A stretch of DNA of 64,000 nucleotides from Hyphomicrobium sp. (GTDB lineage: Bacteria > Pseudomonadota > Alphaproteobacteria > Rhizobiales > Hyphomicrobiaceae), in the NCBI RefSeq assembly GCF_003987855.1, contig NZ_RXIZ01000004.1:132220-196219 (forward strand), read 5' to 3'. Position numbers and translations under genes: made by a program. The notes below the pieces were generated by a model. That model saw only the letters and a list, made by a program, of their open reading frames with translations, was not told the DNA's origin and did not search any database. This document shows positions 1-64,000 of the stretch, in pieces (position 1 is the first letter of the stretch; each line of letters opens with the position of its first letter).

Positions 1-557
1 CGCTTCACCGCTTCCGCATCGCCGAGCAGCACGGTCTTGATATCGCGCACGCCATCCTTGATGCCGCCTGCATAATCGCCCCGCCGAAATTTCGGCAGGA
101 TGGCATTCTGAATGATCAGTGCCGACATGGTGTCGGTCATGAAGGGCTCGAGACGGCGTCCCACCTCGATCCGAACTTTGCGATCGTTCGGCGCCACGAT
201 TAAAAGGATGCCGTTGTCCTTGCCTTTTTGGCCGATGCCCCACTTGCGCGCGAGGCCGATGCCGTAGTCTTCGATGGAATACCCCTGCAGGGATTTCACC
301 GTCACCACGGCAATCTGGTCCGTCGAGGTTTGTTCGAGCGACGCAAGATCGGCCGCGATGTCGGTCTTCTCGGCAGGCGTCAACAAACCCGCTTCATCGG
401 TGATGCGTCCCTGAAGCTCGGGATAGGCGGGATCTGCCTTGGCAACCCCGCCAATCACCACGCAGATGAAAGCCAGAAAAAACGCGAAAAAGCGCAGCAA
501 AGTTTGCACCTCGCTGCGCGGTGTAGAGAACCGAGCGGCGTTTGACGCGCCAAGCAT
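1..557 (-). CDS. TPM-domain (YgcG/TPM_phosphatase-like) protein, 3' end cut by window edge
   Basis: About 185 residues are visible and the reading frame runs off the left edge. The ATG at 557 has AGGAG nine bases upstream. A charged N-terminus is followed by a hydrophobic stretch (about residues 18-43) that looks like a signal peptide or membrane anchor. After it comes a TPM domain with the typical segments NGILLIVAP and RKVRIEVG and the later FRRGDYAGGI. Proteins of this family are exported or membrane-bound. Their role is poorly defined; some were linked to thylakoid repair or phosphatase activity. lemA lies 33 bases upstream on the same strand, a pairing seen in many bacteria, so the two are probably co-transcribed. 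Family assignment is firm; function is not. Confidence 0.85.
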   Translation of the reverse strand, partial: MLGASNAARFSTPRSEVQTLLRFFAFFLAFICVVIGGVAKADPAYPELQGRITDEAGLLTPAEKTDIAADLASLEQTSTDQIAVVTVKSLQGYSIEDYGIGLARKWGIGQKGKDNGILLIVAPNDRKVRIEVGRRLEPFMTDTMSALIIQNAILPKFRRGDYAGGIKDGVRDIKTVLLGDAEAVK

Positions 558-589
558 CGGAGAAACTCCTGCCAGGATCAAGGCCGTGC

Positions 590-1210
590 TCAGGGCTTGC
601 TGAAGTCGACCTTCGGAACCTTCTGCTCCTCGGGCGAGATGTCGAAGGTCGCCATGTCTTTCGCCTGCGGATAGAGCGCCATCTTCCATAGGCGACCCGG
701 GAATGTATTGATCTCGGTGTTGTAAGCCTGGACCGCTGAAATGTAATCGCGACGCGCAATGGCAATGCGGTTTTCGGTGCCTGCAAGCTCGCTCTGGAGA
801 GCCAGGAAGTTCTGTCCCGACTTGATGTCCGGATAGCGCTCGACCACCGCCATCAACCGCCCGAGCGCGCCAGAGAGCGTGGCCTGCGCATCCTGAAATT
901 TCTTCATCGCATCAGGATTGGTCAGGATATCCGCGGGCAACTGCACGTTCGTTGTCTGCTCGCGCGCCTTGGTAACTTCCGTGAGCACACTCTTTTCCTG
1001 GTCGGCGAAACCTTTCACCGTCTCCACAAGATTGGGAATGAGATCCGAACGCCGCTTGTACTGGTTCAGGACCTCGCTCCAGGCGGCTTTCGCTTGCTGC
1101 TCCCTCGTCGGGATCGTGTTGACCCCGCAGCCCGCCAGCGACAGCGCCGCGGCTATGGCCGCGAGGAACATCATTGGACGGACGAAGAGCTTGGACGTTG
1201 TTGCGATCAT
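590..1210 (-). CDS. lemA: LemA family lipoprotein
   Basis: The 206-aa protein begins with a lipoprotein signal peptide whose lipobox LAGC puts the lipidated cysteine at residue 28. The rest is the helical LemA domain, recognisable by YKRRSDLIPNLVETVKGF, a run with EKSVLTEVTKAR, and the C-terminal ISAVQAYNTEINTFPG. Length is normal for the family. LemA proteins are envelope proteins of unknown biochemical role, and adjacent TPM-domain genes are common, as here. The gene is the upstream member of the pair reading leftward. Confidence 0.93.
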   Translation of the reverse strand: MIATTSKLFVRPMMFLAAIAAALSLAGCGVNTIPTREQQAKAAWSEVLNQYKRRSDLIPNLVETVKGFADQEKSVLTEVTKAREQTTNVQLPADILTNPDAMKKFQDAQATLSGALGRLMAVVERYPDIKSGQNFLALQSELAGTENRIAIARRDYISAVQAYNTEINTFPGRLWKMALYPQAKDMATFDISPEEQKVPKVDFSKP

Positions 1211-1579
1211 GACGCGTATGCACCCTCGTGGCTGAACCAGACATCTTGCTAGACGGGAGCGGCCCCCAAAGGCCAGCCCTTGAACGATCCGTGCTATGAT
1301 TTTCTTTTCGCCCGTTCAAGCGACGACGAAGTATTCCCGGGACTGGCACACACGAATTGGCCCGGCTGATCTGCTCTGCCGGATCGCGGCCGACCTCCCA
1401 TGCCGGCTCCATTTCGAGACATTAGCCGCAAGTTTCTTAGCTTGATCTCGATCATCTGCTTACGCGTCCCAGATATGCGTAGATGTCAGCGAATTCTTGG
1501 AAACGGCGTTCATTACTCCCAAGTTATGTTTCGCCGGCAGTCGCAGAAAATAAGCGATACGGTTCTGATGGAGCTCAAC
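1211..1579. other. Intergenic region between lemA and the Gly/His-rich protein gene
   Basis: About 370 bases separate two divergently transcribed genes, so promoters for both should lie here. Open frames across it are shadows without ribosome-binding sites. I could not identify a well-spaced -35/-10 pair, a tRNA, or a recognisable riboswitch. Confidence 0.5.
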
Positions 1580-1957
1580 ATGAACAAATGGAAAAAAGCG
1601 CTTGCCGGAGCCGCCGCGGCGGTTGCCGCCCTTGGCTTCTCGGCGGTCGCAGAAGCCGGTCATCATGGCGGTGGCTTCCATGGAGGCGGCGGCTTCCACG
1701 GCGGTGGTTTTCACGGCGGATGGCACGGCGGTGGCGGCTGGCATGGGGGCGGTGGCTGGCGAGGCGGCCACTACGCCTACGGCGGTCATGGCTGGCACGG
1801 CCGCGGATGGCATGGCCATCGCGGCTGGCGCTATTATGGATGGGGACCAGGATTTTATTACGGTGGTCCTTACTATGCGTACTGGGGTGACTACGACGAC
1901 GGCTACCTTTGTGACGATTACTATTATCGCCGGCGCCATCCCTACTGCTACTACTGA
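1580..1957 (+). CDS. Secreted glycine/histidine/tyrosine-rich protein
   Basis: The start at 1580 (MNKWKKALAG) is chosen because GGAG stands six bases upstream and a classic signal peptide follows, ending near AVAEA. The longer upstream frame lacks these signals. The mature part of roughly 100 residues is low-complexity: repeated HGGGF/HGGGW units, then a Tyr/Trp-rich region and a DDYYYRRRHPYCYY end. Such proteins are common small exported proteins in Hyphomicrobiales. Possible roles (metal binding, envelope stress) are speculation from the histidine content. A strong intrinsic terminator lies 11 bases after the stop, so the gene is monocistronic. Confidence 0.82.
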   Translation: MNKWKKALAGAAAAVAALGFSAVAEAGHHGGGFHGGGGFHGGGFHGGWHGGGGWHGGGGWRGGHYAYGGHGWHGRGWHGHRGWRYYGWGPGFYYGGPYYAYWGDYDDGYLCDDYYYRRRHPYCYY

Positions 1958-1968
1958 GATACGCGATG

Positions 1969-1993
1969 CCGGCCCCTCGCGGGGCCGGTTTTT
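1969..1993 (+). terminator. Rho-independent terminator after the Gly/His-rich protein gene
   Basis: A perfect 8-bp GC stem (CCGGCCCC / GGGGCCGG) with loop TCGC is followed by five T residues. It sits directly after the stop at 1957. The opposite strand has no T-run, so it works rightward only. Confidence 0.9.
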
Positions 1994-2012
1994 CGTTCGA
2001 GTCCCGGCATCC

Positions 2013-2186
2013 TCAAAGCGCGTTATTGGCGCTGCCCCAATGCTCGCTGAGAAAACGAGCCGGATTGAGAACTGAGATGTCGAGATGGATCGGCGCGGCT
2101 GCCATGACGGCTGGAATACTGAAGATCAGGACCACCAGGAGCCCGCAGACGAGCGACGCTTGAAGAAACTGCACGAAGCGTTTCAA
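2013..2186 (-). CDS. Candidate 57-aa small membrane protein (TTG start)
   Basis: Reading leftward, a TTG at 2186 is preceded by AAGGGTG about eight bases upstream. It opens a 57-codon frame whose first half is a clean hydrophobic helix (about residues 5-30, including VCGLLVVLIFSIPAV) after a basic start. The second half is amphipathic and ends at a TGA. The composition is that of a small inner-membrane or exported protein, not of random antisense frame. I do not recognise a family. It would be missed by annotation limited to ATG starts or 60 residues. Confidence 0.4.
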   Translation of the reverse strand: MKRFVQFLQASLVCGLLVVLIFSIPAVMAAAPIHLDISVLNPARFLSEHWGSANNAL

Positions 2187-2280
2187 GAGAGTTGCACCCT
2201 TTCAAAGCCCAGCCCGGTGCATTTATCCTCCCTCTCGATGGCTTGGCGGAGTCCGAACCGAGTCGCCCCCGCGAAAGAAA

Positions 2281-2303
2281 TACGGCGCCACCTGGGCGCC
2301 GTA
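2281..2303 (-). terminator. Terminator hairpin downstream of the 68-aa secreted protein gene
   Basis: A perfect 9-bp stem (TACGGCGCC / GGCGCCGTA, loop ACCTG) lies 8 bases past the stop at 2312. On the minus strand it is followed by the U-rich TTTCTTTC. Confidence 0.75.
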
Positions 2304-2311
2304 CCTGAGGC

Positions 2312-2518
2312 TTACCAGTAGCGGCAGTGGCGATAGCCATGGCGCCACCAGCAGTGGCGATGACGCCAATGACGCCAGTAGACGTGCTGCGCCGCCGGCG
2401 ACTGTTCAGAGATGAGCTTAAGCGAATGAACATCACCGCTCACGGTCGCTGCGTTGGCGAGGCCAGCGCCGAGAACCATGAGCGTAGCGGCGAGCACCGC
2501 TCTCAAAGTCATTTTCAT
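2312..2518 (-). CDS. Small secreted His/Trp/Arg-rich protein
   Basis: The 68-aa product has a signal peptide (MKMTLRAVLA..., cleavage near ANA-A at about residue 23). The mature end carries repeated W-R-H motifs with two cysteines (HRHCWWRHGYRHCRYW). A similar architecture occurs in the gene at 42999-43274. Function is unknown; such short proteins are frequent in Hyphomicrobiales and are usually annotated hypothetical. A hairpin terminator follows directly. Whether it binds metal through His/Cys is only a guess from composition. Confidence 0.7.
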   Translation of the reverse strand: MKMTLRAVLAATLMVLGAGLANAATVSGDVHSLKLISEQSPAAQHVYWRHWRHRHCWWRHGYRHCRYW

Positions 2519-2734
2519 GAAGTATCTCCCCTGTTCGAGCGTCGTTTTGACGCCAAGTGAGGGGGCTAGCTATAATCGTGAGGAAACGGGCCTCGTCCAT
2601 ACGGTTTGGTAAAGCGCAGGCCTGCGCCCTAATATTCCGGCCGAGTGTTACTTGAGAGGTTCGTGCTGGCAGGCTCCACGTTGGGAAAGCCCGAAAGCAT
2701 GATTTCAGGAGGTATGGCTGAAATCTTATGTGCC

Positions 2735-2809
<75 letters not shown>

Positions 2810-2989
2810 ATGTCCAGATGCTTACGCCGCCTTGCGGCGGCGGAAGACCCGCCTTATGGCGCAAGTGCTCGACCAATGCAAGCCCTGTCTCAAGGCAGCA
2901 AAACCGGGCGTCCGGCACCATATATCGTGGCCCTAGCTACGGCTGGAGTACGGTGTGGATCAAAACCCAGTCGGAGAGTGTTTCAGCCA

Positions 2990-3493
2990 ATGCCCGCGAC
3001 CCGCGACCAACTATTCTCGACCCTGGCGGATCTTAAAATCGAGACGCAGACCATCGACCATCCAGCGGTGTTCACCGTGGCCGAAAGCGAAGACGTCAAG
3101 ATCGACCTTCCCGGAGCGCATACGAAGAATTTGTTTCTGAAGGACGACAAAGGCGCACTTTTCCTCGTCGTCGCCAATACCGAGACGCGCGTTGACCTCA
3201 AGGCGCTATCGAAGCGATTGGGCGCCGGACGGTTCTCTTTCGGCAAGCCCGAGTTATTGATGGAAGCACTTGGCGTGACACCCGGCGCGGTGACCGCATT
3301 TTCCGCCATGAATGACACCAACAATCGTGTGAAGATCATCTTCGACGAAGCATTGATGACGGAAGACACGATCAACTGTCATCCGCTTGAAAATACGGCG
3401 ACCACAAACATTGCACGCGACGATCTTTTGCGGTTCATTCGCGCCACCGGCCATGAACCCCGCGTCATGGTGTTGACGCAGCCTGAGGTCTGA
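2990..3493 (+). CDS. YbaK/ProX-family aminoacyl-tRNA deacylase
   Basis: The protein of 167 residues begins MPATRDQLFSTLADL, chosen because the homologous domain starts here and the open frame further upstream crosses the tRNA-Gly gene. It is a single YbaK/prolyl-tRNA-synthetase-associated domain, with the family's segments KNLFLKDDKGALFLVV, KRLGAGRFSFG, the GVTPGAVTAFSAMND loop and NCHPLENTATT near the end. Family members hydrolyse mischarged tRNA in trans; the alphaproteobacterial ProXp-ala/PrdX type clears Ala-tRNA(Pro). The exact substrate cannot be fixed from this reading. Twenty bases separate it from the next gene, suggesting co-transcription. Confidence 0.9.
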   Translation: MPATRDQLFSTLADLKIETQTIDHPAVFTVAESEDVKIDLPGAHTKNLFLKDDKGALFLVVANTETRVDLKALSKRLGAGRFSFGKPELLMEALGVTPGAVTAFSAMNDTNNRVKIIFDEALMTEDTINCHPLENTATTNIARDDLLRFIRATGHEPRVMVLTQPEV

Positions 3494-3513
3494 GCGGGAG
3501 GAGATTGGCTCAA

Positions 3514-4428
3514 ATGGAATTTGGCGCAAAAGGCACAGAGTTCGGCGCTCCCGGTGCCGCCGAGATGATCAAGGACGCCACGACGGCGACTTTCAAGGCG
3601 GACGTTATCGAAGCGTCTAAATCCGTGCCCGTGATCGTCGATTTCTGGGCGGCTTGGTGCGGCCCGTGCAAGCAGCTCACGCCCGTGATCGAGAAGGTCG
3701 TGCGCAGTTACGGTGGCAAGGTTCGTCTCGTCAAAGTGAACGTCGACGAAAACCAGGCGATCTCCGCCCAGCTTCGTATCCAATCGCTGCCGACGGTCTA
3801 CGCGTTTCGCGATGGGCAGCCGATCGACGGCTTTGTCGGCGTCCAGCCGGAGAGCGCGGTCAAATCGTTCATCGATCGGCTCGTCGCCGATGACGCCGAG
3901 ATCAGCATCGCCGACATTCTGAAAACCGGCGAAGAGTTGCTTGAACAGAACGATCTCCAGGGCGCCGCCGAAGTCTTTGCGAGCGTGCTCCAGGAAGATC
4001 GCACCAATGCCGAGGCACTAGCGGGCCTCGCCTCCTGCTACATGAAGAGCGGTGATGTCGAACGAGCCGGCCAGACCCTGGAGTTGGTGCCTCCGGATAA
4101 ACGGGAACTTCCGGTGGTCAAAAGCGTCGAAGCCGCGATCCTCCTGGCTCAAAAAGGCGCCGATACCAGCGAATTGGCGCAACTGAGACAGCGCGTCGCG
4201 CAGAACCCTCAGGATTACCAGGCAACGCTAGACCTCGCCGTCGGACTGGGGGCTACAGGCGATCGGCAGGATGCCCTTGAACTTCTTCTTGATCTCGTCA
4301 GGATGGATCGCAAATGGAACGATGAGGCTGCGCGTAAGCAGCTCCTGCAGCTTTTCGACGCCTGGGGCCCGAAAGAGCCGCTAGTCGCCGAGGGGCGCCG
4401 CAGGCTATCATCGATCCTGTTCAGTTGA
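3514..4428 (+). CDS. Thioredoxin-fold co-chaperone with TPR region (CnoX/YbbN-like)
   Basis: I place the start at the ATG at 3514, ten bases from AGGAG; the TTG at 3505 lies too close to that site. The product of 304 residues has an N-terminal thioredoxin domain with an intact WCGPC active site (residues 48-52) and the cis-Pro segment SLPTVYAF. A C-terminal tetratricopeptide region follows (about 135-300; NDLQGAAEVFASVL and similar helices). This is the CnoX/YbbN architecture, a holdase and redox protein cooperating with GroEL. E. coli CnoX lacks the first active-site cysteine, whereas this one keeps CxxC and may retain oxidoreductase activity. Confidence 0.92.
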   Translation: MEFGAKGTEFGAPGAAEMIKDATTATFKADVIEASKSVPVIVDFWAAWCGPCKQLTPVIEKVVRSYGGKVRLVKVNVDENQAISAQLRIQSLPTVYAFRDGQPIDGFVGVQPESAVKSFIDRLVADDAEISIADILKTGEELLEQNDLQGAAEVFASVLQEDRTNAEALAGLASCYMKSGDVERAGQTLELVPPDKRELPVVKSVEAAILLAQKGADTSELAQLRQRVAQNPQDYQATLDLAVGLGATGDRQDALELLLDLVRMDRKWNDEAARKQLLQLFDAWGPKEPLVAEGRRRLSSILFS

Positions 4429-4459
4429 TCTTACCGTTGTCTCGCGGAGACGATCGCTC

Positions 4460-5143
4460 TTGACGCTCACGGACCGCTACCGCCGCCCTGCGGACCTACC
4501 ATCGAGGATCCCGGTCTTTCCGCTCCGCGGCGCCATCCTGCTGCCGCGTGCGACCCTGCCTCTCAATATCTTCGAGCCGCGCTATCTCGAGATGATCGAC
4601 AACGTGATGTCGGGAGCGCGGATCATCGGCATCCTGCAACCGCTTCTCTCCAGCGATGACGAACAGGAAAGCCCGACGGAAAAATCCGCGGAGTTGCGCG
4701 CCGTGGGATGCGTCGGCCGGGTGACGTCTTATCAGGAACTCGACGATGGCCGCCTGATCATAACGCTGACAGGAATCACCCGCTTCCAGTGCGTCGGCGA
4801 AGCCGAAAGCGAAATGCCCTATCGCATCATGAGCGTCAGCTACGACAAGTTCGCGAGCGACTTGACGGAGGGCCTCGGCGAAGAAATGGTCGACCGGCCA
4901 AACTTGCTGCGTGTCCTGCGAACCTATCTCGAAGCCAATCGCCTCAAAACAGACTGGTCGACGATCCAGCGTGCTTCGAACGAGTTTCTAATCAATGCAC
5001 TTTCGGTGATGTGCCCGTATGGGCCTGAAGAGAAGCAGGCTCTTCTCGAAGCGAAGGACCTCAGGTCCCGAGCCGAAGTCCTCGTCGCCCTTGCCGAGAT
5101 CGACTTAGCGTCGAACGGCAGCAGTGGCACCACGCTGCAGTAA
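4460..5143 (+). CDS. LON substrate-binding-domain protein
   Basis: The 227-aa protein consists of the Lon N-terminal (LAN/PUA-like) domain only. It starts [20 protein letters not shown] with the family's FEPRYLEM motif and has no AAA+ or protease part. The TTG start at 4460 has GGAG about 11 bases upstream, and the N-terminus fits family length. Stand-alone LON-domain proteins are widespread in Alphaproteobacteria next to a thioredoxin-TPR gene and a Trm112-type gene, exactly as here. They are presumed to bind unfolded proteins, but the function has not been settled. It forms an operon with its neighbours. Confidence 0.92.
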
Positions 5144-5159
5144 CGGGCGGGAGCAAGCG

Positions 5160-5390
5160 GTGACCGAGGACATCGACGATACCCCGGCTGAGGACGCGAC
5201 CGCGGTCGATCCGAAGTTGCTTGAGCTTCTGGTCTGCCCGTTCACAAAGACTCGGCTCGTCTACGATGCGGGCTCGCGCGAACTGTTGAGCAAAGCAGCT
5301 GGGCTCGCGTTCCCCATTCGCCATGGCGTACCCCTCATGATCGAGGAAGCCGCGCGAAAACTGACCGACGCGGATCTGCGCCGCCTGTAG
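5160..5390 (+). CDS. Trm112 family protein (UPF0434)
   Basis: A GTG at 5160 preceded by GGGAG (seven-base spacing) gives a 76-aa protein; an earlier in-frame start would overlap the LON gene. The core [17 protein letters not shown] is the start of the Trm112 zinc-ribbon-like fold, followed by [21 protein letters not shown]. Only one of the usual zinc cysteines is visible, as in many bacterial members. Trm112 proteins activate SAM methyltransferases in eukaryotes and archaea; in bacteria the partner is usually unknown. It is the last gene of the thioredoxin-LON-Trm112 group. Confidence 0.9.
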
Positions 5391-5524
5391 TCGCCGAGGT
5401 GCGCAACATTTCAGACAAACGTGCACAGCGCCATCGTCTGGCGTCAGAGTCGCGCTTAACCAAGTCTCTTTAGACTCCGTAAAAGTACATTGGCCGACTG
5501 TCGCCCCGGGATTTGAGGGGCACG

Positions 5525-7465
5525 ATGTTGTTAGGAAGAAAGACCAGCGCGCAGCCTGTTGCGACCGGTCATGACCGGGCGTCGCCAGATCAACGCGGCA
5601 TGGGAAAAGTCACCAGACGGGCTATTGCGGCATTCGCTGCTGCAATCGGACTGCTGCTCGCATGTGTCGGCATCGCGCGAACCGGAGCCACCATCGATGC
5701 GGGAGTCGTTGTCGCGGTAGTTGGCGCAGCTCTGGCGGCCGCTGGAGTGAATTCCTTATTCCAGCGACCAAGCGCGAGGGGAGCCGATATCTCGACAAAA
5801 AGCCCCGCGGGTTATGGGATCGACGCCAGCATCGAGAACCTGAGAGATGCTCAATGGCGATTGGCCGACAGCGCCGCGCGCTATCGCCAGCTTCTCGATG
5901 CGCAAGCCGATTTCATCGTCCGCTATTCGCGTGAGGGCCGCGTGGTGTTTGCCAACACCGCATTCCTGGAAGCATTCCGTCTCCCCCTTGAGGAGGTGCT
6001 CGGTTCGCCATTCCGGCCCCGGGCAACACGGACCGAAACAACCGCCGGTTCGCCCGGCTCGCCCCGAAGAATTCTCGAGCTTCTCCCGATGTATAAGGGC
6101 AAGCGCTGGATTGCGTGGGACGAAACGGAAGTAATGACGCCCGAGGGCCGAATTGAACTCCAGCGCGTCGGACGCGACGTTACTTTGGACCGCGAAATCG
6201 GCGAGCAACTCCGCGCAGCGAGGGAAAGTGCAGAAACGGCCAGCCGAGAGAAATCGCGATTTCTCGCTGCTATGAGCCACGAGATACGTACGCCGATGAA
6301 CGGTATCATTGGTATGATAAGCCTTCTGCGCGATACCGAACTTGATGCCGAACAGAGAAACCTCGCTCGCGTCGCCGACGATTCCGCCCGGGCCTTGATG
6401 GGCCTTCTCGACGGCATTCTCGACTTCTCGAAAATCGAAGCCGGCAAGCTCGAACTTGCAAGCGAAGTTTTTTCGCTGCGGGACTGCATCGCCCAGATGA
6501 TGCAATTGATGGCGCCAGAGGCGGCCGCCAAAAATCTATCGTTCACCTCTTCGGTTTCTGAGAAGCTTCCCGAGTGGGTGCAGGGCGATAAAATGCGGCT
6601 CCGGCAGATCATCCTCAACCTGCTCTCGAACGCGATCAAATTCACCGATGCAGGCAGCGTCGCACTTCGAATAGACCTCGCAGACAGCCAAACGACAGCC
6701 GCCGGCGTTGCGCGCGTAGCGATCGAAGTCTCCGATTCAGGCATTGGCTTTTCGCCGGAGGCAGCATGCCTGCTTTTCGAAGAGTTCGAACAGGATCTGA
6801 CCGCCGAGCATCGGAGCCGCGGCGGTGCGGGGCTCGGTCTCGCAATCTCGAAGCGGCTAGCCCAAGCCATGTCGGGCGAGCTTGTAGCCTCCGCAAGTGG
6901 TCCTCATAGAGGTGCTGTGTTTACCGCCATGCTGGAACTCCGGGTCGCCTCTGCGCCGAAGCATATCTCCGCCGAGCGAGCGGGCTCTCTTCCAAGCGAT
7001 GCGGGAGAAACAGCGCGGCGACGGACCGGCGTTCCGAGGTTCAGTGCGCTGGTGGCCGAGGACAATCAGATCAGCGCCCTCCTGGCAACTAAGATCATCG
7101 AGCGGGCAGGCGGGCAGGCAACCGTGGTGCCAAACGGCAGATCCGCGATAACGGCAATATGGGAAACGCTAGAACGCAAGCGCCCCGCCTTCGACCTCAT
7201 CCTTATGGATCTGCTGATGCCCGAGATCGATGGGCTGACAGCCACCAAGTCGATAAAGGCCCTCTTTGCCCGACGTCCGGATTCCAGCATGGCCTGCCCG
7301 CCGATCATTGCACTGACGGCAAACGCCTTCGCTGAGGATCGTGAACGCTGCCTGGCGGCGGGAATGGATGATTACCTCTCCAAGCCCTTTGAGCCGGACC
7401 AATTGCACGAGCTTCTGCTACGCTGGACGGCGCACCGAGTGGGGGCCGCGCCGCCCGCTGCCTGA
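5525..7465 (+). CDS. Hybrid sensor histidine kinase (2 TM, PAS, HisKA, HATPase, REC)
   Basis: The ATG at 5525 has GAGGGG five bases upstream, giving 646 residues. Two hydrophobic helices (about 33-50 and 59-76) are followed by a PAS domain (about 120-220). The dimerisation and phosphoacceptor helix contains MSHEIRTPMNG with His252. The ATPase domain has the N box (LNLLSNAIKF), DSGIGF and GGAGLGLAIS. The C-terminal receiver domain contains the phosphoacceptor Asp562 in LILMDLLMPEIDG. The layout resembles alphaproteobacterial hybrid kinases that feed a phosphotransferase. No cognate regulator or phosphotransferase is nearby, so the input and target are unknown. Confidence 0.94.
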   Translation: MLLGRKTSAQPVATGHDRASPDQRGMGKVTRRAIAAFAAAIGLLLACVGIARTGATIDAGVVVAVVGAALAAAGVNSLFQRPSARGADISTKSPAGYGIDASIENLRDAQWRLADSAARYRQLLDAQADFIVRYSREGRVVFANTAFLEAFRLPLEEVLGSPFRPRATRTETTAGSPGSPRRILELLPMYKGKRWIAWDETEVMTPEGRIELQRVGRDVTLDREIGEQLRAARESAETASREKSRFLAAMSHEIRTPMNGIIGMISLLRDTELDAEQRNLARVADDSARALMGLLDGILDFSKIEAGKLELASEVFSLRDCIAQMMQLMAPEAAAKNLSFTSSVSEKLPEWVQGDKMRLRQIILNLLSNAIKFTDAGSVALRIDLADSQTTAAGVARVAIEVSDSGIGFSPEAACLLFEEFEQDLTAEHRSRGGAGLGLAISKRLAQAMSGELVASASGPHRGAVFTAMLELRVASAPKHISAERAGSLPSDAGETARRRTGVPRFSALVAEDNQISALLATKIIERAGGQATVVPNGRSAITAIWETLERKRPAFDLILMDLLMPEIDGLTATKSIKALFARRPDSSMACPPIIALTANAFAEDRERCLAAGMDDYLSKPFEPDQLHELLLRWTAHRVGAAPPAA

Positions 7466-7536
7466 CGTTTGGATCTAAAAACTGTCACGGAATCGTGGTA
7501 GCCGCGTGCTTTGGAGCTCTGTTGGGATTTCCATCG

Positions 7537-8505
7537 ATGTGGCAGGCAATCGCGGACCGCAGCAAACGTAAAGCAGGGGGACTGGGAAAGCTCCCGGCCG
7601 GCTTGGCGGCTTTCGAGGCGCTACGGGCGCCGGGTCGTCGGCTGAAAGCCATGACGCGCGAAATCGAGCCGAAAGTCTACGGTCGCGTAGGCAATCTCGA
7701 AGTGCGCTTGGCACGCACATGGTCCGAGATCAAACTCGCTCAGCGGCTGCGCTACCAGGTCTTCTTCGAAGAGATGTCCGCGGTCCCGAGCCGCCTCGCC
7801 CAATTTCGCCGTCGCGACGAAGACGCCTACGACGCCCTTTGCGATCACCTCCTCGTTGTCGATCTCGACAAAACCAAGCCGGGCCGACCAGGCAGGCCGG
7901 AGCGGCCCGCGGTCATCGGCACCTACCGCATCCTTCGCCAGGAAGTTGCTGAGCGCGGTCCAGGTTTCTATTCGGCCAGCGAGTACGACATTGCCCCTCT
8001 CTTGAAGCGCAAAGCTTCAACGCTCAGGTTCATGGAACTTGGCCGTTCGTGCGTGTTGGCCCCATACCGCAGCAAGCGCTCTGTCGAACTGCTCTGGCAT
8101 GGACTTTGGACTTACGTTCGCGAAAACCGCATCGACGTCATGATCGGCTGCGCCAGCTTCGAAGGCGTCGATCTCGACGAACACAAAATGGCGCTGAGCT
8201 ATCTGCACCATAAAGCGCTTGCGCCTGAGGAATGGCGCTGTCGGGCCCGCGAGCCGTTTGGCGTATCAATGGATTTGATGCCCCCCTCGGAGATTGATCA
8301 GAAGGCGGCGTTGAAGGCCATGCCTCCCTTGATCAAAGCCTATTTGCGCCTTGGCGCCTACTTCGGCGAGGGCGCCGTGATCGACAGGCAGTTCGGCACG
8401 ACGGACGTGCTGGTGATCATGCCCGTCGCCAACATCGATCCCCGCTATTTTGAGCACTATGGCGCGCCCGCCGAAACGAAGAGCCGTATCGCCGTCGACG
8501 CTTAA
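7537..8505 (+). CDS. olsB: GNAT-fold acyltransferase, OlsB-like (ornithine lipid synthesis)
   Basis: The product contains the Acetyltransf_5 (hemolysin-type N-acyltransferase) domain, from VRLARTWSEIKLAQRLRYQVF through the ELGRSCVLAPYRSKRSVELL helix to the CASFEGVDLD segment. OlsB acylates ornithine with a 3-hydroxyacyl group from ACP, giving lyso-ornithine lipid that OlsA completes. An ATG at 7537 (322 aa) is taken as start, with GGGA about nine bases upstream; a GTG at 7495 would add 14 residues. A PlsC-type acyltransferase at 23208 could be the OlsA partner, but that is inference. OlsB itself is the usual annotation for alphaproteobacterial members of this length. Confidence 0.85.
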   Translation: MWQAIADRSKRKAGGLGKLPAGLAAFEALRAPGRRLKAMTREIEPKVYGRVGNLEVRLARTWSEIKLAQRLRYQVFFEEMSAVPSRLAQFRRRDEDAYDALCDHLLVVDLDKTKPGRPGRPERPAVIGTYRILRQEVAERGPGFYSASEYDIAPLLKRKASTLRFMELGRSCVLAPYRSKRSVELLWHGLWTYVRENRIDVMIGCASFEGVDLDEHKMALSYLHHKALAPEEWRCRAREPFGVSMDLMPPSEIDQKAALKAMPPLIKAYLRLGAYFGEGAVIDRQFGTTDVLVIMPVANIDPRYFEHYGAPAETKSRIAVDA

Positions 8506-8516
8506 GCGATCTTCTT

Positions 8517-10790
8517 TTATTCGCGGCCGGCGCCGTAGGCGGCGAGCGCCGCCATATTCACGATGTCTGCGTCGGTCGCTCCGAACGTGCAGATTTGCAC
8601 CGGATGCGAAAGCCCCACGACGATCGGACCGATGAGCGTTGCGCCTCCCAATTCCTTGATCATCTTGGTGGAGATCGAGGCAGCGTGGAATGCCGGCATC
8701 ACCAGCACATTCGCCGTGTCCGATAGACGGCAGAATGGATAATGTTCCATCAGCCGCCGGTTGAGCGCGACATCGGCCGCCATATCACCATCGTACTCGA
8801 AGTCGACGAGCCGCTCATCGAGGAGCCGCACCGCCTGACGCACCTGCTCGGAGCGCTCGCTTTTCGGCTGCCCGAACGTCGAATAGGCGAGCAGCGCCAC
8901 GCGCGGCTCAATGCCGAATGCCCGCGCTGCCCGCGCGGCCTCAACTGCGATATTCGCCAGCTGTTCGCCCGTCGGAAGATCGTGAATGCTGGTATCGGCG
9001 ATGAGCACCGCCCGGCCGCGGCTCAAAAGCAAAGAAACACCGATCACGTGGCGACCCGGCTTCTCGTCCAGAACGCGATGCACATCGGAATAGACGCTCG
9101 TCCAATTGCGCGTCACGCCCGAGACCAGTGCGTCGGCATAGCCGTGCGCCACCATCAATGCCCCGAATACATTTCGCTCGTTGGTCACCAGCCGTTCGCA
9201 ATCCCGCTTCAGGTATCCGCGCCGCTGTAGGCGCGAATAAAGGAACTCTGAAAATTCCTCCAGGAACGGCGACTCGCTCGTATCGATCAGCTCGAACTCT
9301 GGACGCAACGGAATGCCGAGTTCGCGGAAATGATCGGCGACGACCTTCTTGCGGCCGATCAAGATCGGCTGACCGAACCCCTGCTGATAGAATGTATTCG
9401 CGGCACGAATGACGGCCGGCTCCTCGCCTTCGGCGAAGACAACGCGCTTCGGATCGTTGCGGACGGCGTCGAAAGTCGACTGCAGCCACCCCGCAACAGG
9501 ATCGAGGCGAGCCGTCAGCCTCGCGACGTAACCTTCCATATCGACGATCGGATTGCGAGCAACGCCGGAGTCCATCGCGGCCTTGGCGACCGCCGATGAA
9601 ACGTGCGGCAAGAGACGCGGGTCGAACGGCGCGGGGATAATGTAGCCGGGGCCGAAGGTCGGGCGTTCGCCAAGAAAGGCCGCCGCCACCTGATCGGGAA
9701 CTTCCGCGCGCGCGAGCGCCGCGATCGCTTCCGCTGCGGCGATCTTCATCGCGTCGTTGATCGTGGTGGCGTGAACGTCGAGCGCTCCGCGGAAAATGAA
9801 GGGAAAGCAAAGAACGTTGTTGATCTGGTTTGGATAGTCCGATCGCCCGGTCGCCATCACCGCATCCGGGCGAACGGCCTTCACGTCTTCCGGCGTGATT
9901 TCCGGATCGGGATTTGCCATCGCGAAGATAAGTGGCCTCGGCCCCATCTGCGCAACCATCTCCCGCGACAGCACGCCGGCGGCGGACAGACCGAGGAAGA
10001 TATCCGCGCCCCCGATGACCTCGGCAAGTGTCCGCGCGTTGGTCTTCTGCGCGAACGGCGCCTTGTAGGGGTCCATCAGCTCCTTGCGGCCTTCATACAC
10101 AACGCCCTTGATGTCGCTGACGTAGATGTTTTCGCGCTTGATCCCGATTTTTACGAGCAGGTTGAGGCACGCGAGCGCCGCCGCACCCGCCCCCGCGCAC
10201 ACGAGCTTGACCTCGCCGATGTCCTTCTCGACGACGCGCAATCCATTGAGGACACCAGCCGCAACAACGATCGCGGTGCCGTGCTGATCATCGTGAAAAA
10301 CGGGGATGTCCAGTAGCCCCTTCAGCGTTTCCTCGATGACGAAGCAATCCGGAGATTTGATATCCTCCAGATTGATCCCGCCAAAGGACGGCCCCAGATA
10401 GCGGACCGAATTGATAAACGCGTCAGGATCAGGCGTATCGACGAGCAGGTCTATTGCGTCGATGTCTGCAAATCGCTTGAAGAGCGCCGCCTTGCCTTCC
10501 ATCACCGGCTTGGCCGCGAGCGCCCCGAGATTGCCGAGCCCAAGGATCGCCGTCCCGTTCGACACCACGGCCACGAAATTGCCCTTGCTCGTATAAACAT
10601 AGGCGTCCCGGGGATTTTCCGCGATCGCCTGAACCGGAATGGCCACACCCGGAGAATAGGCGAGCGCCAGGTCGCGCTGAGTCGTCAAAGGCTTCGTCGG
10701 CGTGATTTCGAGCTTGCCGGGTTTGCCATTGGCATGAAAAGCAAGCGCTTCTTGAGCCGTCACGTGGGCTGCGCGGTGGAGGGATGGCAT
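8517..10790 (-). CDS. maeB: NADP-dependent malic enzyme with phosphotransacetylase-like C-terminal domain
   Basis: The 757-aa protein has an N-terminal malic enzyme domain (about 1-430; LALAYSPGVAIPV, the FHDDQHGTAIV signature and the NAD(P)-binding GAGAAALACLNLL). A C-terminal phosphate acetyl/butyryltransferase-like domain (about 440-757) contains VVFAEGEEPAVIRAA and ATLIGPIVVG. This fusion is the MaeB/TME class, converting malate to pyruvate and CO2. The PTA-like part is normally not catalytic but affects oligomerisation and acetyl-CoA regulation. It is transcribed leftward, convergent with the olsB-like gene and divergent from mutS. Confidence 0.96.
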   Translation of the reverse strand: MPSLHRAAHVTAQEALAFHANGKPGKLEITPTKPLTTQRDLALAYSPGVAIPVQAIAENPRDAYVYTSKGNFVAVVSNGTAILGLGNLGALAAKPVMEGKAALFKRFADIDAIDLLVDTPDPDAFINSVRYLGPSFGGINLEDIKSPDCFVIEETLKGLLDIPVFHDDQHGTAIVVAAGVLNGLRVVEKDIGEVKLVCAGAGAAALACLNLLVKIGIKRENIYVSDIKGVVYEGRKELMDPYKAPFAQKTNARTLAEVIGGADIFLGLSAAGVLSREMVAQMGPRPLIFAMANPDPEITPEDVKAVRPDAVMATGRSDYPNQINNVLCFPFIFRGALDVHATTINDAMKIAAAEAIAALARAEVPDQVAAAFLGERPTFGPGYIIPAPFDPRLLPHVSSAVAKAAMDSGVARNPIVDMEGYVARLTARLDPVAGWLQSTFDAVRNDPKRVVFAEGEEPAVIRAANTFYQQGFGQPILIGRKKVVADHFRELGIPLRPEFELIDTSESPFLEEFSEFLYSRLQRRGYLKRDCERLVTNERNVFGALMVAHGYADALVSGVTRNWTSVYSDVHRVLDEKPGRHVIGVSLLLSRGRAVLIADTSIHDLPTGEQLANIAVEAARAARAFGIEPRVALLAYSTFGQPKSERSEQVRQAVRLLDERLVDFEYDGDMAADVALNRRLMEHYPFCRLSDTANVLVMPAFHAASISTKMIKELGGATLIGPIVVGLSHPVQICTFGATDADIVNMAALAAYGAGRE

Positions 10791-10985
10791 GTTGCTGACC
10801 GTTCAGGATACGTGTGCTCAGGCTGTGATTCCAAACCACACATCAGGGGATAAGGGCCGGCACGATAGGTTGCGAGAGCCGGGACGGCAACCTATGCATA
10901 TCCGGCGCTGGTGAGGGGACGACGAGGCGCTCCAGATCGCATCATCCTTAAGGCCGAACGGGGCAATTTGAAACGCAATCTCTTG

Positions 10986-13820
10986 ATGTCTAGATCCGAC
11001 GAGCTGCGCAAGGGCAGGGTAGCCAAGCCGGAGCCCACCGCTCCGGCCGAAGTGTCGCACGACGGCGACGCTCCCTCAGCGATCGTCGAAGCGACCCCGT
11101 CGATGGCGCAATATCTCGAAATCAAGGCGGCAAATCCGGATAGCCTTCTTTGGTACCGGATGGGCGACTTCTATGAGCTCTTTTTCCAGGATGCGGTAAC
11201 CGCCTCCGAAGCCCTGTCCATCGTCCTCACGAAGCGCGGCAAGCACAAAGGCGAGGACATCCCGATGTGCGGCGTACCCGTGCATCGCGCCGACGAATAC
11301 CTCCAGCGCCTGATTAAGCAAGGCCATCGCGTCGCTGTTTGTGAACAGCTTGAGGACCCGGCTGAAGCGCGAAAGCGCGGTGCCAAAGCAGTCGTGAAAC
11401 GCGACGTCGTTCGCCTTGTCACGCCCGGCACGCTCACCGAAGAAGCATTACTGGACGCCAAAGCCCGCAATTTTCTCACTGCCGTGTTTCTTGCGACCCC
11501 TGCCGAGATTGACCTCTCATCGTCTCAGTCGCGCGTTGCCCTCGCGTCTGTCGACATCTCAACAGGCGAGTTCGAGTTGTCGGAGCTCGCCGGCGCTGAT
11601 CTGTCAGGCGAATTGATCCGCTTATCTTCGAGCGAAGTGCTCGCTGCGGATAATCTTCTCGGCAATGAGACTTTCGTGCGGGCGGTGGAATATTCCGGCG
11701 GCAAGACGACGCCCGTTCCGTCAGCTTACTTCGATCAAACGTCCGGCGCGCGCGATCTGAAGGCGTGCCTTGGCGTCGCCGACCTTTCGGGCTTCGGCAC
11801 GTTCACACGCGGCGAACTTTCAGCCGCCGCCGCAGTGCTGAAGTACATCGACCTCACGCAAATGGGTCGAAAGCCGCTGCTTCGCGCTCCGCGCCGCGCG
11901 GGCGGTGGGTCGCTCTTTATCGATGCGGCCAGCCGCGCGAGCCTGGAACTCGTCAAGTCGACGTCGGGCGACAAGTCATCAACTCTTCTTGCCGCCATTG
12001 ATAGGACGGTGACCGGCGCAGGCGCACGCGAGCTCCAGGCGCGCATTTCGAGCCCGCTTATCGCGCCGGCCGCGATCGAAGCCCGTTTGGACGCCATCGC
12101 TTGCCTTCTCGATAATCGCGGCCTGATGGACGATATGCGCTTCTGCCTGCGGGGAACGCCGGACCTCGCTCGCGCGCTCCCAAGGCTTACCTTCGGGCGT
12201 GGCGGGCCGCGCGATCTGGCCTCTGTGCGCGACGCTGTCGAAGCGGCCGGCGATGCGGCTCGCATGTTGAAGAGCGTCAGCCAGCCCCTACCGCTTCCGC
12301 CCGAGTTGCAATCGGTTTGCGAGCGCCTTGAAAGCGTACCGCAGAGCCTCGCGACAGCCCTCAAGAGCGCGCTCGTTGATGATCCCCCGCTCCTGCGCCG
12401 CGAAGGCGGCTTCATTCGCGAAGGCTTCAATCCCGATCTCGATGCGGCACGCGCAATGCGTAACGACAGCCGCCGCGTGATGGCCGAACTCGAGGCCCGC
12501 TATATCGAGGAAACCGGCGTCAAAACGCTGCGGGTCCGCCACAACAACATCCTGGGTTTCTTCATTGAGGTCACGCAGCTCAACGCCAAGCCCCTGCTCT
12601 CTCCACCGCTGTCGGAACGCTTCCGCCACCGTCAGACGATGGCCAACGCGGTTCGCTTCGCAACGGCCGAACTCCTGGAGACCGAAGGCCAGATCGCCTC
12701 GGCAAACGAACGCGCGCTGAATCTCGAACAAGAGATATTCACCACGCTGACAGAGGAGATTGCCGCCGCCACAGAGGCTTTGACCGCGGCTGCGGCAGCA
12801 CTCGCCGAACTTGACGTCTATACGAGCCTCGCATCGCTTGCCCTCGAGCAAGGCTATGTCCGCCCAATCATCGATGATGCCGCGGTGTTCGAAATCCGGG
12901 GCGGTCGCCACCCTGTCGTCCAGCAGGCGCTTGGGCGGCAAGCTGCCGGACCGTTCATCGAAAATGACTGCGTTCTTGGCCGCGGCCCGTCCTCAGGCAC
13001 AGCTGCACAAGAAGATGGCCTGCCGGATGCCCGCATCTGGCTCGTCACGGGCCCGAACATGGCGGGTAAATCCACGTTTCTTCGGCAGAATGCGCTGATT
13101 GCGGTGATGGCGCAGATGGGATCCTACGTGCCCGCTCGTTCTGCCCATATCGGCGTGGTCGATCGCTTGTTTTCGCGAGTCGGCGCCTCCGACGACTTGG
13201 CACGCGGCCGTTCGACCTTCATGGTCGAGATGGTGGAAACCGCGGCCATCCTCAATCAGGCGACGGAGCGATCGCTGGTCATTCTCGATGAGATCGGCCG
13301 GGGCACCGCTACCTTCGACGGTCTCTCGATCGCCTGGGCGACTGTTGAGTACCTGCATGGAGTAACCAAAGCGCGCGCGTTGTTCGCCACCCATTACCAC
13401 GAACTGACGGCACTCGCCCGCCGGCTCGACGGCATCGCCAACGTCACTATGGAGGTGGCCGAATGGCAGGATAGCATCGTTTTCCTGCACAAAGTTAAGG
13501 CTGGAGCCGCCGACCGCTCCTATGGCATTCAGGTCGCGAAGCTCGCCGGCCTGCCTGAACCGGTCGTCGATCGGGCCCGCCAAGTGCTTGCCCGCCTCGA
13601 AAAGGCCGATCGCCGACCCAAGGCTGGCGACGAAAGTATCGATGATCTGCCGCTGTTCTCCGCAGCGCGGCCGAGAGGCGCATCGGCCACAGAGTCTCCT
13701 TCAGTCGTTGAAAAGCTGCTTCGAGATATGCATCCTGACGATCTCTCGCCGAAGGCAGCGCTCGAGAAGCTTTATGAACTCAAGGCTCTGGCCGAAAATC
13801 TGAAGAAGATGAAGCCTTGA
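10986..13820 (+). CDS. mutS: DNA mismatch repair protein MutS
   Basis: The mismatch-binding domain begins at MAQYLEIKAANPDSLLWY, followed by the Phe-x-Glu region DFYELFF. The ATPase core shows Walker A GPNMAGKST, Walker B LVILDEIGRGT and the FATHYHEL segment, and the C-terminal helix-turn-helix ends the protein. Length of about 944 residues is normal. I placed the start at the ATG at 10986; a GTG at 10911 would add 25 poorly conserved residues and neither has a strong ribosome site. Its TGA overlaps the TTG start of glnD, so the two are translationally coupled. Confidence 0.97.
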   Translation: MSRSDELRKGRVAKPEPTAPAEVSHDGDAPSAIVEATPSMAQYLEIKAANPDSLLWYRMGDFYELFFQDAVTASEALSIVLTKRGKHKGEDIPMCGVPVHRADEYLQRLIKQGHRVAVCEQLEDPAEARKRGAKAVVKRDVVRLVTPGTLTEEALLDAKARNFLTAVFLATPAEIDLSSSQSRVALASVDISTGEFELSELAGADLSGELIRLSSSEVLAADNLLGNETFVRAVEYSGGKTTPVPSAYFDQTSGARDLKACLGVADLSGFGTFTRGELSAAAAVLKYIDLTQMGRKPLLRAPRRAGGGSLFIDAASRASLELVKSTSGDKSSTLLAAIDRTVTGAGARELQARISSPLIAPAAIEARLDAIACLLDNRGLMDDMRFCLRGTPDLARALPRLTFGRGGPRDLASVRDAVEAAGDAARMLKSVSQPLPLPPELQSVCERLESVPQSLATALKSALVDDPPLLRREGGFIREGFNPDLDAARAMRNDSRRVMAELEARYIEETGVKTLRVRHNNILGFFIEVTQLNAKPLLSPPLSERFRHRQTMANAVRFATAELLETEGQIASANERALNLEQEIFTTLTEEIAAATEALTAAAAALAELDVYTSLASLALEQGYVRPIIDDAAVFEIRGGRHPVVQQALGRQAAGPFIENDCVLGRGPSSGTAAQEDGLPDARIWLVTGPNMAGKSTFLRQNALIAVMAQMGSYVPARSAHIGVVDRLFSRVGASDDLARGRSTFMVEMVETAAILNQATERSLVILDEIGRGTATFDGLSIAWATVEYLHGVTKARALFATHYHELTALARRLDGIANVTMEVAEWQDSIVFLHKVKAGAADRSYGIQVAKLAGLPEPVVDRARQVLARLEKADRRPKAGDESIDDLPLFSAARPRGASATESPSVVEKLLRDMHPDDLSPKAALEKLYELKALAENLKKMKP

Positions 13821-16615
13821 ACGACGAAACAGAGAACGTCCTTACACCGCCGCCCTACTTCGATCGCCTCGCAGCCCGCCGCGAGCTGACCGCGCTGTTC
13901 AACGAGAGCAACGCCACGCCCGCTGACGCTCGCCCAAAGGTGCTCGAAAGCCTGAAGTCGTTGGTCAAGACAGCGCGCGCGTCGGCACGCACGGCGCTCG
14001 ACGTTGATGGCAATGGCCGTCGTTGCGCAGCGGGCCTCAGCCTCTTCCAGGACGAACTCATACGCCTGATCTACGATTACACCGTTGCGCACGTCTATCG
14101 AGCGACCAACCCGTCAGACGCAGAGCGCATGGCGATCGTCGCAACCGGCGGCTATGGCCGGGGTCTCTTGGCGCCGGGCTCGGACATCGATCTTCTCTTC
14201 CTGCTCCCCTACAAGCAGACGCCATGGGGAGAGAGCGTCGCCGAATACATGCTCTATCTGCTTTGGGATCTCGGGTTCAAAGTCGGCCACGCCACCCGCA
14301 CCGTCGATCAATGCGTCAAGCTCGGCTACGCCGACATTACGATTCGCACGGCCCTTCTCGATTCTCGCCTCATTCTGGGCGATACCCAGCTGTTCGCCGA
14401 GTTCGAAGATCGCTTTCGGTCTGAAGTCGTCGCCGGCACCGCGCGTCAATTCATCGATGCCAAAATGGCCGAACGAGACGATCGCACGCGACGCGCCGGC
14501 GAAAGCCGCTACAAGGTCGAACCCAATATAAAGGATGGCAAGGGCGGTCTGCGCGACCTGCATACATTGCAGTGGCTGTCGAAATACATCTTCAATCAGG
14601 AAGTGGGTGCGGCGGCGGTCGAGGCCGGCATCTTCACGCCTGAGGAAGTTCAGACCTTCCGGAGGTGTGAGGACTTTCTCTGGCGCGTTCGCTGCTTCCT
14701 GCATTTCATGACGGGTCGCGCCGAGGAAGTGCTGTCGTTCGAAGTCCAGCCGGCGATGGCGAAAAACCTTGGCTATACGTCACGCGAAGGCCTGCGCGCC
14801 GTCGAGCGCTTCATGAAGCATTACTTCCTCATCGCCAAGGACGTCGGCGATCTGACGACGATTCTCTGCGGCGCTCTCGAGATGCAGCAGCTCAAGACGT
14901 CGCCGGGCTACAAGCGTCTGCTCAGTCCATTGAGCTGGAAGACGCGGCGCGAAGTGCGGGAGAAGACGGATTTCCGCATCGATAACGATCGTTTGAACGT
15001 CACCGACGCGCAGGTCTTTGCACGCGACCCCGTGAACCTGATCCGCTTTTTCGCGCAGGCCGCCAACACCGGCGCCTACCTGCATCCGGACGCCATTCGC
15101 TTGCTGCGCAGCTCGCTCCGCCTCATCGACGACAAGCTTCGCCACGACCCGGAAGCCAATGCCATCTTCCTTTCACTACTTACGGCGAAAGGAAACCCGG
15201 AAGCCTCGCTTCGTCACATGAACGACGCAGGCGTGCTCGGCCGCTTTATTCCGGAATTCGGTCGCATCGTCGCGATGATGCAGTTCAACATGTATCATCA
15301 CTACACGGTCGATGAGCATCTCCTGCGTACTCTCGGGAATATCGTTGCCATTGAGCGCGGCGATCTCGCTTCCGAACTGCCGCTGTCGACAGCCATCTTC
15401 TCGTCGATCCAGAATCGACGGGCATTGCTCGTCGCAGCCTTCATTCACGATATCGGCAAGGGACGAAAGGAAAGTCACTCGCTGGTCGGTGCGCGCATCG
15501 CTCGCAAGCTTTGTCCGCGTCTCGGCATGACGCCGGCCGAAACAGAACTCGTCGCGTGGCTGATTGAAGAACATCTGACGATGAGCAATTTCGCCCACTC
15601 GCGCGACATCTCCGATCCCGACACCATTCGCGCCTTCGCCAATATCGTGCAAAGCCCGGAGCGTCTGAAGCTGCTGCTCCTCCTCACCTGCGCGGATATC
15701 CGAGCTGTCGGTCCGGGCGTGTGGAATGGCTGGAAAGGCCAGCTTCTGCGTACGCTCTATCACGAAACCGAACCGCTCGTAGCCGGCGGACACACACAGG
15801 TCGCGCGCGATGAGCGCATCGATAACGCTCAGGCGGCGCTGCGTCAGGCCCTCTCCGACTGGCCCGAAGATCGCATCGACGCCTTCATCGAGCGCCACTA
15901 TCCCAACTACTGGCTTCGCACCGATCTCGCGACGCAACTCGTTCACGCGAACGTCGTGAACGAAGCCATGAATTCGCGCGCGAAGTTCGCAACCAACGTC
16001 AAGACGGATCAATTTACGGCCATCACCGAACTAACGGTCTTCGCGCCGAACCACGCGCGCCTGCTATCGCTCTTTGCAGGAGCTTGCGCGGCTGCCGGCG
16101 CCAACATCGCCGGCGCACACATCACGACCACGCGTGACGGCTATGCACTCGACACGTTCCTGCTCAACCGCGAATTTGCCAACGATGACGACGAGCTTCG
16201 TCGCGCACGGCGCATCACCGACACCATCGAGCGACTGCTGAACGGCAAGGAGCAGATTGCGGCGCTGCTCAAAAAGCGGCGCGTCGGGACGCGCGGTGTC
16301 GAGGCGTTCATCGTTGAGCCCGAGATCGTCATCAATAACGCACTGTCGGATCGCCTCACCGTCCTGGAAGTTTCCGGCCGAGACCGCCCCGGCCTCCTTT
16401 ATGAGTTGACGTCAGCCCTTTCCGATCTGTCGCTCGACATCACCTCCGCACACGTGACGACGTTTGGAGAAAAGGCCGTCGACGTTTTCTACGTCACGGA
16501 TCTCGTCGGCAAACAGATCGTCAACGAGACGCGTCAGGCCACACTGCGTTCGCGCCTGCAATCGATCTTGGACCCCGGGCGGCCTAAGGCGACCCCCGAA
16601 GCGGTCCGCGCATGA
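13817..16615 (+). CDS. glnD: Bifunctional uridylyltransferase/uridylyl-removing enzyme GlnD
   Basis: The 932-aa protein has the nucleotidyltransferase motif GGYGRGLLAPGSDIDLL near residue 115, the PII-UTase region, an HD hydrolase domain with FIHDIGKGRKESH, and two C-terminal ACT domains (AITELTVFAPNHAR and LTVLEVSGRDRPGL). GlnD senses glutamine and uridylylates or deuridylylates PII proteins. The TTG start overlaps the mutS stop (TTGA). Order mutS-glnD-murJ-trpS is conserved in many Hyphomicrobiales. Confidence 0.97.
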   Translation: MNDETENVLTPPPYFDRLAARRELTALFNESNATPADARPKVLESLKSLVKTARASARTALDVDGNGRRCAAGLSLFQDELIRLIYDYTVAHVYRATNPSDAERMAIVATGGYGRGLLAPGSDIDLLFLLPYKQTPWGESVAEYMLYLLWDLGFKVGHATRTVDQCVKLGYADITIRTALLDSRLILGDTQLFAEFEDRFRSEVVAGTARQFIDAKMAERDDRTRRAGESRYKVEPNIKDGKGGLRDLHTLQWLSKYIFNQEVGAAAVEAGIFTPEEVQTFRRCEDFLWRVRCFLHFMTGRAEEVLSFEVQPAMAKNLGYTSREGLRAVERFMKHYFLIAKDVGDLTTILCGALEMQQLKTSPGYKRLLSPLSWKTRREVREKTDFRIDNDRLNVTDAQVFARDPVNLIRFFAQAANTGAYLHPDAIRLLRSSLRLIDDKLRHDPEANAIFLSLLTAKGNPEASLRHMNDAGVLGRFIPEFGRIVAMMQFNMYHHYTVDEHLLRTLGNIVAIERGDLASELPLSTAIFSSIQNRRALLVAAFIHDIGKGRKESHSLVGARIARKLCPRLGMTPAETELVAWLIEEHLTMSNFAHSRDISDPDTIRAFANIVQSPERLKLLLLLTCADIRAVGPGVWNGWKGQLLRTLYHETEPLVAGGHTQVARDERIDNAQAALRQALSDWPEDRIDAFIERHYPNYWLRTDLATQLVHANVVNEAMNSRAKFATNVKTDQFTAITELTVFAPNHARLLSLFAGACAAAGANIAGAHITTTRDGYALDTFLLNREFANDDDELRRARRITDTIERLLNGKEQIAALLKKRRVGTRGVEAFIVEPEIVINNALSDRLTVLEVSGRDRPGLLYELTSALSDLSLDITSAHVTTFGEKAVDVFYVTDLVGKQIVNETRQATLRSRLQSILDPGRPKATPEAVRA

Positions 16616-16642
16616 TGAAATAGGCGTTCCTCACAAATTGGT

Positions 16643-16810
16643 ATGGAAAACGGCGCCAAATCGAGTTCGCCGCGCCGTGACATCGCGGCCACGACCCACA
16701 AGACAGGCAAGAGCGACATCAAATTGCCGGATGTGTGCGGCCTCAACCCGGTCTATGAGGGCAATCTATTTCTGGGTCGAAATGCGAGCCGCAACCCGTC
16801 CATCCAATGA
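16643..16810 (+). CDS. Candidate 55-aa small protein coupled to murJ
   Basis: An ATG at 16643 opens a 55-codon frame whose TGA overlaps the ATG of murJ (ATGA at 16807-16810). It fills the glnD-murJ gap almost exactly. The product is hydrophilic: a basic, Ser/Lys-rich first half, then DVCGLNPVYEGNLFLGRN. I recognise no domain. The ribosome-binding site is weak. Possible readings are a real conserved small protein or a leader whose translation couples to murJ. Confidence 0.4.
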   Translation: MENGAKSSSPRRDIAATTHKTGKSDIKLPDVCGLNPVYEGNLFLGRNASRNPSIQ

Positions 16811-18387
16811 AGCTTTATAAATCATTCGCCACCGTCGGTGGTTTGACGCTGCTGAGCCGCGTGTTCGGCTTCATGCGCGATATCTTGATCGCCGCGACAT
16901 TGGGGTCCGGGTGGGTCGCCGACGCCTTCGTTGTCGCATTTCGCTTTCCCAATCTGTTTCGCCGGCTCTTTGGCGAAGGCGCCTTCAATTCCGCGTTTGT
17001 CCCTATTTTCGCGAAGAAGCTTGAAGGCGATGGCCCCGAAGCGGCGCGTAAGTTCGCCGAAGACGCGATGGCCGGCCTGCTTTTCATCTTGTTGATCGTG
17101 ACCATAGTCGCCGAACTAGCAATGCCGTTCCTGATGTACGGCCTCGCTCCGGGATTCGACGTCGTTCCGCAGAAGTTTGATCTGTCCGTTCTGCTGACGC
17201 GCATAACGATGCCCTACCTGCTCTGCATGTCGATCGTCGCGCTCATGTCGGGCGCGCTGAATTCGGTGGGCCGGTTTGCCGAAAGCGCCTCTGTCTCGAT
17301 CGTCCTCAACGGCGTGATGATGATCGCGACGCTGATCTCGATGTGGATTGGCTACAAGGCCGAGCCAGAAGCGGGCATCATCCAGGCCTGGGCCGTCTTC
17401 GTCGCCGGCTTTCTGCAGCTTTTGCTGCTGATGTGGGGCATGCGTCGCGCTGGAATGCACCTTGGCATTCGCCGGCCGAGATGGACGCCCGATGTTCGTC
17501 ACCTAGTGCGGCTCGGCGTGCCGGGCGTGATTTCCGGCGGCGTGACCCAGCTCAACATCGCCATCGGGACCATCATCGCATCGCTCCAACCTGGAGCTGT
17601 CTCGCACTTGTATTATGCCGATCGTGTTTATGAGCTCCCGCTCGCCATAGTCGGCATTGCTGTAGGCATTGTCTTACTGCCCGACGTCGCCCGCCAACTT
17701 CGCGCCGGCAATACGGCAGCGGTCATGGATAGCCAAAATCGCTCGCTCGAATTTGCACTGCTGCTGACGATCCCCGCGGCGCTGGCGCTTGCCGTGATCC
17801 CGACGGATATCGTGCGTGTTCTATTCGAGCGCGGCGCTTTCGGTCCGGCCGACACGCACGTCACCGCATCTGTCCTTGCGATGTTCGCGCTCGGACTTCC
17901 CGCCTTCGTGATGATCAAGGTGTTTTCCCCGGCCTACTACGCCCGCGAAGACACCAAAACACCGATGCGCTACGCCACGATCAGCCTAACCGCCAACACA
18001 GCAGGCTCGATCGGCCTCTTCTTCCTGCTTCGGCATATGGGAATGATGCCCCAGCTTGGCATCGCAATCGCCACCGCGCTCGGCGGTTGGCTCAACGCCT
18101 ATCTGCTGTGGGCGACCTTGAGCAAGCAAGGCGACTTTGTTGCCGACAGTCGCCTGAAGCGGAACATTCCTCTGATCCTGCTGGCGAGCGCCGCGATGGT
18201 CGCCGCTTTGTTGGCAACAAGCCACGTGCTCTCACCCTATTACGATCACCATAGCGGCTTCTTCATCAAGGCTTCGATCCTGGGTCTCGAGATCGGCGTG
18301 GGCTTGACTGTATTTACCGTACTCATCCTGCTGACCGGCGTCATGAGCTTGGGCCAACTCGGCAGGTTGACCCGCCGACAACGGTAA
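16807..18387 (+). CDS. murJ: Lipid II flippase MurJ (MviN family)
   Basis: The 526-aa polytopic protein starts [22 protein letters not shown], a hallmark of MurJ. It continues with about 14 hydrophobic helices, including the FRLPN-like [20 protein letters not shown] motif and the [16 protein letters not shown] region. MurJ moves lipid-linked peptidoglycan precursor across the inner membrane and belongs to the MOP superfamily. It is coupled to a short upstream frame by an ATGA overlap and followed by trpS after 83 bases. Confidence 0.97.
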
Positions 18388-18470
18388 CGCCGGGGCTGCG
18401 GCCCTCCGGACTTGCGCCGCGGCCTTTCGCACGCGATAAGGCCGCAAATCTTTCCAACACGGACAGTCCA

Positions 18471-19508
18471 ATGAAAATCACGCCACGCGTTTTTTCCGGC
18501 ATGCAGCCGACCGGCAGCCTGCATCTCGGCAACTATCTTGGCGCGATGGTGAACTGGATCAAGATGCAGGATACGCACGAGTGCATCTACTGCGTCGTCG
18601 ACCTTCACGCGATCACGGTCGCCCAGGACCCTGCCGAACTCCGCACCGCGATCCGCCAGGTCACGGCCGCTTATATCGCCGCTGGCCTTGACCCGAAGAA
18701 GAGCATTCTCTTCAATCAGAGCCAGGTTTCAGCCCACGCCGAACTTGCCTGGATCTTCAACTGTGTCGCACGGCTTGGCTGGTTGAACCGCATGACCCAA
18801 TTCAAGGAAAAAGCCGGCAAGGACCGCGAGCAGGCGTCCGTGGGGCTGTACGCCTATCCGAACTTGATGGCTGCGGACATCCTGGCCTATCGCGCGACGC
18901 ACGTGCCCGTCGGCGAGGACCAGAAACAGCACCTCGAACTCGCGCGCGACATCGCTCAGAAGTTCAACAATGATTTTGCCGCCTCGATCGTCGCCAACGG
19001 CTTTGAAGACGGAATCTTCTTCCCCCAGCCGGAGCCCGTCATCACCGGCTCATCGACGCGCGTCATGAGCCTACGCGACGGCACGAAGAAGATGTCCAAA
19101 TCCGATCCGTCCGATCTTTCCCGCATCAACATGACGGATGATGCCGACACGATCGCCAAGAAAGTGCAGAAAGCCAAGACTGATCCCGAGCCTCTCCCAG
19201 GCGACGAGAAAGGCTTCGAGGGCCGTCCTGAAGCTGAAAACTTGATCGGCATCTACGCCACCATCGTCGATAAGCCCGTCGAGGCGGTTCTTGCCGAGTT
19301 TGGCGGGCAGCAGTTTTCAGCCTTCAAGAAAGTGCTGGCCGACGCGCTCGTCGCCCGCATCGAGCCGATCGCGAACGAGATCAAGCGGCTCTCGTCGGAC
19401 CCCGCCGAGATCGACCGTATCCTCGGTGATGGTTCTGCGCGGGCGCGGGAGATCGCCTCGCCGATCATGGATAAGGTGAAGGACATCGTCGGCTTTATCC
19501 GCAGCTGA
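18471..19508 (+). CDS. trpS: Tryptophanyl-tRNA synthetase
   Basis: The 345-aa class I synthetase shows the HIGH-type signature in [16 protein letters not shown] near the N-terminus and the KMSKS motif in [11 protein letters not shown]. Between them is the tryptophan-pocket segment DLHAITV and the [20 protein letters not shown] stretch typical of TrpRS. Length fits the bacterial family. It charges tRNA-Trp. It probably shares a transcript with murJ. Confidence 0.97.
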
Positions 19509-19578
19509 TCGGGCGCAAACGAAATACGGGTTGCATCCGCCAGCCACCGCTTGCGGCCATTGCGAGCGCGCCCGCGGA

Positions 19579-20097
19579 ATGGCAGCATCGTCTCCCATGA
19601 AGCCACGACGCTCATTCGAAGAAGGCCATCGCCGCAAGTTCCTGATCGTCGTGGACGAGAGTCAGGAAGTTGAGAGCGCACTCTACTATGCCGCAAGCCG
19701 GGTCCAGCGCTCATCAGGCCTCATCGTCATGCTCTACGTGATCGAGCCGAGCGAGCTTCAGAACTGGGCTGGCGTACGCCAGGTGCAGATCGAGGAAGAG
19801 ACGACCAAAGCAAAGGCGCTGTTCCGACTTTTCCGCCGCAAGCTCGGCCATGCGGGTTTTGAGGTCGTCGAAACCGAAGACGTCATCCGCGAGGGGCGCA
19901 CGGGCGAAGAAGTTAATAAGCTGATCGCCGAAGACGAGGACATCGCCATCCTCGTTCTCGGCGCTTCGAACGACGCAGCCGGCCCCGGACCACTGGTGGC
20001 TTCACTCGCCACGGCAAGGGCATCCGGAGGTTTTGCTGTACCCGTGACCGTCGTGCCTGGCCAACTATCCCTCGCTGAAATCAAGGCACTGGCCTAA
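19579..20097 (+). CDS. Universal stress protein (UspA family)
   Basis: The protein of about 172 residues has one Usp domain: FLIVVDESQEVESALYYAA at its start, LIVMLYVIEP, and a later ILVLGASNDAAGPGPLV segment in the place of the ATP-binding glycine loop. The start is uncertain (ATG 19579 or 19597); no clear ribosome site distinguishes them. Usp proteins respond to starvation or stress and often bind ATP; the role here is unknown. It lies 71 bases after trpS. Confidence 0.88.
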   Translation: MAASSPMKPRRSFEEGHRRKFLIVVDESQEVESALYYAASRVQRSSGLIVMLYVIEPSELQNWAGVRQVQIEEETTKAKALFRLFRRKLGHAGFEVVETEDVIREGRTGEEVNKLIAEDEDIAILVLGASNDAAGPGPLVASLATARASGGFAVPVTVVPGQLSLAEIKALA

Positions 20098-20222
20098 ATT
20101 GCCTCACGATTAGTACATGGCCCGCTCCTCGACATGGCGGGGACGAGAACCTATATCTGAGGCCTCCTGATCACCCCAGCGCGGGCGGTGCGCGCCAAGC
20201 ACCGAGCACGAAGTGAGGCACC

Positions 20223-20777
20223 ATGTTCATTCAGACGGAAGCGACGCCCAATCCGGCAACGCTGAAGTTCATCCCCGGGCGCGATGTTCTCGCTGACGGC
20301 ACGGCCGACTTCCGCTCGAAGACGGACGCAGCCGTTTCCCCGCTCGCGACCCGCCTATTTGCTATCGACGGTGTCGATGGCGTGTTTCTGGGGTCCGACT
20401 TCATCTCCGTGACCAAGGGCGACATCGAGTGGCAGCACCTGAAGCCGATGATCCTTGGCGCCATCATGGATCATTACATGTCCGGCGCGCCTGCCACGGG
20501 CGCGGAAGATGCCAACGATGTCGCGACAGAAAGCTACGATCCCGGAGATGAATCGATCGTCGCGACGATCAAGGAGCTTCTTGAGACACGCGTCCGCCCG
20601 GCTGTTGCGCAGGACGGCGGCGACATCACCTTTGCGAGCTTCCGCGATGGCGTGGTCTATCTCCACATGCGGGGCGCCTGCTCTGGCTGCCCGAGTTCGA
20701 CGGCCACGCTTCGCCACGGCATCGAGAATCTGCTGAAGCACTTCCTCCCCGAAGTGCAGGCGGTCCAGGCGGCGTGA
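20223..20777 (+). CDS. NifU/Nfu-type iron-sulfur cluster scaffold protein
   Basis: The 184-aa protein has an N-terminal Nfu_N domain (MFIQTEATPNPATLKFIPG) and a C-terminal NifU-like domain with the CSGC cluster-binding motif (GACSGCPSS). This two-domain organisation matches alphaproteobacterial/mitochondrial NFU1, a carrier that hands 4Fe-4S clusters to targets such as lipoyl synthase. An intrinsic terminator follows 20 bases after the stop. Confidence 0.95.
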   Translation: MFIQTEATPNPATLKFIPGRDVLADGTADFRSKTDAAVSPLATRLFAIDGVDGVFLGSDFISVTKGDIEWQHLKPMILGAIMDHYMSGAPATGAEDANDVATESYDPGDESIVATIKELLETRVRPAVAQDGGDITFASFRDGVVYLHMRGACSGCPSSTATLRHGIENLLKHFLPEVQAVQAA

Positions 20778-20796
20778 CGTAGATTTCCCACCTTTG

Positions 20797-20824
20797 AACC
20801 CCGCCTCGGCGGGGTTCTTCGTTT
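20797..20824 (+). terminator. Rho-independent terminator after the Nfu gene
   Basis: Stem AACCCCGC / GCGGGGTT with loop CTCG, then TTCTTCGTTT. It lies between the Nfu gene and the RutE-like gene. Confidence 0.8.
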
Positions 20825-20839
20825 CTGGGCTCAAACATC

Positions 20840-21442
20840 ATGGAAGCCGAAATGAACCAGCCTCTCGATCAAGCCGCGCTCGACCAGTTATTCGATAAGG
20901 CCCGCACCAACAACAAATGGCAGCCACGAGAGGTGCCAGACACGCTGCTGAAGCAGATCGTGGAGCATATGAGGTGGGGCCCGACGAGCGCCAACTGCTC
21001 GCCGGCGCGGATCGTGTTCGTCAAATCGGCGGAAGCGAAGGCGCGGCTGAAGCCCCACCTCAGCGCCGGCAATGTCGAAAAGACAATGGCGGCCCCCGCC
21101 ACGGCAATCATCGGCTACGACCTGAATTTCTACGAGTACCTGCCCCGGCTCTATCCGCCGGCCGATGCAAAGAGCTGGTTTGTTGGCAAGAAGGCGCACG
21201 CCGACACGACGGCCTTCCGCAACGGCAGCCTCCAAGGAGGTTATTTCATTTTGGCGGCAAGGGCCCTTGGTCTGGATTGTGGCCCGATGTCTGGCTTCGA
21301 CAACGCTGCCGTCGACGCTGAATTCTTTGCGGGCACTGAGATTAGGTCCAATTTCCTGTGCAATTTGGGTTTTGGTGACCCGGAAGGGGTTTATCCGCGT
21401 TCGCCACGATTTAGCTTCGACGAAATGGCTACGATCGTTTAA
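20840..21442 (+). CDS. Nitroreductase-fold malonic semialdehyde reductase-like protein (RutE/HadB family)
   Basis: The 200-aa protein matches the RutE subgroup of FMN nitroreductases: [17 protein letters not shown] at the N-terminus, the [22 protein letters not shown]-site segment, and [16 protein letters not shown] near the end. RutE reduces malonic semialdehyde to 3-hydroxypropionate in uracil degradation. No other rut genes are nearby, so it is probably a general NADH/FMN reductase. An alternative ATG lies 12 bases inside. It is 14 bases from tsaB and could share its transcript. Confidence 0.88.
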
Positions 21443-21456
21443 AAGCTGCGCCCGGA

Positions 21457-22155
21457 ATGAATATTCTTTCTTTCGACACCTGTTTCGACGCTTGTTCAGT
21501 AGCTGCGGGCCGCGGACTGCGTTCGCTTACGCCGAGCATATCGTTCGCGTACGAACCGATGCAGAAAGGTCATGCCGAACGCCTCATGCCCATGATTGAG
21601 GCTGTGATGGCCGAGGTTGGTCTCGAGTTTACAGCTCTCGACCGGATAGCAGTCACCTTTGGTCCAGGAACGTTCACGGGTACGCGCATTTCGGTATCGG
21701 CCGCCCGCGCCTTTGCGCTCGCAACGGGAGCCGAATTCGTCGCGCTCTCGAGCTTGAGGCTGATGGCGATGAGCGCTCGTATTCCGGCCGCGCCCACTCC
21801 GTTGGTTGCGATCGCCACCGATGCGCGGCGGGACGAAGTCTATCTTGAGGTCTTTGACCGGCATACGCTGAGAACGGTCGTTCCGCCTCAATGCCTCCCC
21901 ATCGCTGACGCCGCCCGTATGCTGGGCTCGGGCCCAATCGTCATTGCGGGGTCGGGAGGCCCTGCGCTTGCCGCCGCCGCAAAGATGGAAGGCGTCGACG
22001 CCGAGGCAATTCTCCCTGACCTTTTGCCCGATGCCCTCAATGTGCTGTTTCCAGCATGCGAAATGGCTGTGACCGACACGTTGCGGCCGCTTTACCTGCG
22101 CGCGCCCGATGCCAAGCCGCCCCCTCCAAGTCCCTTCATCGGAGCCGGCGCATGA
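21457..22155 (+). CDS. tsaB: tRNA threonylcarbamoyladenosine biosynthesis protein TsaB
   Basis: The 232-aa ASKHA-fold protein starts MNILSFDTCFDACSVA and has the TsaB signature VTFGPGTFTGTRISVSAAR. It partners with TsaD and TsaE to make t6A37 in ANN-decoding tRNAs. The stop overlaps the rimI start by ATGA, as in most Alphaproteobacteria. It opens a long forward-transcribed cluster. Confidence 0.95.
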   Translation: MNILSFDTCFDACSVAAGRGLRSLTPSISFAYEPMQKGHAERLMPMIEAVMAEVGLEFTALDRIAVTFGPGTFTGTRISVSAARAFALATGAEFVALSSLRLMAMSARIPAAPTPLVAIATDARRDEVYLEVFDRHTLRTVVPPQCLPIADAARMLGSGPIVIAGSGGPALAAAAKMEGVDAEAILPDLLPDALNVLFPACEMAVTDTLRPLYLRAPDAKPPPPSPFIGAGA

Positions 22156-22661
22156 CGAATGTCACGCCGTTCCGGAACGTAAAGCACGCGAGCATGCTCT
22201 GGGCCTCCCCTGACCGCGCGGAAGAGATCGCGGCACTCCATGCAAAATTATTCAGTCCCGCCTGGGACGCCGCTGCCATCCAATCCTTCCTCGAACATCC
22301 CGCCGCGACATCCCTGATCGCTGTCGCCGGTGGACAAAAGAAGACCGTCATCGGCTTCTTGATCGGACAGCTCGCCGCCGACGAAGCAGAAATCTTATCG
22401 ATTGGCGTTTCGCCCGATTGGCAGCGTGTAGGCCTCGCAACCGGCTTGCTGGAAGGCTTGACGCGGGCCGCTCGCCGAGGCGACGCAAAGCGGATCTTTC
22501 TGGAAGTTGCAGAGGACAACACAGCGGGGCTCGCGCTCTACCGCAAGCTGGGATTCACCGAGGCCGGCCGCCGAAAACGCTACTATGAGCGGCCGGGAAG
22601 CGCTGCCGTTGACGCGCTGACCCTTGTTCTCGACCTCGATTTGCCGAACCAGGCCGGCTGA
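22152..22661 (+). CDS. rimI: Ribosomal-protein-alanine N-acetyltransferase RimI-like
   Basis: This 169-aa GNAT enzyme has the acetyl-CoA-binding segment ILSIGVSPDWQRVGLATGLL (motif A, Q/R-x-x-G-x-A) and the family's EVAEDNTAGLALYRKLGF. RimI acetylates ribosomal protein S18. The start is set by ATGA overlap with tsaB; the longer open frame inside tsaB is a shadow. Coupling to tsaB is a conserved arrangement. Confidence 0.93.
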   Translation: MTNVTPFRNVKHASMLWASPDRAEEIAALHAKLFSPAWDAAAIQSFLEHPAATSLIAVAGGQKKTVIGFLIGQLAADEAEILSIGVSPDWQRVGLATGLLEGLTRAARRGDAKRIFLEVAEDNTAGLALYRKLGFTEAGRRKRYYERPGSAAVDALTLVLDLDLPNQAG

Positions 22662-22743
22662 TATGGACGCGGAGCCTTGTCACTGCCTATAAGGCCGCCA
22701 TACTCGGGCGACGCGAAATCGTCCTCAGCAAAGCTTCATCGTC

Positions 22744-23199
22744 ATGACCGCACCTTCGGGGAAATCCGAAACATCCATCGAAATGCGATGCGCGGAGTGC
22801 GGCCTCAGGATGACCGGGCAAAGACGCGTTATCGCGCAGGTTCTGTCGGCCGCGAAAGACCATCCGGATGTCGACGAAGTCCACCGCCGCGCCCACGCAG
22901 TCGATTCCCGGATTTCTCTTTCGACGGTCTATCGAACGCTCAAGCTTTTCTCTGAGAAAGGCATCCTGGAGCGGCACGATTTCGGCCATGGTCGCGGCCG
23001 ATATGAACCCGCGCCAAGAGAACATCACGATCATCTGGTCGATATCGAAACCGGTCGCGTGATCGAGTTCTCGAATTCGGATATCGAAGCGCTGCAGGAG
23101 CGGGTCGCCAAGGATCTCGGGTTCGAACTCGTCGGGCATCGGCTAGAACTTTACGGCGTGCCGTTGACGAAGAAGAGATCTTCCGGCCGGAAAGGCTGA
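22744..23199 (+). CDS. fur: Fur-family transcriptional regulator (Fur/Mur type)
   Basis: The 151-aa protein has the winged-helix DNA-binding domain (LRMTGQRRVIAQVL, RISLSTVYRTLKLF) and the metal site HHDH (residues 94-97) in REHHDHLVDIETGRVIEF. The CxxC zinc pair found in many Fur proteins is absent after HHDH. In Hyphomicrobiales the protein at this locus is often the manganese-responsive Mur, so Fur versus Mur cannot be decided from sequence alone. A second family member, Irr, lies at 47399. It sits between rimI and a plsC-type gene. Confidence 0.93.
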   Translation: MTAPSGKSETSIEMRCAECGLRMTGQRRVIAQVLSAAKDHPDVDEVHRRAHAVDSRISLSTVYRTLKLFSEKGILERHDFGHGRGRYEPAPREHHDHLVDIETGRVIEFSNSDIEALQERVAKDLGFELVGHRLELYGVPLTKKRSSGRKG

Positions 23200-23207
23200 T
23201 TGACACG

Positions 23208-24089
23208 ATGGCAAACGGATCGCTTCGCGCTTCGGCGGTTCTGGCAGGCTTCTTCGCCTTCACTCTGCCATTGATGCCGGTCCAGGCGCTGCTGCTGAAG
23301 ACCGCGCAGAAATCCGCCCGCCGGTTTCCGAACTGGTACCACAAGAATGTGTGCCGAATTCTGGGCATCACGCTGAAGATCGAGGGCCAGGTTGTCGAGA
23401 ACAAGCCGGTGCTGCTTGTTTGCAATCACACATCTTGGCTCGACATCCCGGTGCTTTCGGCCCTGGCGCCGGTGTCTTTTGTTGCCAAGCTCGAGGTTGG
23501 AAGCTGGCCGTTCGTATCCGCGCTCGCGCGTCTTCAGCGCTCCGTTTTCGTCGATCGCACGCGGCGGCACGCGACCGGCGAGGCCGCCACCGCGATCACC
23601 TCACGTTTGAAGCAAGGCGACACGATCGTTCTATTCGCTGAAGGCACATCGAGCGACGGCAATCGCGTGCTGCCGTTCAAGACCTCTCTGTTCGGCGCTG
23701 TCGCGAGCCAGGATGGAGCAGCCAGGACCGATATCGTCGTACAGACGGCAGCCGTCGTCTACACGCACGTCCGGGGCGTCCCTTTGACCCGTGCCGATCG
23801 CCCGCGCATCGGCTGGTACGGCGACATGGAAATGACGTCTCACGCCTGGGGCGTTCTGCGCTCCGGCCCGATCACCGTCACGATCAAAGTTGATCCGCCC
23901 GTGCCGTTGTCCGAGTTCAAGGACCGCAAGGATCTAGCCCTCAGGACCGAACGCGCTGTCCGCACCGCTGTGCTCGGCATTTTGCGCGGACGCCCCGGCG
24001 ATCCGAGGCTCGTCCCCGTTGAGCCAAGCCCCGAAGTTCGCCGCCAGAAAGTCGCCGTGGCCCTCGCCCGCAGCGAGAAATGGACATAA
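23208..24089 (+). CDS. 1-acyl-sn-glycerol-3-phosphate acyltransferase family protein (PlsC/OlsA-like)
   Basis: The 293-aa protein has an N-terminal hydrophobic segment and the acyltransferase motifs NHTSWLD (HX4D catalytic motif, about residue 73) and FAEGTSSDG (substrate-binding EGT). PlsC enzymes acylate lysophosphatidic acid at the inner membrane; the related OlsA acylates lyso-ornithine lipid. Sequence inspection does not separate the two. The OlsB-like gene at 7537 makes OlsA possible. It starts 8 bases after fur. Confidence 0.93.
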   Translation: MANGSLRASAVLAGFFAFTLPLMPVQALLLKTAQKSARRFPNWYHKNVCRILGITLKIEGQVVENKPVLLVCNHTSWLDIPVLSALAPVSFVAKLEVGSWPFVSALARLQRSVFVDRTRRHATGEAATAITSRLKQGDTIVLFAEGTSSDGNRVLPFKTSLFGAVASQDGAARTDIVVQTAAVVYTHVRGVPLTRADRPRIGWYGDMEMTSHAWGVLRSGPITVTIKVDPPVPLSEFKDRKDLALRTERAVRTAVLGILRGRPGDPRLVPVEPSPEVRRQKVAVALARSEKWT

Positions 24090-24101
24090 AAGCCACATTC
24101 T

Positions 24102-25514
24102 GTGCTATGCGCATGCCGGCAAAATGCCTTGAGCGAAACCCCTTATTTGACCGGCCGAGACGACGTGCAGCGCCCGAGTACCAAAAGCTATTTCCTGAAG
24201 ACGTTCGGCTGCCAGATGAACGTCTACGACAGCGAGCGTATGACCGAGTCGCTGACGCGCGACGGCTACAGCGAAACGGCCGAAATAGCCGACGCCGACC
24301 TTGTCATCCTCAATACCTGCCACATTCGCGAGAAAGCCGCTGAAAAGGTCTATTCGGACCTAGGGCGCATCCGCGACATGAAAGATGCTCGCAAACGCGA
24401 CGGCAAGGATACCGTGATCGCCGTAACGGGTTGTGTCGCTCAGGCGGAAGGACGCGAGATCACGACTCGGCAGCCCGCTGTTGATCTCGTAATCGGACCG
24501 CAAAGCTATCACCGCCTGCCGGAGCTGATCGCCCGTGTGGGAAACACGCGTGAGCGCATCGTCGAAACAGAGTTTCCTGGTGACGAAAAATTCGATCGCA
24601 TGAGCGCGCCGCGGCGCGTGGTTTCCCCATCCGCATTTCTCACGGTCCAGGAAGGCTGCGATAAGTTTTGCACTTTTTGCGTCGTTCCATATACGCGCGG
24701 CGCTGAGTTCTCGCGCCCGCTTGCAAAGATTGAAAACGAAGCGCGGGAGCTGATTGCGGCCGGTGCGCGCGAATTGGTTTTGCTCGGCCAGAACGTCAAT
24801 GCCTACCACGGTGAAGGCCACAGCGGACGTTCGATCGGACTTGCCGAATTGATCCGCAGATTGGCCGATATCGATGGCCTTGAGCGCATCCGCTATACGA
24901 CGAGCCACCCGCGCGACATGGACGACGATTTAATCGCCGCCCACGGCGAAGTCCCGCAGTTGATGCCATTCCTGCACCTGCCGATCCAATCGGGATCGGA
25001 TCGCATGCTCGCAGCTATGAACCGCAAGCATAAGACGGGAGAGTACATCGATATTATCGATCGCATTCGAAGTGCGCGACCTGATATCGCCCTGTCGAGT
25101 GATTTCATTGTCGGCTTCCCGGGAGAGACCGCAGACGAGGCCGAAGACACCCTCAAACTGGTGGCGGCCGTGGGTTTTGCTCAGGCATATTCTTTCAAAT
25201 ACAGCCCGCGCCCCGGCACCCCGGCCTCATCGCTAGGTGACCAAGTCCCTGATGAGGTGAAATCCGAGCGCCTCCAGCGTCTACAAGCCCTCCTCGAAGA
25301 CCAGCAGACTGAATTCAATCAGCGAAGCCTGGGCGCCACGGTGCCCGTCCTTTTCGAGCGCAAAGGCCGCCAGCCAGGTGAGTTCGTCGGCCGCACTCCC
25401 CATCTACAGCTTGTACATGCAGTTGCGGATGGCGATATTGTTGGGCGGACGATGGGCGTGACCGTTACGGAAGCCCGTCGCGCCAGCCTGTCCGGTGTCA
25501 TCGCGTCGGCATAA
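24102..25514 (+). CDS. miaB: tRNA-2-methylthio-N6-isopentenyladenosine37 methylthiotransferase MiaB
   Basis: The protein carries the N-terminal UPF0004 domain with three cluster cysteines ([24 protein letters not shown]), the radical-SAM CxxxCxxC motif in [17 protein letters not shown], and a C-terminal TRAM domain. It adds a methylthio group to i6A37 of tRNAs. The start is uncertain: GTG at 24102 gives 470 residues, TTG at 24129 removes nine. It follows the acyltransferase by 12 bases. Confidence 0.96.
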
Positions 25515-25524
25515 AGGAGCGATA

Positions 25525-25596
25525 ATGGCTCGCGTCGGTTTGTTGTGCGTTAACCACGCCGAGCGGTCCCGAACCTTCAACTGCGTGATAACGTGA
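25525..25596 (+). CDS. Possible 23-codon leader ORF upstream of phoH
   Basis: An ATG at 25525 has AAGGAG five bases upstream, one of the best ribosome sites in the window. The frame is only 23 codons and ends 19 bases before phoH. No family is recognisable. It may be a translated leader or chance. Confidence 0.25.
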   Translation: MARVGLLCVNHAERSRTFNCVIT

Positions 25597-25615
25597 CTAG
25601 ACGGTCGATTCGCTT

Positions 25616-26656
25616 TTGAACGCTACGGGTAGAAAAACCGCAAGCAAGGGAGTGTCAGGATTGGCAGCATTCCGCGGGTCTTCCGCGTCGGCATCTCGGC
25701 GGCCTTCCAAGGCCGAGCTTGAAACCGCTCGCGTCGTTGTACCCTTCGAAGACAATCGGCTGCTCACGCAGCTGCTTGGGGAATACGATAGCCACCTGGC
25801 CCTCATAGAAGACCGATTGGGCATTGATGCCCACGCCCACGGCAACGTGGTAATCCTGACTGGCCCGGCTGCTGCCTGCGATATCGCAAGAAACGTGCTC
25901 GAACGACTCTACGCTCGCATTCGCAAGGGCGAGGCGGTCGGCGCCGGCGACATCGATGGGCTGATCCGACACGCTCGGGCGGAAGGCACGGTTGCCGAGG
26001 GCCAAGCGCAGATCGCCACCCGGCGCAAAGTCGTCAAAGCGCGCACGCCGACCCAAAGCGAGTACATGCGGGCCATCCAAAAACACGACCTCGTGTTTGG
26101 CGTCGGCCCCGCCGGTACCGGCAAGACTTATATTGCCGTTGCTTTCGCCGCCCATTGCCTGGAGCGCGGCGTTGTCGAGCGCATCATCCTTTCCCGCCCG
26201 GCCGTCGAGGCTGGCGAGCGGCTCGGTTTCTTGCCGGGCGATATGCGCGACAAGGTCGATCCTTACCTCCGACCGCTGTATGACGCCCTTTACGACGTCC
26301 TGCCGCCGGAAAAGGTCGAGCGTGACATCGAAACCGGCGTCATCGAAGTTGCGCCTCTGGCCTTCATGCGCGGACGAACGCTGTCGAACGCTTTCGTCAT
26401 CCTCGACGAAGCTCAGAATACGACGTCGATGCAAATGAAGATGTTTTTGACCCGCATCGGCGAAGGCTCGAAAATGATCGTGACGGGAGACCCCTCCCAG
26501 GTCGACCTCCCGCTCGGCACGAAGTCCGGACTGGTCGAGGCGGTCGATCTTCTGGCGAACGTCGATGACATTTCGATCATCCACTTCGCAGCAGCTGACA
26601 TCGTCCGACGCGATCTGGTCGCCAAGATCGTCGATGCCTACGAGAAGCCGAAGTAG
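25616..26656 (+). CDS. phoH: PhoH family ATPase
   Basis: The 346-aa protein has an N-terminal KH-like region (DRLGIDAHAHGNVVILTGP) and the PhoH ATPase domain with Walker A GPAGTGKT (residues 164-171) and Walker B-like FVILDEAQNTT. It starts with TTG at 25616. PhoH proteins bind RNA and have predicted helicase/nuclease-linked functions. Adjacency to ybeY is almost universal and ties PhoH to RNA maturation. It is three bases from ybeY. Confidence 0.95.
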   Translation: MNATGRKTASKGVSGLAAFRGSSASASRRPSKAELETARVVVPFEDNRLLTQLLGEYDSHLALIEDRLGIDAHAHGNVVILTGPAAACDIARNVLERLYARIRKGEAVGAGDIDGLIRHARAEGTVAEGQAQIATRRKVVKARTPTQSEYMRAIQKHDLVFGVGPAGTGKTYIAVAFAAHCLERGVVERIILSRPAVEAGERLGFLPGDMRDKVDPYLRPLYDALYDVLPPEKVERDIETGVIEVAPLAFMRGRTLSNAFVILDEAQNTTSMQMKMFLTRIGEGSKMIVTGDPSQVDLPLGTKSGLVEAVDLLANVDDISIIHFAAADIVRRDLVAKIVDAYEKPK

Positions 26657-26659
26657 TCT

Positions 26660-27169
26660 ATGCCGGCTTCCCCCCAGGCGACGGCTTCGACCTTCGAAGT
26701 TGAGATCATCGAAGACGACGGCGAATGGCCGGACGTTGCCGCCCTCGCCACTTTGATCGATCGCGCGGCGCTCGCAGCCGTTGACGCCGCCAATGGGCCG
26801 GTTCCCGGCCATGTCTCGGTGGCGCTTTCCTCCGACGCCGTTGTGACAGATCTCAACGGCCGCTTCCGTGGGAAACCCAAGCCCACGAACGTCCTGTCCT
26901 TCCCCGCCGGCCCCGGGTCACCTGGAGGTCAGATCGGCGATATTATTCTGGGTTTTGAGACCGTGAAACGCGAGGCGGTCGAGCAGGACATCTCCCTCGA
27001 TCACCACGTGCAGCATTTGGTCGTCCATGGCGTACTGCACCTTTTGGGCTATGATCATGAGGCCAAGGCTGATGCGGAGCGCATGGAAGCTCTTGAAATA
27101 GAAATACTTTCCAAATTAGGCATAGCAAATCCCTACACGGGCGAGCTGGAAACCGGTACAAGTAGCTGA
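26660..27169 (+). CDS. ybeY: Endoribonuclease YbeY (16S rRNA maturation)
   Basis: The 169-aa protein carries the zinc-binding motif HGVLHLLGYDH with His123, His127 and His133, preceded by the conserved PTNVLSFP and GDIILG. YbeY acts in 16S rRNA 3' end processing and 70S quality control. The ATG starts three bases after the phoH stop, and the gene is followed after 20 bases by the CorC-like gene, forming the usual phoH-ybeY-corC-lnt operon. Confidence 0.96.
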   Translation: MPASPQATASTFEVEIIEDDGEWPDVAALATLIDRAALAAVDAANGPVPGHVSVALSSDAVVTDLNGRFRGKPKPTNVLSFPAGPGSPGGQIGDIILGFETVKREAVEQDISLDHHVQHLVVHGVLHLLGYDHEAKADAERMEALEIEILSKLGIANPYTGELETGTSS

Positions 27170-27189
27170 CCGGGTTTCAACCCAAAGCC

Positions 27190-28215
27190 ATGACTGACAA
27201 CGCACATACCAAGACAGTGTCCGACACCTTCGCAGACGACCCACGGTCGTACGGCACGCTCAACTGGCTTCAGGCGCTTGGCGCCAAGCTCGGGCTCGTC
27301 GTACCCCAAAATGTTCGCGACGCCCTCGAGGGCGCGCTGAAAACCGGCAGCACCGATAATTTCACCGACGCCGAACGCAAGATGCTGGAGCGCCTGCTCC
27401 AGTTCGGCTCGAGCCGCGTCGCCTCCCTGATGGTGCCGCGCGCCGACATCACCGCGCTCGATGAGAACGAGCCGATTTCCGAGCTGCTCCAGACGTTCAA
27501 TGAAGCAGGAGTTTCGCGTATTCCACTGTTCCGGGAAACGCTCGACGATCCACGCGGCATGATCCACATTAAGGATGTGCTGCGTTGGCTCATGACTGAA
27601 GCGACCGGCCAACCGCTGAAAAGCGCGAAGGTCGATCCTGACGCCGAACCGCCTGCGGCAAACCTCTTCGACTTGCGCTCCATCGATCTCAATAAACCGA
27701 TCACCACCGTGAAGATCAGGCGGCAGATCCTGTATGTGCCGCCTTCGATGCCTGCCGTCGACCTTCTCATCCGCATGCAGACGACACGCATTCATATGGC
27801 GCTGGTTGTCGATGAATATGGTGGCACCGACGGCCTCGTCACCATCGAAGATTTGATCGAGCAAGTCGTCGGCAATATCGAAGACGAACACGACGACGAT
27901 GATGAGACAAACATCATCCTCGACCCCAAACTCGGCATCGTCGCTGTTGCGCGCACGCCAATCGAGGAGCTGGAGAAGCACCTCGGCGTCAAGCTCGTGC
28001 CAGATGACGAAGAGACCGAGGTGGATACAATCGGCGGCCTTATCTTCTCCATGCTCGGGCGCGTTCCCGCCCGCGGTGAGTTGATACGTCACCCGACCGG
28101 CGTCGAATTCGAAGTGCTCGATGCCGATCCGCGTCGCGTGAAGAAGCTGAAGGTTCACCCGCCTCGCCCGCCCGCGACCAACACCAAGACGTTGCCTGAA
28201 GCGCCGAAGGCGTGA
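27190..28215 (+). CDS. CBS-domain protein, CorC/HlyC family
   Basis: The 341-aa soluble protein has two CBS domains (MVPRADITALDENEPISEL and VPPSMPAVDLLIRMQTTR) and a C-terminal CorC_HlyC transporter-associated domain (VDTIGGLIFSMLGRVPARGE). There is no membrane DUF21 domain, so it is the stand-alone CorC type. Such proteins are implicated in magnesium/cobalt efflux and, by linkage, in lipoprotein acylation. The stop overlaps the start of lnt by ATGA. Confidence 0.93.
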   Translation: MTDNAHTKTVSDTFADDPRSYGTLNWLQALGAKLGLVVPQNVRDALEGALKTGSTDNFTDAERKMLERLLQFGSSRVASLMVPRADITALDENEPISELLQTFNEAGVSRIPLFRETLDDPRGMIHIKDVLRWLMTEATGQPLKSAKVDPDAEPPAANLFDLRSIDLNKPITTVKIRRQILYVPPSMPAVDLLIRMQTTRIHMALVVDEYGGTDGLVTIEDLIEQVVGNIEDEHDDDDETNIILDPKLGIVAVARTPIEELEKHLGVKLVPDDEETEVDTIGGLIFSMLGRVPARGELIRHPTGVEFEVLDADPRRVKKLKVHPPRPPATNTKTLPEAPKA

Positions 28216-29852
28216 TGGACGCGGCATCACCCAGCGCGCAAATGAACCCCGCGCTTCTCGCCCGCATTCGCGGAGCCGTTATGGAGCTGCGCGGTTGGCG
28301 GCGAGCGCTTGTAGCGATTGGCGCCGGCGGCTTGTCGGCCTTGGCATTCGCGCCGATGTTCGCTGCGCCGGTTCTATTCATAACGCTCCCGGTCTTCGTT
28401 TGGCTGCTCGACGGCAGCCCGACATGGCGGCGCGCCTTCAGCGCCGGCTGGCTCTTTGGCTTCGGCTACTTCTTCTGCAATCTCTTCTGGATCGGCGAAG
28501 CCTTCCTCGTCGAAGCCGACAAGTTTGCGTGGCTGCTGCCGTTTGCCATCACCCTCTTGCCAGCGGGGCTTGCCCTCTTCTGGGGCATAGGGGCCGCCGC
28601 CGCGCATGGGCTTTGGACGAACGGCTTCTCGCGCGTTTTTGTATTCGCGATCGTGTTATCGACCGTTGAATGGCTGCGCGGCCATATCCTCACCGGCTTT
28701 CCATGGGATTTGCCGGGCTACGCTTTGACGTATCCGTTGCCATTGATGCAGAGCGCCGCGCTCGTTGGAGCCTACGGCCTCACGGCAATCGCGCTCGTCG
28801 TATTTCCAGCCCCGCTTGTCTTCATTGGCGACACGCCGGGCAGGCCAACGATCCGCAGAATGATCGACGGTATCCTTCTCGCTGCCGCACCGATCAGCCT
28901 CATGTTTGCCTATGGCAACTGGCGGCTCCAGGAACCGCAGGAGTTTGTGCCGGGGGTGAAGCTGCGCATCGTGCAGCCCAGCGTACCTCAGCGCGAAAAG
29001 TGGCTGCCTGAGTTTCAGCGTCGGATCTTTGACGATCACGTCGCCCTGTCGCTGACAAGTCCTTCGGGAGAAAAGGATTCGCTGGCGGGCATCACGCACG
29101 TCATATGGCCGGAAGCGGCAATGCCGTTCTTTCCACTTGAAGCCCCGGTCGCGCTGGACATCCTGGCCAACGTCATCCCCGCAGGCACCACGCTGATCAC
29201 CGGAGCGCTTCGCCACGATCCAGTGCTTGCGCCCGGTGCTCCGCCTACAGAGACGACGCGAACGCTGAACAGCATCCTCGTGCTCGACGAGCACGCTCGG
29301 CCGGTTGCGACGTACGACAAAACGCATCTCGTGCCGTTCGGCGAGTATATGCCCTACGAGAAAACGCTCTCATCCATCGGCATCGAAAAGCTGACGCACG
29401 GTCGGGGCTCGTTCGCCACCGGACCAGAGCCGCGTCCATTGATGCATATTCCCGGTCTGCCCCCCGCGCTTGGCCTCGTTTGCTACGAGGCTCTCTTTCC
29501 CGGCAACGTGGTCCAAGGGCGCGACCGCCCAGGCGTGATTATCAATGTGACCAACGATGGCTGGTTCGGAGAATCCACTGGGCCGTTCCAACATTTCCAT
29601 CAAGCCCGCGTCCGCGCAGTGGAAGAGGGCGTACCGATCGTCAGAGCCGCCAACAACGGCATTTCTGGCGTCGTCGACCCGTTCGGACGGATACTTAAAT
29701 CGCTCGGACTTGACGTCCGTGGCGAGGTGGACAGTCTCTTGCCAAAAGCCATAACACCACCACCCTATTCCCGCTTCGGCGACTGGATGCTGGCCGGAAT
29801 TCTCCTCGCGTTCGGCGCCCTTGCTGCAGTCTTCCGGAAAAACGCACGTTAA
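28212..29852 (+). CDS. lnt: Apolipoprotein N-acyltransferase
   Basis: The 546-aa protein has an N-terminal six-helix membrane region (about 30-230) and a C-terminal nitrilase domain with the catalytic Glu in VIWPEAAMPF, Lys in YDKTHLVPFGEYMPYE and Cys in LGLVCYEALFP. It transfers the third acyl chain to the N-terminal cysteine of lipoproteins such as LemA in this window. It overlaps the corC-like gene by ATGA. Confidence 0.96.
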   Translation: MMDAASPSAQMNPALLARIRGAVMELRGWRRALVAIGAGGLSALAFAPMFAAPVLFITLPVFVWLLDGSPTWRRAFSAGWLFGFGYFFCNLFWIGEAFLVEADKFAWLLPFAITLLPAGLALFWGIGAAAAHGLWTNGFSRVFVFAIVLSTVEWLRGHILTGFPWDLPGYALTYPLPLMQSAALVGAYGLTAIALVVFPAPLVFIGDTPGRPTIRRMIDGILLAAAPISLMFAYGNWRLQEPQEFVPGVKLRIVQPSVPQREKWLPEFQRRIFDDHVALSLTSPSGEKDSLAGITHVIWPEAAMPFFPLEAPVALDILANVIPAGTTLITGALRHDPVLAPGAPPTETTRTLNSILVLDEHARPVATYDKTHLVPFGEYMPYEKTLSSIGIEKLTHGRGSFATGPEPRPLMHIPGLPPALGLVCYEALFPGNVVQGRDRPGVIINVTNDGWFGESTGPFQHFHQARVRAVEEGVPIVRAANNGISGVVDPFGRILKSLGLDVRGEVDSLLPKAITPPPYSRFGDWMLAGILLAFGALAAVFRKNAR

Positions 29853-29963
29853 TCAAAGTCTTGAAGTCAACTTGTCGCGGCGGCTGTCGGACATTGACGC
29901 TTTGCGCGCGCGCACCTAGGAAGTGCAGACGCGTAATCCCTGGAACTGCTGGCTGTACGAGTG

Positions 29964-30428
29964 ATGGTGGACAACATATCGATCGAAGACGAGTCGAGCG
30001 AAGAAGCTCCCAAGGGATCTCGGCGCGCCAATCCCATGGATGTTCACGTCGGCTCCCGCGTCCGCTTACGGCGTATGCTGCTTGGCATGAGCCAGGAAAA
30101 GCTAGGTGAGCACCTGGGGCTGACCTTCCAGCAGGTTCAGAAATACGAAAAGGGCGTCAATCGAATCGGCGCCAGCCGTCTCTTCGATCTCGCCAAGGTA
30201 CTCGGCGTCCCCGTACAATTTTTCTACGATGAAGCCCCGTTGGGCGTGCAAGGCGCCGGCGCAGCGATGCCGGGCTTCGCCGAACAGCCCGACGAGAGCT
30301 ACGTCGTGGATTTCCTCGGCACGCGCGAAGGCCTTGAGCTGAATAAGGCATTCGCCCGCGTAACCGATCCGAAGGTGCGCCGGTCGATCGTCGATCTCGT
30401 CCGCGCCCTGGCCGGGGAAGAAAACTGA
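29964..30428 (+). CDS. XRE-family helix-turn-helix regulator between lnt and metK
   Basis: The protein of about 154 residues has an acidic N-terminus, an HTH_XRE domain (about 28-85; RLRRMLLGMSQEKLGEHLGL, FQQVQKYEKGVNRIGA) and a C-terminal helix containing VRRSIVDLVRALA. This short regulator between lnt and metK is conserved across Hyphomicrobiales. Related proteins resemble those acting on metabolic or symbiotic genes, but no specific target can be stated. A GTG immediately upstream of the ATG is an alternative start. Confidence 0.9.
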   Translation: MVDNISIEDESSEEAPKGSRRANPMDVHVGSRVRLRRMLLGMSQEKLGEHLGLTFQQVQKYEKGVNRIGASRLFDLAKVLGVPVQFFYDEAPLGVQGAGAAMPGFAEQPDESYVVDFLGTREGLELNKAFARVTDPKVRRSIVDLVRALAGEEN

Positions 30429-30640
30429 TCTTTTCAGTTCTGTGACAACGACGGTATTCGTTTGCTTTAGCGGAAGGGTCGCTAGGTCGCGGATCAATTC
30501 CGGTATCTGGGCGCGCCGTCGCTTGACCGAATCCAACAAGATTGCGACAAACCGGCGCTTTTCATCGGGCGCGGTGTCGTCGAACCCGCATAAAAATCAT
30601 CGGCAAACCCGGACCAAGTTTTCCAACATTGGGGGCCAAC

Positions 30641-31846
<1,206 letters not shown>

Positions 31847-31872
31847 TCTCCCTGCCTATTGCAAACCCGTAG

Positions 31873-31900
31873 AACGGTCGCGAAAGCGGCCGTTTTCGTT
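31873..31900 (+). terminator. Rho-independent terminator between metK and trmB
   Basis: A 9-bp stem (AACGGTCGC / GCGGCCGTT, one G-U) capped by a GAAA tetraloop is followed by TTCGTTTT. trmB starts 16 bases later, so some read-through is likely. Confidence 0.8.
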
Positions 31901-31915
31901 TTAAGAAAACGCTTG

Positions 31916-32578
31916 ATGTCTGAGCGGGACCACGAACTGAGATCTTACGGACGCCGCCGTGGCCGCAAGCCGAGCGCGCGGCAGTCCCAGTTGCTGGTCG
32001 AGGATCTTCCTCGCCTCACCTTCGATCCTGCAACGCCGCCTCAAGGCTATAGACAGACCTGGCTTGAGATCGGTTTTGGTGGCGGGGAGCATTTATTATG
32101 GCAGGCCCGGCAAAATCCCGACGTCGCTCTTATCGGCTGCGAACCCTTCGAAGACGGAGTCATCAAAGTCCTGACGGCGGTGACCACCGAGGAATTGAAG
32201 AATATTCGCCTGCACATGGGTGACGCGCGCGAAATCGTTCGTGCGATTGCGCCGGCCAGCATCGACCGCACCTTCATCCTGTTCCCCGATCCGTGGCCGA
32301 AACGCAAACATCGCAAACGACGTCTGGTTAATGCGACCTTGCTTGCGCTGCTCGCCCGTGTAATGCGACCGGGAGCCGAGCTGCGCATCGGGACCGACAG
32401 CGGCGACTATGCCCGCACGATGCTTGAGGCGTTCGCGCTTGAGCCGCGCTTCAGATGGACAGCAGCAAGCCCGGAAGACTGGCGCATCCGGCCGGCGGAC
32501 TGGCCGGAGACCCGCTACGATGCCAAGGCCGTCCGCGAGGGGCGGCCGCGCTATTATTTCCGATTTCTGCGCATCTAG
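31916..32578 (+). CDS. trmB: tRNA (guanine-N7-)-methyltransferase TrmB
   Basis: The 220-aa protein (start ATG 31916, MSERDHELRSYGRRRGRK) has the SAM-binding motif LEIGFGGGEHL and the diagnostic ILFPDPWPKRKHRKRR segment of TrmB. It methylates G46 of the tRNA variable loop. The metK-trmB order is conserved in Hyphomicrobiales. The terminator in between suggests TrmB expression is partly uncoupled from metK. Confidence 0.96.
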   Translation: MSERDHELRSYGRRRGRKPSARQSQLLVEDLPRLTFDPATPPQGYRQTWLEIGFGGGEHLLWQARQNPDVALIGCEPFEDGVIKVLTAVTTEELKNIRLHMGDAREIVRAIAPASIDRTFILFPDPWPKRKHRKRRLVNATLLALLARVMRPGAELRIGTDSGDYARTMLEAFALEPRFRWTAASPEDWRIRPADWPETRYDAKAVREGRPRYYFRFLRI

Positions 32579-32702
32579 CGGGTGCTAAGCCTTGCGTAAG
32601 AGGCGAAACTCGCCTATTTAGCTCTTATTCCAATAACACGACGTACTTGATTGGGTGGACCGAAAGGCCCGCTCCGAACGGACTTTAGGCATAGGAACGC
32701 CA

Positions 32703-33341
32703 TTGCAAGAAACGATCGCCAGCGATCAGGCTTCGTCCGCGAGCGAAAGCGCCGATACCGCGCGCTTCATTCGTGAGACCGGTGTTGCGGCCGACATAGC
32801 CGCCATCGTCGAGCCCGTGCTTGGCGATCTCGGCTTCCGCCTCGTCCGCGTGAAAATTCAAGGCGACGGTCGCGATCGCATCGTGCAGCTGATGGCGGAA
32901 CGTCCCGATGGCTCAATCACAGTCGATGACTGCGAGATCATTTCCAAAGGGATCTCCCCTGTTCTCGACGTTGCCGATCCGATTTCCGGGGCTTACCGCC
33001 TCGAAGTCTCGTCGCCAGGCATCGACCGTCCCCTGGTGCGCCCGAGCGATTTTGAAGATTGGGCAGGCCACGAGGCAAAGATCGAACTGAAAGAGCCGAT
33101 TGACGGCCGCAAGCGTTTCAAAGGCGTGCTTGAAGGCTTCGAAGACGGCGAAGTACGCATCAAAGCCGACACCGGAGAGCATGGCGTGCAGCACCTGGGT
33201 CTGCCCGTTCACCTGATTTCCGATGCCAAACTCGTTCTCACCGACGAGCTTATTCGCGAAGCACTTCAACGCGCCAAAGAGCGCCATTCCACGCGGCCCG
33301 GCGACGGCGCCGAACTCGACGAAGACGATCTGGAGGATTGA
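32703..33341 (+). CDS. rimP: Ribosome maturation factor RimP
   Basis: The N-terminal RimP domain ([49 protein letters not shown]) is followed by the SH3-like C-terminal domain and an acidic tail. The start is set at the TTG at 32703 with AGGAA upstream; a GTG at 32655 would add 16 residues. RimP is needed for 30S subunit assembly. It is the first gene of the nusA-infB operon, and nusA begins 4 bases after its stop. Confidence 0.94.
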
Positions 33342-33345
33342 CCCC

Positions 33346-34980
33346 ATGGCCATGGCAGGCATCAGTGCCAACCGGCTCGAGCTTCTGCAAATCGCAGATG
33401 CCGTCGCGCGCGAAAAGACGATCGACAAAAAGATCGTGATCGAAGCGATGGAAGACGCGATCCAGAAGGCCGCCAAGTCGCGCTATGGAGCGGAAAATGA
33501 CATCCGCTGCGAAATCGATCCGAAGACCGGCGAAGCCAAGCTGACGCGCGTGCTCGCTGTTGTCGAGGAGGTCGAGAACGACGCAACGCAAATCAACGTC
33601 GAAGACGCCAAGAAGCGCAATCCGGATGCGAACGTCGGCGATATGATCGCCGAGACGTTGCCGCCTCTCGAGTTTGGCCGTGTCGCCGCTCAGAATGCGA
33701 AGCAGGTTATCGTCCAGAAGGTGCGCGAGGCCGAACGCGACCGCCAGTTCTCCGAGTATAAAGACCGCATGGGTGACGTCATCAACGGCACCGTGAAGCG
33801 CGTCGAGTACGGTAACGTCATCGTCGATCTGGGCCGCGCGGAAGGCATCATCCGTCGCGATGAAATGATCCCGCGCGAGAACGTTCGCCTTGGCGATCGC
33901 ATCCGCGCCTATATCTACGAAGTCCGCCGCGAGCAGCGCGGCCCGCAAATCTTCCTGACGCGCGCCCGCCCCGAGTTCATGTCGATGCTCTTCCGCTCGG
34001 AAGTGCCCGAAATCTACGATGGCGTCGTCGAGATCAAGTCGGTCGCCCGCGATCCGGGCAGCCGCGCCAAGATCGCGGTTATTTCTAAGGATTCTTCGAT
34101 CGACCCCGTCGGTGCCTGCGTCGGTATGCGGGGCGCGCGCGTCCAGGCGGTCGTCAACGAACTGCAAGGCGAGAAGGTCGATATCATCCAGTGGAACCCG
34201 GATGCCGCGAGCTTCATCGTCAACGCCCTCGCGCCTGCGGAGGTCACGAAGGTCGTTCTCGACGAAGATTCAAACCGCATTGAAGTGGTCGTTCCGGAAG
34301 CCCAGCTCTCGCTGGCGATCGGCCGCCGCGGCCAGAACGTCCGCCTCGCGTCACAGCTGACCGGCTGGGACATCGACATTCTCACGGAACAAGAAGAGAG
34401 CGAGCGCCGCCAGAAGGAATTCGCCGAGCGCACTCAGCTGCTGATGGATTCGCTCGACGTCGACGAAGTCATTGCGCAGCTTCTCGTTACCGAAGGCTTC
34501 GCGACGATCGAAGAAGTCGCTTACGTCGATCTTGCTGAAATCGCCCACATCGAAGGCTTCGACGAGAACACCGCCGAGCAGATCCAGAGCCGCGCCCGGG
34601 AGTTCCTGGAGCAGCAGGAAGCCGAGCGCGACGCCAAGCGTCGTGAGTTGGGCGTGGCCGACGACATGGCCGAAATCCCCGGCATGACGACGGCGATGAT
34701 GGTCGCTCTCGGTGAGAACGGTGTCAAAACCGTCGAAGACTTCGCCGACTGCGCCACCGACGAGCTTGTCGGCTGGACCGAGCGCAAGAAGGAGAAGGAC
34801 TCCGAGGCCGTCCGTCACAAGGGCTACCTTGACGGTTTCGAGCTGTCGCGCACCGACGTCGAGAACATGATTATGGCCGCCCGCGTTCAGGCGGGCTGGA
34901 TCAAGGCAGAAGATCTCGAAAAGCCTGCAGAGGGTGAACCTGAAGCAGCCGATGCCGATGGCGTCGGCGCCGAAGGCTAA
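33346..34980 (+). CDS. nusA: Transcription termination/antitermination factor NusA
   Basis: The 544-aa protein has the N-terminal RNAP-binding domain ([17 protein letters not shown]), an S1 domain ([20 protein letters not shown]), two KH domains ([15 protein letters not shown] and the [14 protein letters not shown] GxxG loop), and C-terminal helix-hairpin-helix repeats (about 430-525). It modulates pausing and termination by RNA polymerase. The ATG at 33346 follows GGAG in the end of rimP. Confidence 0.97.
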
Positions 34981-35013
34981 CGGAAATGTTTGGAAAGGCG
35001 ACCGACGCGCGTG

Positions 35014-35712
35014 ATGGCAAAGCGGCAAGATCAGGCATCGCTGGGGAGCACGGATTCGACATCCGATGCCGCACCCGAGCGCATGTGCGCGGTCACGCGT
35101 GAAAGCGGTGACGCTCGCGATCTGATCCGCTTTGTGCTGTCGCCGGACGGGATCGTCGTTCCGGATCTCGAGCGCAAGCTTCCTGGCCGTGGCGTTTGGG
35201 TTGGTTGCAGCAGAATGCTTGTTGAAAAGGCCATTCGGACGCAGGCCTTCTCAAAAAGCTTAAAGACTAAGGCTGATGCGCCCGCAGACCTTGCAGAACG
35301 CGTCGATAACCTTATCCTTAAGCGGACAACTGGAGCCCTGTCTCTGGCCAACAAGGCTGGGCTTGCAGTGGCTGGTTTCGAAAAGGTTTTCGCCGCTCTC
35401 GAAAAGGGACCGGTGCGTGTCGTTCTCCACGGCGCTGATGCAGCGGCCGACGGGCGATCGAAAATTGATCGAAAATACAAGGCAATTCAAGCCGACCGGG
35501 GCCAACCGGCCGCAATCGTCGATGTTCTGACGATTGCGCAAATGAGCTTGGCCATTGGGCGCGGAAGTGTGGTACATGCTGCGCTCACACCCGGAGGACT
35601 GTCGGATCGGTTTCTGGAGGAAGCGGAGCGTCTTGCGCGCTACCGGCACTCCACTATTGAAGCCGCCCCTGGTGGCGGCGAACGAATTTCTGATTTTCTA
35701 GCTGAAGGCTAA
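35014..35712 (+). CDS. RNA-binding protein with YlxR (DUF448) and L7Ae-like domains
   Basis: The product of about 232 residues joins a YlxR/DUF448 domain (RMCAVTRESGDARDLIRFVLSPDG, LPGRGVWVGCSRMLVEKA) to an L7Ae/YlxQ-like domain (about 100-190; GALSLANKAGLAVAGFEKV). In many Firmicutes these are two adjacent genes, YlxR and YlxQ, in the same nusA-infB operon; the fusion is usual in Alphaproteobacteria. A role in ribosome assembly or RNA binding is inferred from family and context. The start is uncertain among TTG 34990, GTG 35011 and ATG 35014. Confidence 0.9.
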   Translation: MAKRQDQASLGSTDSTSDAAPERMCAVTRESGDARDLIRFVLSPDGIVVPDLERKLPGRGVWVGCSRMLVEKAIRTQAFSKSLKTKADAPADLAERVDNLILKRTTGALSLANKAGLAVAGFEKVFAALEKGPVRVVLHGADAAADGRSKIDRKYKAIQADRGQPAAIVDVLTIAQMSLAIGRGSVVHAALTPGGLSDRFLEEAERLARYRHSTIEAAPGGGERISDFLAEG

Positions 35713-35722
35713 CGGATAACGC

Positions 35723-38545
35723 ATGACGGATTCGAACGACCAGACCGATAAGACCATCCGGGTCGGAGCGCGAAAGCCGCTATCGCTGCAGCGTACGGTC
35801 GAGTCTGGCCACGTGAGGCAGAATTTCAGCCACGGACGGTCCAAGTCCGTCGTCGTCGAGAAGAAGAAGACGCGTAGACTTGGGAACGAAGGCGACGCCC
35901 CACCTGCCGCCGCAACCCCGGTAACGGTCGAGAAGACACCACAGCCCTCTCGCATTCCGCCGCCGCCGCAGAACCAATCCTCAAGCTCGGATCGCTCCGC
36001 CGGTCGCGTTCTCTCCAACGAGGAGCGCGCCGCCCGCGAGCGCGCGCTCGCCGCTGCCCGTGCTGAGGATACGACGCGCACGCCAGAACCTGAGCCTGTG
36101 CGTTTCGAGCCGATCGCACGACCGCCTGAGCCGCAACCGCGCGCCGAGGAAAAATCCCGCGTTGAACAGGCCGCGCCGGCTCCAGCCGCACAAGCAGCGC
36201 CCGCCGCCCAAGCGCCGGCATCAGCAGCAGCCCCGGCGGTCGCTCCGCAGCCAGCTGCCGCGCCTCCACAGTCGCAGCCAGTATCTCGCGATCGCGATCA
36301 TGCGCCTCAACGCGAAGGTCGCCGTGACGGCGGCCGCGAAGGTGGGCGCGAAAGTGGCCATGGGTCGCCCGCACGCGGCGACAGTGGCCGGCCATCGTTC
36401 CAACGCGGCCCGCGCCCGTCCGGCAACACGGCTTTCATGCCGCGCGAAGCTGGACGTCCCCGGGAAATCGAACTTCCTCTTCCCGCCCGTCGCGGAGCGT
36501 CGCCAACTCCCGCTGACTCAACGACCATCGAAAAGCCGAGCCGGCCCGTACGTCCCGCAGTGGCACGTGAGCAGGTCGAGGATGATGACGTCCGCAAGCG
36601 TGGTCCCGGTGGCGTCAAAGTTCCGCGCCCGGCCGTAAAGACCCCCGACGACGGCCGCCAGCGTCAGAAGCTGACGATCACCAACTTCGATCGTGAAGCC
36701 CAAGTTCGCTCGCTTGCTTCGCTGAAGCGCAAGCGCGAGAAGGAAAAGCTGAAGGCCATGGGCATTCAGCAGCCGCGCGAGAAGATTGCGCGCGAGGTCG
36801 TTATTCCTGAGGCCATCACGATTCAGGAACTGTCGAACCGTATGGCCGAGCGCGCCGTCGATCTCATCAAGTACCTGATGCAGCAAGGCGCGATGCATAA
36901 GATCACCGATGTCCTCGATGCGGACACCGCCGAGCTGATCGTCCAGGAATTTGGCCACACCTCGAAACGTGTGTCGGAATCGGACGTCGAAATCGGCTTC
37001 GTCGGCGATAAGGATGCGGACGATTCTGCGCTGGAATCGCGTGCGCCGGTCGTCACGATCATGGGTCACGTCGACCATGGCAAGACATCGTTGCTCGATG
37101 CCATACGTCAGGCGAACGTCGTTTCAGGTGAGGCCGGTGGCATCACGCAGCATATCGGCGCCTATCAGGTGACGGCGAAGGACGGCAGCAAGATCACCTT
37201 CATCGACACGCCAGGCCACGAAGCCTTCACGGCTATGCGTGCGCGCGGCGCCAAGGTGACGGACATTGTCGTGCTCGTTGTCGCGGCCGACGACGGCGTC
37301 ATGCCGCAAACGGTCGAAGCCATCAATCACGCGAAGTCGGCGAATGTGCCGATCATCGTTGCGATCAATAAGATCGACAAGCCGCAAGCCGAACCGAATC
37401 GTGTGCGCACTGAACTCCTCTCGCACGAGATTGTCGTGGAAAGCATGGGCGGTGACACGCTCGAGGTTCCGGTTTCGGCTTTGAAGCACACGAACCTCGA
37501 TAAACTTCTCGAGGCGATCCACCTGCAGGCCGAAATCCTCGACCTCAAGGCCAATCCGGTCCGCACAGCTGAAGGCGTCGTCATCGAAGCCAAACTGGAA
37601 CGGGGCCGTGGTCCGGTGGGCACTGTGCTCGTCCAACGCGGCACGCTGCACGTCGGCGATATCATCGTGGCCGGCATGGCCTGGGGTCGGGTCCGCGCCC
37701 TGCTCGATGATCGCGGAGCCCAAATCCAATCGGCTGGTCCATCAGTTCCCGCCGAAGTCTTGGGCTTTGACTCAGCTCCGGAAGCCGGTGATCAGTTCGC
37801 CGTCGTCGAGAATGAAGCACGCGCTCGCGAGCTGACCGATTATCGCGTCAGGAAGCGTCGCGAGACGCTGGGATCCGCCGGCACGAAGAGCACGCTCGAG
37901 CAGATGATGCAGCAGCTCAAGGATGCGGGCCGCAAGGAATTCCCGCTTGTCGTCAAAGGCGACGTGCAGGGTTCTGTTGAAGCAATCGCCGGCGCCTTGA
38001 AGAAGGTCGGCAACGATGAGGTCGAAGCCCGTCTCGTTCACTCGGGCGTGGGCGGCATCACCGAGTCCGATATCGCTCTTGCAGCCGCTTCGAGAGCTGT
38101 TGTGATCGGGTTCAACGTCCGTGCCAACGCCCAGGCCAAACAGGCCGCGGACGCGCAGGGAGTCGAGATCCGCTATTACAACATCATCTACGATCTCGTG
38201 GATGAAGTGAAAGCGGCGATGTCCGGCCTTCTTGCGCCGACCAAGCGCGAGGTGTTCCTCGGCTATGCATCGATCAAGCAGGTCTTCAACATTTCGAAGG
38301 TCGGCAAGGTCGCCGGTTGCGTCGTCACGGAAGGCAAGGTCGAGCGCGGCGCCAAGGTGCGTCTGCTCCGCGACAACGTCGTGATCCACGAAGGCACGCT
38401 TTCGATCCTCAAGCGCTTCAAGGATGACGTGAAGGAAGTTGTCGCCGGTCAGGAATGCGGTATGTCCTTTGCGAACTATCAGGACATCCGAGAGAACGAC
38501 CAGATCGAATGCTTCCAGGTTGAGACGATCGCTCGTTCGCTCTAA
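35723..38545 (+). CDS. infB: Translation initiation factor IF-2
   Basis: The 940-aa protein has a long disordered N-terminal region rich in Ala, Pro and Arg-Gly (about 60-310), the IF2_N domain ([18 protein letters not shown]), the GTPase domain with G1 [10 protein letters not shown]3 DTPGHEAF and G4 NKIDK, and two C-terminal beta-barrel domains. It delivers fMet-tRNA to the 30S subunit. It is 10 bases after the YlxR-L7Ae gene. A GC hairpin after the stop may attenuate transcription before rbfA. Confidence 0.98.
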
Positions 38546-38560
38546 TCCATTTGCACATGG

Positions 38561-38590
38561 CCCTGCGCGACTCTCGCCGCGCAGGGATTT
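38561..38590 (+). terminator. GC-rich hairpin after infB
   Basis: CCCTGCGCG and CGCGCAGGG form a 9-bp stem with an 8-base loop, followed by ATTTCG. The T-run is poor, so it may be a partial terminator or an mRNA 3' stabiliser inside the operon. Confidence 0.55.
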
Positions 38591-38691
38591 CGTTGCGGTG
38601 GGAGTTCCTCCGTCGGCTGAGCCGGCCCCACCCGCAGTAATCAATCGCATGAAAGAGGCCGCGCGCGGTCCCATCCCGCGGCGGAAGAGAA

Positions 38692-39093
38692 ATGGCAAAG
38701 AAACCAGCCCATTCGGGCGTCAAGGGCCCGTCGCAACGCATGTTGCGCGTCGGTGAACTCATTCGGCACAAGCTCTCCGAGATGCTATCGCGTGGCGATG
38801 TGCACGATGATGTGCTTGCATCGCACGTGATCACCATTCCAGAGGTGCGTCTTTCACCGGACCTGAAATTGGCAACTGTCTACGTCATGCCGCTCGGCGG
38901 CAGCGACGTTAAACCGGTCATTGAAGCGCTCACGCGGAACCGGAAATACCTCCGCGCTGAAGTCGCTCACACTCTGAACTTGCGCTACGCACCCGATCTT
39001 CGTTTTCGCGAGGATGAAACGTTCGAAGAGGCAACCCGCATCGACCGGCTGCTCGACAGTGACCGGGTTCGTCAGGATACGCAGAAGAAATAA
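38692..39093 (+). CDS. rbfA: 30S ribosome-binding factor RbfA
   Basis: The 133-aa protein has the KH-like RbfA domain: [19 protein letters not shown], the [13 protein letters not shown] strand and [22 protein letters not shown]. RbfA aids 16S 5' end maturation and cold adaptation. It begins 146 bases after infB and is 5 bases upstream of truB. Confidence 0.95.
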
Positions 39094-39098
39094 GAGAC

Positions 39099-40022
39099 AT
39101 GGCACGACGCAAAAAAGGCAACGCCGTTCACGGCTGGCTTATTCTCGACAAGCCGATCAACATGACGTCTACGCAAGCCGTAGGCGCGGTGCGGCGTGCA
39201 TTCAACGCGCAAAAAGCCGGCCACTCCGGCACGCTTGATCCTCTCGCAACGGGCATCCTGCCGATCGCCCTCGGCGAAGCCACGAAAACGGTTTCGTTCG
39301 CGGTCGAGGGTGAGAAAGCCTATCGCTTCACGGTTCGTTGGGGCGCTGAAACCGAAACGGATGATACGGAAGGCGCCGTCAGCAAATCGAGCGACAAGCG
39401 TCCTGCCCGCGCCGAGATCGAAGCGCTTCTGCCGCGCTTTCATGGCGAGATCATGCAGGTTCCTCCCGCCTATTCGGCGATCAAAATCGACGGCGCCCGC
39501 GCCTACGATCTCGCCCGCGATGGCGAGACGGTCGTTCTCGAGCCGCGACCCGTCGTGATCGAAAGCCTGAAGCTCGTCGATATGCCCGATGAGGCAACGA
39601 GCGTCTTCGAGGCGCGATGCGGCAAGGGAACGTATGTCCGCGCGATCGCACGCGACCTCGGCCGCCTGATCGGCTGCTATGGCCATGTCATCGCCCTTCG
39701 CCGCACTGAAGTGGGACCATTCGATGAAGCCCGCGCCATCAGCATGGATGCGCTGCTTGCGGCTGCGCAGTCCGACGACCCGGAAGCGATTGCCAAGTTG
39801 CTGCTCCCGGTCGAAGCCGCCCTCGCGGATCTACCGGAACTGCTCGTTTCGCAGAGCGACGCCGCAACGCTTGCTCGCGGACAAACGGTCCTCATTCGCG
39901 GGCGCGACGCCCCGATCCTGACCGGCCCTGCCTATGCGACTTCGAAGGGCCGTCTGATCGCCCTCGGAGAACTGGCGAAGGGGGCTCTGCACCCCACCCG
40001 CGTCTTCAATCTCGGCCCATAG
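39099..40022 (+). CDS. truB: tRNA pseudouridine(55) synthase TruB
   Basis: The 307-aa protein starts MARRKKGNAVHGWLILDKP and has the catalytic-Asp motif HSGTLDPLATGILPIALGEATK, plus the later MQVPPAYSAIKIDGARAY and CGKGTYVRAIARDLG motifs. It makes pseudouridine 55 in tRNA T-loops. Length and operon position are standard. Confidence 0.97.
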   Translation: MARRKKGNAVHGWLILDKPINMTSTQAVGAVRRAFNAQKAGHSGTLDPLATGILPIALGEATKTVSFAVEGEKAYRFTVRWGAETETDDTEGAVSKSSDKRPARAEIEALLPRFHGEIMQVPPAYSAIKIDGARAYDLARDGETVVLEPRPVVIESLKLVDMPDEATSVFEARCGKGTYVRAIARDLGRLIGCYGHVIALRRTEVGPFDEARAISMDALLAAAQSDDPEAIAKLLLPVEAALADLPELLVSQSDAATLARGQTVLIRGRDAPILTGPAYATSKGRLIALGELAKGALHPTRVFNLGP

Positions 40023-40115
40023 CTGGAGCAGCCAACCAACTATATGAATTTAAACGATAATATACGCTCGAAATCTGCCTCGCCTTTGCAGCGGGTTCGT
40101 GTATAAGTAGCGCAC

Positions 40116-40148
40116 CCGCGCGGGCTCGTTCCCGCGCGGCTTTCATTT
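40116..40148 (+). promoter_or_regulatory. Strong hairpin in the rpsO 5' region (terminator or S15 autoregulatory leader)
   Basis: A perfect 9-bp GC stem (CCGCGCGGG / CCCGCGCGG, loop CTCGTT) is followed by CTTTCATTT and lies 70-100 bases before rpsO. It could end truB transcription or form part of the rpsO leader. S15 is known to repress its own mRNA through leader structures in several bacteria, including Alphaproteobacteria. Confidence 0.5.
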
Positions 40149-40217
40149 GCGACCCCGCTGGACGACATCCCGGCTGCGGCCGCGCTATCTCAAACTCCAA
40201 TTCGAAAGGAGCATTCG

Positions 40218-40499
40218 ATGTCGCAGATTGCACCTCACCGTCGTGAGGCAAAGACCGCTGTTATCAAGGACAACGCGACCAAATCCAACGACACCGGCTC
40301 GCCGGAAGTCCAGATCGCCGTGTTGACCCACCGCATCAACGAACTGACCGAACACTTCAAGACCCACAAGAAAGACAATCACTCTCGTCGTGGTCTTCTG
40401 AAGATGGTCAGCCAGCGTCGTCAGCTCCTTGACTACGTCAAGGCGAAGGACAACGGCCGCTACCAGAAGATCATCGAGAAGAACGGCATCCGCCGCTAG
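40218..40499 (+). CDS. rpsO: 30S ribosomal protein S15
   Basis: The 93-aa protein has the S15 signature from [20 protein letters not shown] to [19 protein letters not shown] and RRQLLDYVK. The ATG is preceded by AAAGGAG, a strong ribosome site. S15 binds the central domain of 16S rRNA. It lies, as in most Proteobacteria, between truB and pnp, with a hairpin-containing leader of nearly 200 bases. Confidence 0.98.
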
Positions 40500-40575
40500 T
40501 CGCGCGCTGAGATCCGCGCTCAAGACAGGACGGCCCTCAATGGCCAGTCACTCTCATCTGATCAAGACGAACAAC

Positions 40576-40598
40576 GTCGGCGCCGCCGTGGCGCCGGC
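40576..40598 (+). promoter_or_regulatory. Hairpin in the rpsO-pnp spacer
   Basis: GTCGGCGCC and GGCGCCGGC pair over 9 bp (one G-U) with a 5-base loop, about 75 bases before pnp. In E. coli the equivalent spacer holds a stem cut by RNase III for PNPase autocontrol. Analogy by position only. Confidence 0.35.
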
Positions 40599-40674
40599 GC
40601 CAAGTGTGCTCACTCGGCACGAGGCCGCTTGAGCTGACCGACCGAAAAGAAAAAGCGAAAACGAAAGATCCAAC

Positions 40675-42888
40675 ATGTTTGACATCCATCGCGTCGAAAT
40701 TGACTGGGGTGGCCGCAAGCTGAAGCTCGAAACGGGCCGCTATGCACGCCAGGCCGACGCTGCCGTCTTGGCGCAGTACGGCGACACAACGGTGCTTGCG
40801 ACCGTCGTCGGCGCCCGCTCGGCGAAACCCGGCATCGACTTCTTCCCCCTTACCGTGAATTACCAGGAACGCACCTACGCTGCCGGCAAGATCCCCGGCG
40901 GGTATTTCAAGCGCGAAGGCCGTCCCAGCGAGAAGGAAACGCTGGTATCGCGTCTCATCGACCGCCCGATCCGCCCCCTGTTCGTCGAAGGCTTCAAGAA
41001 CGAAACGCAGGTCGTAGTAACCGTTCTCTCGCACGACCTTGAAAACGATCCTGACATCCTGGGCATGGTCGCAGCGTCCGCAGCGCTGACCCTTTCGGGA
41101 CTGCCCTTCCTTGGACCCATCGGCGCGGCTCGCGTTGGTCTCATCGGCGGCGAGTTCGTGCTCAATCCGATGGTCGACGAGATGGCGGAGACGTCGTTGG
41201 ATCTCGTTGTCGCCGGCACCACCGACGCGGTGATGATGGTCGAATCGGAAGCCAAGGAGCTACCCGAATCGCAAATGCTCGAGGCCGTTATGTTCGGCCA
41301 CAAGCACATGCAGCCCGTCATTCAGGCGATCATCAAGCTCGCCGAAACGGCAGCAAAAGAGCCTTGGGACATCAAGATCGCCGATAAGGCGAAGTACGCT
41401 GCCGATGTCAAAAAGGTCGCGGAAAAGACCCTGAAAGAAGCCTTTTCGACGAAAGAGAAAGGCAAGCGCCAGGATCTCGTCAGCGCCGCGAAGAAGGCCA
41501 TCACCGAAGGTGTCCAGCTCGCAGAGGATACGCCGGATGAGAAGGTTCTTCTGACAGACGCATTCAAATCACTCGAGATGGACATCATGCGCGGCGACGT
41601 CCTCAAGACGAAGCGGCGTATCGATGGCCGCGACTTGAAGACGGTTCGTCCGATCCTCTCGGAAGTGCACGTCCTGCCGCGGACGCACGGTTCGGCGCTG
41701 TTCACGCGCGGAGAAACCCAGGCGCTTGTCGTCGCCACGTTGGGTACAGGCGAGGATGAGCAGTTCGTAGACAGCCTCGAAGGCACCAAGAAAGAGCGCT
41801 TCCTGCTGCACTATAATTTCCCGCCCTACTCGGTCGGCGAAGTCGGCCGCATGGGCTCGCCCGGCCGCCGCGAAATCGGCCATGGCAAGCTCGCTTGGCG
41901 CGCTATCCACCCGATGCTGCCCTCGCAGGAAGAGTTCCCCTATACGCTCCGCGTCGTCTCGGAAATCACCGAGTCGAACGGCTCCTCTTCGATGGCGACG
42001 GTCTGCGGCTCTTCGCTGGCTCTGATGGATGCCGGCGTTCCGTTGAAGTCTCCGGTCGCTGGCATCGCGATGGGCTTGATCAAGGAAGGCGACGACTTCG
42101 TTGTTCTGTCCGACATTCTCGGCGACGAAGACCATCTGGGCGACATGGACTTCAAGGTGGCAGGCACCGAGAAGGGCGTCACCTCGTTGCAGATGGACAT
42201 CAAGATCACGGGCATCACCGAGGAGATCATGCGCGTTGCTCTCGAGCAGGCGCACGAAGGCCGTATTCACATTCTCGGCGAAATGTCGAAGGCCCTCACC
42301 GGCGCTCGCAGCGAGCTCGGCGAGTTTGCCCCGCGCATCGAAACGATCAAGATCCCGGTCGACAAGATCCGCGAGGTGATCGGTTCGGGCGGCTCCGTCA
42401 TTCGCGAGATCGTCGCCGAATCCGGCGCCAAGATCGACATCGAGGACGACGGCACCGTGAAGATCGCCTCGGCCAACCGCGAGTCGATCGAGAAGGCTCT
42501 GGGGCGCATCCGCGGGATAACCTCGGAACCCGAGATCGGCCATATCTACAAAGGCAAGGTCGTCAAGATCATGGAGTTCGGCGCCTTCGTGAACTTCTTC
42601 GGCTCCAAGGACGGCTTGGTTCATATCTCGCAACTGTCGCAAGGCCGGCCTGAAACCGTTGGCGAAGTCGTGAAGGAAGGCCAGGAAGTCTACGTCAAGC
42701 TTCTGGGCTTCGACGATCGCGGCAAGACCCGCCTGTCGATGAAGATTGTCGATCAGACGACCGGTCAGGAAATTCCGCGCGCTGAAGGCGAGCCGGAAGA
42801 AGTTTTCGAGAGCCGTCCGCCGCGGCGTGAAGGCGGACGTGGCGGCGACCGCGGGCGCGATCGCGGGCCGCGTCGCGAACGAGGCTGA
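40675..42888 (+). CDS. pnp: Polyribonucleotide nucleotidyltransferase (PNPase)
   Basis: The 737-aa protein has two RNase PH domains (first around [21 protein letters not shown], second with [17 protein letters not shown] and [18 protein letters not shown]), the helical linker, a KH domain ([15 protein letters not shown]) and an S1 domain ([17 protein letters not shown]). An Arg/Gly-rich tail ends the protein. It degrades RNA 3'-5' by phosphorolysis. A strong terminator follows 22 bases after the stop. Confidence 0.98.
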
Positions 42889-42910
42889 TCCGTCCTAACA
42901 TTCAAAAACG

Positions 42911-42947
42911 AAAAAGCCGCCGGAACCCGCAGTCCGGCGGCTTTTTT
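42911..42947. terminator. Bidirectional Rho-independent terminator between pnp and the 91-aa secreted protein gene
   Basis: A 14-bp stem (AAAAAGCCGCCGGA / TCCGGCGGCTTTTT) with an 8-base loop has A-runs on one side and T-runs on the other. It can end both the rightward pnp operon and the leftward small gene. Confidence 0.95.
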
Positions 42948-42998
42948 GCCCGCATTCACATGCGTGACCGAGGTACCCGGTCACGCCATGAATGAGAA

Positions 42999-43274
42999 TC
43001 AGAACCAGCGGCAGCGGCGAATGCCCCAGCTGTTTGTCCAGCACTTGCGCGCGGTGCATTGAACGCGGCCAACGCCCGGAACGTGCCGATGATAGCCATT
43101 GAGGCCACGACGGCATGTCCGATGCCATCCATGTGTCTTTTCAACGCTCGACTGCGCAGCGCCGACGTCCTTGAGCGCGCCGAGCGATCCCGCCGTGGTC
43201 GCCATGCCAGCCGACCCGGCCAGCAGCATCCCCGCTGCCAATGTCGCCGCCGCAAATGTCAGTTTCTTGATCAT
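42999..43274 (-). CDS. Small secreted Cys/Trp/Arg-rich protein
   Basis: The 91-aa product has a signal peptide (basic MIKK start, hydrophobic core, about 25-30 residues). The mature region is rich in His, Arg and Trp with four cysteines (THGWHRTCRRGLNGYHRH, QCTARKCW, RRCRWF). The pattern resembles the 68-aa protein at 2312. Function is unknown; four cysteines may form disulfides in the periplasm. It is convergent with pnp and shares its terminator. Confidence 0.65.
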   Translation of the reverse strand: MIKKLTFAAATLAAGMLLAGSAGMATTAGSLGALKDVGAAQSSVEKTHGWHRTCRRGLNGYHRHVPGVGRVQCTARKCWTNSWGIRRCRWF

Positions 43275-43396
43275 CTGGTTTTCTCCCCTTTGCCCGCCGG
43301 CACGTATCGCGATTGACGCTAGCAGCGACCTCTCTTCTGAGACAATGGAAGGATGCGAAAATCCAAACGAAAGCCTTGCAGCGTTGCAGCTACGCT

Positions 43397-44242
43397 TCAG
43401 GCACTCTCGAACGACGGCACGTCCGGCCAGAAAACACGCGCTTTTTCGCTGACATCGCGGTGATCGCCTGTTGTCAGCAACGTGAGCTTGCCGTGCTCAC
43501 CAGCGTTCAGATAGTTCGCTCGCCGCGCGAGATAATCTTCGAAGCTGTCTGCGACCACTTCGGGCTGGGAAAGTATCCGCGTGAATGGCGGCAAATATTT
43601 CCGGAACAGATGTTCGACCAGCGGAAAGTGCGTGCATCCGAGAATAGCGCGGTGCGGCGGCATGTTGCCGGTGTTTGCTAGCATCGACTCGACGCCCTCT
43701 CGAACGAGCACGTCGAGCTCACCTTCAGGCCGCTTGTTCTCGATCGCGCCCGCAAGTTCGGAACAGATCTGCTGCACGACCGTGACCTTGGGGCAGCGCT
43801 TGCGGATTTCTTCAGGATAGACGCCCGACGCGATGGTCCGTGTCGTGCCGAAGACCGCTATCGTGTCGGTATTGTACTTTTGAGGATATTGCGGTGACGT
43901 CACCGCCCAAGGTGTCTGAGTCGCGCCCTCGACCGTCGGAGCGACGATGCCGAGCACATTGTGTGCGCCTGCCCATCTGCTCTGCGGAAGCCAATCCTGC
44001 TGAAGCCTCCGCAGCGCCACCGCAGTCGCGGTGTTGCAGCCCAGAAGCGCAAGCTTCGCTCCGCGTGAGAAAAGTTCCTCCACGCAATCTCGCGTGTAGT
44101 CGATCACCTCTTCGGACGGCTTATTACCGTAAGGGACGTGCGCGTGATCGGCGATATAAACGAAGTCGACGGTCTGGAAACGCGCGACGAGTGCGCGAAG
44201 TACCGTCAGTCCGCCCAGCCCTGAATCAAACACTCCGATCAT
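43397..44242 (-). CDS. murI: Glutamate racemase
   Basis: The 281-aa enzyme starts MIGVFDSGLGGLTVLRAL, carrying the conserved Asp-Ser, and has the two catalytic cysteines in LALLGCNTATAVALRRL and ILGCTHFPLVEHLF. It supplies D-glutamate for peptidoglycan. It is 50 bases downstream of fabI on the same strand, so it may be the last gene of the fabA-fabB-fabI transcript. Confidence 0.96.
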   Translation of the reverse strand: MIGVFDSGLGGLTVLRALVARFQTVDFVYIADHAHVPYGNKPSEEVIDYTRDCVEELFSRGAKLALLGCNTATAVALRRLQQDWLPQSRWAGAHNVLGIVAPTVEGATQTPWAVTSPQYPQKYNTDTIAVFGTTRTIASGVYPEEIRKRCPKVTVVQQICSELAGAIENKRPEGELDVLVREGVESMLANTGNMPPHRAILGCTHFPLVEHLFRKYLPPFTRILSQPEVVADSFEDYLARRANYLNAGEHGKLTLLTTGDHRDVSEKARVFWPDVPSFESA

Positions 44243-44292
44243 GGCCGGAGTGTTTGCGGCTTCGAATTGAGATCGTCAACGCCTAAGCCGTG

Positions 44293-45168
44293 TCACTCCG
44301 CAGCAGCCGACGGAGACGCGCTCGGCGCCTTCGGCTTACCTTCGGTGTCCTGCTCCTTGAGGCTCTGGAGCGAGGGCATCGACACGGTATTATAACCGCA
44401 GTCGACGAAGTGGACTTCGCCAGTAACAGCGCCCGACAACGGCGAAAGCAGATAAAGCGCCGAGCCCGCGACTTCATCGAGCGTTGGCGTGCGCTGCAGC
44501 GGCGAGTGATCGCGCTGGAAGTTAAAGATGACTCGCGCATCCGACACACCCGCCCCCGACAGCGTGCGCATGGGACCAGCAGAGAGCGCGTTGATGCGGA
44601 CACCCTGAGGACCAAGGTCTGCAGCGAGGTACCGAACCGACGCCTCGAGCGCAGCCTTCGCCACGCCCATGACGTTGTAAGACGGCACCCAGCGCGTCGC
44701 GCCACCATAAGACAGCGTGATGAGCGATCCACCGTTCGGCATCAGTGCCGAGGCCCGCTTCGCGATTTCCGTAAACGAGAAGCACGAGATCACCATCGAG
44801 TTGATGAAGTTTTCGCGCGTCGTGTCGGCGTAGCGGCCAGCCAGCTCCTTGGGATCCGAGTAGGCGAGAGCGTGCACAACGAAATCGAGCCCACCCCATT
44901 CCGATTTGATGCGCTCGAAAACGCGGTCCACACTTGCGAGATCAAGCACGTTGCATTCTTCGATGATTTTCGAGCCGATCGATTCCGCCAAGGGAACGGC
45001 ACGGCGGCCGAACGCGCCGCCCTGATAGGTGAACGCCAGTTCAGCGCCCTGGCCGTGAAGAACACGCGAGATGCCCCACGCGATCGAACGATCGTTCGCA
45101 ACGCCCATCACAAGGCCCCGCTTGCCAGCCATGATCGGACCAGGCTTAGCGATATCGAAGTCGGTCAT
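44293..45168 (-). CDS. fabI: Enoyl-ACP reductase FabI
   Basis: The start at 45168 (MTDFDIAKPGPIMAGKRGL) has GAGG upstream and fits the family; the longer open frame does not. The 291-aa SDR enzyme has the FabI-type nucleotide loop GVANDRSIAWGI and the catalytic Tyr-x6-Lys in SYNVMGVAKAALE. A Pro/Ala/Ser-rich C-terminal tail of about 25 residues is typical of alphaproteobacterial FabI. It reduces trans-2-enoyl-ACP and is the usual triclosan target. Order irr-fabA-fabB-fabI is conserved in rhizobia. Confidence 0.95.
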   Translation of the reverse strand: MTDFDIAKPGPIMAGKRGLVMGVANDRSIAWGISRVLHGQGAELAFTYQGGAFGRRAVPLAESIGSKIIEECNVLDLASVDRVFERIKSEWGGLDFVVHALAYSDPKELAGRYADTTRENFINSMVISCFSFTEIAKRASALMPNGGSLITLSYGGATRWVPSYNVMGVAKAALEASVRYLAADLGPQGVRINALSAGPMRTLSGAGVSDARVIFNFQRDHSPLQRTPTLDEVAGSALYLLSPLSGAVTGEVHFVDCGYNTVSMPSLQSLKEQDTEGKPKAPSASPSAAAE

Positions 45169-45301
45169 AGGAAGCCTCGTTTTGTCACCAAAGGTACGCC
45201 CGCGTACATCAAACCAACCTGCACCGCGCTTGTATACTCTCATCACTCTCAACCGTTCGCCGCTGCGCAGTCCTAGCGGCGACCAGGAAAGCTTCAGTTA
45301 A

Positions 45302-46534
45302 TCAGGCATCATGCCGGCAGAATATGAGAGTGGCATTGGTGCCGCCGAATCCGAAGCTGTTCGACATCACACAGTTAAGCTTAGCGTTGTCGATGCGACT
45401 GCGAGCGATTGGCACATCGGCGAATGCAGGGTCAAGCTCCTCGATGTTGGCGCTTTCGGCAATAAAGCCGTTGTTCATCATGAGAAGCGAGAAGATCGCC
45501 TCCTGAACGCCAATAGCGCCCAGCGAGTGCCCCGTTAACGATTTTGTGGCGGAAATCGCGGGGATTTTGCTCCCGAAGACCGAACGGATGGCTTCGATTT
45601 CCTTGACGTCGCCGACGGGCGTCCCGGTACCGTGCGGATTGATATAATCGACCGGCGGCAATCCCTTTCCGTTGAAGCCCTTGAGCGCCAGCCGCATGCA
45701 ACGCTCGGCGCCTTCGCCCGAGGGAGCGACCATATCAAAGCCGTCGGACGTCGCAGCGTAACCGGTCAGTTCGCCATAGATCTTCGCGCCTCGTGCCTTC
45801 GCGCGTTCGAGTTCTTCCAGCACGACGACGCCCGCGCCGCCCGCGATGACAAACCCATCGCGGCTCTTGTCGAAGGGCCGGCTCGCCCGTTCCGGAGTTT
45901 CGTTGAAGTGCGTCGACATCGCGCCCATGGCGTCGAATAGGTCGGAAAGCGTCCAGTCGAGCTCTTCGCAACCGCCCGCGAACATGACGTCCTGCTTGCC
46001 CCACTGGATCATTTCGGCGGCATTGCCGATGCAGTGGGAACTCGTCGCGCATGCCGACGCGATGGAATAGTTAACGCCCTTGATTTGGAAAGCTGTGGCG
46101 AGCGCCGCGGATGGACCTGAGCACATGGCCTTTGGTACTTCGAAGGGCCCGACTTTCTTGGGGCTCCCCGATCGGATCGTCGTTTCCGCCGCATCGACGA
46201 TGGCGCGCGTCGAGGGGCCTCCAGAGCCGACGATGATGCCGGTGCGCTCATTGACCACGTCCGAGGGTTCAAGCCCTGCATCGCGGATCGCCTGGTCCAT
46301 CGCGATCCAGTTCCAGCCGACACCTGCGCCCATGAAGCGCTTGGGCTTGCGCGGCACCATGCTCTCCCATTCGAGCTGAGGTGCGCCATGAACTTGGCAC
46401 TTGAATCCAAGCTCGGCGTATTTCTCGGCGCGAGAAATGCCGGACTTTGCTTCCCTTAATGAAGCCAGAACTTCCTGGGTGCTGTTCCCGATCGAGGACA
46501 CCACACCCATTCCAGTCACAACTACGCGCCGCAT
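45302..46534 (-). CDS. fabB: Beta-ketoacyl-ACP synthase I
   Basis: The 410-aa condensing enzyme has the Cys-His-His triad: Cys in [14 protein letters not shown], His in [11 protein letters not shown] and His in [26 protein letters not shown] at the N-terminus is standard. I set the start at 46534, just after AAGGAG; a GTG 12 bases upstream is less likely. With FabA it forms the anaerobic unsaturated fatty acid pathway. It is 70 bases after fabA. Confidence 0.96.
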
Positions 46535-46604
46535 GCGCTCCTTCACTCCTGCGGTTCCTGCCGCCGCTCGCCTGACAAGCCGGGCCTTTTCGAAGAAAAA
46601 AGGC

Positions 46605-47129
46605 TTAAGTGCCTTCGCTCGACTTGAGTAGGACCCTTAAGTCCTTGGCTGTGTATATCACTTCGCCGTCGGCTTTCAGAGTTCCGTCCGCCTCGGCGAG
46701 CTTGAGTTTGCGAGCGATCACTCGCTTGATATCTATGACGTATTCGAGATGCCTGACATCCGGCGTCACTTCGCGCGTGAACTTGACTTCGCCGACGCCC
46801 GAAGCGCGCCCCTGGCCCGTAAGTCCGAGCCAGCCCAGAAAAAAGCCGGTCAACTGCCACAGCGCATCAAGCCCGAGGCATCCGGGCATGACCGGGTCGC
46901 CTTTGAAATGGCAGGCAAACACCCAATCGAGGCGCTCATTCCCCGCGACCTTAAGCTCGGCCACGATCTGACCCTTGCCGTGCGCGCCGCCGGTATCCGA
47001 GATGGACGAGATGCGGTCCACCATCAACATTGGCGGCAGAGGTAATTGCGCATTCCCCGGACCGAACAATTCGCCGCGGCCGCAGGCCAGCAGATCATCG
47101 AATTCGTAGCTAGAACGGCGTTCCGCCAT
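46605..47129 (-). CDS. fabA: 3-hydroxydecanoyl-ACP dehydratase/isomerase FabA
   Basis: The 174-aa protein (start ATG 47129 after GAGGGG) has the hot-dog-fold active site: His in [20 protein letters not shown] and the following Asp within that segment. FabA dehydrates 3-hydroxydecanoyl-ACP and isomerises the product to the cis-3 form. It is the promoter-proximal gene of the fabA-fabB-fabI group, divergent from irr across 269 bases that should contain both promoters. Confidence 0.96.
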
Positions 47130-47398
47130 GTATCCCCTCGTCTCATGGCCGATAGTGTGGTGTTCGTGCACGATTGGCTCCGGCCGTCCAAGTTCCGCGG
47201 GTCCTAACACACGGCTAAGCCCGCGCCTAGCGTGGCAAACCCGTGCGTGTAACAGGCCATTTCGCGCCGTCAAAGTCCGATTTTGCCCTAAGTTGCGGGT
47301 TTTCGTGCAAGTGACTATACTTCAATCGAGCGCGCGTTGAATCGGACCAGATATCGTCCGCCCAACGTGGGGATCCCAACACTGTTCTGCAAACGGAA

Positions 47399-47836
47399 AT
47401 GTCCGAGAAATCTCCGCTAGCTACCGGTTCAGAAGCCACGACGAGCACTTCCGACCTTTTGCGGAAAGCTGGTCTGCGCCCGACGCGTCAACGCATGACG
47501 CTTGGCCGCTTGCTGTTTGAGGGCGGCGACCGCCACGTCACCGCGGAGCAGCTTCACGCCGAAGTTGCCGGCTGCGGAGAGCATGTCTCGCTTGCAACAG
47601 TTTACAACACGCTGCACCAGTTCAAACGGGCAGGCTTGGTGCGCGAATTGGCGATCGAAGGCTCGAAGGCCTACTTCGACACCAACACGTCCAACCACAA
47701 TCACTTCCTGCTCGAGCCGAACGGCGTGCTGATGGACATCCCGAGCGATTGCATCTCAGTCGAGGGTTTGCCGGAGCCGCCCGCAGGCATGAAGATCACG
47801 CACGTGGACGTCGTCGTTCGACTTGCGAAGATCTGA
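47399..47836 (+). CDS. irr: Iron response regulator Irr (Fur family)
   Basis: The 145-aa protein has a Fur-type winged helix (GLRPTRQRMTLGRLLFEGG, VSLATVYNTLHQF) and the Irr-type histidine cluster NTSNHNHFLLEPNG instead of the HHDH-CxxC Fur site. The classic N-terminal heme regulatory Cys-Pro motif is absent, as in most rhizobial Irr proteins outside Bradyrhizobium. Irr controls heme synthesis and iron uptake under iron limitation. Divergent fabA-fabB-fabI next to irr supports the assignment. Confidence 0.93.
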   Translation: MSEKSPLATGSEATTSTSDLLRKAGLRPTRQRMTLGRLLFEGGDRHVTAEQLHAEVAGCGEHVSLATVYNTLHQFKRAGLVRELAIEGSKAYFDTNTSNHNHFLLEPNGVLMDIPSDCISVEGLPEPPAGMKITHVDVVVRLAKI

Positions 47837-47856
47837 CGCGGCGCCCTCACTTCGCG

Positions 47857-48444
47857 CTACTTGAACGTCTCACCCTCGTACACACCCCAGAGCTTCTTCT
47901 GCTCGACGAAACCGCTGTACTGATCGACCGTCACGCGACACCAGCGTCCGTCGCATGAATGCAGATCGGCGATGACGCCAGCTTCCACCTTCGCCACGAC
48001 GCCCGAGCGTTCGCTATCGCCGGCCATGATCGGAACGAGGGGCGGCGGAGAACCTGACTTCCGCTCCCAGGGCAATACGAGCCCCGTCCGGCGCCCTGAC
48101 AGCAGCGATTGCAGGACCCAGCCCGTGGCGCCCTCGGCGTCGCGAACTTGCCGCCACGTCTCGAATTCCTTGATGACCTCTACCGGCAGCCCGGCCCGCC
48201 GATAGACCCAGCCGGTCGGATAATCCGTGCCAGGGCCATTCCTGAGGTTCACCCGGTCGGATTTCAAGCTGACGAAGCGTGGCACGGGTAAGCCGCTGCC
48301 GGTTACCGCTGGCGCGTCATCGGCCATCCCCGGCTCGATGATTGTCAACCCGAGTACGGCGGCTAGAAAACAAGATGCGGCAAGGCGAATTGAAACCCGT
48401 CCAAACAGGCCGCGTTCAATGCTGGTGGCGCTCAAATCAGCCAT
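47857..48444 (-). CDS. Exported protein with two bacterial SH3 domains
   Basis: The 195-aa protein has an N-terminal hydrophobic helix (about 18-38) consistent with a signal peptide or anchor. One SH3b domain follows (SDRVNLRNGPGTDYPTGWVY to EGATGWVLQSLLSG), then a second, more divergent one (SGVVAKVEAGVIADLHSC, WCRVTVDQYSGFVEQKKLWG). SH3b proteins commonly bind peptidoglycan peptides. The alphaproteobacterial family with the 'WGVYEGE' end is periplasmic and uncharacterised. It is convergent with irr, 20 bases apart. Confidence 0.85.
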   Translation of the reverse strand: MADLSATSIERGLFGRVSIRLAASCFLAAVLGLTIIEPGMADDAPAVTGSGLPVPRFVSLKSDRVNLRNGPGTDYPTGWVYRRAGLPVEVIKEFETWRQVRDAEGATGWVLQSLLSGRRTGLVLPWERKSGSPPPLVPIMAGDSERSGVVAKVEAGVIADLHSCDGRWCRVTVDQYSGFVEQKKLWGVYEGETFK

Positions 48445-48632
48445 CTTGGAATGCTGGTAACCCCCGCCCGGCAGGCAACGCCCGCAAAATGTCGCCCAAG
48501 GTTCGGGCGACAGCTATTTCATTTCAGGACTTTGTCTTAGCAAAGGCCATCTGATAGACACGGGGCCGCACTTTCTCAAGCGGCCGAATTCAAGAGCCAC
48601 GCGCGCCGCGTATTTCAAGCAACGGGAAGCGA

Positions 48633-49631
48633 ATGCCGACGTCCCAGAAGAAACCCATTGTCGTTGTCACCCGCAAACTTCCCGACGTCGTCGAGACGCG
48701 GATGTGCGAGCTTTTCGATACGCGCCTTAACGTCGATGACAAACCGATGAGCCAGGCACAGCTCGTCGAGGCCATTAAGATCGCCGACGTCCTGGTTCCG
48801 ACCGTCACCGATCGCATCGACCGCGCTGTATTGACTCAGGCGGGCCCCAACCTGCGCCTCATTGCGAACTTCGGCACCGGAGTCGACAACGTCGATCTCG
48901 ACACCGCCCGCAACCGAGGCATCCTGGTGACGAATACACCCGGCGTTCTCACCGAAGACACCGCCGACATGACGATGGCGCTGATCCTCGCGGTGCCGCG
49001 GCGCCTCGCAGAGGGTGCTGCCTACATGCGCGACCCCGAAAACAAATGGTCCGGCTGGTCGCCGACTTGGATGCTGGGTCACCGCATCTACGGTAAGCGG
49101 TTGGGAATCGTGGGCATGGGTCGCATCGGCCAAGCGGTCGCGCGGCGCGCAAAAGCATTCGGCTTGCAGATCCATTATCACAACCGCCGCCGCGTCCTCG
49201 AAGAGGTCGAAGAAGAACTCGAGGCCACCTTCTGGGAAAGCCTCGATCAGATGCTGACGCGCATGGATATCGTTTCGGTCAATTGCCCCCACACGCCGGC
49301 AACGTTCCACTTGCTGTCCGCGCGTCGGCTGAAGCTTTTGAAACCGTCAGCTTACCTGGTGAACACCGCCCGTGGCGAAGTCGTCGACGAGAACGAGTTG
49401 GTTCGACTTCTCGAGTCAGGCTCCATCGCCGGCGCCGGGCTCGACGTCTTCGAACACGAACCCGCAGTGAATCCGCGGCTCCTTGCCTCCGAACGCGTCG
49501 TCGCCTTGCCTCACATGAGTTCCGCCACCATCGAAGGTCGCGTGGACATGGGTGAAAAGGTCATCATCAACATCAAGGCCTTCGCCGACGGCCACGCCCC
49601 GCCCGATCGCGTTCACCCCGCGATGCTCTAG
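48633..49631 (+). CDS. D-2-hydroxyacid dehydrogenase (glyoxylate/hydroxypyruvate reductase-like)
   Basis: The 332-aa protein has the NAD-binding loop LGIVGMGRIGQAVARRA and the catalytic Arg-Glu-His in VNTARGEVVDENEL, DVFEHEPAVN and ALPHMSSATIE. It is of GyaR type, probably reducing glyoxylate or hydroxypyruvate. It differs clearly from the well-known Hyphomicrobium hydroxypyruvate reductase in its N-terminal domain and lies outside any serine-cycle cluster, so a role in the serine cycle is not supported. Confidence 0.92.
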   Translation: MPTSQKKPIVVVTRKLPDVVETRMCELFDTRLNVDDKPMSQAQLVEAIKIADVLVPTVTDRIDRAVLTQAGPNLRLIANFGTGVDNVDLDTARNRGILVTNTPGVLTEDTADMTMALILAVPRRLAEGAAYMRDPENKWSGWSPTWMLGHRIYGKRLGIVGMGRIGQAVARRAKAFGLQIHYHNRRRVLEEVEEELEATFWESLDQMLTRMDIVSVNCPHTPATFHLLSARRLKLLKPSAYLVNTARGEVVDENELVRLLESGSIAGAGLDVFEHEPAVNPRLLASERVVALPHMSSATIEGRVDMGEKVIINIKAFADGHAPPDRVHPAML

Positions 49632-49651
49632 GAGATATATCCGCGGCAGGA

Positions 49652-50875
49652 TCAGACAGCGCCTGCTGCGAATGCCTCGTTCCAGAGTTGAATGACGATC
49701 GCGAGATAGAAGACGAACGTCGCGACATAACCGCTCGCAAGCCAAAATGTTTGGCTCCCTGTCAGCGGCGTCGGCATCTGCTGGGCGTTCACCTTCGCGA
49801 ACAGAACGCCCGGAGCGATCGCGAGGATGATGATCATCAAAAGGACATCACGAAACACAGCCGCGAGGACCAGTCCAAAGAGCAGCATGGCTCCATGAAT
49901 GGCGCGCGTCAGGCGGACGGGCAAACGCGCGGTCAAAGCCTGCAGAACGCGTCCACCATCGAGCGGCAGGATCGGAAGCAGATTGAGGCCGTTCACCGCC
50001 GCGCTCATCAGCGCGAGATCCGACATGAACTGATCCTGCTGCTGTACCGATAGCCAGACGAACAGGGCCGTCGTGAGCATGCTGGCTGCTGGCCCCATCA
50101 GCGCCACGAAGCCACGCACAGCTTCGCTGCTGCCGAAATTCTGGCCGACGGCCACGCCTCCGAAGAACGGGATGAAGTAGATCCCTCGCACAGGAATGCC
50201 TACCAAGCGCATGGCGATCACATGTCCAAGTTCGTGCAGCAGCACGACGATGAGCAGCATGACCGCGATCGAGACGTCGAAGATCGCCGCAAAACTCGCG
50301 AACGTCAGCGCTCCTGTCAGAAAGGCGTTGCGGACCTGATCGCTCCAGTCGCGACCCCGCCCCGCCCGTGTTTCCGCCGTACGCTTGAGGCTATAGAGGC
50401 TGCGCAGCAAGGTGAGCGGCATCAGGAGACGCGTTGAAAATTTGGTGTGGGTGAGCTCGCAGCTCTCGGTGATGATCGATCTCTGATCGTCCCCAGAAAC
50501 CGCAACCGCGCCGATGTATTCGCTACCGAAATGATAGATCGGATCGCATTCTTCAGGCAGGAGCCGGAGCGTCAATGCCTCGCCCGGCGTTTCCGCAATC
50601 ACCTGGTAGGCAAATCGGAGGTGCCGGCCACCGTAGATGCAGGTGCCGGTGAAAACACCCGGCCGCTCCGGATCCGGATCCGTGTCGAGTTCCATCGGCG
50701 GCGGCCCTTCGAGCTTGATCTTGTTCGCCGAAACGACCGCCCAAATGACCGACTTGGGCGCATCGACCGCACGCGAAATTTGATAGCTACGCCGTGTGAT
50801 ACCCGTCGCGAGGTCGACCGGCACACGCAGCAACTCAGTTATCAGGAAGAAGATATTTTGTAGAATTGTCGGCAT
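49652..50875 (-). CDS. Site-2 protease (M50) with N-terminal SRPBCC-like domain
   Basis: The 407-aa protein begins with a short hydrophobic anchor and a soluble region of about 150 residues (ISRAVDAPKSVIWAVVSA, later VIAETPGEALTLRL) that reads as a polyketide cyclase/START-like (SRPBCC) domain. The C-terminal half is a membrane metalloprotease with HELGH (214-218) and the second-metal-site motif PLDGGR (304-309), within about six hydrophobic segments. Site-2 proteases cut substrates inside the membrane. No sigma or anti-sigma gene is adjacent, so the substrate is unknown. The domain order is unusual. Confidence 0.87.
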   Translation of the reverse strand: MPTILQNIFFLITELLRVPVDLATGITRRSYQISRAVDAPKSVIWAVVSANKIKLEGPPPMELDTDPDPERPGVFTGTCIYGGRHLRFAYQVIAETPGEALTLRLLPEECDPIYHFGSEYIGAVAVSGDDQRSIITESCELTHTKFSTRLLMPLTLLRSLYSLKRTAETRAGRGRDWSDQVRNAFLTGALTFASFAAIFDVSIAVMLLIVVLLHELGHVIAMRLVGIPVRGIYFIPFFGGVAVGQNFGSSEAVRGFVALMGPAASMLTTALFVWLSVQQQDQFMSDLALMSAAVNGLNLLPILPLDGGRVLQALTARLPVRLTRAIHGAMLLFGLVLAAVFRDVLLMIIILAIAPGVLFAKVNAQQMPTPLTGSQTFWLASGYVATFVFYLAIVIQLWNEAFAAGAV

Positions 50876-50949
50876 TCCCGGCGACCTTGCGATTGACGTA
50901 TTCGCATATGGCGCAAGGGCGCCGGTTTTTGGGTCACCCGTGTGACAGG

Positions 50950-51786
50950 TTATTCAGCCGCGCAAGCGGGACCGGCGATGGAACCATGTGCCGAAAGGTC
51001 GAGGATGGTCGGTTTGCGTCCCGAAAGCGGATTGTCCGGGTCCCACGAAATGCTCACGTTTTCAAAACGCGCCGCCAGTGCATCGTAGATCAGAAGCCGT
51101 CCCGCCAGGCTCTCGCCCAGGCCCAAGATTTCCTTGATCACCTCGGTTGCCTGCAGCGTTCCGACGACGCCGGCGACCGGTCCGAGAACGCCGACTTCTT
51201 CGCAGTTGGCGACAAGTCCAGCTGGCGGTGGCTCAGGGAAAATACATCGAAGCGTGGGATACGGATTTCCTTCCGGGTCTCGTTCGTGCGGCTTGAACGT
51301 TGAAATGTACCCGTCGAAAGAGCCAAGCGTTGCATAAACCAGAGGTCGCTTCGCGAAGTAACAAGCATCGGCGACGAGATATCGGGTCGCGAAATTGTCT
51401 GAGCCGTCAGCAACAACGTCGTAACGCGAAATGAGCGCGAGCGCGTTCGACGCATTGATGCGCTCCGCATGGACTTCGACTTCGACCAAAGGATTGATGC
51501 GACGAACGCCGTCCTGGGCGCTTTCGGCTTTAAGCCGGTCAGCATCTTCGGTCCGATGCAGGATCTGACGCTGTAAATTGTCGATCGAGACCCGGTCATC
51601 ATCGACGACGCCTATCGTGCCGACACCTGCCGCCGCCAGATACGTGATGACCGGCGAGCCAAGCCCGCCGGCGCCGATGACCAATACGCGCGCGGCCTTC
51701 AGCTTTTGCTGGCCCGGCGCGCCGACGTCACGCAAGACGAGATGGCGCTTGTACCGCTGCACCTCTTCCGCCGTGAGTGACGCCAT
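50950..51786 (-). CDS. moeB: HesA/MoeB/ThiF-family adenylyltransferase
   Basis: The 278-aa E1-like enzyme has the nucleotide-binding GAGGLGSPVITYLAAAGV, the Arg finger region IDNLQRQILH, the DGSDNFATRYLVADAC segment and the catalytic-Cys region NCEEVGVLGPV. It adenylates the C-terminal glycine of a small sulfur carrier, MoaD or ThiS. MoeB versus ThiF is not decided by sequence alone; the linked cysK and dut genes do not help. The zinc CxxC pairs seen in some members are not evident. Confidence 0.9.
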   Translation of the reverse strand: MASLTAEEVQRYKRHLVLRDVGAPGQQKLKAARVLVIGAGGLGSPVITYLAAAGVGTIGVVDDDRVSIDNLQRQILHRTEDADRLKAESAQDGVRRINPLVEVEVHAERINASNALALISRYDVVADGSDNFATRYLVADACYFAKRPLVYATLGSFDGYISTFKPHERDPEGNPYPTLRCIFPEPPPAGLVANCEEVGVLGPVAGVVGTLQATEVIKEILGLGESLAGRLLIYDALAARFENVSISWDPDNPLSGRKPTILDLSAHGSIAGPACAAE

Positions 51787-51803
51787 CTAGTCCTCGAAGA
51801 TAG

Positions 51804-52805
51804 TTAGCTGCGTGGCTGCGGTTCGACGAAGAGTTCGCTGCTATAGTAACGCTCGGCGGATGACGGGGCAAACGTCACGATCGTCTTGCCTGCAAACTCG
51901 GGCCTTTCCGCAACCGTAATAGCCGCAGCGACGTTGGCGCCGGTGGAAATGCCGCCCGGAATACCTTCGACCTTTGCAACGGTTCGCGAAACTTCGAACG
52001 CAGTATCGCTCGACACGGTCACGACCTCATCGATGAGACCCTTATCGAGGATGCTGGGAATGAACCCGGCGCCGATGCCCTGAATCTTATGCGGGCCGCG
52101 CGGCTGCCCTGACAGGATTGCGCTCGTTGTAGGTTCGACGGCAAAAATCTTGAGGCCAGGAATGCGCTTCTTCAGAGCCCTGCCGACACCGGTCAGCGTG
52201 CCACCTGTGCCCACACCGATGACGAGTGCGTCCACTTTGCCCTTGGTATCGTTGTAAATCTCTTCCGCGGTCGTCTTTTCGTGCACCAGCGGGTTCGCCG
52301 GATTGTCGAACTGCCCGGGAATGACTGCGTCCGGCAGCGTTTTTGCGATCTCTTCCGCGCGCGCGACCGCCGCCGGCATTCCGCCCGGACCTGGCGTCAA
52401 TTCCAATTCAGCGCCGAGATGCGACAGGATTTTTCGGCGCTCGATCGACATAGTCTCCGGCATCACGAGAATGAGACGGTATCCGCGAGCCGCTGCGACG
52501 AACGCCAGACCAATGCCGGTATTTCCCGACGTCGGCTCAATCAGAACCGTCTTGCCCGGCTTGATCCGGCCTTCTGCTTCGAGCACGTCGATCATCGCCA
52601 CGCCGATGCGATCTTTGACGGAAGACAACGGATTGAAGAATTCCAGCTTGAGCAGGATGTCCGCCTTGAGCTTGGCGGCTTCCTTGATCTTCGACAGGCG
52701 TACAAGCGGCGTATGACCGATGGTTTCGGTGATGCTGTCGTAGACACGACCGCGCCCCCAGCTCTTCGTTGCTTCGAGGGTCTTGATCTCAAGCGTCTCT
52801 GTCAT
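51804..52805 (-). CDS. cysK: Cysteine synthase A
   Basis: The 333-aa PLP enzyme has the pyridoxal lysine in NPLSSVKDRIGVAMI, the substrate loop EPTSGNTGIGLA and the glycine-rich GVGTGGTLTGVGRALK phosphate site. It condenses O-acetylserine with sulfide. It is 17 bases from the moeB-like gene on the same strand, which links sulfur assimilation and sulfur-carrier activation in one transcript, although this may be chance. Confidence 0.95.
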   Translation of the reverse strand: MTETLEIKTLEATKSWGRGRVYDSITETIGHTPLVRLSKIKEAAKLKADILLKLEFFNPLSSVKDRIGVAMIDVLEAEGRIKPGKTVLIEPTSGNTGIGLAFVAAARGYRLILVMPETMSIERRKILSHLGAELELTPGPGGMPAAVARAEEIAKTLPDAVIPGQFDNPANPLVHEKTTAEEIYNDTKGKVDALVIGVGTGGTLTGVGRALKKRIPGLKIFAVEPTTSAILSGQPRGPHKIQGIGAGFIPSILDKGLIDEVVTVSSDTAFEVSRTVAKVEGIPGGISTGANVAAAITVAERPEFAGKTIVTFAPSSAERYYSSELFVEPQPRS

Positions 52806-52948
52806 GGCCTGTCTCGGGGTTGCGTTGGCGCTTGTATGCGCCGACTAAAGATGGGGTTGTTTCTCGCAGGTTCGAGGGGCGTCCTCAAGGGGCGAGAGGG
52901 GCGCATAGAGGCCCATAAGCATTGCATTTTTTGTGCTTAAAGGACCAT

Positions 52949-53488
52949 TCAGCGCTTCTTCGCCGGGGATTTTGTTTTCGTCTTCCGCGAAACGCTCGCA
53001 ACGGATTTCCCCGCCTCGGTGGAGGCTTGGGAAGGCGTCTCCCCAATGCCCGTCGAGCCGAAACCGCCCTTGCCCCGCTTCGTTGGAGCGATCTTCTTCG
53101 TCTCACGCAATTTAACCCGGGTGACTGGGGCCACGATCATTTGAGCGATGCGTTCGCCTCTCGCGATGACGAACGGCTCGTTGCCGTGATTAATCAGGAT
53201 CACCGAGACTTCGCCGCGATAATCTGCATCGATCGTCCCCGGACTGTTGAGAACGGTGACGCCGTGCTTGATCGCGAGGCCCGAACGCGGCCGGACTTGC
53301 GCTTCCATCTTCTTGGGAATTTCAAAAATATATCCCGTCGGTATGAGGGCGCGCGCACCCGGTAAGATCGTAACGCTCGTTTCGGCTGCGATTGCAGCCA
53401 CAAGATCAAAACCCGCAGCAGCGTCGGTTTGATACGCGGGAAGCGGTAGCCCCTCCGCATGCGGCAGGCGCATCACCTTCATCTTCAT
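52949..53488 (-). CDS. dut: dUTP diphosphatase with basic C-terminal tail
   Basis: The protein has the trimeric dUTPase motifs: motif 1 [10 protein letters not shown], motif 2 [12 protein letters not shown], motif 3 (uracil pocket) [15 protein letters not shown], motif 4 [12 protein letters not shown] and motif 5 [10 protein letters not shown] lysine/serine-rich tail of about 30 residues extends past motif 5, making 179 residues rather than about 150. It removes dUTP and supplies dUMP. It overlaps the end of coaBC by ATGA, a conserved coupling. Confidence 0.95.
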
Positions 53489-54720
53489 TCTGCCGCTGTC
53501 CTTTTGGCATGAAGCTCTGTTGCAGCGCGCTCCATGATCTTGCGCGCGACCTTCGCCTTGCTCATTTCCGGCCAGCTCTCCACACCGGCAGCCGAGATGA
53601 CATGGACGGTATTGTTCTCACCTCCCATGACCCCTGATGAGGGCGAGACATCGTTGGCGATGATCCAGTCGGCTCGCTTCGACTTGAGCTTCTTTTTCGC
53701 ATGCGCCAGGACGTCCTGCGTTTCAGCGGCAAAACCGATGACGAGACTTGGCCGCGCCGGTCCGGGCTGGGCAATCGACTTGAGAATATCGGTATTTTCA
53801 ATAAGAGCGAGGGCAGGGGCGGCCTTCCCTTCGGTCTTCTTTATCTTTTCCAATTCCGGCGAAGCGACGCGCCAATCCGCGACCGCCGCCGCAAACACCG
53901 CAATGTCCGCAGGAAGCGAAGCGCGCACCGCCTCGAGCATTTCCGCCGCCGTCTTGATTCTCACGATGTCGACGCCGTGCGGCTCGGGCAGGGAAACAGG
54001 GCCGGAAATGAGCGTCACGCGCGCGCCGAGATCACGCGCGGCAACGGCAAGTTCGAAACCCTGTTTGCCCGACGAGCGATTGGCGAGGTAGCGGATAGGA
54101 TCGATGGGTTCGTGCGTCGGCCCGCTGGTCACGATCACATGACGGCCGGCAAGAAGGCCGCCCTTCTCTTTGCCTTCGTCGAGCACGGTTTCGATGGCCG
54201 CAATTAATTGCGGAACCTCGACCAAGCGACCCGGACCTGCCTCGCCTCTCTCCGCCATTTCGCCAGCCGCTGGCCCTACGAACTCAATCCCGTCTTTTTG
54301 CAATTGCGTCACGTTTCGGCGCGTCGCCGCATTGAGCCACATCGCCGGGTTCATCGCCGGTGCAACGAGCACTGGATTTTTCGTGGCGAGCAAAACCGCC
54401 GTCGCGAGATCGTCGGCATGACCACCTGCCATTCTGGCAAGAAGGTCTGCCGTCGCCGGTGCAACAATGATGATGTCGTTATCGCGCGCAAGCCGGATGT
54501 GGCCGATCTCGCGTTCGTCATCGAGATCGAAAAGGTCCGTGAGCACGCGCTCGTTCGTCAGCGCGCCAACGGAAAGTGGCGTCACGAACTGGTGTGCGGC
54601 CTTCGTCATGATGGCGCGCACGCTGTGTCCGCGCTCCCTGAGGCGACGGATCAGCTCAAGACATTTGTAGGCGGCAATGCCGCCTCCGATGATCAGAAGA
54701 ATGCGTTTTGCGCTTGCCAC
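53485..54720 (-). CDS. coaBC: Bifunctional phosphopantothenoylcysteine decarboxylase/synthetase CoaBC
   Basis: The N-terminal CoaC flavoprotein domain shows [40 protein letters not shown] and the [18 protein letters not shown] motif. The C-terminal CoaB domain has [20 protein letters not shown] and [14 protein letters not shown] at 54720 with GGAAGG upstream gives 411 residues; a TTG at 54750 would add 10. It makes 4'-phosphopantetheine from phosphopantothenate for coenzyme A. Its TGA overlaps the dut ATG. Confidence 0.96.
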
Positions 54721-54974
54721 GACCTTCCGTCCGCTGTGCAGTCGAACCAAGCCAGCATTTTATCACAAGCCTCGTCCGCGTGAGTTAAGCCCGACATCTC
54801 GGAGGCGCGTACGAAAAGATGCACAGGCAATCCCAGGCTCCTTGCGGGACCAAACCCTCCCACCTCTTTTGCTGGCCAAAATTCGATCCAAAAGACCGAT
54901 TAGGTGGCGGCCTCATCCCAAGGCATCTGGGTAAATTGATCACCGATTAGGCATTCCGAAAATGGAAATTATTT

Positions 54975-55067
54975 ATGTCGCGCGGTGACTTGACGCAGAA
55001 GTCGCAATGGTACATGGTGCCGCCACTTGCGAGGTTCGGGACCGGTCGCAAGGCAAAAAACGAATAA
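54975..55067 (+). CDS. Candidate 30-aa microprotein with its own terminator
   Basis: An ATG preceded by GGAAATTATTT opens a 30-codon frame (MSRGDLTQKSQWYMVPPL, then a basic end) that ends in TAA. A strong terminator hairpin follows 27 bases later. The product is basic and carries aromatic and proline residues, without a signal peptide. I recognise no family. It could equally be a non-coding small RNA of about 150-170 bases ending in the same hairpin. Confidence 0.35.
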   Translation: MSRGDLTQKSQWYMVPPLARFGTGRKAKNE

Positions 55068-55094
55068 AGGTCCAAGTCTAGGGACGAAACCATT

Positions 55095-55130
55095 GGGGTG
55101 GCGCGCTCAGCGAGCCACCCCATTCCATTT
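55095..55130 (+). terminator. Rho-independent terminator in the coaBC-transporter gap
   Basis: GGGGTGGC and GCCACCCC form an 8-bp outer stem (55095-55121) with further inner pairing, followed by ATTCCATTTTG. No annotated gene feeds it, so it must end a short transcript starting upstream in the gap. Confidence 0.75.
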
Positions 55131-55272
55131 TGACCGCCTCGCTGGCCGTCAGGCAGCCTCCCAGACGGTGAGGCGCCCGAGTCAACCGTAATGCTCTCTG
55201 CCTTGATCGGAACGCGTTTCTGACGCCATTAGCGCGCGTTCAGTCAAAACGGGGAGCACGAAGAGTTTGCGA

Positions 55273-57201
55273 ATGGGTCTGGGGGATATCGCAGGCGCCA
55301 GCCGGCCGTCCGGCCGCCTGCTGCTGGGGAGCCTGCTGATCTGGCTGATCCTGGTCGTGGCGCTTCCGCTGTCGGCTTTGACGCTCAATTTCTTTCAGGT
55401 TGGCGGCATTCGACTGGGCTTTTGGATCGCGGCACAGGGCGCCATCGTCGGGCTTGTCGCGTTGGTCGCCTTCTACGCTTGGCGGGCAGGCGGCACATCC
55501 TCCAACGAAGGCATCGGCCCAGCTTTGGGCTTCGCCGGCGAAACCGTCGGCGCGGTCGTCATTCTCGGCTTCACAGGCTACATCGCGGCGATGGGCTACG
55601 ACGGCCTCGCCTTGCCGCTTGGAATGGTGGCCGGCGTTGCGCTGCTCGCCATCCTTGTCGCCCCACGTTTCGTTCTCTACCCCGTCCAATCGGTGAGCGG
55701 CTTCTTTGCAATCCGCTACGGTGGAGACCTCGCCCGGCGGCTCGCCTTTCTCATTGCCTTCGCCGCAACGACGCTTCTGCTAGCCGCAGATATCCGCGCC
55801 GGATCGATAGCGCTTCAGAGTCTGACAAACCTCGGGTTCCCGCAGACGGTTCTTTCTCTCACGCTCGCGATCACGGCTGCCTGGCTCGTCAGCACGGTCG
55901 TAAGCGCGAAGAAAATACACGGACTGGGGTTCGTTGCCATTTGCGGTGGTCTGCTCGTGACACTGGTCGGCTTCTCGCTCTACGCCACCGGTTCGGTCAT
56001 GCCCCATCTCTCGCTGGGATCGGCCGTGCAGAGCCAAGCAAATCTCAATCAAATGCTGATCGTCAATCGCCTGTCTGACGTCAAATCATTGACCCCGATG
56101 GCATCGCCCTTCCTACAGCTATCGATGAAGAATTTTGCCGGCCTCCTTCTGGCGGTGGCGCTTGGCATCGTCGCTGCTCCCCACCTTCTCGGTCGTCATA
56201 TTTCTCAATCGGCGGTCGCGCCGGGCGCCGCGGTCAAGCGCTCGACGATCGCACTTGTCGCCATCGCGCTCGTGATTGCCAGTTTGCCGCCGCTGGCCGT
56301 CTACAGCCGCGTCGGCTTCGAACAGACCATGTCGAAAGGCATCGAGATCGCGGCGATCCCGCAATCGTTTGCAGAAGCGAGTGCTCTGGGTTGGGTAAAG
56401 GTTTGCGATAAGAATTCCGACGTGACCGCCGATCTCGCGGGCGCCTGTCAAAAAGCGTCTGGCCAGCGCGGCTTCCTCCGCCTTCAGGACCTCGCGTTCA
56501 CGACCGATGGCTTTGTTGTCGCCGCACCAAAGATCTCTGGGCTGGATCCCTGGCTTGAATATCCCATTCTGCTTGGCGCGGTGCTCGCAACCATCCTCGC
56601 TGGCAACGCTCTGGTTTCGGCCATCACCGTCGCTGACGGCGAAGTGCGCCATGGCCGTAGCGAACAGGCGCCGAAATTCGACTTCCGCGCGGCAACCGCC
56701 GGAGGTCTGCTCATCGTGGGAGGCGCACTCGTCGCGATCTTCTCAATCATCGGAACGGCGCTGCTGGCCGCTGAAGGCTTCGCGATCCTTGCTGCAGGCC
56801 TCTTCCCTGCGCTTGTGCTGGGCCTCCACTGGCGGCACATGAATAGGGCCGGGGCCATTGCCGCAATGAGCGTCGGCACGATCATCACCGGTGCTTACCT
56901 TTTGGGCGTTCACTTTTGGCCCATCGAACTCTTCACACTCTCCGGAAGTTTTTCTGACGCACCGCCTCAAGCCGCCAAGCACTTAGCCGATCTGCAAGCG
57001 GCGCTCGCGTCGGCGACAACCCCGGAGGCTCAGGCCGCGGCTCGAGCCGCCCTTATCAGCAACGTCACGGCGATCGCCAATTGGGGCGGCCTGAAACCGG
57101 CGGCAATCACGCTGATCTCCGTACCGGCCGGCTTCATCGCCGGTTTGATCTTCAGTTTGCTGTTTCGCTCTCGCAAGTCGCCCGCGTCCGCACAAACGTG
57201 A
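55273..57201 (+). CDS. Sodium:solute symporter with fused N-terminal DUF4212-like domain
   Basis: The 642-aa polytopic protein (start ATG 55273 with AAGAG upstream) is an SSS-family carrier of the VC_2705/acetate-permease-like group. Its first 75 residues (LLIWLILVVALPLS, then GIRLGFWIAAQGAIVGLVAL) match the pattern of DUF4212, the two-helix small subunit normally encoded by a separate gene upstream. About 13 helices follow, with a long hydrophilic loop (about 385-425). Substrate is unknown, with acetate or other short carboxylates likely from family. glpD follows 67 bases downstream. Confidence 0.85.
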   Translation: MGLGDIAGASRPSGRLLLGSLLIWLILVVALPLSALTLNFFQVGGIRLGFWIAAQGAIVGLVALVAFYAWRAGGTSSNEGIGPALGFAGETVGAVVILGFTGYIAAMGYDGLALPLGMVAGVALLAILVAPRFVLYPVQSVSGFFAIRYGGDLARRLAFLIAFAATTLLLAADIRAGSIALQSLTNLGFPQTVLSLTLAITAAWLVSTVVSAKKIHGLGFVAICGGLLVTLVGFSLYATGSVMPHLSLGSAVQSQANLNQMLIVNRLSDVKSLTPMASPFLQLSMKNFAGLLLAVALGIVAAPHLLGRHISQSAVAPGAAVKRSTIALVAIALVIASLPPLAVYSRVGFEQTMSKGIEIAAIPQSFAEASALGWVKVCDKNSDVTADLAGACQKASGQRGFLRLQDLAFTTDGFVVAAPKISGLDPWLEYPILLGAVLATILAGNALVSAITVADGEVRHGRSEQAPKFDFRAATAGGLLIVGGALVAIFSIIGTALLAAEGFAILAAGLFPALVLGLHWRHMNRAGAIAAMSVGTIITGAYLLGVHFWPIELFTLSGSFSDAPPQAAKHLADLQAALASATTPEAQAAARAALISNVTAIANWGGLKPAAITLISVPAGFIAGLIFSLLFRSRKSPASAQT

Positions 57202-57268
57202 TCCTTCGCACTGCGCCGCGAGTCGCCTAGACTCAAATGACGGCGAACGTTGCGGAGCCATTCCCGTC

Positions 57269-58762
57269 ATGGCGGATGAAATCTACGATCTGCTTGTAAT
57301 CGGCGGCGGCATCAACGGCGCTGGTATTGCGGCGGACGCCTCCGCGCGCGGACTATCGGTGTTGCTCGCCGAGGCCGGAGATCTCGGCGGCGCAACCTCG
57401 TGGTGCAGCTCCAAGCTCATCCATGGCGGGCTACGATATCTGGAGCATTTCGAGTTTCGTCTCGTACGCGAAGCGCTCGCCGAGCGCGAGGTGCTGCTGG
57501 CCAAAGCACCTCATATTGTCCATCCCCTGCATTTCATTCTGCCGCAAATTTCTGGAATGCGCTCGCCGCTGATGATGCGCGCAGGCCTCTTCCTTTATGA
57601 TCATCTCGCCGCGCGAAAGTCGCTTGGCGCATCGCACGCGATCGATCTCCGCCACGATCCGGCGGGCATTCCCCTGGTGCCCGAAATTATGTCCGGCTTC
57701 ACGTACTGGGATTGCGCGGTCGACGACGCCCGCCTTGTCATCCTAAACGCGATAGCGGCGCGCGAATCTGGTGCGCACATTCTGACACGCACGCCGGTGA
57801 CGTCACTCGCGATCGAAAACAATCTTTGGATCGCGACACTCGGCGCCGGACGCAAGTTCGCGGCCAGAGCCGTTGTCAACGCGGCCGGTCCTTGGGTTGC
57901 CGAAGTTGCGAAACTCGCGCCGATTGACGCGACTAAGCCAATCTCGGTCAGGCTCGTCAAGGGCAGCCACATCGTCGTGCCGCGGATCAGCGGTGCCGAT
58001 GACGCTTACACATTCCAGAACGGCGATGGCCGCGTCGTCTTCGCGCTGCCGTTTGAAAAATCCTTCACACTGATTGGAACGACGGAAGAACCCATAACCG
58101 GCGATCCCGGAGAAGTTGCCGTCACGCGTGCAGAAGAAGACTACCTCATCGAGGCCGTAAGCCGCTTCTTTCGTTCCGCGCCAACACGAGAGTCGATCGA
58201 TTGGAGGTTCGCGGGCGTTCGCCCACTCGTCGAAGACGGCAGCAGCAGCGCCACCGAAGTCAGCCGCGACTACCAGCTCGAACTCCGCGCCGACAATTAT
58301 CCGCCGATCCTTCACGTCATCGGCGGCAAGATCACCACCTATCGCAAGCTAGCGGAAGCAGCCTTGGCTCAATTCTCACCGTTCTTTCCTCGCATGCAAC
58401 GGAGTTCCACGGCGGCAACACCACTCCCTGGCGGTGATCTCGGCGGCCTTTCGTTCGAAACCTGGCTTGAGGATTTCATACGTGCGCACTCTACGTTCGC
58501 ACCGGCATTCCTACGTAGCATCGCACGCCGCTATGGCTCTCGTGCGAGCGCGATCATCGCGGGCGCGCGGTCGCAATCCGATCTCGGCGAAAACTTTGGT
58601 GCTGATCTCACCGCGTGCGAGGTGTCGTATCTGAAATCGGAAGAATGGGCACAAACCGCCGATGACGTTCTTTGGCGCCGAACAAAGACGGCGTTGCATC
58701 TCGCCCCGGATGATCGAGCCAGGGCCGCCGATCGGATCGGCGCCTGGCTCGAGCGATCCTAA
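57269..58762 (+). CDS. glpD: Glycerol-3-phosphate dehydrogenase (aerobic, FAD-dependent)
   Basis: The 497-aa protein has the FAD-binding GGGINGAGIAADASARG near the N-terminus, the GGATSWCSSKLIHGGLRYLE motif and a C-terminal DAO_C domain (IGGKITTYRKLAE and the following helices). It oxidises glycerol 3-phosphate to dihydroxyacetone phosphate at the membrane, feeding electrons to quinone. No glycerol kinase or facilitator gene is adjacent. Confidence 0.96.
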   Translation: MADEIYDLLVIGGGINGAGIAADASARGLSVLLAEAGDLGGATSWCSSKLIHGGLRYLEHFEFRLVREALAEREVLLAKAPHIVHPLHFILPQISGMRSPLMMRAGLFLYDHLAARKSLGASHAIDLRHDPAGIPLVPEIMSGFTYWDCAVDDARLVILNAIAARESGAHILTRTPVTSLAIENNLWIATLGAGRKFAARAVVNAAGPWVAEVAKLAPIDATKPISVRLVKGSHIVVPRISGADDAYTFQNGDGRVVFALPFEKSFTLIGTTEEPITGDPGEVAVTRAEEDYLIEAVSRFFRSAPTRESIDWRFAGVRPLVEDGSSSATEVSRDYQLELRADNYPPILHVIGGKITTYRKLAEAALAQFSPFFPRMQRSSTAATPLPGGDLGGLSFETWLEDFIRAHSTFAPAFLRSIARRYGSRASAIIAGARSQSDLGENFGADLTACEVSYLKSEEWAQTADDVLWRRTKTALHLAPDDRARAADRIGAWLERS

Positions 58763-58774
58763 ATCCGCCTTGGC

Positions 58775-59299
58775 TTACATGAGCCGTCGGCGCGACGCCC
58801 GAAGCGCGCACGTGGCCGGGCAGATCGACTCCGCGCAAAGCATCTGGTTCGTCTTCCGCAGCGCAGCCGCGAGCGCCTGTGCGCCGTTGAGAGTGTCGCC
58901 AATGTCGTCCGACCCGATGAGTGCCGCCGCCGACGCCGTTAGCGCCTGCCGCTCGTCGTGCTGACACGCAGCGATGATGGAGATCGCCAAGCATTCATCG
59001 CGGCAGAAACTGCGGCAGCCGACGGGTGAGATCTCGATATCCCGTTGCGCATTGGCTTTGACCGCGCGCACAAACTTCGAAAGATCAAGAAGCAGCGTCT
59101 TGGCATTCTCAGGTCCGAGCATGCCCGAGAACGTGTTCCACGCGTCTTCCCAGCACTTGATGTCGCCGGTCGATAATCCGGCAAGCCAGCAGCGAAATCC
59201 AACGGCAACCAATCGCTCAGGCGCGCGCGCTGGCAACGGCACGACCTTGGCGGAACGCGTGAGCTGGCCTGAGGAAGACGCGGGTCCGGTATTAGCCAT
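58775..59299 (-). CDS. Conserved-looking cysteine-rich hypothetical protein
   Basis: An ATG at 59299 with GGAGG nine bases upstream opens a 174-aa protein. It carries nine cysteines, including VGCRSFCRDEC and LCAESICPATC, in a mostly helical, soluble sequence with no signal peptide. An ORF extension upstream to 59476 is not favoured by any ribosome site. I do not recognise a domain. Cysteine spacing suggests a metal or iron-sulfur site. It lies convergent with glpD (12 bases apart) and downstream of a sensor kinase on the same strand. Confidence 0.7.
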   Translation of the reverse strand: MANTGPASSSGQLTRSAKVVPLPARAPERLVAVGFRCWLAGLSTGDIKCWEDAWNTFSGMLGPENAKTLLLDLSKFVRAVKANAQRDIEISPVGCRSFCRDECLAISIIAACQHDERQALTASAAALIGSDDIGDTLNGAQALAAALRKTNQMLCAESICPATCALRASRRRLM

Positions 59300-59408
59300 T
59301 GTGCGAGACCTCCAACGCGATGTCCTCGCCGCTGGCGCACATGCCGATGCCAATCGTGAAATAGAGATGTCGCTGAGCGCTAATGTTAGCGCGAAGAGAA
59401 AGACCCAT
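59292..59408 (-). CDS. Possible 38-aa ORF overlapping the start of the Cys-rich gene
   Basis: An ATG at 59408 with GGAG about six bases upstream opens 38 codons whose TAA lies inside the first codons of the Cys-rich gene, so translation could be coupled. The sequence (MGLSLRANISAQRHLYFTIG...) has no recognisable domain. It may be a real leader peptide or coincidence. Confidence 0.25.
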   Translation of the reverse strand: MGLSLRANISAQRHLYFTIGIGMCASGEDIALEVSHNG

Positions 59409-59606
59409 TGTCCGCTCCAATATTCGAGGTTCAAGGCCCCGGTATCGGTTTCCGCCGCGAGCGCGGCGCATGGCACCGCGATGATGCCGTGGAATGAGCT
59501 AACGCGACCTGAGGGACCCGGTCAACCATTTGTAGGTCGCGCGTCGCACATTAGAATTTTTATAATTTTCAAGTAGCTACGGCGAACGGCAGAGACGCGC
59601 GGCGCC

Positions 59607-60851
59607 TCACTTAAATCGGCGCGTGAAGTCGCTGAAGAGGATGGAAATTGCAGTGCCCGTCTTCGCCGAACTCTCGATGTGAATCTCCGCACCCATGTCA
59701 CGAACGAGCGCTTCGACGAGCGGCAAGCCGATGCCGTGCCCGCGCATCCAAGAGTTATCGAGATTGTCTGGGTGAGCTTGGTCACGTGGCAAGCTGCCGT
59801 CCTTCATGCCCGGTCCGTTGTCTCGAACCAAAAGCAATACTCGACCATCCGCGACGTGCCCGGTCGATACGCGTACCGAGCCTCCCTTCGGCGTAAATTT
59901 GATGGCGTTGGTGAGGAGGTTGAGCAGTACCTGACGCACGGCAGTCGGGTTGGCTACGACGTGCGATGCGGACGCTTCCCCAACGCAGGAGAGTTCCAAA
60001 CCGCATGACTCCGCGAGCGCCTGCATACTCGACACGGTGCGCTCCACGATGGCGTGCAGATCGAGCGCGATGAGCTTCAATCCCGGCTCGGCCGGCCGCC
60101 CGCGGTCGGCGAGCAGCGCGGTAATGAGATCGAGAGCGTGTGCCGCGCTCTCGTGGATATCGGCGGCGTAGCTTAGGTAGCGCGCGTTGTGCATCTGGCC
60201 CAGCCGCTCGTCGCGCATGATTTCAGATGCGGCGGCAATGGCGGTCAGAGGCGTCTTCAGTTCGTGCGCGAGCTTCGCCAGATACTCCGCGTCAAGGCTG
60301 GGAGCGGGCTTCTCCGGCTCCGGCATTGCCGCAATGTCGTGCGCTGGATGCGCTTTGTGGGGCGCGCTTGCCGCGGCCATCCCATTGAGACGGGGCGTAG
60401 CGGCAGCGGTGGGTTGACCATCATCGACAGAGTCTATGATCAACAGCAGCGCTCGGGATTTCTGACCATACGCCCGGGACACCCTTGCCTTTACCCGCCT
60501 CAGCCGGCCGCTGTTCCAAAACAGCAGGGTCTCGACATCGCTCTTTCCCGGACCACTGGAGGAGATCTGCCTGAGCTTGACGACCGCAGGCATCCCCGGA
60601 TCGAGCGCGATCGGAAATGTCGCGTAAGCGAAAAGGCCAAGAGCCTTTCCGCCAGGGGCGTTGGCGGAGAGAATTTCCGCTGCGTCAGGGTCGACGACGA
60701 TGGCAGGCTCAGTCGCCGACAATTCGGCGATCGGCGTCGTCCCGTTGTCTTCCGGCAGCGCTGATTTAGCGGCGACCGCCATCGTGAAAGCTCGCCCGTT
60801 CCAACGGCTTATTCGCAAGGCCTCACGCAGATCTACGTGATTTGCGGCCAA
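59607..60851 (-). CDS. Sensor histidine kinase (HisKA, HATPase), soluble
   Basis: The 414-aa protein has no clear membrane helix. A divergent N-terminal sensory region (about 20-150, possibly PAS-like: AIVVDPDAAEILSANAPG) is followed by an H box LAHELKTPLTAIAAASE, an N box LLNLLTNAIKFTPKG and glycine boxes DNGPGM and GHGIGLPLVEALV. It autophosphorylates on the H-box His. No response regulator gene adjoins it, so the partner must be elsewhere. Soluble kinases of this type in Alphaproteobacteria often act in cell-cycle networks, but no specific homology is claimed. Confidence 0.92.
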   Translation of the reverse strand: MAANHVDLREALRISRWNGRAFTMAVAAKSALPEDNGTTPIAELSATEPAIVVDPDAAEILSANAPGGKALGLFAYATFPIALDPGMPAVVKLRQISSSGPGKSDVETLLFWNSGRLRRVKARVSRAYGQKSRALLLIIDSVDDGQPTAAATPRLNGMAAASAPHKAHPAHDIAAMPEPEKPAPSLDAEYLAKLAHELKTPLTAIAAASEIMRDERLGQMHNARYLSYAADIHESAAHALDLITALLADRGRPAEPGLKLIALDLHAIVERTVSSMQALAESCGLELSCVGEASASHVVANPTAVRQVLLNLLTNAIKFTPKGGSVRVSTGHVADGRVLLLVRDNGPGMKDGSLPRDQAHPDNLDNSWMRGHGIGLPLVEALVRDMGAEIHIESSAKTGTAISILFSDFTRRFK

Positions 60852-60980
60852 CCAGAACGAGAAAGGCGAGATTTTCCACTGGGATAATCGGCCAGCGGCC
60901 CCCCAAATCCGAATGAGGAGGCGTTCGCCAAAAAAGGACGCGTTCCCACACTCAGGAGTGGAAACGAGGTCAGTCCAGAG

Positions 60981-61175
60981 CTAGGCCGCGTTGGCCAGTC
61001 CGGCTTCGCGCAACTTCCCGGGGTCACGCTCGCCGCGATCGGCGAGGTCGTAAACTCTCTCGATGATATCATCGACCGGAATGTTGAGAGATTTTTGCTG
61101 AGCTTCCTCGATGATGCTGTCGATCAGACGCTGCAGTTCATCGAGCTCTTCTGAGCTATAATGGCAGAGTGTCAT
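60981..61175 (-). CDS. Small hypothetical protein, 64 aa
   Basis: The ATG at 61175 gives a 64-aa acidic, helical protein (SSEELDELQRLIDSIIEEAQ, then DDIIERVYDLADRGERDPGK). A longer in-frame start at 61226 is possible. No cysteines cluster and no membrane segment is present. I do not recognise a family. It lies upstream of the kinase gene on the same strand (129-base gap) and next to tRNA-His. Confidence 0.6.
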   Translation of the reverse strand: MTLCHYSSEELDELQRLIDSIIEEAQQKSLNIPVDDIIERVYDLADRGERDPGKLREAGLANAA

Positions 61176-61477
61176 GGTAGTCCGTTTTCCCCCGAAAACA
61201 GTCCGTGTCTCCCCTAGCACCTCCAACGTCAGACAGGAAGTTCAGTTCCGACTGTCGGAAAAATGTAATGTTGCGGATGCCAGACCACCCGGAAAACCGC
61301 CGGCACCGCTCAAAGAGCCATAAGTCACGCTTGACCCCTGCGCCGGGCTGTGATGGAACCAGCGCTCGCGAGCACCCTCGGGGCTCCAAATCGGGATTTT
61401 TCGAGGTCCGGCGCTTGGGTAATTTGCACGCGCAAGGCCGGCCGCTCTAAGATTATCCCAAGCCGAATTCGGCCTGT
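61176..61477. other. Intergenic region upstream of tRNA-His
   Basis: About 300 bases with no convincing gene. It contains the upstream region of the 64-aa gene (leftward) and the promoter of tRNA-His (61424-61453). Apparent forward frames are without ribosome sites. Confidence 0.5.
61424..61453 (+). promoter_or_regulatory. Putative sigma70-type promoter of tRNA-His
   Basis: TTGCAC (-35) and TAAGAT (-10) are separated by 18 bases, and the predicted start lies about 20 bases before the tRNA. Confidence 0.55.
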
Positions 61478-61488
61478 GCCGCCTTAGC
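61454..61488 (+). repeat. Inverted-repeat copy 1: tRNA-His leader and 5' end
   Basis: The segment from TATCCCAAGCCG through the 12-bp palindrome GCCGAATTCGGC to the tRNA bases GCCTTAGC recurs, inverted and nearly intact, at 61687-61720. The first 25 bases match exactly; the tRNA part differs by a small indel. Confidence 0.9.
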
Positions 61489-61554
61489 TCAGTTGGTTAG
61501 AGCGCTAGATTGTGGATCTAGAGGTCCCCGGTTCAACTCTGGGAGGCGGTACCA
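61478..61554 (+). tRNA. tRNA-His (GTG), alphaproteobacterial type without G-1
   Basis: The gene has acceptor stem GCCGCCT with AGGCGGT (G1-U72), D-arm TAGCTCAGTTGGTTAGAGC, anticodon stem CTAGA/TCTAG with loop TTGTGGA (anticodon GTG), T-arm GGTTCAACTC and encoded CCA. The base before G1 is T, so no G-1 is encoded, and position 73 is A. Most bacteria have G-1 and C73; the loss of G-1 with A73 is an established alphaproteobacterial trait. AT-richer DNA begins right after it. Confidence 0.96.
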
Positions 61555-61654
61555 ATACAATCAGTAGCTTACTTGGATTGCTCGTTCCGCACGCCTCCTA
61601 AACTTCCCACTTCCTACCATCTCCCTACCATGGTTGCACACTTGGAGCGCTCTG

Positions 61655-61680
61655 CCCCGAGCCCTCGCTTGCGCTCGGGG
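61655..61680. repeat. Stem-loop CCCCGAGC / GCTCGGGG
   Basis: An 8-bp perfect stem with a 10-base loop lies 7 bases from the inverted tRNA-leader copy. No T-run makes a terminator role weak. Confidence 0.6.
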
Positions 61681-61686
61681 ATCTTC

Positions 61687-61720
61687 GCTAAGGCACACAG
61701 GCCGAATTCGGCTTGGGATA
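61687..61720 (-). repeat. Inverted-repeat copy 2: remnant of the tRNA-His leader
   Basis: On the minus strand this reads as the tRNA-His leader (25 identical bases with the EcoRI-type palindrome) followed by GTGCCTTAGC, i.e. a shortened tRNA 5' end. The rest of the tRNA is missing. It looks like a fragment left by a recombination or duplication event. Confidence 0.75.
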
Positions 61721-61926
61721 CGTGCAAGCAAGGGAGACACGCGCCCTTTCAATCATGCTCCATTCTGGAAAGAGAGACGGGGGGTAGCGTATGGGGGGCA
61801 CCGGGGGATGCCTATGCCTCGCCTCGCCCAGAATGACCCCTCAAAAATTACGCTACAAAATTTCAGCAGACTGAGAATCAGAATAGGACTCCCGCTGTTT
61901 GTGAAGACAAGTCGCGGAGTTATTTT

Positions 61927-62433
61927 ATGCCGATTACTATTTCAGACGTGATGATAGCCGCCAGCACATTGGCTAGTCCGGTGATCGCTCTAACAGTCCA
62001 GAGAGTAATGGATGATCGCCGCATAAAGAAAGATCGCCAACTCGCTGTCTTTCGGACTCTCATGGCTACACGAGCAACTAACTTAGCACCCGATCACGTA
62101 GCAGCCGTGAACGCTGTGCCTATCGACTTCTACGGCAACAAGGACATTCTGGATAAGTGGCAGGAGTACTACGATCACCTTTCTAGAGAAGACCTTAGCA
62201 TGGAGGCTTGGGCACTCCGACGAATAGACCTGATGAACTCGTTGCTCTCCTCGATAGGCCGATATCTCAATTACAAGTTTAGCCCCTCAGACATTCAGAA
62301 GATTTATTATCCCAAAGGCCACGGTTCGATTGAGAAGGCTCAAACCACTGTGCTCGATAAGTTGGCAAGCTTCTTGTCGGGAGACACCGCAGTGAAGATG
62401 GAAGTGACTAAACTTCCGGGCACGGGTGAGTGA
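61927..62433 (+). CDS. Membrane-anchored hypothetical protein (DUF6680-like)
   Basis: The 168-aa protein (GGAG upstream of the ATG) has one N-terminal hydrophobic helix (about residues 4-25), a basic RRIKKDRQ stretch on the cytoplasmic side, and a soluble domain with FRTLMATRATNLAPDHVAAV and IDFYGNKDILDKWQEYYDHL. From memory these match the DUF6680 pattern, which should be verified. Function is unknown. It is 59 bases upstream of the deoxyribosyltransferase/TIR-like gene on the same strand, likely one operon. Base composition is AT-richer than the core genes, which suggests transfer. Confidence 0.75.
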   Translation: MPITISDVMIAASTLASPVIALTVQRVMDDRRIKKDRQLAVFRTLMATRATNLAPDHVAAVNAVPIDFYGNKDILDKWQEYYDHLSREDLSMEAWALRRIDLMNSLLSSIGRYLNYKFSPSDIQKIYYPKGHGSIEKAQTTVLDKLASFLSGDTAVKMEVTKLPGTGE

Positions 62434-62492
62434 TAATGAGTGCGTGCGGATATTAGAATCTTAATCGATTGCGTGATGGGGAGGAATGACTG

Positions 62493-63242
62493 GTGACGAA
62501 TGCCAGCTCCGCAACAAGACGATGTTTCGTGATCTCACCTATTGGTGATCCCGGCTCGCCATTTCGATTGCACGCCGACATGGTGTTGGAATCAATTATC
62601 CGGCCCTCTCTTCCTGAATTAGAAGTGCAGCGAGCGGATGAATTCGGGGGTCCTGAGATGATCTCGGACAAGATGATTGAAGCTATCACGACCTGCGAGC
62701 TAGCTGTCGCGGACCTGTCCTTCCTCAACCCCAACGTTTTTTATGAGGTTGGATTAAGGCACATGTCCGAAAAGCCGGTAATTCACATCTGTTCGGAAGG
62801 TACGAAGCTTCCTTTCGATACTTACGGAGTAGGCACCATCTTCTTTGATGTATTGAATTATCACAGCCACTTAGCAGCTCGCAAGAAAATCAAAGAAGCG
62901 GCATCAAAGGTCCTAGCTACTGGATACAAGGTCAGCAACCCAGTCACGCAAGCTCGCGGATCAATGGCGTTGGCAAAAAGCGCAGACCCGCGGGACGTGC
63001 TAATGTCTAACCTGTTAAAGGAAGTGGAGGAGCTGAAGCGCGAGATTAGAAGTGAATCTCGAGAAGCGAGAAGGAGGTCAAGAGTATCTGACCTCTTGGC
63101 AGCGTCAGCTAATTCCGATGTGCCCTCATGGGTTCAACTATCCAAGCCAGCGTGGTCAATCGACACACCAGACAAGAGATGGCCCACGCGCAAAACGGAT
63201 CCTGAGTTAGCACCTAAGAAGCCAGATGAACCCTCAGACTGA
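62493..63242 (+). CDS. Nucleoside-deoxyribosyltransferase/TIR-like nucleotide-processing protein
   Basis: A GTG with GGGGAGGA upstream opens a 249-aa protein. The N-terminal domain (about 9-140) begins RCFVISPIGDPGSP, continues with RADEFGGPEMISDKMIEAI and ADLSFLNPNVFYEVGLRHM, and has Glu85 in the position typical of the catalytic acid of deoxyribosyltransferase/TIR-like folds. The remainder is a charged coiled coil (about 170-200) and a Pro-rich tail. Related domains appear as NAD- or nucleotide-degrading effectors in prokaryotic immune systems. No enzymatic role is shown here. It is paired with the membrane-anchored gene upstream. Confidence 0.75.
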   Translation: MTNASSATRRCFVISPIGDPGSPFRLHADMVLESIIRPSLPELEVQRADEFGGPEMISDKMIEAITTCELAVADLSFLNPNVFYEVGLRHMSEKPVIHICSEGTKLPFDTYGVGTIFFDVLNYHSHLAARKKIKEAASKVLATGYKVSNPVTQARGSMALAKSADPRDVLMSNLLKEVEELKREIRSESREARRRSRVSDLLAASANSDVPSWVQLSKPAWSIDTPDKRWPTRKTDPELAPKKPDEPSD

Positions 63243-63264
63243 CGCAAACATGGTCGTAAACCCA

Positions 63265-63283
63265 ATGATGTAGATGATGTAGC
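63265..63283 (+). repeat. Iteron-like repeat ATGATGTAG x2
   Basis: Two tandem ATGATGTAG units form a 16-base inverted repeat with 63337-63352. They lie in the convergent gap next to a primase-helicase gene. Confidence 0.7.
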
Positions 63284-63336
63284 TGAAAACCCTAACTTTC
63301 TTGAAGTCGATCTCACGTAGAGAGAAAAGGTTTTTT

Positions 63337-63352
63337 GCTACATCATCTACAT
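63337..63352 (-). repeat. Inverted partner of the ATGATGTAG repeat
   Basis: GCTACATCATCTACAT is the exact reverse complement of 63268-63283, 53 bases away, and is followed by TTTTAA. It could be a long-stem terminator or part of a replication origin. Confidence 0.7.
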
Positions 63353-63362
63353 TTTAATCCCT

Positions 63363-64000
63363 TCAATCCAGGCCCGCGAGTATGTCCTCCGCCGAGGTGA
63401 TCCCCACTTGAGGGTAGATCGTCCTTTGTCTTTGCACGTCCTTCTCGAACGGGATCTGAATCTGCCTGCCCTCAAAATTTGAAGAGAGCGACTTTAATCG
63501 CCTATTCAAAAACACCACTCCTTTTGGCTTCCGATGCTTGATTAGCCCTCGCTCGACGCACGCATCTATGAAGTACTTGAGCGGGGCCGGTTCCTCCTTT
63601 TGGGAGACGCACCATTGCAAGTAATCATCGTGGGCCTCCGAGCACCCTAGGCTTTCCTGCATTGTCTCCTCGAGCCTGTCGTTGATGTAACGGCTGACCA
63701 CATCCATATCCGTGCGGTAAGACTCGGTGGCCTCCACACATGACCTTGGCAGTTCCCCTAAAGTGTCCTCGCTGAGGTACTCCCTCGCTCCCTCTGCCAA
63801 CCATGCAAAGATACCTTCCCGCTCCTCTCGCAATAAGCGATCTTTCAGGCCGGGCATCTTGGCCTTGCCTTCAATCTTGGCCTTGAACGGTATGACCACT
63901 ATTCGCCTCCAGAATCCGTGCGAGGCATCTTTGGCTCCTGGCAAGTGATTGGCTTGAAACCAGAGTTTGTGAGAAGGCCTAAATTCAAAGGTCGACTTGT
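63363..64000 (-). CDS. P4/D5-type phage or plasmid primase-helicase, C-terminal part (5' end beyond window)
   Basis: The frame enters from the right edge without a start and encodes at least 212 residues. KSTFEFRPSHKLWFQANHLP and GFWRRIVVIPFKA match the C-terminal end of the SF3 (D5_N/P4) helicase module, where the insert 'E-F-x-P-x-x-K-L' and 'RR-x-x-x-I-P-F' are conserved. The final 110 residues form the winged-helix/D5-like tail. Such proteins initiate replication of satellites, plasmids and integrative elements. An internal ATG at 63944 is not the real start. Confidence 0.88.
   Translation of the reverse strand, partial: KSTFEFRPSHKLWFQANHLPGAKDASHGFWRRIVVIPFKAKIEGKAKMPGLKDRLLREEREGIFAWLAEGAREYLSEDTLGELPRSCVEATESYRTDMDVVSRYINDRLEETMQESLGCSEAHDDYLQWCVSQKEEPAPLKYFIDACVERGLIKHRKPKGVVFLNRRLKSLSSNFEGRQIQIPFEKDVQRQRTIYPQVGITSAEDILAGLD

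Follow-up and report, generated by a model that had tools for sequence, protein, structure and literature searches.

Genes and setting of the locus

The window, by which we mean the whole 64,000-nucleotide stretch of Hyphomicrobium sp. DNA that was analyzed, carries two genes in tandem on its forward strand. The upstream gene (61927..62433, ATG start) encodes a DUF6680 protein of 168 amino acids, recognized as an open reading frame and by Pfam; the downstream gene (62493..63242, GTG start) encodes a TIR/deoxyribosyltransferase-like protein of 249 amino acids, hereafter TIRL, recognized as an open reading frame and by its match to phrog_3634. The gap between them is 59 bases, and by eye both starts are preceded by GGAG-type ribosome-binding sites. 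On the same strand lies a tRNA-His with a GTG anticodon (61478..61554; ARAGORN), the target of the integration discussed below, and on the minus strand lies the C-terminal part of a P4-type (D5-like) primase gene (63363..63998), which continues outside the window to C17:197102. Its fragment in the window matches TIGR01613 at 5.7e-31 (107.5 bits for the fragment, against a cut-off of 108.7), and the primase matches D5_N in Pfam (7.6e-34). GC content drops from about 60% to 50 to 51% in the 62- to 64-kb part of the window. The original prediction made from this DNA had the two reading frames right in coordinates, strand, and spacing, and the FVISPIG and NPNVFYE signatures it saw in the second protein are both present; its description of AT-richer DNA beside a tRNA and a P4-type primase agrees with the GC drop, the tRNA-His, and the TIGR01613 match.

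An integrated element at tRNA-His

The last 55 bases of the tRNA-His (61500..61554, forward strand; exact-repeat script) form a left attachment repeat. They recur exactly at C17:202378-202432, beyond the window, and the island is therefore bounded by window position 61555 and this distal repeat, which gives an element of 8,659 bases. Beyond the window end it also holds a tyrosine integrase gene (C17:200719-202071; Phage_integrase at 3.3e-17 plus an arm DNA-binding domain in Pfam) and several small ORFs, and the DUF6680 and TIRL genes sit at its tRNA end. Every one of the 22 genus-sample genomes has a match to the regulator flanking the element. Ten congeners carry an orthologue of 78 to 85% identity, whereas 11 others have a paralogue of 42 to 44% identity as their best match. 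A tRNA-His lies within 1.5 kb of the orthologue in 6 of the 10, so the site is empty there, and in 3 of those 6 the left flank aligns clearly as well. The locus is an integrative, satellite-like element at tRNA-His with both bounds shown, and it has the integrase, tRNA attachment repeats, and P4/D5-type primase by which P4-like satellites are recognized. What had been predicted as a tRNA-linked island is, with its 55-bp duplicated tRNA-His end and its integrase, a mobile element.

P4-like satellites, as Rousset et al. (2022, PMC9122126) present them, have a defense hotspot with immunity-type genes, TIR proteins among them, beside the core. The element resembles them as a compact, tRNA-integrated unit with an integrase, a P4-type primase, and a putative immunity-type gene beside its core. 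It differs from those satellites in that the TIR-like gene is fixed in one slot here while the integration tRNA, the replication gene, and the neighbor change, as described below.

The DUF6680 protein

The upstream protein matches DUF6680 (PF20385) over residues 4 to 163 at 1.8e-44 (151.9 bits, cut-off 23.2), a strong match that bears out the predicted family membership and shows that the reading frame is real. Family members begin with a hydrophobic stretch, after which come the conserved motifs FRxLMxTR, HVxALN, and YxP; the family has no assigned function, and its name was found in no PMC paper. The protein had also been predicted to be membrane anchored. This is plausible given its hydrophobic start and a long helix at residues 5 to 47, which AlphaFold2 predicts with moderate confidence in an all-helical model, but it is borderline for this particular protein, in which the best 19-residue Kyte-Doolittle mean (residues 3 to 21) is 1.60; a value of 1.6 is reached by 16 of the 19 members of one alignment (A1) and by 10 of the 14 of another (A5). 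The model gave no telling structural match.

In 40 other DUF6680 loci, narrow profiles found an integrase in nine and a P4-type primase in eight others within the flanks available, and seven of those eight primase-bearing loci are related P4-like contigs. In P4-like contigs L167, L168, L169, L170, L171, L172, and L174, the DUF6680 gene has the primase on one side and on the other a SymE-like gene, a neighbor whose plasmid copy is annotated symE in L026. DUF6680 would seem to be an independent, exchangeable cargo gene whose product is probably anchored in the inner membrane and has a role of its own.

Fold and family of TIRL

TIRL is predicted to comprise a TIR/deoxyribosyltransferase-like domain (about residues 8 to 144), a coiled-coil helix (166 to 207), and a disordered tail. 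Its best family match is phrog_3634 (2.3e-39), a PHROGs phage cluster without assigned function. It matches no Pfam family over cut-off, TIR included: Nuc_deoxyrib_tr (PF05014) scores 14.3 bits against a cut-off of 28.8, and DUF4062 gives no match at E ≤ 1. Nuc_deoxyrib_tr reaches E ≤ 0.01 in 9 of 62 TIRL relatives, and PADLOC, applied to three proteins of the element, returned a weak match of TIRL to "Effector TIR" (5.5e-4) and none for the other two; within those three, no cognate partner of the kind that marks Thoeris, CBASS, or Pycsar (ThsA, a nucleotide cyclase) came up.

The predicted structure has the flavodoxin-like fold of NDT, DNPH1, and TIR, the TIR/deoxyribosyltransferase (TDS) fold class. 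Its top structural matches are MilB, a CMP/hmCMP N-glycosidase, and DNPH1, with the TIR structures of SfSTING and RPS4 within 1 Z unit of the best matches; the TIRL profile weakly matches the sequence of Rcl (DNPH1) in the appropriate region (E 0.15). The N-terminal domain thus has, by prediction, a fold shared by nucleotide N-glycosidases, deoxyribosyltransferases, and TIR NADases, one that does not distinguish NAD+ from (d)NMP substrates. Assignment of the protein to the deoxyribosyltransferase/TIR class, part of the original prediction, agrees with both the fold and the structural matches. In the model, Glu85 of the NPNVFYE motif opens the helix that follows strand 3 (strand 70 to 74, helix 80 to 91). 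Loss of this residue in close homologues had been named in advance as a finding that would count against the original reading; it is kept in all 62 aligned relatives, and we infer a catalytic role for it.

TIRL lies behind at least 200 residues in 37 of 127 nonredundant relatives. Several phyla have relatives of about 400 residues in which a long N-terminal region, without a convincing match in Pfam, precedes a C-terminal TIRL (L224:9275-10480, L255:9257-10498, L227:9275-10483, L231:9170-10492, and L234:7282-8499). Another relative (L064:706-2433) has an N-terminal half that appears caspase-like by eye (LLIANSEY, LDCCHSG). In the fusion protein of L279:9365-11143, TIRL is followed at the C terminus by a Macro domain (PF01661, 1.1e-4, 22.5 bits against 22), an ADP-ribose-binding fold that here adjoins a possible NADase.

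Recurrence of the gene pair

Counting the window's genome each time, DUF6680 was found in 4 of 100 relatives; in wider samples it was present in 8 of 387 class genomes and 14 of 397 phylum genomes (13 over cut-off). The TIRL family occurs in 44 of the 387 class genomes, and both families occur together in two (the window's genome and G245) versus 0.9 expected by chance; in G245 they are on different contigs. TIRL was absent from all 40 other extended DUF6680 loci (19 genome, 2 plasmid, and 19 viral, the last including near-copies), 28 of which have 2 kb or more of flank to either side. These cover 19 of the 22 other DUF6680 genomes, the remaining three offering short loci only (G024, at a contig end; G675, in broken pieces; G796, below cut-off), and two of five plasmid records with DUF6680. 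Conversely, DUF6680 was absent from all 146 TIRL loci (80 viral, 64 genome, and 2 plasmid), the viral ones being the best 80 of 226 stretches. Two Hyphomicrobium loci, L218 and L219, very likely come from the same organisms as genomes G005 and G059 and are not independent of them. A co-occurrence survey had been set beforehand as the test that could overturn the prediction that the pair forms one system, and recurrent adjacency was not found. With these two null results and three sister elements carrying TIRL without DUF6680 (below), the two-gene module is unlikely.

Sister elements

The element primase was searched in 248 relatives, of which 28 match, and seven regions were looked at closely. 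In the two regions whose primases are nearest to it, TIRL holds the corresponding position, oriented convergently to the primase, and DUF6680 is missing: L211, from the same genus, is an element at tRNA-Arg with a 47-bp repeat, and L212, from the same family, is at tRNA-Arg with a 46-bp repeat. TIRL was not found in the five more distant primase regions (L213 to L217) and is therefore not part of every such primase-bearing element. A search with three TIRL sequences gave matches in 9 of 103 family genomes. One of these, G003, contains a fourth element, L291, with a tRNA-Thr, a 53-bp repeat, an integrase, and TIRL, and a replication gene of a different kind (Prim-Pol at 7.9e-24, AAA_25, DnaB_C); the remaining five TIRL matches have neither this primase nor this integrase alongside. 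The sister set therefore comprises three elements, of 8,139 (L211), 8,126 (L212), and 8,529 bases (L291) by repeat coordinates; in all three, TIRL keeps its slot, runs convergently to the replication gene, and has no DUF6680 with it. Across the window element and these three, the Hyphomicrobiaceae satellite-like elements use differing tRNAs (His, Arg, Arg, and Thr) and have related integrases, and one of them swaps the D5-type primase for a Prim-Pol/DnaB-type protein. In a viral contig, L087, 27 bases separate TIRL from a primase of this type.

The gene before TIRL, DUF6680 in the window element, is a lipoprotein-like ORF in L211 (LPAM_1 at 0.026, below cut-off) and a DUF4145 gene overlapping the TIRL start in L291 (L291:8836-9513, 1.7e-10); L212 has no ORF of at least 80 amino acids upstream of TIRL. 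Best local identities to the window copies in L211, L291, and L212 are 65.5, 56.8, and 46.9% for TIRL and 45.6, 49.4, and 40.8% for the integrase; those of the primase are 50.8 and 40.7% in L211 and L212, which share it. Over full length, TIRL and the element core genes show similar divergence. Because TIRL is conserved as well as the core, comparison of these sequences suggests that it has probably been a long companion of the element while its neighbor was exchanged.

TIRL relatives in phages

By tblastn, TIRL relatives were found in 40 phage records, all below 60% identity and mostly from Streptococcus and Staphylococcus phages. In each of eight phages examined, TIRL is annotated as one hypothetical gene, and the profile confirms it. 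Genes of the opposite strand lie on both sides of it in five (SA13, Javan37, SM1, phiARI0923, and Javan566) and on one side in Javan527; in phiEf11 and DO134P1 it is codirectional with its neighbors. In Javan37 and Javan527, TIRL shares the orientation of the repressor gene and opposes that of the antirepressor, the arrangement that lysogenic-state genes would be expected to have. Among the 25 families listed of 82, none recurs in more than 3 of the 88 same-strand TIRL neighbors scanned (123 found). In Streptococcus phage SM1, DUF4145-type genes flank TIRL (L321:1409-2086 and 3727-4407; 5.5e-4, below the Pfam cut-off, and 1.2e-14). With the narrow profile, DUF4145 appears at only 2 of 157 TIRL loci of at least 5 kb and at none of 47 others; from L291 and SM1, it could be a partner, in too few cases to say more.

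Comparison with known TIR-class proteins

SpbK is located on ICEBs1. It is described as a TIR NADase that acts as a single gene and is carried by a mobile element (PMC12847820). TIRL likewise is a mobile-element protein of the TIR class encoded by one gene, unlike SpbK in lacking a Pfam TIR match. The Swarozyc/DUF4062 TIR-like NADases, as a preprint describes them (PMC13174449), are single genes with a deoxyribosyltransferase-related core, a conserved glutamate, and a helical stalk. TIRL shares the TIR-like core, the conserved glutamate, a predicted helical stalk, and the single-gene arrangement; it differs in having no DUF4062 match and no comparable auxiliary domain predicted, only a coiled coil and a disordered tail. 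Iyer et al. (2022, PMC9503650) include in the TIR-DrHyd-SLOG class of nucleotide-processing domains the TIR domains found in Firmicutes phages, which they link to a 2TM SLATT gene. TIRL belongs by predicted fold to that class and has relatives in Staphylococcus and Streptococcus phages, but no SLATT was matched among nine TIRL neighbors scanned from six of the eight phages.

Interpretation

On balance, we favor the reading that TIRL is a single-gene accessory of the satellite-like element and DUF6680 independent cargo. By analogy, TIRL is probably an anti-phage N-glycosidase or NADase, and the working model is borrowed from SpbK, Swarozyc, and the TIR proteins of P4-like satellites. The integrated element would express TIRL. 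During infection, a phage-derived signal would be received through its coiled coil and tail and would cluster its catalytic domains, which may then break the N-glycosidic bond in NAD+ or a different nucleotide and so stop the infected cell, as SpbK and Swarozyc do. DUF6680 would be a separate, exchangeable cargo gene.

A rather unlikely alternative is that TIRL is a nucleotide-pool enzyme, a nucleoside-monophosphate hydrolase or transferase like DNPH1 or MilB, serving element replication or acting against helper-phage nucleotides. That MilB and DNPH1 head the structural matches, that the Rcl sequence weakly matches the profile, and that TIRL adjoins the replication gene in all four elements are consistent with it; the near-equal ranking of SfSTING and RPS4, the transcription of TIRL against its neighbors in most of the eight phages, and the fusion of relatives to sensor-like domains, typical of regulated effectors rather than of housekeeping enzymes, argue against it. 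The remaining alternatives concern the neighbor. We think it improbable that TIRL cooperates with upstream partners that can be swapped (DUF6680, DUF4145, lipoprotein-like, or none), each giving a different trigger or location: the tRNA-TIRL slot differs in all four elements and DUF4145 genes adjoin TIRL in both L291 and SM1, yet L212 has no sizable upstream gene, DUF4145 is rare at TIRL loci, and DUF6680 is widespread without TIRL. Equally speculative, and doubtful, is the broader idea of an element family built round one kept TIR-like N-glycosidase, with integration site, replication gene, and upstream partner exchanged and the upstream slot supplying interchangeable triggers or membrane executors that retarget the effector.

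A single two-gene immune system, with DUF6680 as anchored sensor and TIRL as effector, now appears very improbable. The shared strand and short gap, in which promoter-like sites are only at chance level (2 found in the region, 1.4 expected), would suit it, but the pair is common to none of the loci surveyed from either side, the three sister elements have TIRL without DUF6680, and, among the families listed, none occurs in more than 3 of the 88 same-strand TIRL neighbors. We give hardly any credence to a toxin-antitoxin addiction module in which DUF6680 restrains a TIRL toxin and so maintains the element; a pair of small neighboring genes carried by a mobile element would look like this, but TIRL persists without DUF6680 in three elements, and DUF6680 is found without TIRL.

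The locus carries a caution, in that adjacency at a tRNA island does not make a system: here, the neighbor is exchanged and TIRL stays. DUF6680, a widespread and unstudied family, is shown to be mobile-element cargo in its own right. TIRL itself is a border case between nucleotide hydrolases such as DNPH1 and MilB and the TIR NADases, in which the fold does not give the substrate. Should TIRL prove to defend its host, alphaproteobacterial satellite-like elements would possess in it a portable, single-gene anti-phage enzyme that has relatives in the prophages of Gram-positive bacteria.
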